A DNA stretch of 64,000 bases, from positions 2,330,001 through 2,394,000 of the forward strand of contig NZ_CP041636.1 of the NCBI RefSeq assembly GCF_007197755.1, in the 5' to 3' direction. Both the position numbers and the translations under genes were made by a program. The notes below the pieces were generated by a model, which was not told where the DNA came from, searched no databases, and saw nothing but the letters and a program-made list of their open reading frames with translations. Source of the stretch: Ferrovibrio terrae (GTDB lineage Bacteria > Pseudomonadota > Alphaproteobacteria > Ferrovibrionales > Ferrovibrionaceae). Below are positions 1-64,000 of the stretch, one piece after another; the stretch's first letter is position 1, and each line of letters opens with the position of its first letter.

Positions 1-454
1 TGAGCAGCGCGACACGCTGCGCTTCGGCATAGGCGCGGGGACTCAGCCCATAAGCCGCTGCAAAGCGGCGCTGCAGATGTGTCGCCCCCATATGGGCTTC
101 TTTGGCCAGCTGCGGCAGCGTCGGCGTCGACTCTCCGGCCGCCAGCCTGCGGTCGATCAGCTTGCGGGCACGTTCCAGCCGCGCATCCGCGGCCGGTGCC
201 TGCCCCTTAATATAATTTTGGGGCTGGCAGCGTTTGCAGGGGCGGAAGCCGACAGCGGTCGCTGTTTCGATATCGGCAAAGATGCGGACGTTTTCGCGCT
301 TCGGCGCCCGGCTGACGCAGGAGGGGCGGCAGAAAATCTTCGTGCTCGCCACGCCATAAAAGAAGCGGCCGTCGAAGCTGGCGTCGTTGCCGTTGATGGC
401 GGCGAATTCAGTGTCTGTGGGCAGTCGCTGTGTCTGTTTCATGCCAGCAAACAT
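1..454 (-). CDS. ada: Ada-type DNA alkylation repair/AraC regulator, N-terminal part (cut by window edge)
   Basis: The 5' part of an Ada or Ada/AlkA protein whose remainder lies beyond the left edge. Translation shows the Ada metal-binding domain with the four zinc cysteines in FCRPSC and FRPCKRC, including the cysteine that accepts methyl from phosphotriesters in the family. An AraC-type helix-turn-helix follows (LPQLAKEAHMGATHLQRRF). Known role: self-methylation turns Ada into an activator of alkylation-damage genes. Whether the missing C-terminus is a methyltransferase or an AlkA glycosylase cannot be seen. Start is either 454 or the in-frame ATG at 442. It lies 44 bp upstream of the AtuA gene on the same strand. 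Confidence 0.88.
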   Translation of the reverse strand, partial: MFAGMKQTQRLPTDTEFAAINGNDASFDGRFFYGVASTKIFCRPSCVSRAPKRENVRIFADIETATAVGFRPCKRCQPQNYIKGQAPAADARLERARKLIDRRLAAGESTPTLPQLAKEAHMGATHLQRRFAAAYGLSPRAYAEAQRVALL

Positions 455-498
455 AGGGGCCGGATGTCCCTGCCACTATCCGCCTTTTGCGCTGCGAT

Positions 499-2295
499 TC
501 ATACCGCCCAGTTGGCGGGCACCGGAACCGGGAAATCCAGCAGCATCTGGGCGAAAGCCTTGCCCTGCGGGTCGTTGCGAAGCGAGGCAATGCCGCCGCC
601 ACCGAGCGCCTGGTGCAGCAGGAAATTCAGACCATGGATACCCGGCCAGTCGAACCGTTCGACCGGGCCTTCTACCAAATGTGCGAACCAGCCGGCGACG
701 GCCTCGGTTGTGAGGGCCGCGCGGATCGCCGGCAGGTAGTCAGGCTTGCGCGCGATCACGCCGATATTGCTGTCGTTGCCCTTGTCGCCCGAACGGGCAT
801 AGGCGAGCCGTACCAACGGTACGGTCTTGGTTGGGCCAGCGGGCAGGGGAGCGGAGATATCCTGGCCGGCTGCCGCGCCACGCGGCTCGCCGCTGATCAT
901 CGGCACGGCGAAAGGCTTCTCCTCGCCCTCGGTGTCGAGCGCGATCGACAGGCTGGTTTTCGGAATGAAGCAGGAGAACAGCCGCACCACTGGCTGTGGG
1001 CTCGGCCGGCCGCCGAAGAAGCCGGTGGTGCCGGGCGAGAAGGATGTGCCGGCCGGGGCGATCTCGCGGCTGAAGATTTCCAGCGCAGCTTTATCCGTAT
1101 GGCTGACCGCCAGCTTCATCACCACTTCGCGTGCGGCGCGCGCGCCGGCCGCAGCCTGCGGGCCGTACATCGCCTCGCTGCCGAGGATTTCAATCGAGGT
1201 GCTGCGATAGTCACCGATGTTGAGCGCGGCGAAAATCTTGCGTGTGCGCTTCAGGATCGCCTCGGCGCTGCGTTCGGCTTTCTCCCGCGCATCGATCCCG
1301 CCGATGGTCATATGCGCCACGGCGCGGAAGCCGTCGAGCCAGGTGGCCGAGACCTTGTAGCGGTCCGGTGGCGGGCGGCCTTTCGCGTTCGACACCCGCA
1401 CGCGATGCTCGCCGATCTGCTCGATCTGCACGGCAGTGAAATCGCAGGTGACATCGGGCAGCATGTAGCAGGCCGGATCGCCGATCTCGTAGACCAGCTG
1501 CTCGGCCACCGTGCCGAAGCTGACCAGACCCCCGGTGCCTTTCGGCTTGATGACGACGAAGCTGCCGTCTGCGGAAACCTCCGCAATCGGATAACCGATA
1601 TTGTCCCAGTCCGGCACGTCGCGCCAATCGGTGAACAATCCGCCCGAGGCCTGCGCGCCGCATTCGATGATATGGCCGGCCAGACTGCCGGCGGAGAGCT
1701 TGTCGAAATCCTGCAGGTCCCAGCCGAATTCATGCAGCAGCGGGCCGAGCACCAGGGCTGAATCGACGCAACGGCCGGTGACGACGATATCGGCGCCGGC
1801 TTTGAGCGCGGCGGCGATGGGTGCCGCGCCTAAGTAGGCATTGGCCGACATGAATTTCGCCGGCGTCTCGGCACCCTTTTGCATCGGCTCCAGCTGCGAC
1901 TTCAGCGTGTCGATCTGCGGCAGCAGGTCGTCGCCCAGCACCACACCGACCTTCAGCGACAAACCGGCATCCGCAATCAGTGCGCGGATGGCGGCGGCAC
2001 AGGCCGCCGGGTTCACGCCGCCGGCATTGGCCACCACCTTCACCTTGCGACGCGCCAGCTCGGGCAGCAGCCGCTTCATGGTCACAGCGACGAAATCGGT
2101 GGCGTAGCCCTGCGCCGGATCTTTCGCCCGCATGCGCGCCATGATCGACATGGTGATCTCGGCCAGGTAGTCGAAGATCAGGTAGTCGACCTCGCCCTGC
2201 GCCAGCAGCTGCGGCGCGGCGACCATGGAATCGCCCCAGAAGGCCGATGCGCCGCCGATGCGGATCGCCCGGGGCGCCTCTTGGCTGCTGCTCAT
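499..2295 (-). CDS. AtuA-family protein (DUF1446) fused to AtuA-like ferredoxin-fold domain
   Basis: A 598-aa protein. The N-terminal DUF1446/AtuA domain starts near residue 11 (RIGGASAFWGDS) and covers about 450 residues. From about residue 492 there is a second small domain (VRLAYARSGDKGNDSNIGV) that is a separate AtuA-like domain in many genomes. Family members occur in acyclic terpene (citronellol/geraniol) utilization clusters, but their biochemical activity is not established. No atuC/atuF carboxylase genes are in the window, so terpene use is not supported by context. The start follows a good Shine-Dalgarno (CGGAGGAAACGGAAC-ATG). It is divergent from comF. Confidence 0.85.
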   Translation of the reverse strand: MSSSQEAPRAIRIGGASAFWGDSMVAAPQLLAQGEVDYLIFDYLAEITMSIMARMRAKDPAQGYATDFVAVTMKRLLPELARRKVKVVANAGGVNPAACAAAIRALIADAGLSLKVGVVLGDDLLPQIDTLKSQLEPMQKGAETPAKFMSANAYLGAAPIAAALKAGADIVVTGRCVDSALVLGPLLHEFGWDLQDFDKLSAGSLAGHIIECGAQASGGLFTDWRDVPDWDNIGYPIAEVSADGSFVVIKPKGTGGLVSFGTVAEQLVYEIGDPACYMLPDVTCDFTAVQIEQIGEHRVRVSNAKGRPPPDRYKVSATWLDGFRAVAHMTIGGIDAREKAERSAEAILKRTRKIFAALNIGDYRSTSIEILGSEAMYGPQAAAGARAAREVVMKLAVSHTDKAALEIFSREIAPAGTSFSPGTTGFFGGRPSPQPVVRLFSCFIPKTSLSIALDTEGEEKPFAVPMISGEPRGAAAGQDISAPLPAGPTKTVPLVRLAYARSGDKGNDSNIGVIARKPDYLPAIRAALTTEAVAGWFAHLVEGPVERFDWPGIHGLNFLLHQALGGGGIASLRNDPQGKAFAQMLLDFPVPVPANWAV

Positions 2296-2347
2296 GTTCC
2301 GTTTCCTCCGGCCGCGTTTTCTGGCAGCATAAACACCCGGAACTGCC

Positions 2348-2370
2348 GCGTCATGCCTGACGCTGCGTCA
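2348..2370. promoter_or_regulatory. Inverted repeat with a third half-site between AtuA gene and comF
   Basis: GCGTCA (2348-2353), spacer TGCC, TGACGC (2358-2363), then another GCGTCA (2365-2370). It sits in the 82-bp divergent intergenic region just upstream of comF, a plausible position for an operator. The regulator is unknown. The half-site resembles the TGACG elements at 58947-59008. Confidence 0.35.
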
Positions 2371-2377
2371 TATCCGG

Positions 2378-3172
2378 ATGTCCATGCAAGACACTCTCGC
2401 AGTGCAGATCGTCAGCCGCAGCTGGAAACGCCTCTGGCGCAGTGCATGGCGTGGGGGTGTCGACGCCCTGCTGCCACCGCAATGCATGCTGTGCACCGCG
2501 CAGGTGGATGAACCCGGGCGGCTCTGCCTCGATTGCTGGCCCAGCGTCGGCTTCATAGCAGACCCCTGTTGCCCAACCTGCGGCGTCCCGCATGCCGTGC
2601 CGGTGCCCGACGGACTGGTCTGCGGCGCCTGCCTGAAAGACACGCCACCGTTTGCCCGCGCGCGCGCCGCGTTTGTGTATGGCGGCGGCGGTCGCGACCT
2701 GGTGCTGCGCTTCAAGCGCGGCGACCGCACCGACCTCGCGCCCGGTCTCGCCGCCCTGATGCGGCAGGCCGGTGCGCCGCTGCTGACCGAGTGCGACATG
2801 ATCCTGCCGGTGCCGTTGCATCGCTGGCGGCTGTGGCGCCGGCGCTTCAACCAGTCGGCGCTGCTGGCCCGGGCCCTCGGCGGGGTGACCGGCAAGCCTG
2901 TGCTGCTCGACCTGCTGCAGCGGCGCCGCGCCACCCGCAGCCTCGGCCGCCTCAACCGTGCTGCCCGCAGGCGGGAACTGGCCGGAGCCATCGCGGTTGA
3001 TCCGGGGCAGGCGGCCGCCATCCGCGGCCGGCGCCTGCTGCTGGTGGATGACGTTTTCACCACCGGCGCCACGGTGAATGCCTGCTGCCGGGCGCTGCTG
3101 CGGGCAGGGGCCGCGGAGGTGACGGTGCTCACCCTCGCCCGGGTTGTTCGGGCCGAGCAGAGCGCCATATAA
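2378..3172 (+). CDS. comF: ComF-family phosphoribosyltransferase
   Basis: A 264-aa cytoplasmic protein. The N-terminus has the cysteine-rich zinc ribbon of ComF proteins (C36, C39, C50, C53 and further cysteines at 64, 65, 68, 82, 85). The C-terminus has the PRPP-binding loop LLLVDDVFTTGATV at about 220-233. In naturally competent bacteria ComF helps internalized single-stranded DNA reach recombination; in alphaproteobacteria the gene is conserved beside grxC and its role is less clear. The start could be the ATG at 2378 or at 2384. No strong Shine-Dalgarno decides. It is followed 43 bp later by grxC. Confidence 0.9.
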   Translation: MSMQDTLAVQIVSRSWKRLWRSAWRGGVDALLPPQCMLCTAQVDEPGRLCLDCWPSVGFIADPCCPTCGVPHAVPVPDGLVCGACLKDTPPFARARAAFVYGGGGRDLVLRFKRGDRTDLAPGLAALMRQAGAPLLTECDMILPVPLHRWRLWRRRFNQSALLARALGGVTGKPVLLDLLQRRRATRSLGRLNRAARRRELAGAIAVDPGQAAAIRGRRLLLVDDVFTTGATVNACCRALLRAGAAEVTVLTLARVVRAEQSAI

Positions 3173-3215
3173 TCTCAAAATTGCGAGGGGCAAACTCGCA
3201 CAAGGAACCCGGACG

Positions 3216-3473
3216 ATGGCTCAGATCGAAATCTACACCACCTTCATGTGCCCCTATTGCGCGCGCGCCAAGGCGCTGCTCGACAAGAAGGGTCAGACCT
3301 ATGACGAGATTGACGTGTCCTACGACGCTGCCAAGCGCGAGGAGATGACCCAGAAGGCCGGCGGCGTCCGCACGGTGCCGCAAATCTGGATCAACGGCAC
3401 GCATGTTGGCGGCTCGGATGATCTCTATGCGCTGGAGCGCGCGGGTAAGCTTGACGCCATGTTGGCGGCGTAA
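3216..3473 (+). CDS. grxC: Glutaredoxin 3
   Basis: An 85-aa dithiol glutaredoxin with active site C12-P-Y-C15, the cis-proline motif TVP at 53-55 and the glutathione-binding GGSDD near the C-terminus. It reduces protein disulfides and deglutathionylates proteins using glutathione. I chose the ATG at 3216 because it places the beta strand and active site at the family's usual positions; an in-frame ATG at 3144 would add 24 unlike residues and overlap comF. Tight placement between comF and the nitrilase suggests one transcript. Confidence 0.95.
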   Translation: MAQIEIYTTFMCPYCARAKALLDKKGQTYDEIDVSYDAAKREEMTQKAGGVRTVPQIWINGTHVGGSDDLYALERAGKLDAMLAA

Positions 3474-3494
3474 AGTCAGAACGGGGGCGGGGCG

Positions 3495-4352
3495 ATGGCG
3501 CAGAAGGTAAAAGTCGGTCTGGTGCAGCCCAATATCTGGGACAACATGGACGCCAACATCGCCCATGTCTCCGCTCTGGTGCGCAAAGCCAGGGAAGCTG
3601 GAGCCGACTTCATCACCACGCCGGAGAATTCCGGCTTCATGGGCGTGAATGCCGCTGCCAGTGTCGCTGCCGGAAAGCCGGAAGAGAGTCACCCGGCGTT
3701 GCAGGCGTTCCGCAAACTCAGCGCGGAACTCGGCACCTGGCTGCTGGTGGGGTCGCTGGCGATCAAGCCGGCCGGCGCCAACCGCAACTTCAACCGCTCA
3801 TACCTGCTGGCGCCCGATGGCGGAATTGCCGCGCGCTACGACAAGATCCATCTCTTCGATGTCGATCTTCCGTCCGGCGAGACTTATCGCGAGAGCAACT
3901 CGATCGCGCCGGGCGGCGAGGGCGTGCTGACGTCGCTGCCATTCGGCACGCTCGGCATGTCGGTCTGCTACGACCTGCGCTTCCCCGGTCTGTATCGCGG
4001 CTTGGCGCAGGCCGGCGCTGATCTGATCACCATCCCGGCGGCCTTCACCCGCACCACCGGCCAGGCACATTGGCATGTGCTGATGCGGGCGCGCGCCATC
4101 GAGACCGGCGCTTTCGTGATCGCGCCCGCCATGTGGGGCGACCATCCGGGCAACCGGCAGACTTATGGTCATTCACTGGTGATTGATCCCTGGGGCCGCG
4201 TGCTGGCCGATATGGGCGATGGCGTCGGCGCGAAAGTGGTCGAGATCGATCTGGGTGAAGTGGCCAAGGCGCGGGCGCAGATCCCGGCCTGGCGGCACGA
4301 TCCTGTCTATACGTTGCCGGCGCGCAATTTGACCGGCCGGGCCGCCGAATAG
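3495..4352 (+). CDS. Carbon-nitrogen hydrolase (nitrilase family, Nit1/deaminated-glutathione amidase-like)
   Basis: A 285-aa nitrilase-superfamily enzyme with the complete catalytic triad: E44 (TPENSGF), K117 (RYDKIHLF) and C158 (SVCYDLRFPG). The sequence pattern fits the Nit1 branch, whose characterized members hydrolyse deaminated glutathione. The neighbouring glutaredoxin gene, 21 bp upstream, agrees with glutathione-related repair, but the substrate is inferred. The last 46 bp overlap tail-to-tail with the convergent phosphatase gene. Confidence 0.88.
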   Translation: MAQKVKVGLVQPNIWDNMDANIAHVSALVRKAREAGADFITTPENSGFMGVNAAASVAAGKPEESHPALQAFRKLSAELGTWLLVGSLAIKPAGANRNFNRSYLLAPDGGIAARYDKIHLFDVDLPSGETYRESNSIAPGGEGVLTSLPFGTLGMSVCYDLRFPGLYRGLAQAGADLITIPAAFTRTTGQAHWHVLMRARAIETGAFVIAPAMWGDHPGNRQTYGHSLVIDPWGRVLADMGDGVGAKVVEIDLGEVAKARAQIPAWRHDPVYTLPARNLTGRAAE

Positions 4353-5140
4353 AGCGGCAGGGTCACGTTCATCGCCTGGGCGAATGGCGCCCACAACGCG
4401 GGCGTCAGGGCCAGCACCGGTTCGGCCTGCGGCATGCCACGGCCTTCATAGTCGTTGGTGAAGCCACCGGCTTCGCGCACCAGCAGCAGGCCCGCCAGCG
4501 CGTCCCACGGCTTCATGCGTAGTTCATAAAAACCATCCAGCGCGCCTTCGGCCGCCAGCGCCATCAGCAGCAGGCCGCTGCCGAGCCGGCGATACTGGCA
4601 ATGGGCCGCCAGCAGGTTGTCGATGACTTTCGCGTGCGGCCCCGGCGCCTCGCCATGGCCGTAGCCGATGCCGAGGCAGGCCTGGTCGAAACGCTGCATG
4701 CCGCTGACCGAGATCGGCTTGCCGTTGCAGAAGGCGCCATGGCCAGCACGCGCAGTGTAGAGCTTGTCGGAGACGGCATCGTAGATCAGGCCGAGTTCGA
4801 TGCGGCCCTGCACCATCAGCGCAATCGCCACGCACCAATACGGTAGTCCGCGCACGTAATTCGCCGTGCCGTCGATGGGATCGATCACCCAGAGCGCATC
4901 GGTATCGCCGCCGCGCCGGCCGCGTTCCTCGCCGAGAATTCCGTCATGCGGAAATTCGCCGAGCAGGCGCGAGGCGATCAGGTCTTCGGTCTCGGCATCG
5001 GCCTGGCTGACGAAATCCTGCACGCCCTTCAGCTTGACCACCAGTTCGCTGCGATTGTCGAAAAAACCACGCGCCAGTTTGCCGGCCTCGCGGATCACCT
5101 GGCTCGCATGCTGCAGACGTTTGTCGATGTCGAAGGTCAT
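4307..5140 (-). CDS. Inositol monophosphatase family protein
   Basis: A 277-aa Mg2+-dependent phosphatase of the IMPase/FIG fold. The metal-binding motifs are present: GEE at 70-72, DPIDGT with D87 and D90, and W212-D213-A. Candidate activities are inositol-1-phosphatase (SuhB type) and histidinol phosphatase (HisN type); the sequence alone does not separate them here, so no symbol is given. The 3' end overlaps the convergent nitrilase gene by 46 bp. The GNAT gene upstream on the same strand ends 52 bp before it, so a shared transcript is possible. Confidence 0.88.
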   Translation of the reverse strand: MTFDIDKRLQHASQVIREAGKLARGFFDNRSELVVKLKGVQDFVSQADAETEDLIASRLLGEFPHDGILGEERGRRGGDTDALWVIDPIDGTANYVRGLPYWCVAIALMVQGRIELGLIYDAVSDKLYTARAGHGAFCNGKPISVSGMQRFDQACLGIGYGHGEAPGPHAKVIDNLLAAHCQYRRLGSGLLLMALAAEGALDGFYELRMKPWDALAGLLLVREAGGFTNDYEGRGMPQAEPVLALTPALWAPFAQAMNVTLPLYSAARPVKLRAGNV

Positions 5141-5192
5141 GGCCGGATGCTACGCCTCGGCGGGCGATGGCCCAACTGCTAATTCGGAAAAA

Positions 5193-5750
5193 TCACGCCG
5201 TAATATCGCTGGACACACTTTCCGTTTGCATCCTGTTCCAGGCTTCACGCGGAAGGTTGTGCCAGCTGACGATCCGCTCCCAGATCGGTCCCTCGCCGGT
5301 GTAGCTGAATCCCAGCTTGGCCAGCACGCGCTTCGAGCCGCGGTTTTCCGGCGCGGTCAGCGCGATCAGTTGTGTGAGGTTACAGCGCTCGAAGCCGAAT
5401 TGCAGCGCGGCGCGACCGGCCTCACTCGCCAGGCCGCGGCCCCAGGCGGTCTTGCCCAGCAGATACAGCAGTTCGGTCTGTTCGGCCTCGGGCACCCAGC
5501 GCAACCCGCATTGCCCGAGCAGCCGGCCGCTCACGCGATCCTGCACGGCCCAGACCCCATGGCCGCGCCGATCCCAGTGGTCGTTGAAATTATGGATGTT
5601 GCTCTTGGCGCGCGCCTGCGCCTCGGCACGCGGCAGGCCGCGGCCGGGTAGCATGTGACGCATCACCTGGTCGTCGTTGTAAAAGCGCGCCAGCGCCTCG
5701 AAGTCGCGCGGCTCGAAGCGGCGCAGGATCAGGCGCGCCGTCTCGATCAT
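5193..5750 (-). CDS. GNAT family N-acetyltransferase (RimJ/RimL-like)
   Basis: A 185-aa protein opening with ETARLILRRFEPRDFEALARF, the usual start of RimJ/RimL-type GNAT enzymes, followed by GHGVWAVQDRVSGRLLGQCGLR and the acetyl-CoA-binding stretch WGRGLASEAGRAAL. Likely acetylates a small amine or a protein N-terminus; substrate unknown. Its ATG overlaps the stop of the upstream methyltransferase in a 4-bp ATGA overlap, which indicates translational coupling. Confidence 0.85.
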   Translation of the reverse strand: MIETARLILRRFEPRDFEALARFYNDDQVMRHMLPGRGLPRAEAQARAKSNIHNFNDHWDRRGHGVWAVQDRVSGRLLGQCGLRWVPEAEQTELLYLLGKTAWGRGLASEAGRAALQFGFERCNLTQLIALTAPENRGSKRVLAKLGFSYTGEGPIWERIVSWHNLPREAWNRMQTESVSSDITA

Positions 5751-6271
5751 GCAGGGCGCACCGCGCAGATGCGCTGCCGCACGGCATTCGCTTCCTCACC
5801 CTGCTCGAAAGCGCGAATCTCAAACCCGGCTTCGCGGCACCAGTCGAGCAGTTCATGCGGTGCCAGCAGGAAATCCGGATTGCTCGGCTTGCCGAAGCGC
5901 TCGTTGCCGCGCATGAAGGTCTCGTAGATCAGCACGCCCTTAGGGGCGAGTGCGGCGGCGATCTGCGGAAACAGCGGCCGCCACAGATAGTTGGTCACTA
6001 CCACGGCATCGAACTGTTTTGCGGCCAGAGGCCAGGGACCGTTCTCGACATCGGCCTCGATCAAATCAGCATTGGCGTGTGCGCGCAGGTCGGCGACACC
6101 GGACAGATCGCGGTCAAGGAAGCACACCTTATGGCCGTTTTCCAGAAACCGCCGGCCATGCCGCCCGCCACCGCAGGCGAGGTCCAATACATTGCTCCTG
6201 GCACTGCCGCCGGAGGTGACGAGGGGCGCAAAGCGCTCAACCCAGGGAGATGGCAAGCCGCTGCCGTGCAT
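5747..6271 (-). CDS. Class I SAM-dependent methyltransferase (TehB-like)
   Basis: A 174-aa single-domain protein. SAM motif I is VLDLACGGGRHG at residues 28-39, followed by an acidic strand end (LDRDLSG) and VVVTNYLWRPLF, the pattern of small TehB-like methyltransferases. No substrate-recognition domain is visible. It is the first gene of a minus-strand pair with the GNAT gene and is divergent from DUF1178 across 105 bp. Confidence 0.82.
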   Translation of the reverse strand: MHGSGLPSPWVERFAPLVTSGGSARSNVLDLACGGGRHGRRFLENGHKVCFLDRDLSGVADLRAHANADLIEADVENGPWPLAAKQFDAVVVTNYLWRPLFPQIAAALAPKGVLIYETFMRGNERFGKPSNPDFLLAPHELLDWCREAGFEIRAFEQGEEANAVRQRICAVRPA

Positions 6272-6376
6272 GCTGTCGATCTGCCCCCTTGTTGCACCGC
6301 CGTGACTGCCCCATGTATAACGTGTTGCAGGTCAAGGCAGGTTTCGGCCCCCGTGCCGAATCACCCGGTAAGAGTC

Positions 6377-6796
6377 ATGATCAAGTACGAACTGAAATGC
6401 CGCAAGGACCACGTTTTCGAGGCGTGGTTTTATGACAGCGCCACCTACGACAAGCAGGCGGCGGGCGGCAAGGTCGTGTGCCCGGTCTGCAACTCGCGCA
6501 AGGTCGAGAAGGCGCCGATGGCGCCACGCATCGGCAAGTCGAAAGGCGAGGTCGCCAAGGCCGAAGCCAAAGAGGCGGCCAAGATGCGCCAGGCGCTCAC
6601 CGAGTTGCGCGATCATGTCGAGAAGAACGCCGATTACGTTGGCGACCAGTTCGCCGAAGAGGCGCGCAGGATCCATTACGGTGAAACCGACAAGCGGAAT
6701 ATCTACGGCGAGGCGACCAAGGATGAGGCCAAGGAACTGGTCGAAGAGGGCGTCGACGTTGCCATGATCCCCTGGCTGCCCAGGGAAGATGCCTGA
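6377..6796 (+). CDS. DUF1178 family protein
   Basis: A 139-aa protein of a family found largely in alpha- and betaproteobacteria and of unknown function. It starts MIKYELKC and has an incomplete zinc-ribbon look: C8, then C35-P-V-C38. The middle is charged and probably helical (about 50-95), and the C-terminus has the conserved GEATKDEAKELVEEG and IPWLP. The start is the ATG at 6377 (an in-frame ATG lies far upstream inside the divergent gene). It converges with ubiG, with a short GACGC-TTAG-GCGTC hairpin at 6795-6808 spanning the two stop codons. Confidence 0.9.
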   Translation: MIKYELKCRKDHVFEAWFYDSATYDKQAAGGKVVCPVCNSRKVEKAPMAPRIGKSKGEVAKAEAKEAAKMRQALTELRDHVEKNADYVGDQFAEEARRIHYGETDKRNIYGEATKDEAKELVEEGVDVAMIPWLPREDA

Positions 6797-6799
6797 CGC

Positions 6800-7543
6800 T
6801 TAGGCGTCCTTCGTTGCCACCAGCATGTAATTCACGTCGGTGTCGCGGCCGATGCTCCAGCGGTCGTTGAGCGGGCTGTAGCTGACGCCGGCCACTTCGC
6901 CCAAGCTCAGCCCGGCGCGGCGCAAGGACCCGGCCAGCTCATGCGGCTTGAGGAATTTCTTCCAGTCATGCGTGCCGCGCGGCACCCAGCCAAGGATGTA
7001 TTCGGCGGCGACAATGCCGAGCGCGAAGGATTTCGGCGTGCGGTTCAGCGTGGCGGCGATCAGCAGTCCGCCGGGTTTCACCATCTGGCCGCAGGCAGCG
7101 AGGAAGCCGTCCAGATCGGCGACATGCTCCACCACTTCCAGCGCCAGCACGGCATCGAACTGCTCGCCGGCCGCGGCCAGGGCTTCGGCGCTGGTGGCGC
7201 GGTAGTCGACGGTCACGCCGGCCTCAGTGGCATGCAGGCTGGCGACCCCGATATTGCGCTCGGAGGCATCGGCGCCGACCACGCTGGCGCCCAGCCGGGC
7301 CATCGGCTCCGACACCAGGCCACCGCCGCAACCGATATCCAGCAGACGCAGGCCTTCGAGCGGCCGGCCCGACAGGCTGTCGCGGTGGAAGTGCGCTGCA
7401 ATACGGTCACGAATGAACCCCAGCCGCACGGGGTTGAATTTGTGCAGCGGTCTGAACTTGCCCTGCGGGTCCCACCATTCCGCCGCCATGGCGGAAAAAC
7501 GGGCGATTTCGGCGGGGTCGATACTGGCAGCGGACTGGCTCAT
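6800..7543 (-). CDS. ubiG: Ubiquinone biosynthesis O-methyltransferase UbiG
   Basis: A 247-aa SAM methyltransferase that carries out both O-methylations in ubiquinone synthesis. SAM motif I is [14 protein letters not shown] at about 67-80; the UbiG-typical [20 protein letters not shown] precedes it at 22-41, and [11 protein letters not shown] is the characteristic later block. Length matches the family. It is divergent from lysC across 165 bp. Confidence 0.95.
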
Positions 7544-7708
7544 GCGGCGACTCGCTCGGGCCCGACAAAGGGCTAAGGAAACAGGGGATTTTTCCGCCCG
7601 GCTCGGCTTGCCCCGGACCGGTCCCGAGAGTATTAAGTACCCGCCTTTTAGCCGGCAAGGTTCTGCCGGTAACTATCGACAACGAACAGTGAAATGGGAT
7701 CGAGCGAC

Positions 7709-8929
7709 ATGGCGCGCTTGGTGATGAAATTCGGCGGCACGTCGGTCGGTTCGGTCGACCGTATGAAGAATGTGGCCGCCAAGGTGAAGCGCGAGGTCGA
7801 GGCCGGCAACCAGGTTGCCGTCGTGGTCTCCGCCATGTCGGGCGAAACCAATCGCCTGGTGGACCTGTGCAAGCAGGTCGACCCGGTGCACGACCAGCGC
7901 GAATACGACACCGTCGTGGCTGCCGGCGAGCAGGTCACCACCGGCCTGGTTGCCATGGCGCTGCAGTCCGCCGGCGTGAAGGCGCGTTCCTGGCAGGGCT
8001 GGCAGGTGCCGATCCGCACCAACGACATGCATGGCCGGGCGCGGATTGCCGAAATCGACGGCGCCGCCATGCTCAGGGATATGGCCGCCGGCGTGGTGCC
8101 GGTGGTGGCCGGTTTCCAGGGCGTCGGTCCCGGCGACCGTATTGCCACGCTGGGCCGTGGCGGCTCGGATACTTCGGCGGTGGCGCTGGCTGCCGCGCTG
8201 CAGGCCGACCGCTGCGATATCTATACCGATGTGGACGGTGTCTACACGGCCGATCCGCGTATCGTGAAAAAAGCCCGCAAGCTGGATAAGATCACCTACG
8301 AGGAGATGCTGGAACTGGCCTCGCTGGGCGCCAAGGTTCTGCAGACCCGGTCGGTGGAAATGGCGATGAACCACCGGGTGCGGACCCAGGTTCTGTCGAG
8401 CTTTGCCGATGTGGCCGGCACGCTGGTTGTGGATGAGGAAGAGATCGTGGAAAAGCAGATTGTCTCGGGTGTCACTTATTCCGCCGACGAAGCCAAGGTC
8501 ACCCTGATCGGCGTCGCCGACCGTCCCGGCATTGCCGCCGGCATTTTCGGCCCGCTGTCGGATGCCGGCATCAATGTCGACATGATCGTCCAGAATATCT
8601 CTGAAGACGGCAAGAAGACCGACATGACCTTCACCATGGGCCGCAGCGATCTCGATCGCGCCGTCGGCATCCTGGAGAAGCAGGAAAAGAATCTGGGCTG
8701 GGTCAAGCTGGTGCCGGATCGCAACGTGGTGAAGGTTTCGGTCGTCGGCGTCGGCATGCGCAGCCATGCCGGTGTGGCGCATATCATGTTCAAGGCGCTG
8801 GCCGAGAAGAACATCAACATCCAGGCGATCACCACTTCGGAGATCAAGGTCAGCGTGCTGATCAGCGCCGATTACACCGAACTCGCGGTGCGCGCTCTGC
8901 ACACCGCCTTCGGACTCGACGCAGAATGA
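7709..8929 (+). CDS. lysC: Aspartate kinase (lysine-sensitive type) with two ACT domains
   Basis: A 406-aa enzyme that phosphorylates aspartate at the start of Lys/Thr/Met/Ile and diaminopimelate synthesis. KFGGTSVG lies at 6-13 in the kinase domain, and two ACT regulatory domains fill roughly 265-406 (VTLIGVADRPGIAAGIF; VSVVGVGMRSHAGVAHIMF), the sites of allosteric amino-acid feedback. I chose the ATG at 7709; an ATG 15 bp upstream is in frame. The 165-bp upstream region has a CCGGCA-N6-TGCCGG hairpin (7652-7669) and a GGACCGGTCC palindrome (7615-7624), of unknown role. ptsP follows after 69 bp. Confidence 0.95.
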   Translation: MARLVMKFGGTSVGSVDRMKNVAAKVKREVEAGNQVAVVVSAMSGETNRLVDLCKQVDPVHDQREYDTVVAAGEQVTTGLVAMALQSAGVKARSWQGWQVPIRTNDMHGRARIAEIDGAAMLRDMAAGVVPVVAGFQGVGPGDRIATLGRGGSDTSAVALAAALQADRCDIYTDVDGVYTADPRIVKKARKLDKITYEEMLELASLGAKVLQTRSVEMAMNHRVRTQVLSSFADVAGTLVVDEEEIVEKQIVSGVTYSADEAKVTLIGVADRPGIAAGIFGPLSDAGINVDMIVQNISEDGKKTDMTFTMGRSDLDRAVGILEKQEKNLGWVKLVPDRNVVKVSVVGVGMRSHAGVAHIMFKALAEKNINIQAITTSEIKVSVLISADYTELAVRALHTAFGLDAE

Positions 8930-8969
8930 AAGCGGGAGACCGATGCGGGGAGGGCGTATCACACCAGCC

Positions 8970-8992
8970 TCTCCGGTAACTGGTAACGGAGA
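8970..8992 (+). promoter_or_regulatory. Hairpin enclosing the ptsP Shine-Dalgarno
   Basis: TCTCCG (8970-8975) can pair with CGGAGA (8987-8992) across an 11-nt loop containing GTAACTGGTAA. The right arm contains the GGAG that serves as ribosome binding site for the GTG start at 8999. This could dampen ptsP translation relative to lysC. Seen as sequence complementarity only. Confidence 0.35.
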
Positions 8993-8998
8993 ACGGCT

Positions 8999-11269
8999 GT
9001 GACGCCGGGCCGGGCGCAAGCCCCCGGGCCGCGTGGCCTGCTGCGCCGTCTCCGCGAGGTGATGGCCGAGGCCGGCACCGTCGATGAACGCCTCGCCCGC
9101 GTCGTGCGCAATATCGCCGCCAACATGGTGGCCGAAGTCTGCTCGGCCTATCTGCTGCGCGGCGACGAACTCGAACTCTACGCCACCGAAGGTCTGAATC
9201 CCGACGCCGTGCACAAGACCCGCCTGAAGGTGGGCGAGGGTCTGGTCGGCGACATCGCGGCGCATGCGCGCCCGCTGGCGCTGGCCGATGCGCAGGGCCA
9301 TCCGCAATTCGCCTACAAGCCGGAAACCGGCGAAGAAGTGTATCACTCGCTGCTTGGCGTGCCGATCCTGCGCGACAATCGCGTGATCGGCGTGCTGGTC
9401 GTGCAGAACCAGACGCGGCGGCAGTATGCCGACGAAGAAGTCGAGGCGCTCGAGACCATCGCCATGGTGCTGGCCGAGATGGTCGCGTCGGGCCAGCTCA
9501 GCGGCGGCGAGGATCTGGTGGCCGCCTCGCGCGCCTCCACCATGCCGTTCCGCGCCGATGGCCGCACGCTGTCGGAGGGCCTCGCCATTGGCGTCGCCGT
9601 GCTGCACGAGCCGCGCATCCATGTCGAAAAGACTATGGCGGATGACATTCCGTATGAGAAACAGCGGCTCGATGCCGCCGTCACCTCGATGCGGGACCAG
9701 GTCAACAAGATGCTGGAAACGCCCGACAGCGACATTGTCGGCGAGAGCCGCGACATCCTTGAAACCTACAAGATGTTTGCCCATGACACCGGCTGGCTGT
9801 CCAAGCTGCATCAGGCGGTCGAGTCCGGCCTGACCGCCGAGGCCGCCGTGCAGCGCGTGCAGGGTGAGACGCGCCACCGCATGCAGGCGATCACCGATCC
9901 CTATCTGCGCGAGCGCCTAGCCGACCTCGACGACCTGGCCAACCGCCTGCTGCTGCACCTGACTGGCAAGCCGCAGCATACGGCGGCCGAGAACCTGCCT
10001 GAGAATGCCATCCTGCTGGCGCGCGCCATGGGGCCGGCCGAATTGCTGGATTATGACCGCCGCAAGCTGCAGGGCGTGATCCTGGAAGAAGGCTCCAGCA
10101 TGAGCCATGTCGCCATCGTGGCGCGGGCCCTGTCGATCCCGGTGCTCGGCGGGGTTGCGGGCGTGATCGCCAAGGTCGAACCGGGCGATACCATCGTGGT
10201 CGATGGCGATCATGCCCAGGTCTTCGTGCGCCCGGTGCCTGATGTGGTTGCGGCGTTCCATCAGAGCGTCGGGCTGCGCAAGGCGCGACTGGCGAAATAT
10301 GCCGCCCAGCGCGAGGACCCGGCGATCACCGCCGATGGCACCAAGGTCGCCATGCTGGTCAATGCCGGCCTTCTGATCGATCTCAGCCACCTCGATGAAA
10401 CCAATGCCGACGGCATCGGGCTCTATCGCACCGAGCTGCAGTTCATGGTGCGGCCGACCCTGCCCAAGGCCGAGGCGCAGACCGCGATCTATCGCCGCGT
10501 GATCGAGCATGCCGGCGACCGTCCGGTGGTGTTCCGCACGCTGGATATCGGCGGCGACAAGGTGCTGCCCTACCTGGTGAAGTATCCCGAAGAAAATCCG
10601 GCGATGGGCTGGCGCGCGATCCGCCTGACGCTGGATCGCCCGGCGCTGCTGAAGGTGCAGCTGCGCGCGTTGCTGGAAGCGGCGGCTGGCCGCAGCCTGT
10701 ATGTGATGTTCCCGATGATCGCCGAGGTGGATGAATTCCGCCGTGCCCGCAAGCTGCTGGATCGCGAGGTGCAGCGGCTGGTCAACCTGCGCAAGCCGGT
10801 GCCGCTCAAGGTGCAGGTCGGCAGCATGCTGGAAGTGCCGGCACTGGCCTGGCAGCTGCCGGCGCTGCTGCCGCTGGTCGATTTCATCTCGGTCGGTTCG
10901 AACGATCTGATGCAGTTCATGTTCGCCGCCGACCGCGGCAACACCAAGCTGGCCGACCGCTACGATCCGCTCAGCCCCGCCATGCTCAGCTTCCTGCACT
11001 GGGTGGTGCAGCAGTGCCATGCGGTGGGCAAGCCGATCACCATGTGTGGCGAGATGGGCAGCCGGCCACTCGAGGCCATGGCATTGCTCGGCCTGGGCTT
11101 CCGCCGCCTGTCGATGCCAGCCAACGCCATCGGCCCGGTGAAGGAAATGCTGCGTAGCCTGTCTGTTCCGCAACTGGCTGAATATATGTCCAAGTTGTAT
11201 AGCTCGCCCGAGCACAGCGTACGCGGGCCTCTTGAAGAATTTGCTCGGGAAAATGGCGTAATTGTTTGA
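8999..11269 (+). CDS. ptsP: Phosphoenolpyruvate-protein phosphotransferase, nitrogen PTS enzyme I (EI-Ntr)
   Basis: A 756-aa protein with an N-terminal GAF domain (about 15-165) followed by the complete enzyme I body. The phospho-accepting histidine is H370 in EEGSSMSHVAIVAR; the PEP-binding barrel has GLYRTELQFM, PVVFRTLDIGGDK and the C-terminal MCGEMGSRP. EI-Ntr phosphorylates NPr and then EIIA-Ntr, linking glutamine level (sensed by GAF) to potassium, envelope and carbon regulation. It starts with GTG behind CGGAGAACGGCT. Order lysC-ptsP is conserved in alphaproteobacteria. Confidence 0.95.
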   Translation: MTPGRAQAPGPRGLLRRLREVMAEAGTVDERLARVVRNIAANMVAEVCSAYLLRGDELELYATEGLNPDAVHKTRLKVGEGLVGDIAAHARPLALADAQGHPQFAYKPETGEEVYHSLLGVPILRDNRVIGVLVVQNQTRRQYADEEVEALETIAMVLAEMVASGQLSGGEDLVAASRASTMPFRADGRTLSEGLAIGVAVLHEPRIHVEKTMADDIPYEKQRLDAAVTSMRDQVNKMLETPDSDIVGESRDILETYKMFAHDTGWLSKLHQAVESGLTAEAAVQRVQGETRHRMQAITDPYLRERLADLDDLANRLLLHLTGKPQHTAAENLPENAILLARAMGPAELLDYDRRKLQGVILEEGSSMSHVAIVARALSIPVLGGVAGVIAKVEPGDTIVVDGDHAQVFVRPVPDVVAAFHQSVGLRKARLAKYAAQREDPAITADGTKVAMLVNAGLLIDLSHLDETNADGIGLYRTELQFMVRPTLPKAEAQTAIYRRVIEHAGDRPVVFRTLDIGGDKVLPYLVKYPEENPAMGWRAIRLTLDRPALLKVQLRALLEAAAGRSLYVMFPMIAEVDEFRRARKLLDREVQRLVNLRKPVPLKVQVGSMLEVPALAWQLPALLPLVDFISVGSNDLMQFMFAADRGNTKLADRYDPLSPAMLSFLHWVVQQCHAVGKPITMCGEMGSRPLEAMALLGLGFRRLSMPANAIGPVKEMLRSLSVPQLAEYMSKLYSSPEHSVRGPLEEFARENGVIV

Positions 11270-11333
11270 AAACGCTAGCCTGATCGGCACATTGCCGTAA
11301 TATGGCGGCAGCTAAAAACCTGCGGGCGAGATC

Positions 11334-12458
11334 ATGAATTCCCAGTCCGGCGGACAGCCGGCGATGGCCGACGCAGCGCTCCATGGCGAGCGTTACGAGG
11401 GTGTTGGTCATAGCCTGAAAGTGGTGCGTGAGCGGCGCGACCTCGCGCTGACGGACGTATCCGCACGCCTGCGTATCCGCCGCCCGTATCTGGAAGCCAT
11501 TGAGGAGGGCCGGTTCGGCGAACTGCCGGGTGCCGTCTATGTCAGCGGCTTCCTGCGCCAGTATGCAGAATTCCTCGGCCTCGATCCCGACCAGGTGCTG
11601 AAAAGCTATCAGGCCGAAAGCGACGGCGCCGCGCATCATCGCACCGTGCTGAATTTCCCGTTGCCGCGTCCGGAAGAGCGCACGCCCCGGCTCTGGCTGG
11701 TGGTCGGCGCGCTGGTGCTGGCCGGCATCATCTATGCGCTGTGGTATCGCCATCAGGAAGCGTTGCGCGTAGGGCAGGACCTGATCCAGGCCGTGCCGTC
11801 GCGGCTCGCCGATCTGGTGCCCAGCCCGCAGCCAATTGCACCAGCCGCGCCACCTATCGTGTTGCCGCCGCCGCCGCAGATCGCGCAGGCACCTGCAACG
11901 CCGGCGCCTGCAGCACCTGCTCAGGCCCCGACTGCACAGGCCCCAACTGCACAGATACCGACAGCACAGGTACCGGCCTTGGCGCCGCCGCCCATGGCCG
12001 TGCCGGCACCCGTTGCGCCGCCGCCGGTGGCGCAGGCTCCGGCAGCCCCGGTTCCCGCTGCTCCGACTGCACAGGCGCCCATCGCGACGCCCGCTCCGGC
12101 TTCACCGCCGGCCGCCGTCGCCACCGCTCCGGCGACACCCGCACCGACCGCTGCTGCGCAGAATAGCTATGGCGCCGCCGAACCCGGCCGCATCCGGGTC
12201 GAGGCCACCGCGCCGGCCTGGATTCAGGTGCGTGGGCCCAACAATGAGCAGATTTTCACCCGCCTGCTGAATGCCGGCGAGCGCTACCAGGTGCCGGATC
12301 GCGCCGGTCTGACGCTGCTGACCGGCAATGCCGGCGGCGTGCGGATCGTCATTGACGGCCAGACACTGGCCCCGCTGGGCGCGGAAGGCGAGGTAAAGCG
12401 CGGTATTTCGCTCGATCCGGAACGGCTGAAAAATCCGGGCGGCGAGCGCCAGGGCTAG
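11334..12458 (+). CDS. RodZ-like protein: helix-turn-helix, one TM helix, Pro/Ala-rich linker, DUF4115 domain
   Basis: 374 aa. An N-terminal HTH_25-type cytoplasmic domain (about 24-95: LKVVRERRDLALTDVSARL) is followed by one transmembrane helix at about 119-138, then a long Pro/Ala/Gln-rich linker (about 150-278) and a C-terminal beta-rich DUF4115 domain (about 284-374). This is the architecture of RodZ, which couples MreB to the cell-wall elongation complex. The linker contains short tandem PTAQ/APTAQ repeats, so its length may vary between strains. It lies between ptsP and ispG; E. coli rodZ also precedes ispG, which supports the call. Confidence 0.85.
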   Translation: MNSQSGGQPAMADAALHGERYEGVGHSLKVVRERRDLALTDVSARLRIRRPYLEAIEEGRFGELPGAVYVSGFLRQYAEFLGLDPDQVLKSYQAESDGAAHHRTVLNFPLPRPEERTPRLWLVVGALVLAGIIYALWYRHQEALRVGQDLIQAVPSRLADLVPSPQPIAPAAPPIVLPPPPQIAQAPATPAPAAPAQAPTAQAPTAQIPTAQVPALAPPPMAVPAPVAPPPVAQAPAAPVPAAPTAQAPIATPAPASPPAAVATAPATPAPTAAAQNSYGAAEPGRIRVEATAPAWIQVRGPNNEQIFTRLLNAGERYQVPDRAGLTLLTGNAGGVRIVIDGQTLAPLGAEGEVKRGISLDPERLKNPGGERQG

Positions 12459-12554
12459 GGCGCCTGCCTTGCCATCCCATGGTAAAGACGCCATGTTACG
12501 CCCGCGTCCGCAGCCCCCGAAAGTCGGTCCTGTGAGCCGGACGAAAGTTAAGCC

Positions 12555-13691
12555 ATGAGCATCCGCCCCTATCGCGATATCCAGCGCCGCAAGTCGCGCA
12601 AGATTTTCGTCGGCAATGTTCCGGTGGGCGGCGACGCGCCGATCACCGTGCAGACCATGACGAACACGCTGACCAGCGACGCCCAGGCGACGATCGAGCA
12701 GATCCGCCGCTGCGAAGAGGTGGGCGTCGATATCGTGCGCGTCTCCTGCCCGGATGAAGAGTCCACGAAGGCGCTAAAAGGGATCGTGCGGGCTGTGAAA
12801 GTCCCGATCATCGCCGACATTCATTTCCACTACAAACGCGCCATTGAGGCCGCCGAAGCCGGTGCGGCCTGCCTGCGCATCAACCCGGGCAATATCGGCT
12901 CGGCAGACCGTGTGCGCGAAGTGGTGAAGGCCGCCAAGGACCATGGCTGCTCGATGCGCATCGGCGTCAATGCCGGCTCGCTGGAAAAGCACCTGCTGGA
13001 AAAATATGGCGAGCCCTGTCCGGAAGCCATGGTGGAAAGCGCCCTGGACCATGCCCGTATCCTGGAAGACCACGACTTCCGCGAATTCAAGATCAGCGTG
13101 AAGGCGTCTGACGTTTTCCTCGCCGTTGCCGCCTATCAGGGCCTGGCCGAGGCCTGCGACTATCCGCTGCATATCGGCGTCACCGAAGCTGGCGGTCAGC
13201 GCATCGGCACGGTGAAGTCCTCGATCGGCTTGGGCATGCTGCTGTGGTCAGGCATCGGCGATACGCTGCGCGTGTCGCTGTCAGCCCCGCCGGAAGAAGA
13301 GGTCAAGGTCGGCTTCGACATGCTGAAGTCGATGAACCTGCGGCATCGGGGCGTGAACGTGATTTCCTGCCCGTCCTGTGCGCGCCAGAACTTCGACGTG
13401 ATCAAGACCGTCGAGGTGCTGGAACAGCGTCTGGCTCATATCACCACGCCGATGACGCTTAGCGTGATCGGCTGCGTGGTGAACGGTCCGGGCGAGGCGC
13501 GTGAGACCGATATCGGTTTCACCGGCGGCGGCAAGAACACGCACCAGGTCTATCTCGCCGGTCAGCCGGCGCACCGGCTGCAGAACGAGGATATCGTCGC
13601 GCATCTGGTCAAGCTGGTCGAAGACAGGGCCCGCCAGATCGAAGCGGACAAGATCAAGCATTCCGAAGACGCAGCTGACGCCGCGTCTTAG
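12555..13691 (+). CDS. ispG: 4-hydroxy-3-methylbut-2-enyl-diphosphate synthase (flavodoxin)
   Basis: A 378-aa [4Fe-4S] enzyme making HMBPP in the MEP isoprenoid pathway. The cluster ligands are C272 and C275 (SCPSCAR) and C307 ([12 protein letters not shown]), with the fourth ligand, a glutamate, in NGPGEA. It begins [18 protein letters not shown], typical for the short bacterial form. It is in line with the RodZ-like gene upstream (96 bp) and hisS downstream (30 bp). Confidence 0.97.
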
Positions 13692-13721
13692 CTACCCATC
13701 ATCCACAGACGGAGACACGCC

Positions 13722-14960
13722 GTGGCCCAGTTCCAGCCCGTGCGCGGCACGCATGACATTCTGCCTGACGATTATGCCCGCTTCCGCCACGTGGTGGACA
13801 CGGCGCGTCAGGCTGCACAACTGTTCGGCTATCGCGAGATGGCGACGCCGATCTTCGAATTCACCGATGTCTTCGCCCGCTCGATGGGCGAAACCTCGGA
13901 TGCCGTGTCGAAGGAGATGTATTCGATCAACGACCGCGGTGGCGAGAACCTGGCGCTGCGGCCGGAATACACCGCCGGCATCTGCCGTGCCTTCATTTCC
14001 AACGGCCAGCAGCAGAATGTGCCGTTCAAGGCTTTCGCCTGGGGTCCGATGTTCCGCTACGAACGGCCGCAGAAGGGCCGCCAGCGCCAGTTTCATCAGA
14101 TCGACGTGGAAGTGATCGGCGCCGCCGAACCGCAGGCCGATGTGGAAGTGATCGCGCTGGGCGCCGAAATCCTGCGACGGCTAGGCATCCTCGACAAGTG
14201 CACGCTGGAACTGAATACGCTGGGTGATCCGGAAAGCCGTGTCGGCTATCGCGATGCGCTGGTGAAGTATTTCTCCGGGTATGCCGACAAGCTGTCGGAA
14301 GACAGTCGCAAACGGCTGGAGAAGAACCCGCTGCGTATCCTGGATTCCAAGGATGAGGGCGACCGCAAGCTGGTCGCCGATGCGCCGCTGATCCACGATT
14401 ATCTCACACCGGCCGCCCGCGATTTCTTCAAGGTGCTGCAGGATGGCCTGGCCGCCAGCGACGTGCCCTTCACCGTCAGCCCGCGTCTGGTGCGTGGCCT
14501 CGACTATTACACGCATACCGCTTTCGAGTTCGTCACGACGCATCTCGGCGCGCAGGGCGCCGTGATCGCCGGCGGGCGTTATGACGGCCTGATCGAGCAA
14601 CTTGGCGGCAAGCCGACACCGGGTATCGGCTGGGCCGGTGGCATCGAACGCCTGGTGCTGCTGTCGGATCCGCAGCCGGTGGCGCCGCGCATCGTGGCGA
14701 TCATTCCCATCGGCGCTGCCGCCGAAGCCGAAGCGGTGAAACTGGCCGGTGAACTGCGCCGCGCCGATATCGCCGTGGAACTCGCCTATGGCGGCAATGT
14801 CGGCAAGCGATTCAAGCGCGCCGACAAGGTGGGTTGCCATGCCGCCGTGGTGATCGGCGACGACGAGATCGCCAACGGCGTGGTCAAGCTGAAGGACTTC
14901 AAGAGCGGCGAGGAGGCTTCCGTGGCCCGCGCAGAACTGCTTGGCAAGCTGAAGGTCTGA
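13722..14960 (+). CDS. hisS: Histidine--tRNA ligase
   Basis: A 412-aa class II synthetase. The family signatures are [10 protein letters not shown] at the N-terminus, motif 2 around [16 protein letters not shown], and the histidine-binding loop LVRGLDYY at 256-263, followed by the C-terminal anticodon-binding domain. The start is GTG at 13722, behind GGAGACACGCC. It is tightly linked to prfA (2-bp gap). Confidence 0.97.
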
Positions 14961-14962
14961 GC

Positions 14963-16046
<1,084 letters not shown>

Positions 16047-16054
<8 letters not shown>

Positions 16055-16931
16055 CGCCCAGGGCAACCGGGCACTGACCATTGGCCTCGTGCTCAATGCC
16101 GCACAGGCGCGGCTCAAATCTGCGGGTGTCGATACGCCACGCCTCGATGCCATCCTGCTGCTGGCCGAAGCCAGTGCAATGAGCGAGGACCACATTCGCA
16201 GCCGCCCGGAAGCGCCGCTCACGCCTGAGGCCGGAACCGCCTTCGAGGCGATGCTGCAGCGCCGGTTGCGGCGCGAACCGGTGTCGAAGATCATCGGCCG
16301 GCGCGAATTCTGGAGCCTGGAATTCCGCACCAGTCCCGACGTGCTCGATCCGCGTGCCGATTCCGAAACGCTGGCGGCCGGCGTGTTGGCTGCGATCCCG
16401 GACCGTGCGGCTTCTTTGCGCATTGTTGATTTTGGCACCGGCTCGGGTTGCCTGCTGCTCAGCCTGCTGCACGAACTGCCCAATGCCACGGGAGTCGGCA
16501 TCGACGTGTCGCCGCCGGCATTGGCGATTGCGCAGGATAATGCTGACCGCCTCGGCATGTCGTCGCGCTGCATTTTCCGGCTCGGCAGCTGGGGCAGGGG
16601 CATTGAAGGCACATTCGACATCCTGATGTCCAATCCACCCTATATTGAAAGTGGCGGGGTGCCGGGCCTCGAGCCGGAAGTGGCGGATTACGATCCACTG
16701 CTAGCACTGGACGGCGGCGCGGATGGTCTGGACGCCTATCGCGCGCTGCTGCCCGACATGGCACGGCTGGCGGTCAAGAACGCCCTCGCTGCGCTGGAAG
16801 TCGGCATGGGACAAGATGTCGCAGTAAGCCATCTGCTGGCCGGCGCAGGTTTTGGCCAGATTGCGGTATTGCCCGATCTCAGCGGGATCGGCCGCGTGGT
16901 AACCGGCCGGAAATCCGTGCAGATTCCCTGA
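16047..16931 (+). CDS. prmC: Release factor glutamine N5-methyltransferase
   Basis: A 294-aa SAM methyltransferase that methylates the Gln of the GGQ motif in release factors. The N-terminal helical domain is followed by SAM motif I ([16 protein letters not shown]) and the signature N196-P-P-Y199. The GTG start at 16047 lies inside the last codons of prfA. The operon seems to end here. Confidence 0.93.
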
Positions 16932-16945
16932 AAAAGGGGGTTGGC

Positions 16946-16964
16946 AGGGGGGCGTACCCCCCTT
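16946..16964 (+). terminator. G6/C6 hairpin after prmC
   Basis: GGGGGG (16947-16952), loop CGTA, CCCCCC (16957-16962), with a flanking A-T pair, followed by TTATCTTA. It starts 15 bp after the prmC stop, so it is well placed to end the hisS-prfA-prmC transcript, although the following U-run is interrupted. Confidence 0.5.
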
Positions 16965-17107
16965 ATCTTAAGAGGCGGGGTGACGCAGTCCCAAGGAACC
17001 CGCCCAAGGATATGAGCCGGGGTGTTAACCGGGGGCGAGCAGGCAGGCAGCGTCGCCGCCTCATCGACAGCCGACATTCAGATGACGCACACCGCAGGGT
17101 GATACAC

Positions 17108-17157
17108 ATCGGATGATCGATTCATCGGGAGGCCGACCGTATCGGATGTCCGATACG
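17108..17157. promoter_or_regulatory. Repeated ATCGGATG element with a perfect inverted repeat upstream of the DUF4167 gene
   Basis: ATCGGATG occurs at 17108-17115 and again at 17141-17148, 33 bp apart (about three helical turns). The second copy lies in a perfect palindrome CGTATCGGA-TG-TCCGATACG (17138-17157). It is the main structured element of the 275-bp gap 16932-17206. An operator for a dimeric regulator is the simplest reading. Confidence 0.4.
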
Positions 17158-17206
17158 CGCGCAGAACGCCTGATTGCGCTATTTCTAAAAACAAGCGAGA
17201 TGCATT

Positions 17207-17704
17207 GTGAACAATAAGAATCGTCAGCGTGGTGGCCGTCCCCAGGGTCGGAGGCCGCATGGTGGTGGTGGCGGCGGCGGTAACAGCGGCGGCGGAAATA
17301 ACGGCGGGATGAACAATTCCCACCGCAATTTCGACTCCAACGGCCCCGAAGTTAAAGTCCGCGGCACGGCCACCAACATTTTCGAACGCTATTGCCAGCT
17401 CGCGCGCGACGCCAATGCGTCGGGCGACCGCGTGGCGGCCGAGAATTACCTGCAGCATGCCGAGCACTATTACCGGATCATGCTGGCGCAGGGCGTGACG
17501 CCAATGCAGCGTGCCGCCACTCAGCAGCAGGCCCCGCAGCAGCCGAACGGCAACAGCCAGCAGCCGACGCAGTCGGCTGCCTCTGCAACAACCGAGGCCA
17601 CTGAAGGCGGCGAGCAGCCGAGCCTGGAAATGGAACTCGAGGCTGCGCTGGACAGCAACGGCGACCCGATCCGGAAAGAGCGCGACGAGGCGACGGCCGC
17701 TTAA
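17207..17704 (+). CDS. DUF4167 domain-containing protein
   Basis: A 165-aa protein typical of alphaproteobacteria. The N-terminus is basic and disordered (Arg/Gln/Gly-rich with a glycine run at about 19-35), then comes the conserved DUF4167 core at about 40-100 (EVKVRGTATNIFERYCQLARDANASGDRVAAENYLQHAEHY, given here only as its location), and a Gln/acidic tail. The RG/GN-rich start suggests RNA binding, but no function is established. It begins with GTG at 17207; no ATG fits the frame. A strong terminator follows. Confidence 0.88.
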   Translation: MNNKNRQRGGRPQGRRPHGGGGGGGNSGGGNNGGMNNSHRNFDSNGPEVKVRGTATNIFERYCQLARDANASGDRVAAENYLQHAEHYYRIMLAQGVTPMQRAATQQQAPQQPNGNSQQPTQSAASATTEATEGGEQPSLEMELEAALDSNGDPIRKERDEATAA

Positions 17705-17728
17705 CGGGGCCACCAGTCCGCAGTTACG

Positions 17729-17762
17729 AAAAAGGCCGCCGGAGCGATCCAGCGGCCTTTTT
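17729..17762. terminator. Bidirectional intrinsic terminator
   Basis: AAAAAGGCCGC (17729-17739) and GCGGCCTTTTT (17752-17762) form an 11-bp stem with a 12-nt loop; A5 and T5 tails make it functional on both strands. It separates the convergent DUF4167 and hydrolase genes. Confidence 0.9.
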
Positions 17763-17786
17763 GCTTCCCCGAGAAAATCGGGATGA

Positions 17787-18860
17787 TCAGTTGGTAGGCG
17801 GCAGTTCGCCCTGTTCGGCCTGGCTCCACATGGCCTCGTCGGCGAGGGTGAGCTGGCGGATCGGCAGGCTTTCGGTATCCGGCACCACCGGGGCAAGGGC
17901 GATATCGATTTCCAGTTCCTTGTCCAGCAGTCCGCGGTCACTGCCCAGATGGCGCTCGAAGAACTCGACCGTGCGGGTGATGCTGTCTTCCTTGGCGTCG
18001 CCGCGGAAGGTATGGCCCTGGCCCTTGTAAATCTTCACTTCGTGCTCGGCACCGACATCGTCCAGCAGGCTGGCGAGTTCATAAGCGCGGCGCACCGGCA
18101 CGGTGGCATCCTTGTCGCCATGCAGCACCAGCGTCGGCGGCATACGATGCACGCCCTTGCGCTGGACTTCCGACGGCATCGCGCCCACCACGTTCACCAC
18201 GGCCTGCACGCGCTCGTCGCGGCTGCCCAGGCTGAGCGCATGGAAGCCGCCGAGCGACAGGCCGAAGATACCGATCTTGTCGGCATCGACGTAATTCTGC
18301 TTCTGCACGTAGGAGATCGCCTCGCTCAGCACGCGCTCGCGCTCGTCATGCAGGTTGGCGGCGGCCTTGCGGGCCTGCGGCACGCCGTCGAAGTAATGCA
18401 CCACGAAAGCGGTGATGCCCTTCTCGGCCAGCGCCTTGGCCTGCGGGTAGAACAGCGAGCCGTCGCCCAGGCCATGGGCGCCATGCAGCACCAGCACGGC
18501 CGGCGATTTGCCGTTGGAATCCAGCAGGTCCATGTCGGCCTTCACCACGTCGACGCGCACCTTGCGGCCGTCGATCGTGAAACCATTGGTATTCTCGGCC
18601 TCGGCGGCGCGGCGCGCGCCTTCAGCCGACTTCTGCTTGCGGGGCGTCACGGCAGCCGGCTTCGCGCCCGGCTTCGGGGTCAAAGCACTGGTTTTCTGGG
18701 CAGTGGCTTTCTGGCTGGCGCGCGGCTGGGCCTGCGCGGCCGGAACGGCGGCGACACTGGTCATCATCAGCGCAAGCGCGGAAATCATGCAGATCTGTCG
18801 GAATGCCATGGTTTTGGATCCCCCGGCATTCAGCAGTGTCGTGGCTTTTCCCCCGGCCAT
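17787..18860 (-). CDS. Secreted dienelactone-hydrolase-like alpha/beta hydrolase
   Basis: 357 aa if begun at 18860. A catalytic triad is visible: S202 in GLSLGG, D251 in HGDKDATVP and H283 in GQGHTF, matching the DLH family. A signal peptide starts at the in-frame ATG at 18809 ([16 protein letters not shown], then AAQAQP), so the export-competent product may begin there, 17 residues later; both ATGs have purine-rich GGGGGATC upstream. A Lys/Pro/Ala-rich segment (about 45-90) links signal and enzyme. Substrate unknown; probably an ester or lactone in the periplasm. Confidence 0.82.
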
Positions 18861-19020
18861 CGATCCCCCTGTAAAGCCTCAATTAATCAAACTGCGGGTC
18901 CCCACCCGCTGAGCTGTTTCAAGTTGTAACAAGCCCCGGCGGGCCCTGTCCACCTTTGATTCGTCCTAATATTTCCTGCTTTTCAAGGAAAATCATAGGG
19001 TTGTGGAAAAATCGGCCCGC

Positions 19021-19049
19021 TTGACCCTCGAGGGACAGCTACTTACCTT
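19021..19049 (+). promoter_or_regulatory. Predicted sigma-70-type promoter of trxA
   Basis: TTGACC (19021-19026), 17-bp spacer, TACCTT (19044-19049), 69 bp before the trxA ATG. The rest of the 257-bp gap 18861-19117 shows no other gene or strong repeat. Confidence 0.45.
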
Positions 19050-19117
19050 ACTGATCTAAGCCGGATTCGAGCCTCACCCCGTCTCCGGCGCAGCCATTCC
19101 CAACTGAGGATTCCCGC

Positions 19118-19441
19118 ATGTCCGCGCCCACCAAAGTCACCGACGCTTCCTTCGAGAGCGATGTCCTGAAGTCTTCCGATGCCGTGCTGGTCGACTTCTG
19201 GGCCGAATGGTGCGGCCCCTGCAAGCAGATCGCCCCGGCGCTGGACGAGATCGCCAGCGAGATGGCCGGCAAGCTGACCATCGCCAAGGTGAATATCGAC
19301 GAGAACCCGATGACCCCGTCGAAGTTTGGCGTGCGCGGCATCCCGACCCTGATCCTGTTCAAGGACGGCAAGCCGGTCTCCACCAAGGTCGGCTCGATGC
19401 CGAAGAGCCGCATCGTCGAATGGATCAACTCGGCGATCTAA
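19118..19441 (+). CDS. trxA: Thioredoxin 1
   Basis: A 107-aa thioredoxin with active site W31-C32-G-P-C35 and the cis-proline GIPTL. It is the general cytoplasmic disulfide reductant, recycled by thioredoxin reductase. Its stop codon overlaps the stop of the convergent folC gene (19438-19441), so no terminator separates them. Confidence 0.97.
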
Positions 19442-20784
19442 GAGTTCTCCGCCAGGATCCGGCCTGCGAGATATAGCGAGCCGGAGATGACGACACGAGC
19501 ATGAACATCGAGGGCCGGTGCTGACGCAGCATCGGCCCTTATCGTTTGGGCGATCTGCCGCATGGCGGCAGCAGCGCTGCCGGCGGGCTCAGCTGTCAGG
19601 CCGACGCTGCGGGCGGCTTGGGCCAGATCCTCGGCCGACAGGCTGTTGGCCTCGCCCGGGATGACAATGCAGCGTGCACCTTCAAGGCCGGGCGCCAGAG
19701 GGCGCAGGAAGCCGGCGGCGTCTTTCGTATTGAGCATGCCGGCGACCAGCCAGGTCGGGCGCGGCGGCAGCAGCTTGAGGGTTTCTGCCAGGGCCTCGCC
19801 GGCCATGGCGTTATGGGCGCCGTCTAACCAAAGTTCAGTCCCAGGCGGCAGCAGGTCGGGCAGCGGGCCTTTGCTCAGCTGCTGCATGCGGGCGGGCCAG
19901 TCGACATGGCGCAGGCCGGCGGCGATGGCCTCCGGAGGTATGGTGAAACCGGAAAGATGCCGGGCGCAGGCAACCGCCACGCCGGCATTCACCACCTGAT
20001 GCGCCCCCAGCAGGGCCGGGCGGGGCAGCGAGAGTTCGATCTCGCTGTCACGCCAGCGGATGCCCCCGGAATCCGTCGGGGAAGTTTCGCGCACCGTCCA
20101 GTCGCGGCCGTGCCGGAACAGCGTCGAGTGGGTCTCGGCAGCGCGTGCCTCGATCACCGCGATGGCGTCATCGGGCTGGGGCCCGACCACGCAGGGCACG
20201 CCGTCCTTCAGGATGCCGGCCTTGTTGGCGGCGATTTTGGCAATCGTGTCGCCCAGGAAAGCGACATGATCGATGCCGATGGGCGTGAGCGCGGTCAGCA
20301 CCGGCTGCGGGATCACGTTGGTGGTATCGGCAATGCCGCCCAGCCCGGTCTCCAGCAGCACGATATCGGCTGGCACTTCGGCGAAGGCGAGATAGGCCGC
20401 CGCCGTGGTGATCTCGAAGAAGGTGATCGGCGCGCCGGCATTGACGCTTTCGCAGCGTTCCAGCAATGCGATCAGTTTTGCATCATCGATCAGCTCGCCG
20501 GCCAGGCGGATGCGCTCGTTGAACCGCACCAGATGCGGCGAGGTATAGGCATGCACACGATAGCCGGCAGCTTGGAGCATCGCCCGCAGGAAGGCGGTGG
20601 TGGAGCCTTTCCCCTTGCTTCCAGCGACATGGAAGACCGGCGGAAGCTGCAGATGCGGGTCGCCCAGCCTGCCCAGCAGGGCGCGGATACGGTCCAGCGA
20701 AAGGTCAATCGCCTTGGGATGCAGCGTGGTCAGGCGCTGCAGTATCTCGTCAAGATCAGCGGGCGCGAGGGCGGGTGGCGCCAT
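19438..20784 (-). CDS. folC: Bifunctional folylpolyglutamate/dihydrofolate synthase
   Basis: A 448-aa Mur-ligase-like enzyme that adds glutamate to dihydropteroate and folates. The P-loop is GSKGKGSTT at about 55-63, and the ligase domain has LDGAHN. I chose the ATG at 20784 ([10 protein letters not shown]) since the 19 residues gained from a start at 20841 are Arg-rich and unlike the family. The start lies 29 bp inside the end of accD; the accD-folC pair is a common alphaproteobacterial arrangement. Confidence 0.93.
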
Positions 20785-21700
20785 GCGGAATCTCACCCGT
20801 CGGCGGAATTTCCAGGCCCGGCCGCGGCAGCGCGACGACATCGGCCTTCGGTGCCGGATCGAGCAGCAGACCGACGATACGTCCCAGCGTCTCGCGCAGC
20901 TGGTGACGATGCACGACCATATCGAGCATGCCGTGTTCCAGCAGGTATTCCGACCGCTGGAAGCCCTGCGGCAGGGTCTCGCGGATGGTCTGCTCGATCA
21001 CGCGCGGGCCGGCAAAGCCGATCAGCGCGCCCGGTTCGGCCAGCTGGATATCGCCCAGCATGGCGTAAGACGCCGTGACGCCGCCGGTGGTCGGATCGGT
21101 CAGCACCACGATGAAGGGCAGATGCGCCTCGCGCAGGCGCTGCACGGCGATCACCGTGCGCGGCATCTGCATCAGGCTGAGGATGCCTTCCTGCATGCGG
21201 GCGCCGCCGGCGGCTGCAAACAGGATCAGCGCGGCGCGCTGGTTCACCGCCAGCGTGGCAGCCGCAATCAGCGCCTCGCCGGTCGCCATGCCCATCGAAC
21301 CGCCCATGAAGGCGAAATTCTGCACGGCAGCCACGATGTCCTGACCTTCCAGCGTGCCATGTGCCACAGCGAAGGCATCCCTCTGGCCGGTCTTGCTGCG
21401 GGCGTCTTTGAGGCGGTCCGGATATTTTTTCGAATCACGGAAGTGCAGCGGATCCTGCACGACATCGGGAAGTTCGATGGTCTGGTATTCGCTCTTGTCG
21501 AACAGGGCGGCAAACCGCTGCTTCGGACCCACGCGCATATGGTGGTCGCATTTCGGACAGACGCGCTGGTTCTCATCCAGCTCCTTGGCATAGATCATCT
21601 GGCCGCAATTGCCGCATTTGGTCCAGAGGTTGTCCGGCGTGTCCTTCTTCGTGGTGAATTCACGAATCTTGGGCAGGACGGTGCGGGTCAGCCAGTTCAT
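20756..21700 (-). CDS. accD: Acetyl-CoA carboxylase carboxyltransferase subunit beta
   Basis: A 314-aa subunit of the carboxyltransferase that makes malonyl-CoA for fatty acid synthesis, working with AccA (not in the window). The zinc ribbon is C29, C32, C48, C51, followed by the crotonase-fold domain (AVAHGTLEGQDIVAAVQNF; GGARMQEG). It lies 16 bp after trpA and overlaps folC, so lipid, folate and tryptophan genes share a transcript. Confidence 0.97.
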   Translation of the reverse strand: MNWLTRTVLPKIREFTTKKDTPDNLWTKCGNCGQMIYAKELDENQRVCPKCDHHMRVGPKQRFAALFDKSEYQTIELPDVVQDPLHFRDSKKYPDRLKDARSKTGQRDAFAVAHGTLEGQDIVAAVQNFAFMGGSMGMATGEALIAAATLAVNQRAALILFAAAGGARMQEGILSLMQMPRTVIAVQRLREAHLPFIVVLTDPTTGGVTASYAMLGDIQLAEPGALIGFAGPRVIEQTIRETLPQGFQRSEYLLEHGMLDMVVHRHQLRETLGRIVGLLLDPAPKADVVALPRPGLEIPPTGEIPHGATRPRAR

Positions 21701-21716
21701 CTTGAAACTCCCTCTC

Positions 21717-22538
21717 TCAGGCCGCGGCTTTCGCGACGCCGCGGACGGCGGTGCTCAGTTCGCGCACCAGCTCCAGCACATGTTCGGCCGGATCGATCTT
21801 CTTCATCTGGGCCTCGGCAACCCGTTCCACAAGCGCGGTGCCCACCACGGCGGCATCGGCGACGGAAGCAATCGCGGCGGCGCGCTTGCCGTCGCGGATA
21901 CCGAAACCGACGGCCACCGGAATTTTGGTATGCTGCTTGATCAGCGCCACGGCCTTGCCTACGGCATCCGGATCGGCCGCCGCCGCACCCGTGATGCCGG
22001 CAATCGACACATAATACAGGAAACCAGACGTGTTCTGCAGCACGGTTGGCAGGCGGGCGGCATCGGTGGTCGGCGTGGCCAGCCGGATGAAATGAATGCC
22101 GGCCTTCACGGCGGGAATGCAGAGCTCGTCGTCTTCCTCGGGCGGCAGGTCGACCACGATCAGGCCATCGACGCCGGCGGCTTTCGCATCGACCAGGAAC
22201 TTATCGACGCCATAGGCCGAGATCGGATTGAAATAGCCCATCAGCACGATCGGCGTGTCGTTGTCTTTCTTGCGGAAGTCGGTCACCAGCTTCAGCGTCG
22301 TCTTCATGCTGGCGCCATTGGCGAGTGCGCGCAGGCCCGCGGCTTCGATGGAGGGACCATCGGCCATCGGATCGGAAAACGGCATGCCGAGTTCGATCAC
22401 ATCGGCGCCGGCCACCGGCAATTGCGCCAGCAGGCGCGCGCAGGTGTCGTGATCGGGATCACCGGCAGTGATGAAGGTGACGAGGCCGGCGCGGCCCCTG
22501 GCCTTCAGATCGGCGAAGCGCTTGTCGATGCGGCTCAC
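21717..22538 (-). CDS. trpA: Tryptophan synthase subunit alpha
   Basis: A 273-aa TIM-barrel subunit that releases indole from indole-3-glycerol phosphate. The catalytic acids fall exactly at family positions: E49 ([11 protein letters not shown]) and D60. A 4-bp overlap with the end of trpB couples the two subunits. Confidence 0.98.
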
Positions 22539-23746
22539 AGTGTCACTCCCAGGGCCTTGGCCACCGTATAGATATCCTTATCGCCGCGACCCGACAGGCA
22601 GACCGCCATCAGATGATCCTTCGGCAGCTTCGGCGCCAGCTTCATCACCTGCGCCAGCGCATGACTGGATTCCAGTGCGGGGATGATGCCCTCCACGCGG
22701 GACAGCAGCTGGAAGGCTTCGAGCGCCTCCTTGTCGGTGGCGGAGACGTAGTTCACGCGGCCCATATCATGCAGCCAGGCATGCTCGGGGCCGATGCCGG
22801 GATAATCGAGGCCTGCGGAAATGGTATGCGCTTCGGTGATCTGGCCGTCTTCGTCCTGCAGCAGGAAAGTGCGGTTGCCGTGCAGCACGCCGGGCACGCC
22901 CTTGGCCAGCGAGGCCGCATGACGCGCGGTGTCCAGGCCTTCGCCGGCCGCTTCGACGGCATAAATCTGCACGTCACGGTCATCCAGGAAGGGATGGAAC
23001 ATGCCCATCGCATTCGAGCCGCCGCCGATGCAGGCGACCAGACTGTCCGGAATGCGGCCCTCGCGCTCGATCATCTGCTCGCGGGTTTCTTCGCCGATGA
23101 TGCTCTGGAAGTCGCGTACCAGCATCGGATAGGGATGCGGGCCGGCAACCGTGCCGATGATATAGAAGGTGTCATGCACGTTGGTGACCCAGTCGCGCAG
23201 CGCCTCGTTCATCGCATCTTTCAGCGTCTTCGAGCCCGATTTCACCGCGCGCACTTCTGCGCCCAGCAGGCGCATGCGGAACACGTTGGGCTGCTGCCGT
23301 TCGATATCCACTTCGCCCATATAGATCACGCAGGGCAGGCCGAAGCGGGCAGCCACCGTCGCGGTCGCCACGCCATGCTGGCCGGCGCCAGTCTCGGCGA
23401 TGATGCGGGTTTTGCCCATGCGCTTGGCCAGCAGGATCTGGCCGATGCAGTTGTTGATCTTGTGCGCGCCGGTATGGTTCAGCTCTTCGCGCTTCAGATA
23501 GATCTTGGCGCCGCCCAGGTGCTTGGTCAGCGGCTCGGCGTAATACAGCGGATTGGGGCGGCCGACATAATCCTTCAGCAGGTAGTCCATCTCGGCCTTG
23601 AAGCTCGGATCGGACTTAGCCTGCTTGTAATGCCGCTCCAGGTCGAGGATCAGCGGCATCAGCGTCTCGGCGACGAACCGTCCGCCGAATTTGCCGAAAT
23701 GGCCCTTCTCATCAGGGCCGGTGCGATAGGAATTGATCGCAGTCAT
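22535..23746 (-). CDS. trpB: Tryptophan synthase subunit beta
   Basis: A 403-aa PLP enzyme condensing indole with serine. The Schiff-base lysine is K96 in [10 protein letters not shown], and the phosphate-binding loop GGGSNAMG is present further on. It begins 44 bp after trpF. Length and N-terminus ([15 protein letters not shown]) are standard for TrpB1. Confidence 0.98.
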
Positions 23747-23790
23747 GGCTTCAGAACCTCAATACGCATTCAATTTACAGAGCCCAGGCA

Positions 23791-24435
23791 TTACAGGCGA
23801 CGGGCAGCGTCAAGAAAGGCACGGATTTTGGCCGGGTCTTTCTGACCAGGCGCGCTTTCCACTCCAGAAGATACGTCCACAGCACTGGCCCCGGATTGCT
23901 GCACGGCCTGCGACAGATTGTCCGGGGTCAGCCCGCCAGCCAGCAGCCAGGGCCGCTTGAATTCGGCGCCCTTCAGGATCGTCCAGTCAAACGCCTTGCC
24001 GTTGCCCCCAGGCAGCGCGACGCCGTCCGCGGCCGGGCGGGCGTCAAACATCAGCCAGTCGACGGCGTCTTCGTAGTCCTTGGCCATCTTCAGGTCGGCC
24101 TTGGTCGAAACCTTGATCGCCTTGATGATCGGCAGGCCGAAATAGACGCTGATCGCGCGGCAGCGTTCCGGCGTCTCGTCGCCATGCAGCTGCAGCAGGT
24201 CAAGTCGCGCCTTGGCCAGAATCTGATCGAGGAAATCGGTTTCCGGATCGACGAAGAGCCCGACGCGGTCGATGCCGCTCGGCACGTTGTGAAGCAGTGT
24301 TTCCGCCTGTTCGGCGCCCAGGTTGCGTGGCGAGGATGGGTAGAAGACGAACCCCACCATGTCGGCGCCATGCGTGACGGCCGCCTCGACGGCAGCCGCA
24401 TCGGTCAGGCCGCAGATCTTGGTGAACAGCGGCAT
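23791..24435 (-). CDS. trpF: Phosphoribosylanthranilate isomerase
   Basis: A 214-aa TIM-barrel isomerase of tryptophan synthesis. KICGL near the start holds the catalytic cysteine C8, and VDVSSGVE near the end holds the catalytic aspartate. I chose the ATG at 24435, one base after the pyrF stop; an upstream ATG at 24477 would give an unlikely N-terminus inside pyrF. Confidence 0.96.
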   Translation of the reverse strand: MPLFTKICGLTDAAAVEAAVTHGADMVGFVFYPSSPRNLGAEQAETLLHNVPSGIDRVGLFVDPETDFLDQILAKARLDLLQLHGDETPERCRAISVYFGLPIIKAIKVSTKADLKMAKDYEDAVDWLMFDARPAADGVALPGGNGKAFDWTILKGAEFKRPWLLAGGLTPDNLSQAVQQSGASAVDVSSGVESAPGQKDPAKIRAFLDAARRL

Positions 24436-24436
24436 C

Positions 24437-25174
24437 TCAGGCGGCACCCAGAACGCTTTCTGCCAACTCTTGCGCAATCGCCTGCGCGCTCGCTTCCGGG
24501 CTTGCGGCTTCGGTGATCGGACGGCCGATCACCAGATGGTCGGCGCCCAGCTTCAGCGCATCGCCCGGCGTCATCACCCGCTTCTGGTCGCCCGCAGCCG
24601 ACCCCTTCGGACGGATGCCGGGCACCACCAGTTTGAAGTCGGGACCGCAGGCCTTGCGCAGCATGTCGATTTCGGTGGCCGCGCAGATCACGCCGTCGGC
24701 ACCGTTGGCCTGCGCCATCTTGGCCAGCCGCACGACGTAGCTGCTGACGTCTTCATTGACGCCAATGGCCTGCAGGTCGGAGGCATCCAGCGAGGTCAGC
24801 GCCGTGACGGCCAGGATCAGGGGGCGCTGGCGCGCCTGATGGGCGGCGTCGACCGCCTGACGGATCATCGCCGGGCCGCCGGTGGCATGCACGGTCAGCA
24901 TCATCGGGCCCATCGCGGCGGCGGCGGAGCGCACTGCGCCGGCCACGGTATTCGGGATGTCGTGGAATTTCAGGTCGAGGAACAGCGGCGTGCCGACCGG
25001 CAGGATGGCGCGCACTTCCGCCGGGCCGTGGGCGGTGAAGAATTCCTTGCCCAGTTTGACGCCGAAACCGGCGGCCGCGGCGGCGCGGGCGCAGCGGGCG
25101 GCGAAGGCCAGTTCGATCGTGTCGATGGCGCAGAAAACAGGGGCGATGCGGGCGGAAAGGGACGTCTTGCTCAT
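24437..25174 (-). CDS. pyrF: Orotidine 5'-phosphate decarboxylase
   Basis: A 245-aa decarboxylase making UMP. The catalytic array is D67-L-K69-x-x-D72 (FLDLKFHDIPNT) with K40 upstream. It is the first gene of the run pyrF-trpF-trpB-trpA-accD-folC. The 71-bp region before it has TATAAG close to the ATG on the coding strand but no convincing -35, so the promoter is uncertain. Confidence 0.97.
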   Translation of the reverse strand: MSKTSLSARIAPVFCAIDTIELAFAARCARAAAAAGFGVKLGKEFFTAHGPAEVRAILPVGTPLFLDLKFHDIPNTVAGAVRSAAAAMGPMMLTVHATGGPAMIRQAVDAAHQARQRPLILAVTALTSLDASDLQAIGVNEDVSSYVVRLAKMAQANGADGVICAATEIDMLRKACGPDFKLVVPGIRPKGSAAGDQKRVMTPGDALKLGADHLVIGRPITEAASPEASAQAIAQELAESVLGAA

Positions 25175-25245
25175 GGGCCGGGCTTATAGCGGAAAGCGAT
25201 CCGGAAGTCTCCCCCCGGCAGCGGGCAAGATGGTGCGCGGCTGGA

Positions 25246-26019
25246 TCAATTTTTACCGGAAACGGCGCTTTTTTGCCCAGGCAGAACGGTGGAAAGCTGA
25301 ATGGCCCGGGCGAGGGAATGTGCCCAGCAGGCATAGCCGAGATCGTTCATGTGCAGGCCGTCGGGGGTGACCATATCGCCCATCTGCAGGCCGCCGCGCA
25401 GCCAGTACCGCATGATGGCAAAACGGCGGAACAGCGCGACGCGCTGCTCGACCGCCAGATCGGCGAGGATTTTCTGCATGGCGATATGATCACGATCCTG
25501 CAGCACTTTCGGCGCATATTGCAGGTCGATCAGCACGACGTCGATGCCGGCCGCCTGCAGCAGGGCGATGCCACGCTGGATATGGGCGCGATAGACCTCG
25601 ACGCCCTGCGAGCGCAGTACATCGTTGGTGCCGAGCTGCCACAGCACCAGATCAGGCCTGATCTCCACCGCATCGGCTTGCAGCCGTTCGTTCATCTGCA
25701 GGATGTCCTGCCCGTTTATGCCGCGGTTGTGCACTTCGACCTGGCCGCCGACCAGCTGTGGCCAGAGCGTGGCAAGCTGCGACGGATAGCTGAATTCCGG
25801 CGCGCTGGCGCCGGCCCCGCCGGTCGAGGACGAACCGATGGCAACAACACTGACGGTTTCGTTGCGCGCCAGTCGCGCCGCCACACGTGGCAGCGGTTGA
25901 CCCAGATCGAGCAGGCCCATCGGGGCGGCACACCGCTCGGCCATCATGGCTCCGGCGGCCTGCGGCAGGGTCGCCAGCAGGGCCAGCAGCAGCGAAGTGG
26001 CCGCGAAAACGCGCGTCAT
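25246..26019 (-). CDS. Secreted SGNH/GDSL hydrolase, catalytically complete
   Basis: 257 aa with a signal peptide (MTRVFAATSLLLALLA, cleavage near AAGA). All SGNH blocks are visible: nucleophile serine in IGSSST (62-66), glycine in NRGINGQ, GTND at 130-133, and D218-G-L-H221. Likely an O-acyl esterase or transferase acting on a periplasmic carbohydrate. It is the last of three coupled genes (overlap ATGA at 26016-26019) behind a paralogue and an OpgC-like acyltransferase, which points to acyl decoration of a glucan or polysaccharide. Confidence 0.85.
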   Translation of the reverse strand: MTRVFAATSLLLALLATLPQAAGAMMAERCAAPMGLLDLGQPLPRVAARLARNETVSVVAIGSSSTGGAGASAPEFSYPSQLATLWPQLVGGQVEVHNRGINGQDILQMNERLQADAVEIRPDLVLWQLGTNDVLRSQGVEVYRAHIQRGIALLQAAGIDVVLIDLQYAPKVLQDRDHIAMQKILADLAVEQRVALFRRFAIMRYWLRGGLQMGDMVTPDGLHMNDLGYACWAHSLARAIQLSTVLPGQKSAVSGKN

Positions 26020-26771
26020 GGTTTGGCTTTTTTCACGGCGGCGGCGATCATGTCGGCCATCTGGCTCGCCAGGCAGCGGTTCTGCGCCTCGGCCTCGCGC
26101 ATCTGCATCGCAAGATCGGTGGTGCGGACATCGAAGCGGTCTTGCTCTGACCAGTGGCGCATGATCTCGAACCGCGGGAACAGCACGATATCCAGCGCCG
26201 AGGCGATCCGTTCCATCACGTCGTTATAGGGCTCGACATCCACCATCATCGACAGCCGCATGCGGTATTGCGGCGCCACCAGCAGAATGTCGGCACCATA
26301 GCTCTGCAGGTGCTCCAGCCCGGCCTTCAGCGCGTCCGAGAAGCTGTTGATGTCGGCCTTCTGGGCGGCATCGACATTACCGGTCTGCCAGATCACCAGG
26401 TCGGGTTGCAGGGCCGGCAGGCGCTGGGCAATGGCGGCGGCCATCTGTGTCGCCGTCATCGTGCGCTCCGACAGATTCTCGATCTGCAGGTTGGCGCCGT
26501 TCAGGCGGCTGGCCAGCGCGTCGGGCAAGCCGGCCGCATAGGAGCGCGGCAAGCCCTTGGAGGTCTGCAGCGACGACGAACTGCCGAGCACGACGATGCG
26601 CAGCGGCTGGCTGGCGGCAAGTTTGCGCGCCACGCGCGGCATCGCCTGTTCGGTATACAGCATGTCGTCGGGCACCGCGCAGCGCGGCTCGTCTGCGGCC
26701 CGGGCGGCATGACTGCAGGCCGCCCAGAGCAGGAGTGCGGCAATGATGGACAGACTCCGGCGGGACATCAT
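26016..26771 (-). CDS. Secreted SGNH-like protein, paralogue with degenerate C-terminal catalytic block
   Basis: 251 aa with a signal peptide (MMSRRSLSIIAALLLWAACS). It is clearly a paralogue of the next gene: GSSSS at 63-67, a GN-D block (QTGNVDA) and the shared LFPRFEIMRHW. The C-terminal DxxH of its partner (DGLH) is replaced by a TTDLAMQM context, so the catalytic histidine appears missing. It may be an accessory binding subunit, or use another residue. ATGA overlaps join it to both neighbours. Start at 26771 is set by the signal peptide and the overlap. Confidence 0.82.
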   Translation of the reverse strand: MMSRRSLSIIAALLLWAACSHAARAADEPRCAVPDDMLYTEQAMPRVARKLAASQPLRIVVLGSSSSLQTSKGLPRSYAAGLPDALASRLNGANLQIENLSERTMTATQMAAAIAQRLPALQPDLVIWQTGNVDAAQKADINSFSDALKAGLEHLQSYGADILLVAPQYRMRLSMMVDVEPYNDVMERIASALDIVLFPRFEIMRHWSEQDRFDVRTTDLAMQMREAEAQNRCLASQMADMIAAAVKKAKP

Positions 26772-27925
26772 GCTTTCACCTCGCCGGTTCGACGGCCGTT
26801 TTCGACCGCCTTGTACCACGTCATCAAAGCCGCCAGCCCAACCAGCAAGACGATTCCGGCCATGCTGACCGCAAGCTGCGCCACCAGTCCGGGCGCGACT
26901 TCGCTGAGCACGAAATGGCCGGCGAACGACAGGAAGATGCCGGCGCAGAAAACATGCAGGGAATGCTGGCCACACAGGATTAGCAGGCCGCTGAGGGGCC
27001 AGCGCAGGAATTTCGCATCGGGCGATACCAGCAGCACGACCAGCCAGGCCAGCGCCAGGAAATGCAGCAGCCGCCAGGTGTCCATCTCGGTCTTGTCGAT
27101 CGGATAAAGCAGACGCTCGATCACATCCGGCACGCGACTGGCCCATTCGGGCCGCAGCCAGCTCAGCACGATGACGGCGGAGAAGATCACGTAGAGGACT
27201 GCTGCGGCGGTGACCGCTTTCGCCGGCAGTCGGCGCCATGGCGCGTGCTGGCGATGCATGGCGCACCAGGCGCCCAGCACAAACAGGAACTGCCAGGCCA
27301 GAGGATTGAAATACCAGCGCCCATCCGGATAGGCCGGCAGGTTCCAGTGCGTGAACTGCACGACAAACCACAGCGCGAAGGAGGCGGCCAGCACCATATG
27401 CGGGCGGCGCTGCATCAGCCACATCACCGGCGGGAAAGCGCCCATCAGCGCGATATACATCGGCAGTACGTCCATGTTGACCGGCCGGAATTTCAGCAGC
27501 AGGGCCTGCAGCATCAGGATATGCGGCTCTTCGAACAGCGAGCCGATATTCATTTCCTCGGCGAGGTCGAGATTGTAGCGCGCGGCGAGCCAGGCGATCT
27601 GGGCGATGAAGATGATGAACAGGAAAACATGCGCGGTGTAGATCTGCCAGACGCGGCGCCAGATCCGCGCCGTGCCGATCACGAAACCCTGGCTGCGCAT
27701 GGCGGCGCCATAGGCCAGCAGCACCGAATAGCCCGAGATGAAGACGAAGGTCTCGGTGGCGTCGGAAAAGCCGTAATTCCGGTTGGACAGCCAGCTAACC
27801 GCGTTGTTGGGGATGTGGTTCAGGAAGATGAACAGCAGTGCCAGCCCGCGAAAGAAATCCAGCCGCAGGTCGCGCGCCTTGGCGGCCGGCTTGCTGGCAG
27901 CTGAAATCTGGTCCGACGCAGTCAT
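26768..27925 (-). CDS. OpgC-domain membrane acyltransferase
   Basis: A 385-aa polytopic inner-membrane protein with about ten hydrophobic segments, starting with the acyltransferase-like LRLDFFRGLALLFIFLNH and a histidine in the first membrane segment. OpgC proteins transfer succinyl or similar groups onto osmoregulated periplasmic glucans. I chose the ATG at 27925 because CAGGAGG lies 12 nt upstream; an in-frame ATG at 27952 lacks a ribosome binding site. It heads the operon with two SGNH proteins and is divergent from a deacetylase gene 79 bp away. Confidence 0.85.
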   Translation of the reverse strand: MTASDQISAASKPAAKARDLRLDFFRGLALLFIFLNHIPNNAVSWLSNRNYGFSDATETFVFISGYSVLLAYGAAMRSQGFVIGTARIWRRVWQIYTAHVFLFIIFIAQIAWLAARYNLDLAEEMNIGSLFEEPHILMLQALLLKFRPVNMDVLPMYIALMGAFPPVMWLMQRRPHMVLAASFALWFVVQFTHWNLPAYPDGRWYFNPLAWQFLFVLGAWCAMHRQHAPWRRLPAKAVTAAAVLYVIFSAVIVLSWLRPEWASRVPDVIERLLYPIDKTEMDTWRLLHFLALAWLVVLLVSPDAKFLRWPLSGLLILCGQHSLHVFCAGIFLSFAGHFVLSEVAPGLVAQLAVSMAGIVLLVGLAALMTWYKAVENGRRTGEVKA

Positions 27926-28004
27926 CTCTGGGGCTATCCTCCTGTTCCCCATTATCGGGAGCCGCTAGGATCTGGGCAATCCCTCCAACGCCGCCAGAGC
28001 GATC

Positions 28005-29051
28005 ATGTCCCGTTTCCGACGCCTCTTTCCTGTTGCCGGCCTTGTCTTCGGACTCTTGGCCGGCCCGGCCCTGGCCCAGGATGCCCGATCGCTCTCGGGC
28101 GCCAGCATCCTGATGTACCACCGCTTCGGCGAGAATACGGTGCCGAGCACGAATATCCGGCTCGAGCAGTTCGATGCCCATATCGCCGAGCTGAAGTCCG
28201 GGCCCTATCATGTGATGAGCCTGCCTGAGATCGTGGCGAAGCTGAAATCCGGCGAGAAGCTGCCTGATCGCGCCGTGGCCATCACCGCTGACGACGCCTA
28301 TATCTCGGCCTTCACCGAAGGCTGGCCGCGGCTGAAAAAGGCCGGCATCCCTTTCACGCTGTTTGTCGCCACCGAGCCGGTCACCAGCAAGCTGAAGGGC
28401 TATCTGACCTGGGACCAGATTCGCCAGATGAAGGCGGAGGGCGTCACCATCGGCGCGCACAGCCATCGTCATCCCTCACTGCCCGCGCTCGGTCCTGACA
28501 AGGCGCGTGAGGATCTCGAAACCTCAATGGCGCTATTCGAGAAGGAGCTGGGCGAGAAGCCCTCTCTGTTCGCCTGGCCCTTCGGTGAGTGGGATGCGCA
28601 TACACTCAAGCTGGTGAAGCAGATCGGCTACAGCGTGGCGTTTGGCCAGCATTCCGGCGTGGCGCACAGCCAGCATGACATGTTCTGGCTGCCGCGCTTT
28701 CCGATGAATGAGCATTTCGGCTCGGTCGAGCGCGTGCGCCAGGCGCTCAACTCCCTGCCGCTGCCGGTGACCGATGTCGAACCGGCCGATGTGCTGGTGA
28801 AGCTGGGTCAGACACAGAACCCACCAATCCTGCGCTTCACGGTTGCGCCGGGCATCGAGCGGCTGAACCAGATGGTCTGCTATACCGGGGAGGGCAAGCA
28901 ACTGACGCCGAAGCTGATCGGCGAGCGCCGCTATGAGATGCACGCGCCAGACGCGCTGAAGCCGCCGCGCGACCGCATTTCCTGCTCGGTGCCCTCCAGC
29001 CAGCAGAGCCGCTTCCGTTGGTTCGGCATCCAGTTCACGGTGATGAAGTAG
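28005..29051 (+). CDS. Secreted polysaccharide deacetylase family protein
   Basis: 348 aa with signal peptide MSRFRRLFPVAGLVFGLLAG and cleavage near ALAQ. The NodB-type metal site is visible: T94-A-D96-D97 and H152-S-H-R-H156 in GAHSHRHP, with later FAWPFGEWD. It likely removes N- or O-acetyl groups from a cell-surface or periplasmic polysaccharide. About 100 residues after the catalytic domain have no recognized motif. Position opposite the OpgC/SGNH operon fits a common polysaccharide-modification theme, an inference from context. Confidence 0.85.
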   Translation: MSRFRRLFPVAGLVFGLLAGPALAQDARSLSGASILMYHRFGENTVPSTNIRLEQFDAHIAELKSGPYHVMSLPEIVAKLKSGEKLPDRAVAITADDAYISAFTEGWPRLKKAGIPFTLFVATEPVTSKLKGYLTWDQIRQMKAEGVTIGAHSHRHPSLPALGPDKAREDLETSMALFEKELGEKPSLFAWPFGEWDAHTLKLVKQIGYSVAFGQHSGVAHSQHDMFWLPRFPMNEHFGSVERVRQALNSLPLPVTDVEPADVLVKLGQTQNPPILRFTVAPGIERLNQMVCYTGEGKQLTPKLIGERRYEMHAPDALKPPRDRISCSVPSSQQSRFRWFGIQFTVMK

Positions 29052-29057
29052 GGCTGC

Positions 29058-29891
29058 ATGACGCCGCGTCAACGCAGCTTCCGCATCAACGGTTACGATC
29101 TCTCCTGTCTCGAAGCCGGCGAAGCCAGCGCCATTCCGCTGCTGCTGGTGCATGGCTCGCTCTGCGACCAGCGCATCTGGACCGCGCAGATGGCGGCCTT
29201 TGCCGGGCATTACCGCGTGCTGGCGCTCAGTCTGCGCCATTTCTGGCCCGAGCAGTGGGACGGCAGCGGCGACGGCTATGAAATCCGGCAACATGCGGAG
29301 GATATCGCGGCGCTGATCCGGTATCTCGATGTCGGCCCGGTGCATCTGCTCGGCCATTCGCGCGGCGGCCATGTCTGCTTCCGCGTCGCGCAGCATCATC
29401 CGGAAACAATCCGTGCGCTCATTTTGGCCGAACCGGGCGGCCAGCTCGATCCGGCGCTGGCCGATCTCGGCGCGCCGGTGCCGGGTGCCGATCTCGGCCA
29501 GATGTTCGAAGATTCTGCCAATCTGATCGCGCGCGGCGAGACCGAAGCCGGGCTCGAGCTGTTCGTGACCGCGGTCGGCGGTCCGAAGGCCTGGAAATAT
29601 GCCGGCGAAGGCTTCAAGGCGATGGCGCGCGACAATGCCGCCACCATTATCGGTCAGGCGCGCGAGGCACGACTCACCTTCATGAAGGCGGAGATCGAAA
29701 GCATCGATCTGCCGGTGCTGCTGATCGGCGGCGCGCTCACCCGCGGCCATTTTCCCAAGGTGATGGATGCGATGCAGCGCCTGATGCCCGATGCCGAGCG
29801 CGTCACCATCGAAGGCGCAGGCCATCCGATGTACGAACAGCGCCCAGCGCCGTTCAACGACGCGGTGCTGGGGTTTCTCGCGCTGCGCTAG
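29058..29891 (+). CDS. Alpha/beta hydrolase
   Basis: A 277-aa cytoplasmic hydrolase with oxyanion-hole HGSLCD (32-37), nucleophile elbow GHSRGG (S101) and the C-terminal histidine in EGAGHPMYE. No specificity motif stands out; esterases, C-C hydrolases and haloperoxidase-like enzymes share this pattern. It starts six bases after the deacetylase stop, suggesting co-transcription. Its last four bases overlap the convergent NTF2-like gene. Confidence 0.85.
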   Translation: MTPRQRSFRINGYDLSCLEAGEASAIPLLLVHGSLCDQRIWTAQMAAFAGHYRVLALSLRHFWPEQWDGSGDGYEIRQHAEDIAALIRYLDVGPVHLLGHSRGGHVCFRVAQHHPETIRALILAEPGGQLDPALADLGAPVPGADLGQMFEDSANLIARGETEAGLELFVTAVGGPKAWKYAGEGFKAMARDNAATIIGQAREARLTFMKAEIESIDLPVLLIGGALTRGHFPKVMDAMQRLMPDAERVTIEGAGHPMYEQRPAPFNDAVLGFLALR

Positions 29892-30250
29892 CTGCGCGTG
29901 ACATGCGCAGCGACGCAGAGCCAGCGGCCGCTCGGCTGCCTCATCCAGATATCGGTATAGCGGCCCCCGCCGCGCTGGCCGTCGGCTTTGGTATAGGCCG
30001 TGCGGGCATGGATCAGCGCAGTGTCGTTGAGGATGCGGATCTGCACATCCTCGCAGGCGAGGTCCGGTACCGTGGTCGGTCTGGCGATCTGCGCCAGAAA
30101 GCCGGCGCGGTCGACCAGCGAGCCGTCCGGGTTACTGTTCAGGAAATCGGCCGAGAGATTTCCGTCGAACCAGCCTGTATCCGACTCCCGGACGGCGCGG
30201 ATGTAATTCTCGTTCAGGGTTTCGAGTGCGGCATGGTCAGGCGTTGTCAT
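29888..30250 (-). CDS. NTF2-like (SnoaL/DUF4440-type) protein
   Basis: A 120-aa protein with the cone-like NTF2 fold pattern: an N-terminal helix (ALETLNENYIRAV), DTGWFDGNLSADFLNSNPDG, then strands ending in RYTDIWMRQPSGRWLCVAAHV. Such proteins are small enzymes or ligand binders of varied function. It is transcribed divergently from the AraC-type regulator, 111 bp away, so it may be one of its targets. Confidence 0.8.
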   Translation of the reverse strand: MTTPDHAALETLNENYIRAVRESDTGWFDGNLSADFLNSNPDGSLVDRAGFLAQIARPTTVPDLACEDVQIRILNDTALIHARTAYTKADGQRGGGRYTDIWMRQPSGRWLCVAAHVTRS

Positions 30251-30361
30251 GGCGTGCTCTCTGGTGTCCTACAGGTAATCTCCGCAGGGTTTCGCAAGAT
30301 TTATCAAATCGGCCCATGCTAGCTTTCTCTGTGTCAGAAACAGACAGTATCGCGACCCGAA

Positions 30362-31234
30362 ATGACCGATATCAGCAGCACCGATTCCGCCAGCCAGGCG
30401 AGTTACCTGCGCCGTTTCACGCGCGTGATTGAATATATCTATGCCCATCTGGACGAGTCACCTGATCTTAACACGCTGGCCGAGGTGGCCGCATTGTCGC
30501 CGTATCATTGGCACCGCACCTGGCAGGCGGTCTACGGCGAGTCTGTCGTCAACACCGTCAAGCGCCTGCGGCTGCAGCGTGCCGCTGCCGATCTGGCGCA
30601 CAGCGAGATGCCGCTGGAGGCGATCGGCTCGCGCGCCGGCTATGGCAGCCTCGCCGCCTTCAGCCGCGGCTTCAAGGACTCCTATGGCATGACGCCGAGC
30701 GACTATCGCAAGGCCGGCAGCCACGCGCATTTCAAATCGACGCAAAATGCAAAGGAGGGCGCCGCCATGCCCGAAGTGACCATCCGCCATGTTCCGGCTG
30801 CGAAAATGGCCGTGGTGCCGCATCGCGGCTCGTATATGGAGATCGGCAAGGCCTTCGAGACGCTGTTCGGCACGCTCGGTGCGCGCGGGCTGCTGCGGCC
30901 GGGCCTGTGCATGAAGGGCATCTATTATTCCGATCCGACGTCGGTGCCTGAAGCCGAGTTGCGGTCTGCCGCCGGCATCCTGCTGCCTGACGATGATTTT
31001 CCCGTGGCGCCGCCGCTGGAGCGCGCCGAGCTGCGCGGCGGCGACTATGCCGTGCTGCGCCACAAGGGGCCGTATACCGACATGCGGCCGGCCTATGACT
31101 GGCTCTATGGCGAATGGCTGGTGCAGTCGGGCCGCGAAGCTGCCGATGCGCCCTGTTTCGAGGATTACCTGAACAATCCGCGTGAAGTCGCGCCCAGCGA
31201 ATTGCTCACCGATATCTGTTTGCCCCTGAAGTAA
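30362..31234 (+). CDS. AraC-family regulator with GyrI-like effector-binding domain
   Basis: 290 aa. The N-terminal AraC/XylS DNA-binding domain (about 15-112) has two helix-turn-helix units (LNTLAEVAALSPYHWHRTW; LEAIGSRAGYGSLAAFSRGF). The C-terminal half (about 137-290) is a GyrI/Rob-like small-molecule binding domain (PEVTIRHVPAAKMAVVPHRG). This is the Rob/BmrR-type architecture used to sense drugs or hydrophobic ligands. Targets are unknown; the divergent NTF2-like gene is the nearest candidate. Confidence 0.9.
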   Translation: MTDISSTDSASQASYLRRFTRVIEYIYAHLDESPDLNTLAEVAALSPYHWHRTWQAVYGESVVNTVKRLRLQRAAADLAHSEMPLEAIGSRAGYGSLAAFSRGFKDSYGMTPSDYRKAGSHAHFKSTQNAKEGAAMPEVTIRHVPAAKMAVVPHRGSYMEIGKAFETLFGTLGARGLLRPGLCMKGIYYSDPTSVPEAELRSAAGILLPDDDFPVAPPLERAELRGGDYAVLRHKGPYTDMRPAYDWLYGEWLVQSGREAADAPCFEDYLNNPREVAPSELLTDICLPLK

Positions 31235-31249
31235 TTTAAGCTGGCCGCT

Positions 31250-31283
31250 CCGGGCTTGACCCGGGGTCCCATTTAAAATGGGA
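31250..31283. repeat. Two adjacent palindromes resembling a dispersed intergenic repeat
   Basis: CCGGG-CTTGA-CCCGG (31250-31264) followed immediately by TCCCATTT-A-AAATGGGA (31267-31283), both perfect. The GGGCTTGACCCGGGGTCCC wording recalls short palindromic repeats scattered in alphaproteobacterial intergenic DNA. Only one copy is seen in the window. It could alternatively end AraC-regulator transcription. Confidence 0.45.
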
Positions 31284-31316
31284 TGCCGCACTGCTCGTCA
31301 GCACGAGGATGCATCC

Positions 31317-32774
31317 ATGTCTGCTGAATTCCGCACTGCTACAGAGCTGGTCGCCGCCTTGCGGTCCCGGCAGGTTTCCTCGGTCGAGCTGACGGACGCC
31401 GCGATTGCCGCCATCGAGGCCGGCGACGGCGCGCTGAATGCCGTGGTCGTGCGTGATTTTGAACGTGGGCGCGCAGCGGCGAAAGCTGCCGATGCGGCGC
31501 TGGCGAAGGGTCAGGAGACGGCGGCGCTGCTCGGCCTGCCGGTCACGGTGAAGGAAAGCTTCAACGTCGCCGGCCTGCCCACCACTTGGGGTATTCCGAA
31601 AACCGAAAAGATTCCTGTGACACAGGATGCCGTGACCGTGGCGCGGCTGAAGGCGGCCGGCGCGGTTGTGCTCGGCAAGACGAATATTTCCTACCTGCTG
31701 GCCGACTGGCAGTCCTTCAACGATGTCTATGGCACCAGCAACAATCCGTGGAGCGCGGCGCATACGCCCGGCGGGTCGTCGGGCGGATCGGCAGCGGCGT
31801 TGGCCGCCGGTTTCGTCTCGCTCGAACTGGGCTCTGATCTGGCGGGCTCCCTGCGAGTGCCGGCTCATTTCTGCGGTATCTATGCGCATAAGCCCAGCAG
31901 CGACATTATTCCCCGGCGCGGCCAGACCCCTCCGGGCGTGCCGGTGCTGTCGCTGGCGCCACGGCTCGATCTCGCCACCTGCGGTCCGATGGCGCGTTCG
32001 GCGCAGGACCTGATGCTCGGGCTCGATGTTCTGGCCGGACCTGATGACCACGAGGGCACGGCCTGGCAGCTGCAATTGCCGGTACCGCGTCATGCCTCGC
32101 TGAAGGACTACCGCGTCCTGGTGATCGACCAGCATCCGCTGACCCCGACAGACGCCTCGGTGCGCGCGCCGCTGAACGATCTGGCCGAGCGACTGGCTGC
32201 TGCGGGCTGCAAGGTCGGGCGCAGCAGCGATGTTGTGCCCGATCTCGCGCTGATCGGTCGCATGTATCTGCAGGCGTTGATGGCCTTTATCGGCAGCAAC
32301 ATGCCGTCCGCCGATTACGATGCGGCCACCGGCCGTGCAGCCGCCCTGCCGGCGGAGACTGACGATCTGCGCAGTCTGGTGCAGCGCGGGCTGGTCATGA
32401 GCCATCGCGACTGGGTGCAGGCCGATTTCATCCGCACCGGCGTCCTTGATCGCTGGCGCCGCTTTTTCCGCGACTGGGACATTCTGGTCTGCCCGGTGAT
32501 GCCGACGCCGGCATTGGCGCATGATCATCGCCCTGTGGCGGAACGCACCGTGATGGTCGATGGCCGCGCCATGCCCTATGGCGACCTGCCGCTGTGGTCC
32601 AGCCTCGCCACCCTGTCTGGCTTGCCATCGACGGCGTTTCCAGTCGGGATCAGCGCGCAGGGCCTGCCGGTCGGTGCGCAGGCCATAGGGCCTTTCCTGG
32701 AGGACCGCACGACCATCGCCTTCGCCGATCTGGTTGCCCAGGCTTTCGGCGGCTTCAAACCGCCACCGCTATGA
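31317..32774 (+). CDS. Amidase (amidase signature family)
   Basis: A 485-aa amidase signature enzyme with the Ser-cisSer-Lys triad: K79 (TVKESFNVAG), S154 within GGSSGGS (152-158) and S178 (GSDLAGSLR). The family hydrolyses carboxamides; substrate cannot be read from sequence. I chose the ATG at 31317, preceded by GAGG, rather than one 39 bp upstream inside the palindrome region. A 4-bp ATGA overlap couples it to the Atl1-like gene. Confidence 0.92.
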   Translation: MSAEFRTATELVAALRSRQVSSVELTDAAIAAIEAGDGALNAVVVRDFERGRAAAKAADAALAKGQETAALLGLPVTVKESFNVAGLPTTWGIPKTEKIPVTQDAVTVARLKAAGAVVLGKTNISYLLADWQSFNDVYGTSNNPWSAAHTPGGSSGGSAAALAAGFVSLELGSDLAGSLRVPAHFCGIYAHKPSSDIIPRRGQTPPGVPVLSLAPRLDLATCGPMARSAQDLMLGLDVLAGPDDHEGTAWQLQLPVPRHASLKDYRVLVIDQHPLTPTDASVRAPLNDLAERLAAAGCKVGRSSDVVPDLALIGRMYLQALMAFIGSNMPSADYDAATGRAAALPAETDDLRSLVQRGLVMSHRDWVQADFIRTGVLDRWRRFFRDWDILVCPVMPTPALAHDHRPVAERTVMVDGRAMPYGDLPLWSSLATLSGLPSTAFPVGISAQGLPVGAQAIGPFLEDRTTIAFADLVAQAFGGFKPPPL

Positions 32775-33184
32775 AAGCCGGCACCAGCTGGGCTGACAAG
32801 CTGCGTGACGGCAAGCAGCATCAGGTGAAGGTCGTGCCGATCAATATCGCCGGCATGAAGAAGGGCCAGATGATGCTGGTGCCCTCGGCGCGGATCGTGG
32901 ACGCTTTCATCCGCCGCCTGCCGGAGGGGCGGCTGCTGGATACGCGGGAATTGCGGGCGCGGCTGGCGCGCAAATACCACACCGAGGTGACCTGCCCGAT
33001 CACCATGGGTTTCATCCTGCGCATCGTGGCCGAAGCCGCCTGGGAAGCGCGGCAGGCTGGCGCCGCAAAGGGCGATATCACGCCGGTCTGGCGCGTGCTG
33101 GACGAAGACAGTCTGACGCTGAAGAAACTGCCGAAAGCCGCGGCGGCGTTCTTCCACACGCGAAGGGCGGAAGAGGCGGCATAA
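32771..33184 (+). CDS. Atl1/MGMT-like DNA-binding-fold protein lacking the acceptor cysteine motif
   Basis: 137 aa. The stretch MLVPSARIVDAFIRRLPEG, then TRELRARLARKY and CPITMGFILRIVAEAA resembles alkyltransferase-like/MGMT-family small proteins; the PCHR acceptor motif of true O6-methylguanine methyltransferases is absent. Such proteins may flag alkylated bases for excision repair, but I infer this only from fold-level resemblance. It is coupled to the amidase by ATGA, which is unusual for a repair protein. The window's Ada fragment is 32 kb away. Confidence 0.65.
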   Translation: MKAGTSWADKLRDGKQHQVKVVPINIAGMKKGQMMLVPSARIVDAFIRRLPEGRLLDTRELRARLARKYHTEVTCPITMGFILRIVAEAAWEARQAGAAKGDITPVWRVLDEDSLTLKKLPKAAAAFFHTRRAEEAA

Positions 33185-33193
33185 AAATTCCGG

Positions 33194-33222
33194 TTGACCG
33201 ATGGACGATCTGCCCTTACCGT
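33194..33222 (+). promoter_or_regulatory. Predicted promoter of the threonyl-tRNA synthetase attenuator
   Basis: TTGACC (33194-33199), 17-bp spacer, TACCGT (33217-33222). The expected start is only a few bases before the leader peptide ATG at 33233, so the transcript would be nearly leaderless, as with trpL in Sinorhizobium. Confidence 0.55.
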
Positions 33223-33232
33223 CCGCGTCACC

Positions 33233-33307
33233 ATGCAGAGCATTATTCTCACCGTAGCTACCATTAAGGTTACCGCCGTCGGCGGTGCCCTGGGTCGTTG
33301 CGCGTGA
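33233..33307 (+). CDS. Attenuator leader peptide (24 aa) upstream of the truncated ThrRS gene
   Basis: A 24-codon frame, ATG at 33233 and TGA at 33305-33307. Regulatory-type codons are packed into codons 4-16: Thr ACC at 7, 10 and 14; Ile ATT at 4, 5 and 11; Val at 8, 13 and 16; Leu CTC at 6. ATT and GTA are uncommon choices in the surrounding GC-rich genes. The C-terminal part (GGALGRCA) is encoded by the segments that form the alternative hairpins. There is no Shine-Dalgarno, consistent with leaderless initiation. Stalling at Thr codons would couple Thr-tRNA charging to expression of the synthetase. Confidence 0.7.
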   Translation: MQSIILTVATIKVTAVGGALGRCA

Positions 33308-33370
33308 TCGGATAAACGCAAAGCAGAACACCCAGAGGCCCCGCCGGCGACGGACGGGGCCTTGGTGTTT
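33272..33370 (+). promoter_or_regulatory. Mutually exclusive hairpins and terminator of a ribosome-mediated attenuator
   Basis: Hairpin 1:2 is ACCGCC-GTC-GGCGGT (33272-33286). The antiterminator pairs CTGGGT (33290-33295) with ACCCAG (33330-33335) and extends to GCC (33287-33289) with GGC (33337-33339) around a bulged A. The terminator pairs AGGCCCCG (33336-33343) with CGGGGCCT (33355-33362) and AACACC (33327-33332) with GGTGTT (33364-33369), ending in TTT. The antiterminator uses bases of the terminator's left arm, so only one can form. The U-run is short, the weakest point. Confidence 0.65.
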
Positions 33371-33416
33371 CCGGGGCTTCGTTCATCGCCGGTCGCTTCG
33401 CAGACCGGAGAGCGAC

Positions 33417-34649
33417 ATGAACAGTTTCAGTCCCAGATTCAACATGGATACGGATGTTTACGACCATCGCGTGCTGGGCACGCGGCTGGATCTCTTCCAC
33501 CAGCAGGAGGAAGGGCCGGGCATGGTCTTCTGGCATCCGCGCGGCTTTGCACTGTACCGCGTGATCGAGGATTACGTGCGCCGTCGCATGCGCGAGGTCG
33601 GCTTCGCGGAAATCCGCACGCCGCAGCTGCTGTCCTACAGCCTGTGGGAACAGAGCGGCCATGCCGACAAGTTCGCCAACGAGATGTACCGGCTCGACAG
33701 CCGCTCGTCGGGCGGCAACCGCAGCTTTGCGCTCAAGCCGATGAGCTGCCCCTGCCATGTGCAGGTCTATTCGAAGTCGCTGCGCTCGGTGCATGACCTG
33801 CCGCTGCGCTACTGCGAATTCGGTGCCTGCCATCGCGACGAACCTTCGGGCGCGCTGCAGGGCCTGATGCGTACCAAGAGCTTCACGCAGGATGATGCGC
33901 ACATCTTCTGCACGGAGGCCCAGGTCGAAGGAGAGGTGCAGCGCTTCTGTGAGCTGCTGCGCAGCATCTACAGCGATTTCGGCTTCGGCGCACCGCTGGT
34001 GTTCTTCTCCACGCGGCCGGCGAAGCGCGCTGGCGACGATGCGACCTGGGATCGCGCGGAGGCGGCGCTGGCGATGGCGGCGCGCCGCGCCGGGATCGAT
34101 TTCGGCATCAAGAGCGGCGATGGTGCCTTCTACGGCCCGAAGCTGGAATTCCATCTGCGCGACAGCCATGGCCGGGCCTGGCAATGCGGCACGATTCAGC
34201 TGGATTTCGTGCTGCCCGAACGGCTGGGCGCCGATTACGTGGCCAGCGACGGCAGCCGCCAGCGGCCGGTGATGATCCATCATGCCGTGCTGGGCAGCAT
34301 GGAGCGCTTCATCGGCATGCTGCTGGAGCATCACAAGGGCCAGCTGCCGCTCTGGCTGGCACCGGAACAGATCACGGTGGCGAGCGTGACCAGCGCGCAG
34401 GAGGCCTATGCCCGCAAGGCGGCGGCCGCGTTGGGCCGTGAAGGCTACCGCGTTGCCGTCGACGGCCGGCCCGAGCGGATCGGTCGCAAGATCGCCGAGG
34501 CGCATGAACAGGGCCTGCCGCTGCTGGGGATTGCCGGCGAGCGCGAGATGGAGCGCGGCACGCTCACCTTCCGCCGCCGCGATGGCCGGCAGGAGGAGCT
34601 GACGCTGGCCGATGCGGCGCGGCGCTACCGCGAGGAGGCGTTTCGGTGA
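33417..34649 (+). CDS. Threonyl-tRNA synthetase lacking TGS and editing domains
   Basis: A 410-aa class II synthetase matching only the catalytic and anticodon-binding parts of the roughly 640-aa bacterial ThrRS; the N-terminal TGS and proofreading domains are absent. The catalytic zinc ligands are conserved: C111 (KPMSCPCH), H162 (TQDDAHIF) and H288 (VMIHHAVLGSMERF). Motif 2 reads CHRDEPSGAL. It should charge tRNA-Thr but not clear Ser-tRNA-Thr itself. It is probably an inducible second copy, since a full-length thrS would be expected elsewhere. The ATG follows GGAG (33407-33410). An attenuator precedes it and a kinase gene is coupled downstream by GTGA. Confidence 0.88.
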   Translation: MNSFSPRFNMDTDVYDHRVLGTRLDLFHQQEEGPGMVFWHPRGFALYRVIEDYVRRRMREVGFAEIRTPQLLSYSLWEQSGHADKFANEMYRLDSRSSGGNRSFALKPMSCPCHVQVYSKSLRSVHDLPLRYCEFGACHRDEPSGALQGLMRTKSFTQDDAHIFCTEAQVEGEVQRFCELLRSIYSDFGFGAPLVFFSTRPAKRAGDDATWDRAEAALAMAARRAGIDFGIKSGDGAFYGPKLEFHLRDSHGRAWQCGTIQLDFVLPERLGADYVASDGSRQRPVMIHHAVLGSMERFIGMLLEHHKGQLPLWLAPEQITVASVTSAQEAYARKAAAALGREGYRVAVDGRPERIGRKIAEAHEQGLPLLGIAGEREMERGTLTFRRRDGRQEELTLADAARRYREEAFR

Positions 34650-35134
34650 TCGAGCCGACCCTTCATCTCGTCTGCGGCAAGATCGCGGCCGGCAAATCCA
34701 CGCTCTCAGCCGAGCTGGGTGCCGCGCCGGGTACCGTCACGCTCGCCGAGGATGCCTGGCTGGCGCAGCTCTATCCCGGCGAGATCCTGACCGTGGCGGA
34801 TTATGTGCGCTGTGCTGCCCGGCTGCGCGAGGCCGTCACGCCGCATGTCGAAAGCCTGCTGCGGGCCGGCCTGTCGGTGGTGCTGGATTTTCCGGCCAAT
34901 ACGCGGGCCAATCGCGCCTGGATGCGCGGCATCATCGACCGGACCGGGGCGAAACACCGGCTCTACTGGCTCGACGTCCCCGACGAGGTCTGCCGCGCGC
35001 GCCTGCGACAACGCAATGCGGCCGGTATGCATGACTTCGCCGCCAGCGATGCCGAATACGATGCGATCACCGCGTATTTCACGGCGCCGCAGGTCGATGA
35101 GAACTTCGAGGTTGTGCATCGCCGCATGGCATGA
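34646..35134 (+). CDS. P-loop kinase (AAA_33/zeta-like predicted kinase)
   Basis: A 162-aa protein with Walker A GKIAAGKST (11-19), an acidic DVP strand (YWLDVPDEV) and a lid-like RARLRQRN. It resembles small predicted kinases of the AAA_33/COG0645 group, which include antibiotic and nucleoside phosphotransferases. The GTG start overlaps the synthetase stop (GTGA), so it is under the same attenuator. Substrate unknown; linkage to tRNA charging or to resistance against a ThrRS inhibitor are both possible inferences. Confidence 0.8.
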   Translation: MIEPTLHLVCGKIAAGKSTLSAELGAAPGTVTLAEDAWLAQLYPGEILTVADYVRCAARLREAVTPHVESLLRAGLSVVLDFPANTRANRAWMRGIIDRTGAKHRLYWLDVPDEVCRARLRQRNAAGMHDFAASDAEYDAITAYFTAPQVDENFEVVHRRMA

Positions 35135-35209
35135 GCGGGGCTCGGTTCCGATGTTCCGCGATGTTCTCCCGGAATCGCAGAAGATCGCCATAAATGCATC
35201 TGCGTTCAG

Positions 35210-35238
35210 TTGCGTCGCTGGACGTCGCGCCCTATTTA
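35210..35238 (+). promoter_or_regulatory. Predicted promoter of the antiporter gene
   Basis: TTGCGT (35210-35215), 17-bp spacer, TATTTA (35233-35238), 43 bp before the ATG in an AT-richer segment. This accounts for most of the 146-bp gap 35135-35280. Confidence 0.55.
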
Positions 35239-35280
35239 TCGAGGATACGATAATTTTATTCTAGGGGAGACCCCGCCGGG

Positions 35281-37023
35281 ATGCCGCATCACACGCCGCT
35301 GATTGCCATGATTGTCATGGGGCTCGTGCTCGCTTTCGCCTTTGGTGCCATTGCCAATCGTCTGCGAATCTCGCCTCTGGTGGGCTATCTGCTGGCGGGC
35401 GTGCTGGTCGGTCCGTTCACGCCGGGCTTTGTCGGCGACCAGAATCTGGCCAATGAACTGGCTGAAATCGGCGTCATCCTGCTGATGTTTGGCGTCGGCT
35501 TGCATTTCTCACTGAAAGACCTGATGTCGGTGAAGGCCATCGCCATCCCCGGCGCCGTGGCGCAGATCGCGCTCGCCACCATTCTGGGCATGGGTCTGTC
35601 CTGGTGGTTGGGCTGGTCGATCGCTGCCGGCCTGGTCTTCGGTCTCGCGCTGTCTGTTGCATCGACCGTTGTGCTGCTGCGCGCCATGCAGGAGCGGCGG
35701 CTCATCGAGACTGAACGCGGTCGCATCGCGGTCGGCTGGCTGATCGTCGAGGATCTGGCCATGGTGCTGGCGCTGGTGCTGTTGCCGGCCCTGGCCGGTA
35801 TCATGGGGGATGGCGCCAGCGAATCCGGCAAGGCCAGCATGCCGACCCAGGACATTCTCATGGCGCTGGGCCTGACGCTCGGTAAGGTGGTTGCCTTCGT
35901 GGTGCTGATGCTGGTGGTCGGCCGCCGGCTGATTCCCTGGATTCTGCATTACGTCGTTCATACCGGCTCCCGCGAACTCTTCCGTCTTGCGGTGCTGGCG
36001 ATTGCACTGGGCGTTGCCTTTGGCGCGGCCAAGCTGTTCGGCGTTTCCTTCGCGCTCGGTGCCTTCTTTGCCGGCATGATCATGAGCGAGTCAGCGCTGA
36101 GCCATGAAGCTGCCAACGAGACTCTTCCGTTGCGAGATGCTTTTGCCGTGCTGTTCTTCGTTTCGGTCGGCATGCTGGTCGATCCGCGAATCATCATCGA
36201 AAATCCGCTGCCGGTTTTTGCCACTCTCTTCATCATCGTGATCGGCAAGTCGCTCGCCGCCTTCGTGATCGTATTGCTGTTCCGCCATCCGGTGGGCACT
36301 GCGCTGCTGATTTCGGCATCGCTGGCGCAGATTGGCGAGTTCTCTTTCATTCTGGTGGCGCTCGGCACAGACCTGAAACTGTTGCCGGCCGAGGGCCGCG
36401 ACCTGGTCCTGGCCGGCGCAATCCTGTCGATCATGCTCAATCCACTCGTATTCATCGGCGCCGACCGGGCCAGGCCCTGGTTCGAACGGCACTTCGACAA
36501 GAGGCGAGGCATCTCATCGGGGCCGACGATCCCGACACCCGAGGCTTCGGTCAGCGCTGCAGTGCCCGACAATGAAGTCATTCCGCAGCCCACGACGCTG
36601 ACAGGCCATGTCGTGCTGGTCGGCTATGGCAGGGTCGGCAGCCTGGTCGGCGCGGCTCTGCGCGAGCGCGGCATGCCATTCCTGGTCATCGAGGATGTCG
36701 ACAAGCGTGTTGCCGAATTGCGCAGCCAGGGTATCGAGGTGATTGCCGGCAACGCGACCCATGGCGGCGTGCTGGCTGCGGCGAAGCCGGGCGAGGCGCG
36801 TCAGCTGATCATCGCGATACCAAATGTGTTCGAGGCCGGTGTTATTCTTGATCTCGCACGCAAGGCCAATCTAGGACTTGAGATCATTGCCCGTGCTCAT
36901 GCCGATGCCGAGGTCGACCATCTGATGACTCACGGGGCCACGACGGTGATCATGGGCGAGCGCGAAATCGCCCGCGCGATGATCGAGCGATTCCCGCAGG
37001 CGCCAGCCGCGTCGGTCGCCTGA
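35281..37023 (+). CDS. Monovalent cation:proton antiporter-2 (Kef/YbaL type)
   Basis: A 580-aa inner-membrane protein. About 12 hydrophobic segments form the CPA2 exchanger domain (1-390) and a cytoplasmic RCK/TrkA-N domain follows, with nucleotide-binding GYGRVG at 448-453. The arrangement matches YbaL/RosB, K+ or Na+ antiporters gated by NAD(H)-like ligands. It ends without a TrkA-C domain. The stop TGA directly abuts the convergent porin stop, forming TGATCA (37021-37026). Confidence 0.92.
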   Translation: MPHHTPLIAMIVMGLVLAFAFGAIANRLRISPLVGYLLAGVLVGPFTPGFVGDQNLANELAEIGVILLMFGVGLHFSLKDLMSVKAIAIPGAVAQIALATILGMGLSWWLGWSIAAGLVFGLALSVASTVVLLRAMQERRLIETERGRIAVGWLIVEDLAMVLALVLLPALAGIMGDGASESGKASMPTQDILMALGLTLGKVVAFVVLMLVVGRRLIPWILHYVVHTGSRELFRLAVLAIALGVAFGAAKLFGVSFALGAFFAGMIMSESALSHEAANETLPLRDAFAVLFFVSVGMLVDPRIIIENPLPVFATLFIIVIGKSLAAFVIVLLFRHPVGTALLISASLAQIGEFSFILVALGTDLKLLPAEGRDLVLAGAILSIMLNPLVFIGADRARPWFERHFDKRRGISSGPTIPTPEASVSAAVPDNEVIPQPTTLTGHVVLVGYGRVGSLVGAALRERGMPFLVIEDVDKRVAELRSQGIEVIAGNATHGGVLAAAKPGEARQLIIAIPNVFEAGVILDLARKANLGLEIIARAHADAEVDHLMTHGATTVIMGEREIARAMIERFPQAPAASVA

Positions 37024-38475
37024 TCAGTAGCTGTAGCTGAAGACCATCTGGCCGAGCCAGGTGGTTTTGTCGGTGGCGTCATCCGTGCCAAGCGACTGGC
37101 GCAGGCCACGACCGGCGCGCGCCGCCCCCAGCACGGCGGCAATCTCCAGCCCCGGTAGCGGCGTGGCCCACACGGCATAGACGTTCACTTCGTCCTGCAG
37201 GCGATCCGAGGTCACGCCATTGGCGGTATCAGGCTTGTCGTAGCTGTGGCGATAGAAAACGGCACCCAGGGTGAGGTCTGCCTCAGGCTGCAGCTTCAGA
37301 TGCACCATATGGCTGTTCAGGTTTGAATTGCTGCCAACGTAGCGGGCATAGATTTCCCCGAGATCCCAGCTGCCGTAGCCGCGCGGCCCGCCTGCCGTGA
37401 ACAGCGGGTCCCAGCCGCGGCTGATGCTGTCGCCGGTGTTGCTGTCGCCGCTGAAATGCATGTAGCGGTAGGAGAGGCGCGGCTGCCAGGGCAGGGCAGA
37501 GAAGGTGTATTGCGGCTCGACATACCAGGCTTCGGCGCGCAGCTGCCGGCCGGCCGTGTCGTTGCGCTGGCGGGCAAACTCGCTGTAGAGCGCGGCATCC
37601 TGCCACCCGTCGCCCCACGCGCTGAGCAAAGCACCACCGCTGCGGACTGCATAGACATTCATGCCGTCACGCGCCGGGCTGATGTCTTCGTCGGCGTCGG
37701 TGATGGTCAGTACGGTGGCGCCGAGATACCACTGGCGCGCCTCATATTCACGGCGGCCTTCATCCTGCGAGGCAGAGGTAAACCATTCGACATTGGCGCC
37801 ATGCAGTGCGGTGGCGGCGCTGTCCTTGCCACGCATGAAATGCTGGTCGGTATTGCTTTCAAGGCGGAACAGGTCGGCGCGCACCGGCGCGGTATTCAGG
37901 CGCAGGATGGCGGTGCGGTCGAAGGCTTCGCGCGGGCCGACCACATAATTGTTGCGGCGGAAGCTGTCCAGCGTGCCGTCGGCGATCAGGAATCCGTCGC
38001 CGATCAGGAAACCCTGCCGGCCGACAGAGGCGTCGATGGCGTCTTCGCCGAATGCTGCAAAACTCTGTCCGGATTTCCAGCCGAGATAGGCCTCGCTCAG
38101 GGAGAGCGACTCGGGACGCATGTCGGTGACGGCATTGCGCTGCGCCTCGCCATCGCCGCGGGTGATGCTGGCGGCTGCGCGCAGGCCGCCATACAGCGTG
38201 CTGTTGTTCAGTTGATACTCGGCCTCCAGGCCGGGCGCGACGTAACCCTCGGCCCAACGGCGGCCGCCCTGGCGCACGCCATGGGAGGAAAGACTGCCCA
38301 AACCATTCTGTGCATTGGTCACGCCGAACAGGCCAAGTCCGGCATCCAGCGTCAGGCCAAGCTCCAGGTCGCCGAAGTTCAGGCGTTGTCCGGGCTTTTC
38401 GCGCTCGTCCTCGCCGGCAAACGCAGCTGGCGTGGCAAGACAAAGGGCAGTGAGAAGGCGAAGCGGACGGCGCAT
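37024..38475 (-). CDS. Alginate-export-family outer membrane beta-barrel protein
   Basis: A 483-aa exported protein: signal peptide [20 protein letters not shown], then alternating amphipathic strands and a C-terminus ending MVFSYSY, the terminal aromatic signature of outer membrane barrels. The segments [31 protein letters not shown] and [12 protein letters not shown] fit the Alginate_exp domain. It is likely a porin for an anionic saccharide or other solute. No alginate biosynthesis genes are in the window. Start at 38475 is set by the signal peptide and a GGGGG upstream. Confidence 0.82.
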
Positions 38476-38639
38476 GGGACCCCCACCCGCAGGCGGCCGG
38501 TTGCTGGTCCGGTCATTCACCTTGGGGTATCCTGCCGGTGTATTCCATCGCCGGTGCCAGTCAAGCGCGTGTCTTGTGGGGTATCCGGTTTTCAACTAGA
38601 AAAGCCGCTGCTTTTCAGACTTATTCGCGAGGATTAGCC

Positions 38640-39356
38640 ATGCGCCCGAGTGGCCGCAAACCCGACCAGTTGCGCCCGATCCGTCTTGAGCCGGGTTTTG
38701 CCAAATATGCCGAGGGCTCCTGCCTGATCAAGTTCGGCGAGACCCATGTGCTCTGCGCCGCAACCGTCGAGGAAAAGGTGCCGCCCTTCCTGCGCAACAC
38801 CGGCCGCGGCTGGGTGACAGCGGAATACGGCATGCTGCCGCGCTCGACTCATACCCGCACCGATCGCGAAGCCTCGCGTGGCAAGCAGTCGGGCCGCACC
38901 CAGGAAATCCAGCGCCTGGTCGGCCGTTCCCTGCGCGCCGTCACGGACCTCACCGGTTTTGGCGAGCGCCAGATCCGCCTCGACTGCGATGTGCTGCAGG
39001 CCGACGGCGGCACGCGCACTGCCGCCATCACCGGCAGCTGGGTGGCGCTGCATCTCGCCTTTGCCAAACTGCTGAAGGATGGTGCCATTGCCAAGATTCC
39101 GCTGATCGGCCAGGTCGGCGCGGTCAGCTGCGGCCTGTGCGATGGCGTTGCCGTGCTCGATCTCGATTATCCGGAAGACAGTACGGCGCAGGCCGATGCC
39201 AATTTCGTGCTGACCGATACCGGCGCCATCGTCGAAGTGCAGGGCACTGCCGAGAAAGAGCCGTTCTCGGAAGCACAGTTCGCCGCCATGCTAGGCCTCG
39301 CCAAGCTGGGCGTGAAGGAACTGATGATCGAGCAGCGCAAGGCGGTAGGGCTGTAA
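38640..39356 (+). CDS. rph: Ribonuclease PH
   Basis: A 238-aa phosphorolytic 3'-5' exoribonuclease trimming tRNA 3' ends. It begins [20 protein letters not shown] and contains [15 protein letters not shown] and [15 protein letters not shown], the phosphate- and RNA-binding signatures. The ATG at 38640 follows GAGG. It heads rph-rdgB-hemW. In many alphaproteobacteria hrcA lies divergently upstream; here the porin gene does. Confidence 0.97.
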
Positions 39357-39358
39357 CG

Positions 39359-39973
39359 ATGGTGCGGCGTCGCTTCACCGGCGACACGCTGGTCATTGCC
39401 AGCCACAATGCCGGCAAGGTGCGCGAGATCGGCGACCTGATCGCGCCATTCAAGGTGCGCGCGATTTCGGCTGGCGAACTCGACCTGCCCGAACCGGAAG
39501 AAACCGGGATGACCTTTATCGCCAATGCCGAACTGAAGGCGCTGGCGGCGGCGCAGACCGCCAATCTGCCTGCTCTGGCGGATGACTCCGGCATGAGCGT
39601 CGATGCGCTCGATGGCGCGCCGGGAATATACTCCGCGCGCTGGGCCGGTCCGTCGAAGGACTTCGGCAAGGCGATGCAGAAGGTCTGGACCGCCGTGGAA
39701 GAGAAGGGAGCCGAACCGCCCTTTGGCGCGCAGTTCGTCTGCGCACTCAGCCTCGCCTGGCCCGATGGCCATGTCGAAAGCTTCGAGGGCATCATCCAGG
39801 GCAAACTGGTCTGGCCGCCGCGTGGTTTGCACGGTTTTGGCTACGATCCGATGTTCCAGCCGGTGGAAAATAACGAGATGCGCACGTTCGGCGAGATGCC
39901 GGCCGCCGAGAAGCATGCGATCAGCCATCGTGCGCTGGCCTTCCGGCAACTGATCGATGCCTGCTTTGGCTGA
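39359..39973 (+). CDS. rdgB: XTP/dITP diphosphatase
   Basis: A 204-aa HAM1/RdgB enzyme removing non-canonical purine nucleotides (ITP, XTP). SHNAGK at 15-20 binds the triphosphate, ADDSGM carries the catalytic acid, and FGYDPMFQP is the C-terminal signature. The ATG is two bases after the rph stop. The end overlaps hemW by 17 bp. Confidence 0.97.
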
Positions 39974-41156
39974 CAGCGAAGCGGTTCCGCGACGCGGCTT
40001 CGGCCTCTATGTGCACTGGCCCTTCTGCGTCTCGAAATGCCCTTACTGCGACTTCAACAGCCACGTGCGCGAGCGCGTCGATGCCGCGCGTTGGCAGCGC
40101 GCTTATCTGCGTGAGATGAAGCAGTATGCCGAGGCCGGTGTGGGACGGGGTGAAACCGTCACCTCGGTCTTCTTCGGCGGCGGCACACCCTCGCTGATGC
40201 CGCCCGATACGGCCGCTGCGATTCTGGAGGCGGCGCGGACATACTGGCGTTTCAGCGACGATGTCGAGATCACGCTGGAAGCCAATCCTAATTCGGCTGA
40301 AGCCGGCAAGTTTGCCGCCTTCGCGCAGGCCGGCATCAACCGGCTGTCGATCGGCGTGCAGAGCTTCGAGGCCGATGTGCTGAAATTCCTCGGCCGTGCC
40401 CATGATGCTGGCGAGGCGCGCGCCGCCATCGCGGCTGCCGCCAAGGCTGTGCCGCGCTACAGCTTCGACCTGATCTATGCCCGACCGGAGCAGAGCGCCG
40501 AGCAATGGCGTGCCGAACTGCGCGAGGCGCTGGCGCTCGCCGGCGATCATCTGTCGCTCTACACGCTGACCATCGAGCCGAACACCGGCTTTGCCGGCGC
40601 CGTCACCCGGGGCGCGCTGCATCCGATGCCGTCCGACGACCAGGCCGCGCTCTATGATCTGACGCAGGAGATTCTCGATCAGGCCGGGCTACCGGCTTAC
40701 GAAATCTCGAACCATGCGAGGCCGGGCGGTGAAAGCCGGCACAATCTGATTTACTGGCGCAGCGGAGGGTATCTCGGTCTCGGCCCCGGCGCGCATGGCC
40801 GCATCCTGCGGGGCGATGCCTGGCAGGCGACGCAGAACCGGCGCAAGCCGGAAGTCTGGCTAGAACAGGTCGAAGCCCAAGGTCCATTGGGGGGCCACGG
40901 CCGCGAGAGCGAGACGCCGGTGGCGTCGACCGAGCGCGCCGAGGAAGCCCTGATGATGGGCCTGCGGCTGGCCGAGGGTGTCTATGCCGCGAATTTCCGC
41001 GCCACCACCGGCATCGACCTCGATGTTTTCGTGCCGCGCGCGCGCAGCGCGCCGCTGGAGGGCGCCGGCCTATTGTATCGGGACAATGTGCGGATCGCCG
41101 CCACCCGCGACGGTCGCGCTGTGCTGGACGGGTTGCTCGCTCGCCTGCTGGCATAG
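39957..41156 (+). CDS. hemW: Radical SAM heme chaperone HemW
   Basis: 399 aa with the radical SAM cluster motif C24-x3-C28-x2-C31 (CVSKCPYC), GGGTPSLM and the HemW-type NPNS. HemW binds heme and inserts it into respiratory proteins; it was formerly annotated as an oxygen-independent coproporphyrinogen oxidase. The CxxxCxxC spacing and lack of the extended HemN N-terminus favour HemW. Confidence 0.93.
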
Positions 41157-41223
41157 CACTTTTCCCTCGTGACCGGCCCCGGTATGCTGGGCAAAATCTT
41201 TTGAGGAAATCCGAGAAAATCCG

Positions 41224-42465
41224 ATGTCTGAATCCGTTTTCCCCGGCCTGTCCCTTGGCGTGCAGGAACTGCGCGCCTCTGAAATCCGCGAACTGCTGAA
41301 GCTGATCGCCCGGCCGGAAATCATTTCCTTCGCCGGCGGCATTCCCGACCCCGCGATTTTCCCGCTGGAGGCCATCGGCGCATCGTATCAGCGCGTGTTG
41401 GCCGATCCGGCGCAGGCAAAAGAGGCCTTCCAGTATTCGATCAGCGAGGGCTATGTGCCGTTGCGCGAATGGATCGCCGGCTATCTGAAGACGCATGGCA
41501 TCGAGACTGGCATCGAGCGCATCCTGATCACCTCGGGTGCGCAGCAGGCCATCGACTTCCTCGGTCGCGCGCTGATCAATCCTGGCGACAGCGTCGTGGT
41601 GACCTCACCGAGCTATCTCGGCGCCATCCAGGTCTTCAACACCTACCAGCCGAAATTCCTCTCGGTGCCGATGGACAATGAAGGCGTGCTGCTCGACCAG
41701 CTGGAAGCTGCCTTCAAGCAGAAGCCGAAATTCTTCTATCTCACGCCCGACTTCTGCAATCCGGCCGGCATCACCACGTCGCTGGCGCGCCGCGAGGCGA
41801 TCCTCGAGCTGGCGCATCAGTATGGCGTCGCCATCCTGGAGGATTCGCCCTACGAAGAGCTGCGCTACGAGAATCAACGCATCCCGAGCTTCGCCGCGCT
41901 CGAGCAGCGGTATCTCGCCGGGCCGGATAGCGATGGCAGGCGGCTGGTGGTCTATATCGGCAGCCTGTCGAAGGTACTGACGCCGGCGTTGCGCATCGGC
42001 TGGATCAACGCCGATCCGTCGTTGATCAACAAGCTGGTACTGCTTAAGCAGGCGTCCGACCTGCATTGCAGCACGATCAACCAGATGGTCGCCTGCGACA
42101 TTGCCAAGGCGTCGCATGCCGGTCAGGTGCAGAAGCTGCGCAAGGCCTACAAGGAACGCCGCGATGTGATGCTGGAGGCACTGGAGCGCTGCCTGCCCAA
42201 GGAAGTGAGCTTCACGCGCCCCGATGGCGGCATGTTCATCTGGCTGGAATTTCCCGAGGGCATCGATGGCGCCGAACTGCTGGCCGAAGCGGTGAAGGAT
42301 ACGCATGTGGCCTTCGTGCCCGGTTCGGCCTTCTATGCCACCGATGCGAAGCGCAACACGGCGCGGCTCAGTTTCTCGCTGGGCGAACCGGCGCGCATCC
42401 GCGAAGGCATCGAGCGGCTGGCTGCCCTGCTGCAGAACAAGCTGCGCTCTAACCGCGCGGCTTAG
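41224..42465 (+). CDS. PLP-dependent aminotransferase (fold type I, LysN/2-aminoadipate type)
   Basis: A 413-aa aminotransferase. The PLP lysine is K250 in GSLSKVLTPALRIGW, with ILITSGAQQAIDFLGRAL binding the cofactor phosphate and YFNP-like FYLTPDFCNPAG in the usual place. It lacks the GntR-type domain of MocR regulators. Close relatives include 2-aminoadipate and aromatic/valine aminotransferases; substrate is unresolved. Its 3' end overlaps the convergent DUF6064 gene by 17 bp. Confidence 0.9.
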   Translation: MSESVFPGLSLGVQELRASEIRELLKLIARPEIISFAGGIPDPAIFPLEAIGASYQRVLADPAQAKEAFQYSISEGYVPLREWIAGYLKTHGIETGIERILITSGAQQAIDFLGRALINPGDSVVVTSPSYLGAIQVFNTYQPKFLSVPMDNEGVLLDQLEAAFKQKPKFFYLTPDFCNPAGITTSLARREAILELAHQYGVAILEDSPYEELRYENQRIPSFAALEQRYLAGPDSDGRRLVVYIGSLSKVLTPALRIGWINADPSLINKLVLLKQASDLHCSTINQMVACDIAKASHAGQVQKLRKAYKERRDVMLEALERCLPKEVSFTRPDGGMFIWLEFPEGIDGAELLAEAVKDTHVAFVPGSAFYATDAKRNTARLSFSLGEPARIREGIERLAALLQNKLRSNRAA

Positions 42466-43090
42466 TCGACAGCGCGCGTAGCACCAGCGTCAGCAGCCCG
42501 GCGACTGGCAGCAGCCAGAAAGTCGGCGTCTTCATGGTCCATAGCGTGGCGCCATCAATGGCGCACCATATCAGCGGCAGCACCAGCAGCAGCCAGTGCG
42601 CGCGCAAGGCCAGAAGAAGCCCGAGTGTGGCCACCACGGTTGGCCCCGGCATCAGGGCAAAGACCTCGCCCTGCTGCCACGGCCTGTCGAGCATCCAGGG
42701 CAGCAGTGGCTGCAGGAACAGCGCGCAGACCACCAGCATGAAACCCGCGGCGCGGCTGCGTCCCTCGGCGGGCCGCAACTCGCGGTCGAAGGCGAAAAAC
42801 CACAACAGCAGGCCCTGCAGGGCAAAGCCGTAGGCGAGCCATTCTGCTGACCAGTTGATCGTGAAATAACGCTCGTATTGCCAGAGCCACGCCGTCAGCA
42901 GCCAGGCGGCGCCGGCGAACAGCAGCGCCAGCGGCTGGCCGGTCAGCGCCAGCATGGCAATCCCGGCGATCACGGCGGCGACCTGCCAGGGCCAGAGTGT
43001 CTCGTTATGCAGTTCGAACAGCCGGAAATAGGTTGCGGGCGAGAACAGCAGGAAATCCGACAGGCGATAGCTCCACCATTCTGACATCAC
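42449..43090 (-). CDS. DUF6064 family membrane protein
   Basis: A 213-aa inner-membrane protein with about six hydrophobic segments and the family start WWSYRLSDFLLFSPATYFRL. Function unknown. It overlaps the aldo/keto reductase stop by 4 bp (ATGA) and is the last gene of a three-gene run with DUF2855. Confidence 0.8.
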   Translation of the reverse strand: MMSEWWSYRLSDFLLFSPATYFRLFELHNETLWPWQVAAVIAGIAMLALTGQPLALLFAGAAWLLTAWLWQYERYFTINWSAEWLAYGFALQGLLLWFFAFDRELRPAEGRSRAAGFMLVVCALFLQPLLPWMLDRPWQQGEVFALMPGPTVVATLGLLLALRAHWLLLVLPLIWCAIDGATLWTMKTPTFWLLPVAGLLTLVLRALSTKPRG

Positions 43091-44016
43091 AGGCCCTCAA
43101 CGTGGCTGACGATGCGTCGGCGCAAATTTGCATCCGGCAGCGTGCCATGGCCAGCGCCCATATTCTCGGCCAGATGCTGCGTGCGTGTGGTAGCCGGGAT
43201 CACGCAGGTCACTTCGGGCTGCGCGATGATGAATTTCAGCAGCAGCTGGGCCCAGTTTTGAGCGCCGATCTCGGCGGCCCAGCCGGGCAGGGGATGACGC
43301 TCGACAGCCTGGATCAGGTCGCCCTGGCGGAATGGCCGGTTGACGATCACGCCGATCTTTCGTTCGCGCGCCAGCGGCAGGATGCGCTGTTCGATCTCGC
43401 GGTCGAGCACATTGTAGCTGACCTGGATGAAATCGATCGGCTGGCTGCGCATGATGCGCTCGATCTCCTCATGGCGGCGGCCTTCGGAAGTCGTGATCCC
43501 GATATAGCGCACGCGGCCCTCGGCCTTCATCACACGCAATGTGTCGAGATGCGCCTCCCAGCCCAGCAGGTTATGCACCTGCAGCAGATCAAACTTCTCC
43601 ACGCCCCAGTGCTGGCGCGTGGCCTCGATCTGCGGCGGGCCGCCGCGGCCCGACGAGGTCCAGACCTTTTCCGCCGAGAAGACTTGTTGCTTCGCGTCCA
43701 GCGACTTGAGGCCTTCTCCGATCACGCCCTGCGACGAGCCGTACATCGGCGAGGAATCCACCATGCGTCCGCCGGCGCGGAAGAACTCGCGCATCACGGC
43801 AATGCTGGCGGCACGGCCGCGCGGATCGTTGCCGACATTGAAGGTGATCCAGCTGCCCAATCCTATGACAGGCAGCTTTTCCCCGCTGGAGGGGATTTCG
43901 CGCGTGACGCCGGCTGTCTGGCAAAAAGCCGGCAGGGTTGCCATCGCCGCCGTGCCGGTCAATCCGGCCAGCACGGTGCGTCGCGAAACCGGATTGCCGT
44001 ACAGGTCTAGTCCCAC
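43087..44016 (-). CDS. Aldo/keto reductase with Tat signal
   Basis: 309 aa. The N-terminus has a twin-arginine signal (SRRTVLAGLTG at 11-21), so the enzyme is probably exported folded to the periplasm. The AKR tetrad is present: D87, Y92 (DSSPMYG), K117 (FSAEKVW) and H148 (LLQVHN). Export of an NADPH-dependent fold is odd but recurrent in this subfamily. It overlaps DUF2855 by 10 bp and DUF6064 by 4 bp. Confidence 0.88.
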   Translation of the reverse strand: MGLDLYGNPVSRRTVLAGLTGTAAMATLPAFCQTAGVTREIPSSGEKLPVIGLGSWITFNVGNDPRGRAASIAVMREFFRAGGRMVDSSPMYGSSQGVIGEGLKSLDAKQQVFSAEKVWTSSGRGGPPQIEATRQHWGVEKFDLLQVHNLLGWEAHLDTLRVMKAEGRVRYIGITTSEGRRHEEIERIMRSQPIDFIQVSYNVLDREIEQRILPLARERKIGVIVNRPFRQGDLIQAVERHPLPGWAAEIGAQNWAQLLLKFIIAQPEVTCVIPATTRTQHLAENMGAGHGTLPDANLRRRIVSHVEGL

Positions 44017-45128
44017 AGGCTCAGGACATGGCCTTCATTGGGGGCCACGCCGCCGGACAGCAAGGCGCGATAGGCCGCTTCGGTGGCGCTGCGGCCATTG
44101 CCGCGGATCACCTTGATCCAGCCCTGCAGCACTGGCACGAAGTCGGTCCAGGCAGAATTCAGACGCGTTTCCACGCCACCGCGGCCCCAGTCTTTGCTGC
44201 GCTTCACGATGCGGTCCGGGGCGAAGAAGAAGATCGGCTTCGGCCCCGGCAGGCCCTTGCCCGGCGGGCTCATCTCGCCATGCGCCAGGCCGACGGCGCA
44301 GCTGTATTTCAGGCTGTCACCGTAGTGCGTGTGGATCGCGCGCCGCACCTCAGTGCTGCCGGCGAAATCGACATAGACGGCATCTTCCACCGGCTGCTTG
44401 CCGATCTCGTCATAGGTCACCACGCGGTCGTAGCAGCCCAGACCTTCGACGAAGGCGCGATTGGAAGGCGAGGTGAGGCCCACCACCGTGGCCACTTTAT
44501 GCTGGTGCAGCAGACGTGCCAGCCCGAAGGCAGTTTTCGACGAGGCGCTGGACAGGATCACAGTCTGCGCGCCGAAGAACTTCTCATCCACCAGGAAGTC
44601 GTCGAGCAGAAATGACGTGATGAATAGCGGGCGCAGCAGCGCCTGGTAAGCCTCGAAGTCTTCCGAGAAGGCCGGGTCGGTGGTGATGCGCAGGTAGCTG
44701 TTATAGGCCGGCGGCAGTTTGGCGCGATGCGGTGCGGCCTCGATGAAGTTGCTGTCGGTGAGTTTGCCAGGCGTCATCACCAGATGGGTCGCCATCGGGA
44801 AATAGCCGAAAATGCGTTCGTCCACTGCAATGGTCGGATGGCGCGAGGCAATCACATCGGCAAAGCCCCAGACCGGGATGATGCCCCATTTGTCGGCATC
44901 GGTTGGAAAGAAGCCCCAGTAGGACATCATGTCACCCAGCTGGGCATAGGTGATGTTGTTGGCGGTCAACGCGAAGCTGTCGACCTTGACCAGAATTTGG
45001 TCCGCCTGCAGGTCGTCGGCATGCAGGGTGACGTCTGCGAAGCGGGTCTTGTTCAGGTCGTTCTTGTGTACCTGGAACTGCGCGCCGGCCAGATCGGATT
45101 TGGCGGTGGCGGTGAGTATCTGCGACAT
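44007..45128 (-). CDS. DUF2855 family protein (MDR-like)
   Basis: A 373-aa protein of the DUF2855 family. The layout recalls quinone-oxidoreductase/MDR proteins: VDSFALTANNITYAQLG at the start, then a Rossmann-like stretch with VILSSASSKTAFGLARLL. No biochemical role is established. It starts behind CTGGAGGTTTCA, a good ribosome binding site, and heads the operon with the aldo/keto reductase and DUF6064 genes. Confidence 0.85.
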   Translation of the reverse strand: MSQILTATAKSDLAGAQFQVHKNDLNKTRFADVTLHADDLQADQILVKVDSFALTANNITYAQLGDMMSYWGFFPTDADKWGIIPVWGFADVIASRHPTIAVDERIFGYFPMATHLVMTPGKLTDSNFIEAAPHRAKLPPAYNSYLRITTDPAFSEDFEAYQALLRPLFITSFLLDDFLVDEKFFGAQTVILSSASSKTAFGLARLLHQHKVATVVGLTSPSNRAFVEGLGCYDRVVTYDEIGKQPVEDAVYVDFAGSTEVRRAIHTHYGDSLKYSCAVGLAHGEMSPPGKGLPGPKPIFFFAPDRIVKRSKDWGRGGVETRLNSAWTDFVPVLQGWIKVIRGNGRSATEAAYRALLSGGVAPNEGHVLSLWD

Positions 45129-45257
45129 TGAAACCTCCAGGTGCGGCGGCTGTGCTGTTCGTCAGTCTTATATAGCGCTCAATCTAGAACGCAGATCATA
45201 GCTGCAATGTGACAAGGATCAGACAAAAACTGCGGAAAATTGCCGTGAATGGCGGAA

Positions 45258-48200
45258 CTATTCGCCCGGCTGACGAAGCGTGGGCTCACCATGGGGCGTC
45301 GGCTCAGCATGGGCTTGGGCCGACGCACCGCGCAGTTTGCGGCTGGCCCAGACGCCCAGATCATCCAGATAGGTGAAGATCACCGGTGTAACGATCAGCG
45401 TCAGCAGGGTAGACGAAATCAGGCCGCCGATCACCGCATGGGCCATGCCCGCGGTCTGCTTGGCGCCTTCGCCGACTGCCATGGCCAGCGGCAGCATGCC
45501 GAAGATCATGGCGAGCGTGGTCATCAAGATCGGGCGCAGGCGGATCTCGCCGGCTTCCAGAATGGCCTCGCTGCGCGACATGCCGTCGCGCCGGGCATGG
45601 TTGACGAAGTCGATCAGCAGGATGGCGTTCTTGGTCACCAGGCCCATCAGCATGATGAAGCCGATCACGGCAAACATGCTGAAGGTGGATCCCCAGGCCC
45701 AGAGCCCGACCACGACGCCGAACAGCGACAGCGGCAGGGAGGCCATGATGGCGATGGGCTGCAGGAAGCTGGCGAATTGCGAGGCCAGGATCAGGTAAAT
45801 CAGGATCACTGCCAGCAGCAAAGCTGCGGCAGCGTAACCCGCGGATTCCTTCATGTCCTTCGAGGCGCCACCGAACCAGAAGCGGTAACCTGGCGGCAGT
45901 TTCATCTGTTCCAGCCTGGCTTGGATGGCGCGGCTGACTTCACCGACGGGACGCCCGTCGGTGGTGGCGGTCAGCAGTACTTCGCGGGCGAGATCACGGC
46001 GGTTGATCTGGGTCGAGCCGGTGGAGGGCTGAATCTTCACCACCTGCGCCAGCGCCACCATTTTCGGATTGCCCTCGGCATTCATCTGGTTGGACGCCAC
46101 ATAAATGCGTTCCAGGTCGGGCATGCCAGTGCGATCGTCGCGCGGCAGGCGCACGAACACATCGTAATCCTCGGAATCCGGCGCCTTCCAGGTGCCGGCC
46201 TCTTCGCCGGCCAGCAGCGGCCGCAGCGTGTTGGCAATGGCGGTGGTGCTGACGCCGAGATCGGCGGCGAGCTGGCGGTCGACCTCCAGTGCCACGGTCG
46301 GCTTGTTGGCCTTCAGGCTCGATTCCAGATCGACCACGCCGGGCACGGTGCGCATGATCTCCATGGCGTCCTGCGACAGCTTGTCGAGCTGGGCGATGTC
46401 CTGACCTTTCAACGCAATCATGATCGGCTTGTTCAGGCCGCCGCCCAGGTTGGCCTGGCCGATATTGATATTGTCGATGCCGGCGATATGACCGATGCGG
46501 TCACGGAAGAACACCGCCATCTGCTGCGGCGAATACTTGCGCTCGCCAATCGGCACGAACCGCACATACAGCGTGCCGACATTGCGACGCGAAAAACCGC
46601 CGGCATTGATCGAAGCGAAGGAATAATCGACTTCGGGGAATTCCTTCAGGGCGTCCTGCACCTGACGGATCTTGGCCTCGGTATAGTCGATCGAGGAGCC
46701 GGACGGCGTGGTGACCTCAACCAGGATTTCCGACAGGTCCGGTTCAGGCAGGAATTCGGAGCCGATCTTGCCCGATGCCAGGATGCCGATGGTGCCGACG
46801 AAGCTCAGCACCGCCATCAGCAGCACCAGCCAGCGGAACCGCAGGCTCCAGGCCAGGACGCGGCGATAGACGCGGCCGAGCCATTCCATGCCCTTGTCGA
46901 CCAGACCGACCGTGCGGCCGACGGGCCCGCGTTTGGCGTTGGGCAGGCTGTCCGGATCATGCCAGACGCTGGACAGCATCGGGTCGAGCGTGAACGACAC
47001 GAACAGTGAGATCAGCACGGCCACCGTGACGGTGATGCCGAACTGCAGGAAGAAGCGCCCGATGATGCCGTCCATGAAGGCGACCGGCAGGAAGACGGCG
47101 ACAATGCAGAAAGTGGTGGCCAGCACGGCCAGACCGATCTCGTTGGTGCCGTCCAGCGAGGCCTGGCGATGGCTTTTGCCCATCGCGACGTGGCGCGTGA
47201 TATTTTCCCGGACAACAATCGCGTCGTCGATCAGGATGCCGATGGCCAGCGACAGCGCCATCAGGGTCAGCTTGTTCAGTGTGAATCCGGCCGCGTGAAC
47301 TGCTGCCAGCGTGCCGATCACGGCAATCGGCAATGTTAAGCCCGTGATCACCGTGCTGCGCCAGGAATTCAGGAACAGGAAGACGATGATCACGGTGAGG
47401 ATCGCACCCTCGATCAGGGTGCGTTGCACGCCATTCACCGAGGACAGGATCGCACGGCTGTCGTCGCGCATGAACTGCAGCGAGACGTCGGAGGGCAGGT
47501 CGGGCTGCAGTTCCTTCACCGCCTGCTTCAAGCCGGTGATCACTTCAAGCGTATTCGAGCCCTGCACCTTGACGAAGCTGATCGCCAGCTGGCGGTCGCC
47601 ATTGAACAGCGCGACGGCTTCCTTTTCCTCCGAGCCATCCTCCACGGTGGCGATGTCGCCGACCGTGACCGAGGTGTTGCCGCGACGCGCCACCACCAGT
47701 TCGCCCAGACGACGGGGATCGATCACCCGGCCCTCGATCTGGACGACGAACTCGGTCTGCGGCCGGGTCAGGGTGCCGAGCGGGATCTGCTGGTTCTCGG
47801 CTTTCAAGATGTTGACCAGCTGGTCCATGCCCACGCCATAGGCCTGCATCTTCTCAGGATTGGGCAGCACGTTGATGCGGCGTTTCAGGCCGCCGACGAT
47901 ATAGGCCTGGCCGACGCCCCGCACGGTCTGCAGACGTTTCAGGATCACCTGATCGGCCATGGTGGTCAGCTCGCGCAGATCGCGGCGCTCGCTGCGTACG
48001 GTGATCGAGGCGACTGGCTGGTTGTCAGGCGAGAAGCGGCTGATTTCCGGCTGTTTGACCTCGTCGCGGAAGCGCGGCGTCACCTGGGCGATCTTTTCAC
48101 GCACGTCCTGCACGGCGGCGATGGCATTCACCGTCAGTTCGAATTCGATGATGACGGTGGAGCGGCCTTCCAGTGAGCGCGAGGTGAGGGTCCGCACGCC

Positions 48201-48425
48201 GCTGATCGTGTTGACGGCATCTTCCACCGGACGGGTGACTTCGCTCTCCACGCTTTCCGGCGTGGCGCCCGGATAGGCGGTGCTGACCACCACGATCGGG
48301 AACTCGACATCGGGGAACTGCTCGACGCTCAGCTTGAAGTAGGCGAACAGGCCGACCACCAGCAGCGATGCCATCATCATGGTGGCGAAGACCGGATTGT
48401 TGACGCTGATGCGGGTCAGCCACAT
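45258..48425 (-). CDS. RND efflux transporter permease (HAE-1/AcrB family)
   Basis: A 1055-aa inner-membrane pump subunit with 12 TM helices and two large periplasmic loops. The proton-relay aspartates are D400-D401 in LAIGILIDDAIVV; the start WLTRISVNNPVFATMMMASL is typical. It exports drugs or hydrophobic compounds in a tripartite complex. The adaptor gene is 21 bp upstream; no outer membrane channel gene is nearby, so a TolC-type partner must be encoded elsewhere. Confidence 0.95.
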   Translation of the reverse strand: MWLTRISVNNPVFATMMMASLLVVGLFAYFKLSVEQFPDVEFPIVVVSTAYPGATPESVESEVTRPVEDAVNTISGVRTLTSRSLEGRSTVIIEFELTVNAIAAVQDVREKIAQVTPRFRDEVKQPEISRFSPDNQPVASITVRSERRDLRELTTMADQVILKRLQTVRGVGQAYIVGGLKRRINVLPNPEKMQAYGVGMDQLVNILKAENQQIPLGTLTRPQTEFVVQIEGRVIDPRRLGELVVARRGNTSVTVGDIATVEDGSEEKEAVALFNGDRQLAISFVKVQGSNTLEVITGLKQAVKELQPDLPSDVSLQFMRDDSRAILSSVNGVQRTLIEGAILTVIIVFLFLNSWRSTVITGLTLPIAVIGTLAAVHAAGFTLNKLTLMALSLAIGILIDDAIVVRENITRHVAMGKSHRQASLDGTNEIGLAVLATTFCIVAVFLPVAFMDGIIGRFFLQFGITVTVAVLISLFVSFTLDPMLSSVWHDPDSLPNAKRGPVGRTVGLVDKGMEWLGRVYRRVLAWSLRFRWLVLLMAVLSFVGTIGILASGKIGSEFLPEPDLSEILVEVTTPSGSSIDYTEAKIRQVQDALKEFPEVDYSFASINAGGFSRRNVGTLYVRFVPIGERKYSPQQMAVFFRDRIGHIAGIDNINIGQANLGGGLNKPIMIALKGQDIAQLDKLSQDAMEIMRTVPGVVDLESSLKANKPTVALEVDRQLAADLGVSTTAIANTLRPLLAGEEAGTWKAPDSEDYDVFVRLPRDDRTGMPDLERIYVASNQMNAEGNPKMVALAQVVKIQPSTGSTQINRRDLAREVLLTATTDGRPVGEVSRAIQARLEQMKLPPGYRFWFGGASKDMKESAGYAAAALLLAVILIYLILASQFASFLQPIAIMASLPLSLFGVVVGLWAWGSTFSMFAVIGFIMLMGLVTKNAILLIDFVNHARRDGMSRSEAILEAGEIRLRPILMTTLAMIFGMLPLAMAVGEGAKQTAGMAHAVIGGLISSTLLTLIVTPVIFTYLDDLGVWASRKLRGASAQAHAEPTPHGEPTLRQPGE

Positions 48426-48446
48426 GGCGCAGGCTCCCCTTGCTGA

Positions 48447-49571
48447 TCAGCGGCCGGCGATGCGCGCGGCCAGCCCGTCGCTGAGCCGCAGGCCGGGCGT
48501 GGCGATAACAGTTTCACCGTCATTCACGCCGATGGCGATGCCGACGCGGCCATCGACGCTGCCTTCCAGTGCCACTTGCACGGCGCGGCGTTCCAGTCTG
48601 CCGTTGTTCAGCACATAGACGGCACGACTGCCGGTTTCGTTGCGCAGCGCTTCAGCCGGGATGGCAACCACGCCGCGCTGTTCAGCCAGGATGGCTTCGC
48701 CAGTGCCGAACATGCCGCCGCGCAGCAGGTGTTCCGGATTCTGCAGCAGGATATACACCGGAATCGAGCGCGACCCGCTCTGCGCCGTCGGGTTGATGCG
48801 TTCAATGGTGCCGTCGAAGCTGCGTTCGGCAAAGCCTTCCACATGCAGCAGCACCTTCTGACCCACACGCAGCTGCGGCACGTCGCGCGCCGGCACCAGC
48901 GTTTCCACTTCGATCGTGTCGAGATCGGCGATGGTGAACAGACGCGCATCGATCGCGACGCGTTCGCCCGGATTGATGAAGCGTTCGGCCACCAGGCCGT
49001 CGATGGGCGCATAGATGGCGGCATCGTTTACGGCCTTGCGCGCCATGGTGATCTGCTGCTCCATGGCCGAGACATTGGCGCGGGCCGTGCGCCAGGCATT
49101 CTCGGCCTCATCCAGTGCAGTCTGCGATTTGACGCCGCGCTGGGTCAGCGTGACGGCTTTCTCGCGATTGATTTCGGCAAGTTTCAGCGCCGAGCGCGCG
49201 CTGTCGAGATTGCTCTGACGCTCGCGCAGGCGTGCGGAAACATCGGCAGTATCGAGACGGGCCAGCAACTGGCCTTTCCTGACGCGCTCACCGCGTCGCA
49301 CGGAAATCTCGGTGACGACGGCGGCGACATCGGAGCGCACCTGGCTCTGGTTCAGCGGCTGCAGCGTGCCGCTCAGCCGTACCACCTGGCGCAGATCGGC
49401 GCGTACGGCCTTGATCAGGTCGGCGGGCGAGAATTCAATGCCGTCGAATTTCGCGGTCTCGGCCGTGGCGACCGCCTTGGCGGGCTGGCGGCCCTTTAGG
49501 GCATAGAGTCCGCCGCCGGCCAGTACGACCAGCACCGCAACGGACAGACCGATCTTCACCACACGCTTCAT
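48447..49571 (-). CDS. RND efflux periplasmic adaptor (membrane fusion protein)
   Basis: A 374-aa adaptor. An N-terminal membrane anchor (VVKIGLSVAVLVVLAGGGLY) is followed by split lipoyl halves flanking a coiled-coil hairpin (about 90-165) and beta-barrel domains (LVPARDVPQLRVGQKV). It links the RND permease to an outer membrane channel. The ATG at 49571 fits the family; an in-frame start at 49643 would add an Arg-rich stretch. A palindrome at 49653-49668 lies 82 bp upstream. Confidence 0.93.
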   Translation of the reverse strand: MKRVVKIGLSVAVLVVLAGGGLYALKGRQPAKAVATAETAKFDGIEFSPADLIKAVRADLRQVVRLSGTLQPLNQSQVRSDVAAVVTEISVRRGERVRKGQLLARLDTADVSARLRERQSNLDSARSALKLAEINREKAVTLTQRGVKSQTALDEAENAWRTARANVSAMEQQITMARKAVNDAAIYAPIDGLVAERFINPGERVAIDARLFTIADLDTIEVETLVPARDVPQLRVGQKVLLHVEGFAERSFDGTIERINPTAQSGSRSIPVYILLQNPEHLLRGGMFGTGEAILAEQRGVVAIPAEALRNETGSRAVYVLNNGRLERRAVQVALEGSVDGRVGIAIGVNDGETVIATPGLRLSDGLAARIAGR

Positions 49572-49652
49572 GACAGTCCCCCACCGGCGGCCGCGGCCTG
49601 CCGGGTCGCGCCGTATATATAAGGACGCACGAAACCCGTCCATCCTGCGAGT

Positions 49653-49668
49653 GTTACCCCTAGGTAAC
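49653..49668. promoter_or_regulatory. Inverted repeat GTTACC-N4-GGTAAC upstream of the efflux operon
   Basis: A perfect 6-bp palindrome with spacer CCTA, in the 108-bp gap before the RND adaptor. A TATATA on the operon strand lies between it and the start codon, so it could be an operator for the pump's regulator, which is not adjacent. Confidence 0.35.
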
Positions 49669-49679
49669 TGTGATTTTCG

Positions 49680-50015
49680 TCACAAGGCCTGCGCGGACAG
49701 CTGTCTGCACCAGTGGAGCAGGCGGTCTTTCAGCAGCCGCTCGCGCACATAGCTCAGCTCTTCCTCCTCGATCCGCTCCAGCTCCTCGAACTGGAAAGCC
49801 TCCGGGCCGTGGGTATTCCACGCCGTCTGCAGATCGCGATGGGTGTGACCGTTCTGGCGCAGGCTGAACCAGACCCGATTCTGGATTTTGCTCAGGTCCG
49901 GCGCGCGGCCGGCCCAGCGCTGGCCGGTCGGGCGACAGAGCAGGGCGTAGATGCCAGCTGCGGTCTTGCGTTCCTTGTAGGCGGCCAGCGCGGCCTTGCG
50001 GTCTTCGGTTTTCAT
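49680..50015 (-). CDS. GIY-YIG nuclease family protein
   Basis: A 111-aa protein with GIY at 21-23 (AAGIYALL) while the second motif reads WAG (34-36) instead of YIG, followed by an arginine. This pattern is seen in small stand-alone GIY-YIG proteins of unknown role. Start chosen at 50015 (MKTEDRKAAL); an in-frame ATG at 50066 would begin inside the operator-like palindrome of the divergent operon. The promoter presumably lies in the shared 77-bp region. Confidence 0.75.
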   Translation of the reverse strand: MKTEDRKAALAAYKERKTAAGIYALLCRPTGQRWAGRAPDLSKIQNRVWFSLRQNGHTHRDLQTAWNTHGPEAFQFEELERIEEEELSYVRERLLKDRLLHWCRQLSAQAL

Positions 50016-50039
50016 GGATTTATCCTTGGTGGTGGAGCT

Positions 50040-50086
50040 AATATCATCCGGGTGATATTGACGCAAGTATTTTATCCGGGTAAATA
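50040..50086 (+). promoter_or_regulatory. Leaderless promoter of the DUF2239-DUF488 operon overlapped by operator-like repeats
   Basis: TTGACG (50058-50063), 17-bp spacer, TAAATA (50081-50086), with the ATG at 50093, so the mRNA should be leaderless. A near-perfect palindrome AATATCA-TCCGGG-TGATATT (50040-50059) touches the -35, and its core ATCCGGGT recurs at 50074-50081 next to the -10, 28 bp away. This is the geometry of a repressor covering its promoter. Confidence 0.6.
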
Positions 50087-50092
50087 TAGGGT

Positions 50093-50659
50093 ATGGCCGA
50101 CCAGATCCTCTATACTGCCTTTGCAGGCGTGGACCGCCTCGCTGCCGGCGCGCTACCCGATGTGGCCGTGGCGGTCAGGGGCGCGCTGACTGCCGCCCCG
50201 ACCTTGCCGGTGCTGGTTTTCAATGACGCCACAGGTGCGGTGATCGACCTCGATCTGCGTGGCAGCGATACGGAGATTCGCGCACGTCTGGAGCCGGCGG
50301 CCGAGATTGATCAGCCGGTGCGCGGCCGTGGCCGGCCCAGGCTTGGCGTGGTGGCGCGCGAGGTGACGCTGTTGCCCCGTCACTGGGACTGGCTGGCGGC
50401 GCAGCCGGGCGGGGCGAGCCAGGCGCTGCGCCGGCTGATCGACCAGGCACGCCGGGCGGATGAGGGACGAACGGAAGCCCGGTTGCGGCAGGAAGCAGCC
50501 TATCGCTTCCTCTCCGTGCTGGCTGGCAATCTTCCCGGCTTCGAGGAGGCGGCGCGCGCGCTGTTCGCCAATGACCAGGTACGCTTTGCCGAACAGACTG
50601 CCGCCTGGCCGCTCGATGTCTGCGCCCATGCGCAGAAACTGGCCTGGGCCGCAGCATGA
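50093..50659 (+). CDS. DUF2239 family protein (possible autoregulator)
   Basis: A 188-aa protein. The N-terminal half (about 1-95) has no known motif beyond DUF2239. From about 75 to 120 it reads RGRGRPRLGVVAREVTLLPR and then WLAAQPGGASQALRRLIDQARR, a GRP-type basic patch plus a ribbon-helix-helix-like segment, which suggests DNA binding. Palindromic sites cover its own promoter. Function is otherwise unknown. An ATGA overlap couples it to the DUF488 gene. Confidence 0.82.
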   Translation: MADQILYTAFAGVDRLAAGALPDVAVAVRGALTAAPTLPVLVFNDATGAVIDLDLRGSDTEIRARLEPAAEIDQPVRGRGRPRLGVVAREVTLLPRHWDWLAAQPGGASQALRRLIDQARRADEGRTEARLRQEAAYRFLSVLAGNLPGFEEAARALFANDQVRFAEQTAAWPLDVCAHAQKLAWAAA

Positions 50660-51105
50660 TGGCGATATTCACCATCGGGCATTCCAACCAGACGGCAGAG
50701 CAGTTCGTTGGCCTGCTGCAGACGTATGGCGTGCGCCTGCTGGCTGATGTGCGGTCTTCGCCGGCCTCGCGGTTCGCACCGCAATTCAACCGCGACGCAT
50801 TGGCACGCAGTCTTCAGGATGCCGGGATCGGTTATCGCTGGTTCGGCCGGGCGCTCGGCGGTAAACCGCGCGCGCCCGAGCCGGTTTTCAGCGCTGGCAT
50901 TGCCGACCTGCTGCAGGCGGCGGAGACGCAATCCACGGCGGTCATGTGTGCAGAGCGAGATCCTCGCATGTGCCATCGCACACATCTGGTGACGCCGGCG
51001 CTGCTGAAAAACGGTGCAATCGTCAAGCATATCCTTGGTGACGGGACACTGCTAGCTCATGACGCGCTGCAGCAACCGCTGAAACAACCCGACCTGTTCG
51101 GTTGA
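50656..51105 (+). CDS. DUF488 domain-containing protein
   Basis: A 149-aa protein of the DUF488 family: FTIGHSNQTAEQFVGLL, ADVRSSPASRFAPQFN and the cysteine motif CAERDPRMCHRTHL. The conserved Cys-x6-Cys-His suggests metal binding or a redox role, but the activity is unknown. Co-expressed with DUF2239 from the leaderless promoter. Confidence 0.88.
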   Translation: MMAIFTIGHSNQTAEQFVGLLQTYGVRLLADVRSSPASRFAPQFNRDALARSLQDAGIGYRWFGRALGGKPRAPEPVFSAGIADLLQAAETQSTAVMCAERDPRMCHRTHLVTPALLKNGAIVKHILGDGTLLAHDALQQPLKQPDLFG

Positions 51106-51174
51106 TCTTTGCTTGACCTGACGGCGGCGTATACGCAGACTTTCCTCCCATAAAAACCTAACGGGAGGAACGTC

Positions 51175-52131
51175 ATGCGCTATCGCGCCATTGCCAGTAT
51201 CGGAATTCTCGCCGCCAGCGTCGCGGCTTTTGCAGGCGCGGATGCGCAGGCGCAAACCTACAAGCTGATGACCGGCCCGCAGGGCGGCGTCTGGGTGCCG
51301 CTGGGCGGCACGCTGAAGGCCATGTTCGAGAAAACCCTGGCGGGCGCCAATGTGCAGACCCTGCCGGGCGCCGGCATCGCCAATGTGAAGGGTGTCGAGG
51401 AAGGCAAGGCCGATTTCGGCTTCGGCAATTCCACCTCCACCGTCGATGCCATCGAAGGCCGCGCGCCCTTCGACAAGAAGGCGACCAACGTCTGCCAGAT
51501 CGCCAATCTCTATCCGCAGTATTTCCAGATCGTCGCACTGGCCGATGCCAAGGTCGGTAAGGTTGCGGATATGAAAGGCAAGACAATCGCGGTGCAGACC
51601 CGTGGCAATACCGCCGAGGCGATCTCCGCCGATATCCTGAAGGCTAACAGCCTGGCCTATACCGACATGGGCAAGGTCAACTTCATGGCGTCGTACAACG
51701 ATGCCGCCGCCCTGCTGCAGGACGGCCATGCCCAGGTCTTCACGCTCGGCACCACCATCCCGGCCTCGTCGGTGATGGATCTGGCCTCCTCGCGCGGCAT
51801 CACGATGGTGCCGGTCTCGGATGCCGAAGTGGCGGCGATGAAGAAGATCAATGCTGGCTACGTGAAGGGCACCATCCCGGCTGGCACTTATCCGAAGCAG
51901 GACAAGGATGTGCCGGCGATCGCCTATTCGGCGCATTTCATCGCCAGCTGCAAGCTGCCGGAAGACAAGGTCTATGCCGTGACCAAGGCCATGGCGACGC
52001 AGATCGCCGATATGGCGGCGATCAACAAGGCGATGGCCAAGATGACACCGAAGGATATGGCCGAAGATATCGGCGTGCCCTTCCATCCGGGTGCGGCGAA
52101 GTATTACCGCGAAGTCGGCGCTCTGAAGTAA
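51175..52131 (+). CDS. TAXI family TRAP transporter solute-binding protein
   Basis: A 318-aa periplasmic binding protein. Signal peptide (MRYRAIASIGILAASVAAFA, cleavage near AQAQ), then the TAXI pattern LMTGPQGGVWVPLGGTLKAM and GKTIAVQTRGNTAEAIS. It captures a substrate (glutamate-like acids in studied members) for the permease. A strong AACGGGAGGAACGTC ribosome site precedes the ATG, in line with high expression. A terminator lies between it and the permease. Confidence 0.92.
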   Translation: MRYRAIASIGILAASVAAFAGADAQAQTYKLMTGPQGGVWVPLGGTLKAMFEKTLAGANVQTLPGAGIANVKGVEEGKADFGFGNSTSTVDAIEGRAPFDKKATNVCQIANLYPQYFQIVALADAKVGKVADMKGKTIAVQTRGNTAEAISADILKANSLAYTDMGKVNFMASYNDAAALLQDGHAQVFTLGTTIPASSVMDLASSRGITMVPVSDAEVAAMKKINAGYVKGTIPAGTYPKQDKDVPAIAYSAHFIASCKLPEDKVYAVTKAMATQIADMAAINKAMAKMTPKDMAEDIGVPFHPGAAKYYREVGALK

Positions 52132-52160
52132 GCGCCAGCGTGATCAGTTGAGGCGACTGG

Positions 52161-52203
52161 CCGGCGTCGTCTGCCGCAGAAGCGGGCGACGCCGGTGTTT
52201 TTT
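52161..52203 (+). terminator. Intra-operon intrinsic terminator between TRAP binding protein and permease
   Basis: CCGGCGTCG (52161-52169) pairs with CGACGCCGG (52187-52195), with an inner CCGC-AGAA-GCGG stem, followed by TGTTTTTT. Both transporter genes point the same way, so partial read-through would give excess binding protein over permease. Confidence 0.85.
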
Positions 52204-52223
52204 AGAGTACGGGGGAGCGTGAC

Positions 52224-54092
52224 ATGGACGGCAGGACCCTGATCGGGCGGATCGCAATGCCCATCGGCGTGGCAATGGCGTTGTACCATATGTGGGTCAT
52301 CGCCGTGGGCCCGCCGCAGGCGTTGATCTTCCGTGGTACGCATCTGGCGTTTGCCCTGGCGCTGATCTACCTGCTGTATCCCTTTGCGACGACCGGCGAT
52401 GGCCGTCGCCGCTTCATCTGGCTGGATGCTCTGTTCGTTGCCGGTGCGGCGCTTGCGCTCGGCCATATGTTCATCGACTACGACTACTTCATCAACCGCA
52501 TCATCTATATCGACGATCTGAAACCGCTGGATATCGTGGCCAGCGTCGCGATCATTGTGGTGGTTCTGGATGCCACGCGGCGCGTGATTGGCTGGGCGCT
52601 GCCGATCACGGCACTACTCTTCATGGGCTGGGCATTGGCAGTGACCCGGGTCGATCCGATGACCCTGCTTGACCAGCTCTACATGACCACCGAGGGCATC
52701 TTCGGCTCGACGCTGGGCGTCTCGGCGGCCTATGTCACCATCTTCGTCGTGTTCGGCAGCGTGATGGAGCGCACCGGCACCGGCAAGCTGTTCATGGATT
52801 TCGCGCTTGCCCTGACCGGCCGCCAGGCCGGCGGCCCAGGCAAGGTTTCGGTAGTGTCATCGTCGCTGTTCGGCACGATCTCGGGCTCTGCCGTCGCCAA
52901 TGTGATGGTGGATGGCCCGATCACCATTCCGCTGATGAAGCGCACGGGCTTCACCAAGCATTTTGCCGCCGGCGTGGAAGCTGTTGCTTCCACCGGTGGC
53001 CAGATCATGCCGCCGATCATGGGCGCAGCCGCCTTTGTCATGGCGGAGTTCCTGGCTGTGCCCTATCTGCAGGTTGTCGCCTGGGCCCTGATCCCCAGCG
53101 TCCTGTATTACGTCGCCTGCTTTGGTGCCGTGCATTTCGAGGCCAAGCGGATGGGGCTGGTCGGCCTGCCCGCGCATGAAGTGCCGCGCCTGCTGACTGT
53201 GCTGAAGGAGCGCGGGCACCTGTTCATTCCTGTCGCCATCATTCTCGGCGGCATGATGATGGGGTACTCGGCGCCCTATTGCGCGCTGGCCGGCACGCTG
53301 GCCTGCTTCCCGGTGGCGTTGCTGCGCGCCAGCACGCGGGAAGGTCTGCATTGGGGCCTGGTTCCGGAAGCACTGGAAGACGGTGCGCGCAACACGCTGG
53401 CGGTGGCGCTCGCCTGCGCCTGTGCCGGCCTGGTGATCGGTTCGATCACCCTGACCGGCCTGGGCATCAGCTTCACAAACTGGATCATCGGTCTCTCACA
53501 GAGCAGCCTCATACTGGCCCTGGTGCTGACCGCGGTGGCTGGCATCATTCTCGGCATGGGCATGCCGACCACGCCGGCCTATATCGTCATGGTGTCGCTG
53601 ATGGTGCCGGCGATCATGAAGCTGGGCGTGATCGAACCCGCCGCGCATATGTTCGCCTTCTATTTCGCCATCCTGTCGGCGATCACGCCGCCGGTGGCAT
53701 TGGCGGTCTACGCTGCGGCCAGTCTGGCCAAGGCCGATCTATGGAAATCGGGCTGGGCGGCGGTGAAGATCGGCGCCGCCGGCTTCATCGTGCCCTTCAT
53801 GTTCGTGTTCCAGCCGGCACTGCTGATGATCGGCGACTGGCCTGAAATTGCACATGCCACCGTTTCGGCCTGCATCGGCATCGGCATGCTGGCCGCCGGC
53901 CTGCACGGCTTCCTGCGCTTCCACCTGCGCAGTTACGAGCGCGCCATGCTGATCGGCGGTGCGCTGGCGATGACGCTGGTGCCGGGCTGGATCGGCGACG
54001 GCGTCGGCATCCTGTTGCTGATTCTGGTGCTGCTCGGGCAGAAGCTGATGCCGAACCAGGCCAGTCAGGTATCAGGTCAGACCACGTTGTAG
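52224..54092 (+). CDS. TRAP transporter fused permease (DctQ-DctM, TAXI type)
   Basis: A 622-aa inner-membrane protein fusing the small (about 1-110) and large (about 110-600) TRAP membrane subunits. The large-subunit signatures are present: SSSLFGTISGSAVANVM, ASTGGQIMPPIMGAAAFVM and MGMPTTPAYIVM. It drives Na+- or H+-coupled uptake with the TAXI binding protein. Its last 16 bp overlap the convergent dihydrofolate reductase-like gene. Confidence 0.93.
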   Translation: MDGRTLIGRIAMPIGVAMALYHMWVIAVGPPQALIFRGTHLAFALALIYLLYPFATTGDGRRRFIWLDALFVAGAALALGHMFIDYDYFINRIIYIDDLKPLDIVASVAIIVVVLDATRRVIGWALPITALLFMGWALAVTRVDPMTLLDQLYMTTEGIFGSTLGVSAAYVTIFVVFGSVMERTGTGKLFMDFALALTGRQAGGPGKVSVVSSSLFGTISGSAVANVMVDGPITIPLMKRTGFTKHFAAGVEAVASTGGQIMPPIMGAAAFVMAEFLAVPYLQVVAWALIPSVLYYVACFGAVHFEAKRMGLVGLPAHEVPRLLTVLKERGHLFIPVAIILGGMMMGYSAPYCALAGTLACFPVALLRASTREGLHWGLVPEALEDGARNTLAVALACACAGLVIGSITLTGLGISFTNWIIGLSQSSLILALVLTAVAGIILGMGMPTTPAYIVMVSLMVPAIMKLGVIEPAAHMFAFYFAILSAITPPVALAVYAAASLAKADLWKSGWAAVKIGAAGFIVPFMFVFQPALLMIGDWPEIAHATVSACIGIGMLAAGLHGFLRFHLRSYERAMLIGGALAMTLVPGWIGDGVGILLLILVLLGQKLMPNQASQVSGQTTL

Positions 54093-54595
54093 ACCAGCTT
54101 CATCACGCCACGGGTCAGCGTCTCGCTCTCATGCAGGGCGAGACGCACGTCCTGCGATTTGGGCAGCAGCGGCATGCCCTGGCCGAGCAGGGTCGGGATG
54201 ACATAAAGCTCGAAGCGGTCGACAGCGCCGGCCGACAGGAAACCGGCCCAGAGCTGCGCGCCGCCGAACAGCCAGACATCGCCTTGCGTGGTCTGGCGCA
54301 GGTCCTGCGCCAGGGCGGCGAAGTCGGCCGGATGCGTGCGCACGCCGGCGGGCAAATCTGATAATGCCTGCGAAGTGACCACCGTGCAGGGCTTGCCGGC
54401 ATAGTGCCAGTCAGGGCCGAAGCCGCGCGCCTGCTCGTAGCTGGCGCGCCCCATCACGATATGGCCAAGCCCGGCATAGAAATCGTTATAGCCGAAGTCT
54501 ACCGGATCGTAGTCGTGCAGCCAGTCGACGCTGCCGTCAGTTCGCGCGATGTAACCATCGGCACTGACTGCCATATACGCACGGAACAGCGGCAT
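54077..54595 (-). CDS. Dihydrofolate reductase family protein (RibD C-terminal type)
   Basis: 172 aa with the DHFR/RibD-C fold: MAVSADGYIARTDGSVDW at the start, VMGRASYEQARGFG and DVWLFGGAQLWAGFL, the NADPH-binding block. It resembles YwjB/YyaP-type reductases, not housekeeping FolA. Substrate unknown. Confidence 0.88.
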   Translation of the reverse strand: MPLFRAYMAVSADGYIARTDGSVDWLHDYDPVDFGYNDFYAGLGHIVMGRASYEQARGFGPDWHYAGKPCTVVTSQALSDLPAGVRTHPADFAALAQDLRQTTQGDVWLFGGAQLWAGFLSAGAVDRFELYVIPTLLGQGMPLLPKSQDVRLALHESETLTRGVMKLVYNVV

Positions 54596-54600
54596 GGCGT

Positions 54601-56040
54601 TTACGGCCAGACTACTTTGCCCGGATTGAGAATATTGTCGGGGTCGAAGGCGCGCTTGATCTTGCGCATCATCTCGATCTCGACCGGCGACTTGTAATGC
54701 ACGATCTCGTCGATCTTCATGCGGCCGACGCCATGCTCGGCCGAAATCGAACCCTGCATGTCATAGGTGATGTCATGCACGATCTGGTGCACGGCATCCC
54801 AGTGTTTGAGGAAGTCGAGGCGGTCCCAGCCGACCGGCTGCGAGCAGTTGAAATGCACGTTGCCGTCGCCGATATGGCCGAATGCCACGACGCGGATGCC
54901 GGGCAGGTAGGCCTCCACCGCCTTGCTGGCCTGCTCGATGAAGTCCGGCATCTTCGACACCGGCACCGAGATATCACATTTGATCGAGCCACCCTCGGGC
55001 TTCTGCGAACTGGACAGCAACTCGCGGATCTTCCAGAAAGCGGCGCGCTGGGTGTCGGATTGCGCGATAGCGGCGTCCAGCACGAGACCCTTCTCGAAGC
55101 CCTCGGCCAGCACGGCTTCCATCGTCTCGCCGATATTGCCGTCGTCGCGACCCGAGCTGAATTCCATCAGCACATACCAGGGGTGCGGCTCGGCCACGGG
55201 GTCGTTGGTGCCGGGATTGTGCTTGAGCGCGAATTCGAGTGATAGGCGCGAGATGATTTCAAAGCCGGTCACCTGTCCGCCGGTCGCCGCCTTGGCGGTG
55301 GCCAACAGCTCAATGGCGGCGGACGGATTCGGGATTGCGGTGAATGCCGTCGCCATCGCGCGCGGCATCGGGTGAAGTTTCATCACGGCCGCCGTAATGA
55401 TGCCCAGCGTGCCTTCGCCGCCGATGAACAGGTCGCGCAGGTCGTAGCCGGTATTGTCCTTGCGCAGGCCGCGCAGGCCATTCCAGACCTGGCCATCGGG
55501 CAGCACGACTTCGAGACCCAGTGCCAGGTCGCGGGTATTGCCATAGCGCAGCACGGCATTGCCGCCGGCATTGGTGGAAAGGTTGCCGCCGATGGTGCAA
55601 CTGCCTTCCGACCCGATGGAGAGCGGGAAGAGGCGATCGGCTTCACGGGCCGCCTGCTGCACCTGCTGCAGGATGCAGCCGGCTTCCACCGTGATCGTGT
55701 CGTTCAGCGGGTCGATCGCGCGGATCTTGTTCATGCGCTGCAGCGACAGGATGATCTCGTCGTTGCCCATGAAGGGGATGTTGCCGCCGACCAGACCCGT
55801 GTTGCCGCCCTGCGGTACCAGCTTGGTCCGGGTTTCGCGGGCCAGCTTGATGATGGCGACCACTTCCTCGGTATTGGCGGGGCGCAGCAACATCGGCGAG
55901 GCGCCGACATAAAGATCGCGCTGTTCGCGCAGATGCGGCGCCAGCACGTCAGGATCGGTGACCCAGCCCTTGGGGCCGACCAGATCCTTGAAGCGGTCGA
56001 GCAGGGCGGTGGGAAGCGGGGTGGCGAGCGGTGCGTTCAT
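54601..56040 (-). CDS. FAD-binding oxidoreductase (D-2-hydroxyglutarate/D-lactate dehydrogenase type)
   Basis: A 479-aa flavoenzyme of the VAO/GlcD group. The FAD-binding domain has VPQGGNTGLVGGNIP and IGSEGSCTIGGNLSTNAGG; the C-terminal cap has GHIGDGNVHFN and ISAEHGVGRMK, the metal and substrate site of D-2-hydroxy acid dehydrogenases. It fits D-2-hydroxyglutarate dehydrogenase best, but D-lactate cannot be excluded. I chose the ATG at 56040; the start at 56076 adds 12 unlike residues. Confidence 0.9.
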   Translation of the reverse strand: MNAPLATPLPTALLDRFKDLVGPKGWVTDPDVLAPHLREQRDLYVGASPMLLRPANTEEVVAIIKLARETRTKLVPQGGNTGLVGGNIPFMGNDEIILSLQRMNKIRAIDPLNDTITVEAGCILQQVQQAAREADRLFPLSIGSEGSCTIGGNLSTNAGGNAVLRYGNTRDLALGLEVVLPDGQVWNGLRGLRKDNTGYDLRDLFIGGEGTLGIITAAVMKLHPMPRAMATAFTAIPNPSAAIELLATAKAATGGQVTGFEIISRLSLEFALKHNPGTNDPVAEPHPWYVLMEFSSGRDDGNIGETMEAVLAEGFEKGLVLDAAIAQSDTQRAAFWKIRELLSSSQKPEGGSIKCDISVPVSKMPDFIEQASKAVEAYLPGIRVVAFGHIGDGNVHFNCSQPVGWDRLDFLKHWDAVHQIVHDITYDMQGSISAEHGVGRMKIDEIVHYKSPVEIEMMRKIKRAFDPDNILNPGKVVWP

Positions 56041-56093
56041 GGCGGTGATTGTAGCTCTCTGGTCGCGAACGTCCACGCTTAGCGATCGCCAAG

Positions 56094-57023
56094 TCAGCGA
56101 CCGCGGGCGGCGCGGGTCAAACGGTCGTTGATCGCAACACCGAGGCCCTGCTGTGGAATCGGCATCACGGCAATGCCATCAAGCCCGGGCATCTGGTCCA
56201 GCGCGTGCAGGCCGGCGTAAAGGCGTGCCGCCGCCTCGGCGAGATCACCGCTTTCGCTCAAGGGATAAACCGTGGCGAAACCTGACAGCGGCCTGCCAAA
56301 GCTGAGCAGGCCCTCGCGTCCCTGCGGTGCCGCAGCATCGAGCCGCACCGGCAGGCGTGGGGCGTAATGCTTCAGCAGCATGCCCGGTGATTGCAGTTTC
56401 CGGTCGGTAGGCTGCACGAGCGCTTCGCCGAGCACGGCCTCGATACCTTCAGCGGCGATGCCGCCTGGCCGCAGCAGAGCAGGTCGTTCGCCGGTCAGCC
56501 CGATCACGGTGGATTCCAGCCCCACCTTGCAGGCGCCGCCATCCAGCACCGCAATCTCAGGCCCCAGGCTGTCACGCACATGCTGCGCGGTGCTGGGCGA
56601 GACATGGCCCGACCGGTTGGCCGAGGGCGCCGCCACCGGCCGGCCGACGCGGGCCAGCAATTCGCGGGCAATGGGATGTGCGGGCATGCGCAGCGCCAGC
56701 GAGGGCAGCCCGGCCGAGACCGCCGGCGCCACCGGACAGCCGGGCAGGCGCGGCAGCACCAGGGTCAGTGCGCCCGGCCAGAAGGCCTCGGCCAGCCGGC
56801 GCGCACGTGCGTCCAGGGTCACCAGCGCTTCGAGCTGGGCGAAATCGGCGACATGGCTGATCAGCGGGTTGAAATCCGGCCGGCCCTTGGCGGCGAAAAT
56901 CTTTGCCACTGCCGACGCATTGGTGGCATCGGCGGCCAGGCCATAGACCGTCTCGGTCGGGATGGCCACCACTTCGCCGCGCAGCAGGCGATCAGCCGCT
57001 TCTGAAATCGTTACGTCAACCAT
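56094..57023 (-). CDS. L-threonylcarbamoyladenylate synthase (Sua5/YwlC type)
   Basis: A 309-aa enzyme making threonylcarbamoyl-AMP for the t6A modification of tRNA. The YrdC core (1-210) has VAIPTETVYGLAADA, KGRPDFNPLISH and APSANRSGHVSPT-like ANRSGHVSPS; about 100 C-terminal residues form the Sua5 domain, so it is the long form. Threonine is a substrate, as for the synthetase at 33417, but the loci are far apart. Confidence 0.93.
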   Translation of the reverse strand: MVDVTISEAADRLLRGEVVAIPTETVYGLAADATNASAVAKIFAAKGRPDFNPLISHVADFAQLEALVTLDARARRLAEAFWPGALTLVLPRLPGCPVAPAVSAGLPSLALRMPAHPIARELLARVGRPVAAPSANRSGHVSPSTAQHVRDSLGPEIAVLDGGACKVGLESTVIGLTGERPALLRPGGIAAEGIEAVLGEALVQPTDRKLQSPGMLLKHYAPRLPVRLDAAAPQGREGLLSFGRPLSGFATVYPLSESGDLAEAAARLYAGLHALDQMPGLDGIAVMPIPQQGLGVAINDRLTRAARGR

Positions 57024-57122
57024 AGCGTTCTGAGTCTTAGCCTGCGGGCCTTGGCCTTGCTAGGCGTCCCGGACCATAATATCCCTGCGCCCAAGAAGAG
57101 CTTTCAGGTCAGGGAGACCGAG

Positions 57123-58916
57123 ATGGAATACGTCGCCCCCGTCAAGGATATGCGTTTCACGCTGGAGCATGTTGCCGGCCTGGCCGACCTGGCCCGGCTG
57201 CCCGGCCTGGAGAATGCGGAAGCGGAAACCGTCGCTGCTGTTCTCGAAGAGGCGGCCAAATTTGCCGCCGGCGTGCTTTCGCCGCTGAATCGTGGTGGCG
57301 ACCAGCATGGCGCCAAGGCCGAAAACGGCGTGGTGCGTACCGCGCCGGGCTTTGCCGATGCCTACAAGAAATTCGTCGAAGGTGGTTGGAACGGCATGCC
57401 GTTTCCGGAAGTGCTCGGCGGCGGGTCGATGCCCTGGGCAGTCACGATGGCGGCACAGGAGATGGTGCAGTCCGCCAATCTGTCATTTTCGCTCTGCCCG
57501 CTGCTGACCCAGGGCGCCATCGACGCGATCATCGCGCATGGCACCGACGAGCAGAAGGCGATGTATCTGCCCAAGATGGTGTCGGGCGAATGGACCGGTT
57601 CGATGAATCTGACGGAACCACAGGCGGGATCTGACGTGGGCGCGCTGAAGTCGAAGGCCGTGCCGGTGGGCGATGGCACCTACAGGATCAGCGGCAGCAA
57701 GATTTTCATCACCTACGGCGAACACGACATGGCGGAGAATATCATCCACCTCGTGCTCGCCCGCCTGCCCGATGCGCCGCCAGGCACCAAAGGCATTTCG
57801 CTGTTCATCGTGCCGAAGGTGCTGGTCAACAAGGACGGCTCACCCGGCAAGCGCAACGACCTGCGCGTGGTGTCGCTGGAGCACAAGCTCGGCATCCATG
57901 CCAGCCCGACCTGCGTGATGAGCTACGGCGACAATGGCGACTGCATCGGCTATCTGCTCGGTGCGGAAAACCAGGGTATGCGCTGCATGTTCACCATGAT
58001 GAACAATGCACGGCTCTCGGTCGGTTGCCAGGGCCTGGCGATTGCCGAACGCGCCTACCAGCAGGCGCTGGACTATGCCGAGCAGCGCAGGCAGGGCCGC
58101 CATCCCGGCATGAATGCCGAACAGCATGTGTCGATCATCGAACATGCCGATGTGCGCCGCACCCTGATGCTGATGCGCAGCCTGACCGAAGCCTGCCGCG
58201 GCCTGATCTATCTGAATGCCGCCGCGATCGACCGCTCGCATCATCATCCTGATGAGGCCGAGCGCAAGGCGTCGAAGGCGCTGGTCGAGCTGCTGACGCC
58301 GCTGTCGAAATCCTGGTCTACCGATATTGGCTGCGAAGTGGCTTCCATGGGCGTGCAGATCCATGGCGGCATGGGCTTCATCGAGGAAACCGGCGCGGCC
58401 CAGCATTACCGCGATGCCCGCATCCTGCCGATCTATGAAGGCACCAACGGCATCCAGGCCATCGACCTGGTCACGCGCAAACTGCCGCTGAATGGTGGCG
58501 AGACGGTTAAGGCGCTGTTCGCGCAGATCGCCGGTGTCGTGGCCGAAACCGCGACGGCGGACGAGGGCTTCACCACTATTCATGCCAATCTGGATGCGGC
58601 GCTGAAAAGCTTGAGCAAGGCAAGTCAGTGGATCGGTGGCCAGCTCGCCAGGAACCCTGAAACCGCCCTTGCCGGCGCCACGCCTTACTTGCGCGCCTTC
58701 GCCACCACGGTCGGCGGCTGGTTGCTGGCCAAACAGGCGCTGGCGGCGAAGGCGGAAATCACCAAGGGGGGCACCGATCCGTATTTCACCGCGAAAATCG
58801 TGTCGGCGCGGCTGTTTGCCGATCAGGTGCTGACCAGCGTGGACGGCCTGTGCCGCTCCGCCACCGATGGCAGCGCCAGCCTGGCCGACGTCACGCCCGA
58901 ACTGCTGCGCGCATAA
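57123..58916 (+). CDS. Acyl-CoA dehydrogenase with C-terminal extension
   Basis: A 597-aa flavoenzyme of fatty acid beta-oxidation. The ACAD domains are followed by the acyl-CoA dehydrogenase C-terminal domain of the long (FadE-like, DUF1974-free) bacterial group. Signatures: MNLTEPQAGSDVGAL, the FAD loop IHGGMGFIEE and the catalytic glutamate region LPIYEGTNGIQAIDL. The ATG at 57123 follows GGGAGACCGAG; an in-frame ATG at 57051 is less likely. It is divergent from tsaC-like with 99 bp between. Confidence 0.93.
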   Translation: MEYVAPVKDMRFTLEHVAGLADLARLPGLENAEAETVAAVLEEAAKFAAGVLSPLNRGGDQHGAKAENGVVRTAPGFADAYKKFVEGGWNGMPFPEVLGGGSMPWAVTMAAQEMVQSANLSFSLCPLLTQGAIDAIIAHGTDEQKAMYLPKMVSGEWTGSMNLTEPQAGSDVGALKSKAVPVGDGTYRISGSKIFITYGEHDMAENIIHLVLARLPDAPPGTKGISLFIVPKVLVNKDGSPGKRNDLRVVSLEHKLGIHASPTCVMSYGDNGDCIGYLLGAENQGMRCMFTMMNNARLSVGCQGLAIAERAYQQALDYAEQRRQGRHPGMNAEQHVSIIEHADVRRTLMLMRSLTEACRGLIYLNAAAIDRSHHHPDEAERKASKALVELLTPLSKSWSTDIGCEVASMGVQIHGGMGFIEETGAAQHYRDARILPIYEGTNGIQAIDLVTRKLPLNGGETVKALFAQIAGVVAETATADEGFTTIHANLDAALKSLSKASQWIGGQLARNPETALAGATPYLRAFATTVGGWLLAKQALAAKAEITKGGTDPYFTAKIVSARLFADQVLTSVDGLCRSATDGSASLADVTPELLRA

Positions 58917-58946
58917 GTCGCAGTCGAGCAGCGATCTGTCCGGCAT

Positions 58947-59008
58947 TGACGTAACGTCAGTGCTGGACTTCGCTTGTTTGTGGCTTAGCTAAGCGTCAGA
59001 CTGTGACG
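58947..59008. promoter_or_regulatory. Four TGACG half-sites and a GCTTAGCTAAGC palindrome between acyl-CoA dehydrogenase and MBL genes
   Basis: TGACG-TAA-CGTCA (58947-58959), GCTTAGCTAAGC (58983-58994) and CGTCA-N5-TGACG (58994-59008) occupy most of this 127-bp gap, directly before the GTG start of the MBL gene. This suggests an operator cluster; the regulator is unknown. Confidence 0.45.
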
Positions 59009-59043
59009 AAATAGCCCCCGACAACATAATCAGGACCAGACCA

Positions 59044-60177
59044 GTGTCCGATGCGCCCGCATCACAGGATTTAGCTGCCCAGACCAAAGACGTGCCCGGC
59101 ATCGATGGCACGCCGGTGTCTGATCAGGGCAGCCTGACCTATCCTTTTGACGGTCGACCCGGCGATGGCGAAGTGATGCAGATGCGGCCCGGCGTGCTGT
59201 GGCTGCGCATGCCGCTGCCGATCCCGGGGCTGGATTTCATTAATCTCTGGCTCATCGAAGAGGCCGGGGGCTGGACCTTGGTGGATACCGGCGTCAAATC
59301 CTCGAAGCTGCAGAAGATCTGGGACGAGGTGGTTGCGCGCCATCTCAAGGGTAAGCCGATCACCCGCATTCTCTGCACGCATTTCCATCCTGATCACATT
59401 GGTCTGGCCGGCTGGCTGCAGCAGAAGTTCGATGCGCCGCTGTGGATGACGCTGGGCGAGTGGACCTTCGGCCGCATGCTGGCGCTCGAGGAAACACCCG
59501 ATGTGCCGGACGAGGTGATCAGCTTTTATCAGCGGATCGGCTTCAATGAAGACCTGATCGCCGCCCTCAAGGCGCGCGGCTATGGCAATTTCTCCAAAGC
59601 CGTGACGCCGATCCCGCGGCATTTTCATCGCATCAGCGAAGGCGATGTGATCCGCATCGGCGGCCATGACTGGCGTGTGATTGTCGGCAACGGCCATTCG
59701 CCCGAGCATGCCTGCCTGTTCAATGCCGAGCTCAATCTGCTGATCTCAGGCGATCAGGTGCTGCCGCGTATCTCGCCGCATATCGGTGTCTATCCGGGCG
59801 AACCGGAAGCCAGGCCGCTGACGCAGTATCTCGACTCCTTTGCCAAATTCGCCGACCTGCCGGCCGATGTGCTGGTGCTGCCGGCGCATGGCGATCCGTT
59901 CATCGGCCTGCATGTGCGCGTCGCCATGCTGCAGCGCCATCACGAGACGCGGCTGGATGCGATCGTGGCCGCGCTTCAGCAGCGGCCGCACACGGTGATC
60001 GAAACGCTGCCATTGCTGTTCCGCCGTGACATCAAGGATCATATGACGCTCGCCGCCGGCGAGGCGCTGGCGCATCTGCACCACCTGATGCATCAGGGGC
60101 GCGTGGTCCGGCACCGCAACGCGGCCGGCGTCTTCGAGTTCAGCCACGGCAACGCTGAGGCCCAGGCAGCGCAGTAA
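59044..60177 (+). CDS. MBL-fold metallo-hydrolase
   Basis: A 377-aa metallo-beta-lactamase-fold enzyme with the dinuclear metal motif H113-x-H115-x-D117-H118 (CTHFHPDHIG), and later GNGHSPEH and LPAHGDP supplying further ligands. The N-terminal 45 residues and a C-terminal helical segment (about 300-365) flank the core, as in the group that hydrolyses thioesters or lactones. The start is GTG at 59044; the nearby ATG is out of frame. The stop codon lies in a 15-bp tandem duplication. Confidence 0.88.
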   Translation: MSDAPASQDLAAQTKDVPGIDGTPVSDQGSLTYPFDGRPGDGEVMQMRPGVLWLRMPLPIPGLDFINLWLIEEAGGWTLVDTGVKSSKLQKIWDEVVARHLKGKPITRILCTHFHPDHIGLAGWLQQKFDAPLWMTLGEWTFGRMLALEETPDVPDEVISFYQRIGFNEDLIAALKARGYGNFSKAVTPIPRHFHRISEGDVIRIGGHDWRVIVGNGHSPEHACLFNAELNLLISGDQVLPRISPHIGVYPGEPEARPLTQYLDSFAKFADLPADVLVLPAHGDPFIGLHVRVAMLQRHHETRLDAIVAALQQRPHTVIETLPLLFRRDIKDHMTLAAGEALAHLHHLMHQGRVVRHRNAAGVFEFSHGNAEAQAAQ

Positions 60178-60194
60178 CCGGCAGCGCAGTAATC
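60165..60194. repeat. 15-bp tandem duplication spanning a stop codon
   Basis: GGCAGCGCAGTAACC (60165-60179) is followed immediately by GGCAGCGCAGTAATC (60180-60194), one mismatch. The TAA stop of the MBL gene is duplicated. It looks like a recent slippage event. Confidence 0.7.
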
Positions 60195-60294
60195 TCTGCG
60201 GGCGCCTCACAATAACCGCAATCCCTCTGCAGGTTGATCGTGGTCACGGCGCGTTGTGCCGGGGCGATGCTTTTTCCAGACGACGGGATATTTC

Positions 60295-60750
60295 ATGAAA
60301 TCCGTTTTCATCCTGGCCGCTTTCGGGCTGGGCTTTGCCGTATGGGGTATGCCCTCCACCGGTACTGCACAGGCCTGCAAGCAGACGCTGGATATGACAT
60401 CTGCGGGCGGGCCGAAGGTGGTGCAGTGCCACGAAGTGACCGATATGCCGCAGAGTACGATCAACGCCATGTGTCGGCCGGCCGGCGCGCAGACCCGCAC
60501 GGTCCCTGAGCGGCTGGAGAAATGCCCGGCAACCTATGTCGGGCTCTGCACGACGCCGCTGCGCACCATCCAGTCCAATCTGCGTCGCCTGCAGGGGTTA
60601 CCGGACGAGCCGGACCCGAATGTGCCGGAAACGGCGACGATCAAAGCCTACTTCTATGAAGGCATGCCGCCCAACGCACCCGAGACCTGCGCGCGCAGCG
60701 GCGGCAAGTGGGCGACAGCGCAGAAGGCGCCGGCGAAAAAGCGCCAGTAG
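60295..60750 (+). CDS. Secreted cysteine-rich hypothetical protein
   Basis: A 151-aa protein I do not recognize. A signal peptide (MKSVFILAAFGLGFAVWG, cleavage near TAQA) is followed by six cysteines (28, 45, 60, 77, 85, 132), an even number suited to disulfides in the periplasm. The tail is Lys/Ala-rich (KAPAKKRQ). There is no repeat or membrane segment in the mature part. The start at 60295 is set by the signal peptide. No functional hint comes from the flanking MBL and SDR genes. Confidence 0.7.
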   Translation: MKSVFILAAFGLGFAVWGMPSTGTAQACKQTLDMTSAGGPKVVQCHEVTDMPQSTINAMCRPAGAQTRTVPERLEKCPATYVGLCTTPLRTIQSNLRRLQGLPDEPDPNVPETATIKAYFYEGMPPNAPETCARSGGKWATAQKAPAKKRQ

Positions 60751-60823
60751 CCCCCCATCCTTCCCCTTGGTGCTTTTTCTTCGCCAGCGCTAAACTGGCG
60801 CAAAGCGAAGGGGAGGATACCAA

Positions 60824-61666
60824 ATGGCCGAAGTCATCAAGACGGGCTCGCTCAAAGGCAAGACGCTGTTCATCACCGGCGCCAGCCGGGGTATCGGACT
60901 GGCGATCGGCCTGCGTGCCGCGAAAGACGGCGCCAATGTCGTGATCGCCGCCAAGACCACCGAACCGCATCCCAAGCTGGCCGGCACCATCTACACGGCG
61001 GCCGAGGCTATCGAGAAAGCCGGCGGCAAGGCGCTGCCGCTGGTAGTGGATGTGCGCGACGAGGCCGTGGTCGAGGAGGCGGTCAACAAGGCAGTCGAGT
61101 CCTTTGGCGGTATCGACATTCTGGTCAACAACGCCTCTGCCATTTCGCTCAGCGGCACGCTGGAAACGCCGATGAAACGCTACGACCTGATGCACCAGAT
61201 CAATACGCGCGGCACGTATCTGTGCAGCCAGAAATGCCTGCCGCACCTGATGAAGGCCGAGAATCCGCATATCCTCAACCTGTCGCCGCCGCTGAACATG
61301 AAGGAGCACTGGTTTGCGCCCCACGTGGCCTACACGATGGCGAAATTCGGCATGAGCATGTGCGTGTTGGGCATGGCCGGCGAGTTCAAAAGGAAAGGTA
61401 TCGGCGTCAATGCGCTGTGGCCGCGCACCGCCATCGATACCGATGCGATGAACGTGATCACCGGGCCCGAACTGCGCAAGAAATGCCGCAAGGTCGAGAT
61501 CATGTCCGATGCGGCGCATGTGATCCTGACCCGTCCGGCGAAAGAAACCACCGGAAACTTCTTCATCGACGACGAGGTGCTGCGCACCGCAGGCCTGACG
61601 CATTTCGAGCGCTATCGCCATCCCGGTACCGCCGAAACTGATCTCATCCCCGATTTCTTCGTTTGA
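60824..61666 (+). CDS. SDR family oxidoreductase (HSDL2-like)
   Basis: A 280-aa short-chain dehydrogenase. The cofactor loop is TGASRGIG at 19-26, NNASA is the structural motif, and the catalytic pair is Y170 and K174 (YTMAK). The sequence LNLSPPLNMKEHWFAPHVAYTM (longer context not shown) is the mark of hydroxysteroid dehydrogenase-like 2 proteins, whose substrate is unsettled. A GGGAGGATACCAA ribosome site precedes the ATG. Confidence 0.92.
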   Translation: MAEVIKTGSLKGKTLFITGASRGIGLAIGLRAAKDGANVVIAAKTTEPHPKLAGTIYTAAEAIEKAGGKALPLVVDVRDEAVVEEAVNKAVESFGGIDILVNNASAISLSGTLETPMKRYDLMHQINTRGTYLCSQKCLPHLMKAENPHILNLSPPLNMKEHWFAPHVAYTMAKFGMSMCVLGMAGEFKRKGIGVNALWPRTAIDTDAMNVITGPELRKKCRKVEIMSDAAHVILTRPAKETTGNFFIDDEVLRTAGLTHFERYRHPGTAETDLIPDFFV

Positions 61667-61808
61667 GCAGCCGCGTCACGAGTCGCTGATTTCAATACCC
61701 GGCTGAAATCTGTGAAAGCGGTGTGAGATTTCTGGGGTGGAACGTGGCGCAAGCCCGATTTTCCACGCCTTTCCGGGCCTTTCGCACCTGCCACGCAAGC
61801 GTGGCCGT

Positions 61809-61833
61809 GGAACCTAAGCCTTCCCAACCCGTT
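61809..61833 (+). promoter_or_regulatory. EcfG-type general stress response promoter
   Basis: GGAAC (61809-61813), 16-bp spacer, CGTT (61830-61833), an exact match to the alphaproteobacterial sigma-EcfG consensus GGAAC-N16/17-CGTT. It lies in the 248-bp gap before a small envelope protein gene whose neighbours are common stress-regulon members. Confidence 0.75.
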
Positions 61834-61914
61834 GGTTACGCACAAGTGCAGAGCGGTGTGCGAATGCGGGCCGGTCTGCCGAACCGAAGCCATCCGGGCT
61901 TCAAGGAGGCGACC

Positions 61915-62181
61915 ATGAACCATGTTGCGAAGAACCGTCTGATGGCCGCAGCTGCGGCCGTTGCTCTGATCGCTGCCAGTGCCTCGCTGGGTGCCTGCGG
62001 CCAGTCGAAATCTGACCGTGCGATATCGGGTGGCGCCATCGGCGCCGGTGTTGGCGCCGTGGGCGGGGCCCTGACCGGTAATGCCCTGGGCGGCGCCGTG
62101 ATCGGCGGCGCGGCCGGTGCGGCCACTGGCGCACTGACTGACGAAGACCAAATCAACCTTGGCAAGCCTGCCTGGCGCTAA
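61915..62181 (+). CDS. Glycine-zipper lipoprotein-like small protein
   Basis: An 88-aa protein with a lipoprotein signal (hydrophobic stretch then LGAC, acylated cysteine about 27) and a glycine zipper from about 38 to 75 (GAIGAGVGAVGGALTG; GAVIGGAAGAATGAL). It probably sits in or spans the outer membrane. The ATG at 61915 follows AAGGAGG. It is the first gene after the EcfG promoter, so stress induction is expected. Confidence 0.82.
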   Translation: MNHVAKNRLMAAAAAVALIAASASLGACGQSKSDRAISGGAIGAGVGAVGGALTGNALGGAVIGGAAGAATGALTDEDQINLGKPAWR

Positions 62182-62211
62182 CACGCGCAGGAGCTGCTGG
62201 GGACGCTACGA

Positions 62212-62241
62212 CCGCGGACGACTTGATTAAGTCGTCCGCGG
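62212..62241 (+). other. Perfect 13-bp hairpin between the glycine-zipper and BON genes
   Basis: CCGCGGACGACTT (62212-62224), loop GATT, AAGTCGTCCGCGG (62229-62241). No T-run follows, so it is not a canonical terminator. It may stabilize or process the transcript, or act with Rho. Confidence 0.5.
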
Positions 62242-62287
62242 GCTAACCAACCACAGAAGACCAACCCACGTACAAAAGGACGATGTC

Positions 62288-62611
62288 ATGTTGACCCTCT
62301 CCCAGTTCTCCCGCAGCCTTGCCGTTGTCGCCATGCTGGGCGGCGCTGTCGCGGTTACCGCCTGCAGTTCCACCACCAAGCAGGAATCGACCGGCGAATA
62401 TGTCGACTCTGCCGCCATCACCACCAAGGTGAAGGCCGAGCTGATCAAGGATCCGGTTACCAAGGCCGGCCAGATCAGCGTCGAAACCTTCAAGGACACC
62501 GTGCAGCTGAGCGGCTTCGTCGACACGGCGGCGTCCAAGAGCCGCGCCGAGCAGATTGCCCGCAACGTGCAGGGCGTGCGCTCGGTCAAAAATGACCTCG
62601 TCGTGAAGTAA
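62288..62611 (+). CDS. BON domain lipoprotein
   Basis: A 107-aa periplasmic lipoprotein: lipobox VTACSS, then a single BON domain (about 40-107: TTKVKAELIKDP, ending VRSVKNDLVVK). BON domains bind phospholipid or envelope interfaces, as in OsmY, an osmotic-stress protein. It begins after AAAAGGACGATGTC. Likely part of the stress cassette. Confidence 0.88.
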   Translation: MLTLSQFSRSLAVVAMLGGAVAVTACSSTTKQESTGEYVDSAAITTKVKAELIKDPVTKAGQISVETFKDTVQLSGFVDTAASKSRAEQIARNVQGVRSVKNDLVVK

Positions 62612-62621
62612 GGAACACGCC

Positions 62622-62831
62622 ATGCCGATGGGACGCGTGTTGGGCGTGATCGCGCTGGTTGCCGGCGCAATCCTGCTCTACTTCGGCCTCAATGCCTCGG
62701 ATGCTCCGATGGAGCAGCTGAACGAAACCTTCACGGGCAGCTACAGCGACCGCACAATGTGGTACCTGGTCGGTGGCGCTGCGACTGCCTGCGGCGGCCT
62801 CGTGCTGCTGCTGCTGGGCCGCAAGGCCTGA
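62622..62831 (+). CDS. DUF3185 family small membrane protein
   Basis: A 69-aa protein with two hydrophobic helices (VLGVIALVAGAILLYFGL and LVGGAATACGGLVLLLL) joined by a polar loop, the DUF3185 pattern. Start at 62622; an internal ATG two residues later is also possible. Ten bases after the BON gene, so co-transcribed. Function unknown. Confidence 0.8.
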   Translation: MPMGRVLGVIALVAGAILLYFGLNASDAPMEQLNETFTGSYSDRTMWYLVGGAATACGGLVLLLLGRKA

Positions 62832-62909
62832 TCTCCCGGCGCTGGGGCATCGCCCCAGCGCCATACTTCTCTAGCCTGCCGTCATCCCGCTATCCGACTG
62901 GAGGCCACA

Positions 62910-63068
62910 ATGGGCATCGGTACGATTCTGCTTATTATTCTGATCATCCTGCTGATCGGCGCGGTGCCGAGCTGGCCGTATAGCACCGGCTGGGGCTATT
63001 ACCCCAGCGGCGGCATCGGCATCATCCTGATCGTCGTGATTGTCTTGCTTCTGATGGGACGCATCTAG
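62910..63068 (+). CDS. DUF3309 family small membrane protein
   Basis: A 52-aa protein with two hydrophobic segments (GTILLIILIILLIGAVP and GIILIVVIVLLLMG) around WPYSTGWGYYPSGG, characteristic of DUF3309. A GGAGG precedes the ATG. It closes the cassette of small stress-type envelope proteins and is followed by a strong terminator. Confidence 0.88.
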   Translation: MGIGTILLIILIILLIGAVPSWPYSTGWGYYPSGGIGIILIVVIVLLLMGRI

Positions 63069-63094
63069 CGGCCTGATCAGGGAGCCTGAAACAG

Positions 63095-63122
63095 CGTCCG
63101 GTCGCGAGACCGGGCGTTTTTT
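63095..63122 (+). terminator. Intrinsic terminator of the small-protein cassette
   Basis: CGTCCGGTC (63095-63103), loop GCGA, GACCGGGCG (63108-63116), then TTTTTT (63117-63122). One mismatch in the stem. It abuts the stop of the convergent chorismate mutase gene. Confidence 0.88.
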
Positions 63123-63442
63123 CATGTCTTGTTACCCTGCGTCTCGCTGGCAATGGCCTCGTGATGCCGGATCACCTCCTTGACGATGAAGGCGAGGAAT
63201 TTCTCGGCGAAATCCGGGTCCAGCTTTGCGGCTTCAGCCAGCTGGCGCAGGCGGGCGATCTGGCGGCCTTCGCGTGCAGGATCGGCGGGCGGCAGCTTCT
63301 CGGTGGCCTTGAGGCGCCCGACCTGCTGTGTGCATTTGAACCGTTCGGCCAGCAGATGAATCAGGGCAGCATCGATATTGTCGATGCTGTCGCGCAGGCG
63401 CAGCAGTTCTGGATGCACGGTCGGGGTTGTGTCGGAAGCCAT
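63122..63442 (-). CDS. Chorismate mutase (AroQ type)
   Basis: A 106-aa AroQ-fold mutase converting chorismate to prephenate for Phe/Tyr synthesis. Seen: LRDSIDNIDAALIHLLAERF, then KATEKLPPADPAREGRQIARLR and a C-terminal helix with FLAFIVKEVIRHH, including the arginine and lysine residues of the active site. It stands alone, without a fused dehydratase or dehydrogenase. Confidence 0.92.
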   Translation of the reverse strand: MASDTTPTVHPELLRLRDSIDNIDAALIHLLAERFKCTQQVGRLKATEKLPPADPAREGRQIARLRQLAEAAKLDPDFAEKFLAFIVKEVIRHHEAIASETQGNKT

Positions 63443-63521
63443 GGATCATCCTGACGGGCGGGAAATCAAAATCGGGCGCCCATGATGCTGGGGCTGAGGC
63501 AGGGGTCAAGTGCCCCGCAGC

Positions 63522-64000
63522 TCACTGCAGATGCAGGTCGACCTTGTAGCGTTCGTGGCCGTCTTCATCGGCGCGCTCGATGCCGATCACGCCGACGTCG
63601 TTACGCGTGGCCAGTGCCGGCAGCTGGGTGAGCAGATTGGCATGGGCGTGAACCGCGTTGGCTACCCCGTCGAAAGCGATGCCGATCGCCGTCATGTGGC
63701 AATCGAAGCAATAGCCGGCCTTCAGGTAGTCATGCGCCGAGGCCAGGTCGTGGAACAGGATGCCGGCAGTCTTCTCGATGGCGGACTGGCGAATCTGTGC
63801 CGTCGTCATGTCCTGCCCGTCGATCCGGAACGAACGCCGGTAGGCCTGGAAAAACGTCCAGGCCAGCAGCAGGGCGGCCTTGGTTTTGCCGCCGCCGGCC
63901 GGGCCGGAGATGAACAGGAAATGCGGCCGCGCGAGGCGGGCCTGAAGCTGCCGCACCTGGTCGAAACTGAAACCGAAATCGGGGAGGGACTGGAAATTGC
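63522..64000 (-). CDS. P-loop ATPase, C-terminal part (cut by window edge)
   Basis: The last 157 or so residues of a protein whose start lies beyond the right edge; a GTG at 63956 is in frame but the open frame continues to the edge. FISGPAGGGKTKAALLLAWTFF is a Walker A helix. Later text (LASAHDYLKAGYCFDCHMTAIGI) faintly recalls the Walker B/His-box area of GspE/PilT secretion ATPases, without their canonical acidic and HTN motifs. Family assignment is tentative. Confidence 0.55.
   Translation of the reverse strand, partial: NFQSLPDFGFSFDQVRQLQARLARPHFLFISGPAGGGKTKAALLLAWTFFQAYRRSFRIDGQDMTTAQIRQSAIEKTAGILFHDLASAHDYLKAGYCFDCHMTAIGIAFDGVANAVHAHANLLTQLPALATRNDVGVIGIERADEDGHERYKVDLHLQ

Follow-up and report, generated by a model that had tools for sequence, protein, structure and literature searches.

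In the thr leader of E. coli, as in the trp, his, ilv and pheST attenuators, an open reading frame (ORF) with regulatory codons is combined with three alternative hairpins (1:2, 2:3 and 3:4) and a terminator. In Bacillus, the gene thrZ is induced by threonine starvation. According to the accessible text of two papers, thrZ is a second threonyl-tRNA synthetase (ThrRS) located behind T-boxes (PMC3997798, PMC2494555). An alphaproteobacterial attenuator has been described for trpL-trpE of S. meliloti; in the excerpts available of that study, the leader ORF is leaderless and carries Trp codons, the gene behind it is trpE, and the terminated RNA and the peptide also act in trans (PMC7298713).

The locus described here lies in a window of 64,000 nucleotides from the genome of Ferrovibrio terrae (a single contig of 4.26 Mb). 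Like the E. coli thr, trp, his, ilv and pheST systems, it presents a leader with regulatory codons, three hairpins and a terminator before a gene for the same amino acid. Unlike the E. coli thr operon, it would control a synthetase paralogue rather than thrABC, and the expected transcript start coincides with the start of its leader or is only a few bases away from it. It resembles S. meliloti trpL-trpE in being an alphaproteobacterial attenuator candidate, and Bacillus thrZ, as far as the excerpts go, in that a second ThrRS is preceded by an RNA leader that contains a terminator; however, the thrZ T-box reads the tRNA directly, whereas the leader in the window would use the translating ribosome. 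In addition, it differs from the known attenuators in that no Rfam family matches it at the gathering score. While the mechanism is a known one, no description of a threonine attenuator ahead of a ThrRS gene was found in the literature searched, in which the most relevant comparative studies were not covered. We interpret the locus, with a probability of about 0.85, as a transcription attenuator that acts through the ribosome and controls a proofreading-less ThrRS induced by starvation.

The leader region and the genes behind it

The features of the region, all on the plus strand, are as follows.

33194..33222, +, sigma-70-like promoter TTGACC-N17-TACCGT, recognized by eye, with the -35 box kept in relatives
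33233..33307, +, leader ORF MQSIILTVATIKVTAVGGALGRCA-stop, 24 codons, from direct reading and relatives
33251..33366, +, match to leader model R1 (E 2e-23, 99.9 bits), a self-match, with G000 among the 12 rows of the model
33272..33286, +, hairpin 1:2, ACCGCC-GTC-GGCGGT, its 5' arm beginning at the last Thr codon
33280..33346, +, antiterminator 2:3, GGCGG (segment 2) with CCGCC (segment 3) and CTGGGT with ACCCAG
33336..33370, +, terminator 3:4, AGGCCCCGCCG...CGGACGGGGCCT plus weak T-tract TTGGTGTTT, from folding and covariation
33417..34649, +, second threonyl-tRNA synthetase, 410 aa (TIGR00418), catalytic and anticodon-binding domains only
34646..35134, +, gene for a small kinase-like P-loop protein (AAA_33), overlapping the end of the ThrRS gene

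On direct reading, the -35 box TTGACC (33194-33199) is separated by a 17-nt spacer from the -10 box TACCGT (33217-33222). The promoter assigned in the sequence-only reading, an earlier inspection of the same DNA, holds in part: the sequence is present and a -35-like box recurs in 23/23 loci, but the -10 box is weak and a consensus promoter scan gave no site at its threshold in the leader region. More precisely, TTGAC (TTTAC in G369) is found 35-39 nt ahead of the leader ATG in all 23 short-ThrRS loci examined below, so that no more than a few bases, if any, probably separate the transcript start from the leader, much as in the leaderless trpL of S. meliloti.

The leader ATG (33233) lies 10 nt past the -10 box and the TGA stop is at 33305-33307, in agreement with the earlier claim of a 24-codon leader close to the expected transcript start. 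Codons 4-14 comprise three Ile, three Thr, two Val and one Leu; the ACC codons 7, 10 and 14 are the proposed control codons, and ATT is found at codons 4, 5 and 11, exactly the three threonine and three isoleucine codons that had been noticed before. In the key 8-codon stretch, Thr accounts for 3/8 residues and Ile is equally frequent.

The three hairpins compete for the same bases. The GGCGG at 33281-33285 serves as 3' arm in 1:2 and as 5' arm in 2:3, while CCGCC belongs to the 3' arm of 2:3 and also lies inside the 5' arm of 3:4 (33336-33362); their arms therefore overlap as an attenuator needs, and the three hairpins of the sequence-only reading are confirmed. Compared with shuffled sequences, the fold has a z-score of -4.87 for the leader RNA (33226-33420), -5.33 for the antiterminator region (33276-33350) and -5.30 for the terminator region (33325-33375). 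The 1:2 region by itself reaches a z of only -1.72 (13/200 shuffles were equally good), and the antiterminator has an energy of -35.4 kcal/mol with a z of -4.14 against shuffles keeping the core and arm. The assignment of 3:4 as a terminator stands as to its stem, which folds and covaries, but less so as to its T-tract: TTGGTGTTT is poor, and a scan demanding at least 5 T in 8 accepted no plus-strand terminator here. A looser scan (4 T in 8) did accept it and was the one used for the comparison of loci. An additional weak hairpin (33254-33273, GTAGCT...GGTTAC) appears upstream of 1:2 in the centroid fold, and two bases that are changed in G008 could, by eye, still pair.

The gene at 33417-34649 is a predicted threonyl-tRNA synthetase, scoring 450.9 bits against TIGR00418 (threonine--tRNA ligase; cut-off 383.65). 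It lacks the TGS and tRNA_SAD (editing) domains, which were found in none of P0001, L113 and L117. Both domains are present in a full-length ThrRS (L001) encoded elsewhere in the same genome, so the earlier description of the gene as a second ThrRS is correct. Its nearest sequences in the PDB are ThrRS chains, several of about 400-410 residues, which we take to be truncated, editing-less constructs. The kinase-like gene is perhaps co-transcribed with the ThrRS gene. As a co-regulated partner of the switch in general, as had been supposed, it was rejected: it adjoins the short ThrRS in only 3/23 loci, all in the clade of the window, and was not found beside the ThrRS of the nearest relatives, G001 and G002.

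Conservation of the leader and of its competing structures

The protein and alignments of short-form sequences served as queries in the search for short-ThrRS genes. The search gave 24 genes, 23 of which have upstream DNA (G000, G001, G002, G003, G005, G006, G008, G009, G011, G054, G183, G246, G278, G279, G307, G350, G354, G369, G416, G431, G450, G477 and G479); G471 was left out, as its contig begins inside the gene. The ThrRS gene of G416 looks frameshifted, and was counted among the leaders and left out of the trees. A scan of genome contigs gave mainly full-length ThrRS, which were used as controls, and seven candidates for short ThrRS (L098, L202, L211, L213, L224, L238 and L284) were rejected as contig-end starts or pieces of full-length ThrRS. 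The short ThrRS is patchily distributed, occurring in at least 13/385 genomes in an even draw from the class and, in searches of single orders, in 3/17, 2/23, 3/43, 2/10, 4/10 and 1/4.

The scan of the upstream regions asked for an ORF of 12-40 codons that starts with ATG and contains 3 or more Thr in 8 codons, and for a terminator no more than 110 nt away. At each locus the ORF with most Thr was taken, and the shuffles were allowed the same choice. A Thr leader with terminator was found in 23/23 short-ThrRS loci versus 0/920 shuffles; the leader frame and its Thr codons are thus conserved in relatives, as the sequence-only reading anticipated. At least 4 Thr in 8 codons are present in 18/23 loci (0/920 shuffles), and the loci below this mark are the clade of the window (G000, G001, G002, G005 and G008). 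In 14/23 loci the leader contains 4-7 consecutive Thr codons, e.g. MHRVAHLCTTTTTTTRFGG and MKRLNASCTTTTTTTAMGG. The codons used for Thr differ across leaders (ACC, ACG, ACT and, once, ACA), but the residue is kept.

Covariation was examined in 27 ThrRS leaders aligned by model R1. In these, 99.0% of the cells of the terminator stem are paired (0/500 shuffles as high), and 3 of its 11 pairs are changed on both sides (7/500 shuffles as high), while 7 are invariant; it should be noted that these counts lean towards the R1 stem, because the alignment was fitted to it, and that the p-values take no account of the relatedness of the leaders. The changes are visible by eye, the arms GGCCCC/GGGGCC becoming GACCCC/GGGGTC in G455 and AGCCCC/GGGGCT in G011 and G354. 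The covarying stem expected from the earlier inspection is therefore present.

All three hairpins fold in 25/26 leaders, with the control codons at segment 1. The 25 are those of the window, of 22 further short-ThrRS loci and of two full-length thrS; the 26th, G452, lacks the search word, and only its 2:3 was folded. The leader of G416 has GCGGG instead of GGCGG, and hairpin 1:2 shows two registers in the leader alignment. Beyond its core, the antiterminator has a mean z of -2.05 over the 26 leaders, with z below -1 in 21/26 and between -3.9 and -5.2 in 4/5 leaders of the clade of the window. In the remaining five leaders, which are G+C-rich, the stem beyond the core is no better than chance (G307 +0.97, G451 -0.26, G450 -0.37, G452 -0.81, G431 -0.88).

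Proposed mode of action and the amino acid probably read

The transcript would begin with the leader ATG or a few bases ahead of it, and a ribosome would start on the leader at once. With well-charged Thr-tRNA, it would reach the stop past segment 2 and cover this segment, so that the 3:4 terminator could form and the transcript would end near 33370. When Thr-tRNA is scarce, the ribosome would stall on the Thr codons at the foot of 1:2 and mask segment 1; segments 2 and 3 would then pair, no terminator would form, and the second ThrRS would be made. If the leader were not translated at all, 1:2 and 3:4 would both form and transcription would stop. The output would be a spare ThrRS without a proofreading domain of its own, induced by threonine starvation or by failure of the main ThrRS. 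Such an attenuator had been proposed in the sequence-only reading, and the leader in 23/23 loci, the covariation of the terminator and the -35-like box all argue for it.

Which amino acid is sensed deserves a separate discussion, as the earlier inspection had left room for a broader branched-chain signal. In codons 5-17 of the 27 ThrRS leaders, Thr accounts for 137/351 residues. The five genomes of the window's clade are atypical (MQSIILTVATIKVTAVGG), with Thr diluted by Ile, Val and Leu and with a poor T-tract. The leader in the window might accordingly be a sensor of several amino acids (Ile, Val, Leu and Thr), reporting a branched-chain or aspartate-family signal and not Thr alone; we regard this as possible, but doubtful. 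The mixed composition of codons 4-14 is in its favour, as is the metabolic fact that isoleucine is made from threonine. Moreover, codons 1-17 are nearly fixed in the five genomes: no synonymous change separates the window from G001, G002, G005 or G008 (14-16 comparable codons each), while from residue 105 of the ThrRS gene onwards 19-30% of comparable codons differ in the same four comparisons. The codons so preserved include uncommon ones (GTA 1.6%, GCT 9%, GTT 12% and ATT 26% of their families, among 2802 codons). Something beyond the Thr codons therefore seems to be selected, and the clade may be under such an added constraint. On the other hand, the other 18 protein-found loci have at least 4 Thr in 8 codons, and in the window itself the codon at the foot of 1:2 is Thr14, where the Thr run of the relatives ends or nearly ends. 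Since the codon repeated outside the clade is that for Thr, comparison of the leaders identifies Thr as the shared signal and Ile, Val and Leu as a feature of the five-genome clade.

The remaining alternatives to attenuation by a translating ribosome are much less likely. Control at the level of translation, in which ThrRS synthesis would be gated by the leader or by another hairpin close to the ribosome site (33389-33408, CCGGTC...GACCGG), appears improbable: this hairpin is part of the minimum-energy fold and is preserved in sequence in G001 and G002, but by eye it is changed in G005 and G008, and 3:4 ends about 45 nt ahead of the ribosome site. Even less probable is that 3:4 is an ordinary intrinsic terminator of the upstream gene, accompanied by a chance ORF, with the ThrRS promoter located further down. 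An ORF on the same strand as the leader does end at 33184; however, the sequence farther upstream differs among loci while the -35 box, the leader and the terminator stay, and a leader found in 23/23 loci against 0/920 shuffles is not what a chance ORF would give. Finally, a T-box or another leader binding tRNA or a metabolite was rejected as extremely unlikely, although bacillar thrZ genes lie behind T-boxes (PMC2494555, accessible portion), because a scan of the whole window against Rfam 15 (T-box and threonine leader included) gave 0 families at the gathering score and because what is conserved is a reading frame, in which the codons for Thr change while the residue is kept.

Related leaders and the history of switch and enzyme

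A similar attenuator precedes four full-length thrS, namely those of G451, G452 and G455, which belong to one genus, and that of G068 (L324); the scanned loci of G456, G457 and G458, from the same genus as the first three, gave no leader match. A Thr leader as a shared trait of thrS at large was rejected, as the strict scan, which demanded a terminator, matched only 3 (L016, L216 and L087) of the 173 distinct full-length loci that have 250 nt or more of upstream DNA. Two of these three have at least 4 Thr, and L016 looks spurious. When the terminator was not demanded, 10/189 full-length loci matched, among which L215 and L218 look real besides L216. The full-length thrS of the window's own genome (L001) gave no leader match in the scans. 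In Vogesella alkaliphila, a betaproteobacterium, a full-length thrS follows the leader MFKRTTTTRISR and a strong terminator (L087:3115-3153), just after a tRNA-like sequence. As in the window, a Thr leader and a terminator stand before a ThrRS gene, but the gene is full-length and the leader and terminator sequences are different, so that this is apparently an independent case.

Model R1 was built from 12 leaders, 11 of short ThrRS and 1 of full-length thrS. It matched in 96/385 genomes at E <= 0.01, many of the matches being weak; strong matches were also found in genomes without a listed short ThrRS. Of 37 matches inspected, 16 lie before asd, 1 before a full-length thrS and 20 before neither, and some of the latter (L337, L341, L342) look like plain terminators. 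With one more found from the asd side, 17 asd leaders were hand-picked from the match lists (L300, L301, L304, L307, L308, L312, L315, L316, L321-L323, L325, L328, L329, L333, L340 and L361), all with Lys, mostly with Thr, and with a like terminator; examples are MMRFATKTTTTKTTTFGG and MSKRTQTTTTMTKKTTLRGG. The asd identity is given by NCBIfam for 4 and by tblastn for 17/17 (45.7-100% identity, the query being among them).

The Asd enzyme feeds the synthesis of lysine, threonine and methionine. Lys is present in codons 5-17 of 17/17 asd leaders versus 9/27 ThrRS leaders (nominal Fisher p 5e-6, the leaders being related to each other), with 42 Lys residues (19%) in the asd pool versus 10/351 in the ThrRS pool, while at least 3 Thr are found in 15/17 and 27/27, respectively. 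This contrast emerged unplanned and was not built in, because R1 was made from Lys-poor leaders. Lys in the asd leaders, and its absence from most ThrRS leaders, fits amino-acid sensing, and the combination of Thr and Lys in the asd leaders suggests that the aspartate family has a small regulon of attenuators. Among the asd genes sought in 13 genomes, such a leader was found before 2/6 second copies (G246 and G431) and before 1/13 first copies (G054, a longer and doubtful ORF). The scan found no such leader before the second copies of G011, G279, G350 and G369, nor before the asd of the window's own genome (L347). A resembling leader-like small ORF, SEP5 of S. meliloti, was shown by Ribo-seq and Western blot to be translated; in the accessible part of the report, it has six codons for Thr and three for Lys, precedes a gene named 'aspartate dehydrogenase' and not a synthetase gene, and is called conserved only in Sinorhizobium (PMC10117765). 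We infer that the gene in question is asd.

Several other R1 matches were observed. Those before dapA-like genes in G077 and G111 (L331, which passes TIGR00674, and L332, judged by eye) have no clear Lys run. In G073, three leaders (L309, L326 and L327) have no Thr run but share THSGGPSE, THTGGPSE or a looser form of it, and the gene behind L309 looks by eye like an acetyltransferase. Outside the class, L368, L370, L376 and L379 (G792, G762, G592 and G653) are Thr-rich leaders like MNLIQQHLTRTTTTTAPGG with a terminator, followed by what looks by eye like an isochorismatase-type hydrolase gene (LLIIDMQTGL...), to our knowledge not a threonine gene. Six genomes of one family (G375, G785, G809, G618, G827 and G576; L306 and L371-L375) share a conserved leader-like peptide that ends in MTRFGWAVGGVVR or in a closely similar sequence; the terminator is the same, and a Thr run is lacking.

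The short ThrRS forms a single clade, with support of 100 in a tree with 22 short rows and of 100/100 in one with 28, so switch and enzyme have stayed together. When a draw from the phylum was searched with R1 (matches in 34/398 genomes at E <= 1e-4), further short-ThrRS loci turned up in another class (G704, G772 and G774, the last with nine consecutive Thr codons in its leader) and in an alphaproteobacterial family (G657, G673 and G743); since R1 itself led to these six, they do not count as independent evidence that the leader is conserved. In the tree with 28 short rows, the rows from the other class nest among the alphaproteobacterial short rows, with modest branch support (83/75), which suggests that enzyme and switch were transferred together between classes.

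The switch in this window was left unmarked by the Rfam scan. It makes a clean example, open to testing, of amino-acid attenuation acting on a synthetase paralogue where no T-box is involved, and it poses a puzzle, as a ThrRS without proofreading would be switched on just when threonine is short. From the single clade, the patchy spread and the three nested members of the other class, one may speculate, with considerable reserve, that attenuator and editing-less ThrRS form a travelling module, a conditional, error-tolerant synthetase within a wider regulon that would sense Thr ahead of ThrRS and, ahead of asd, both Thr and Lys. Such a module might be switched on only when Thr-tRNA is exhausted or the main ThrRS blocked, and then sustain translation; conceivably, it could serve to bypass ThrRS-inhibiting antibiotics, or allow serine to be accepted in place of threonine.
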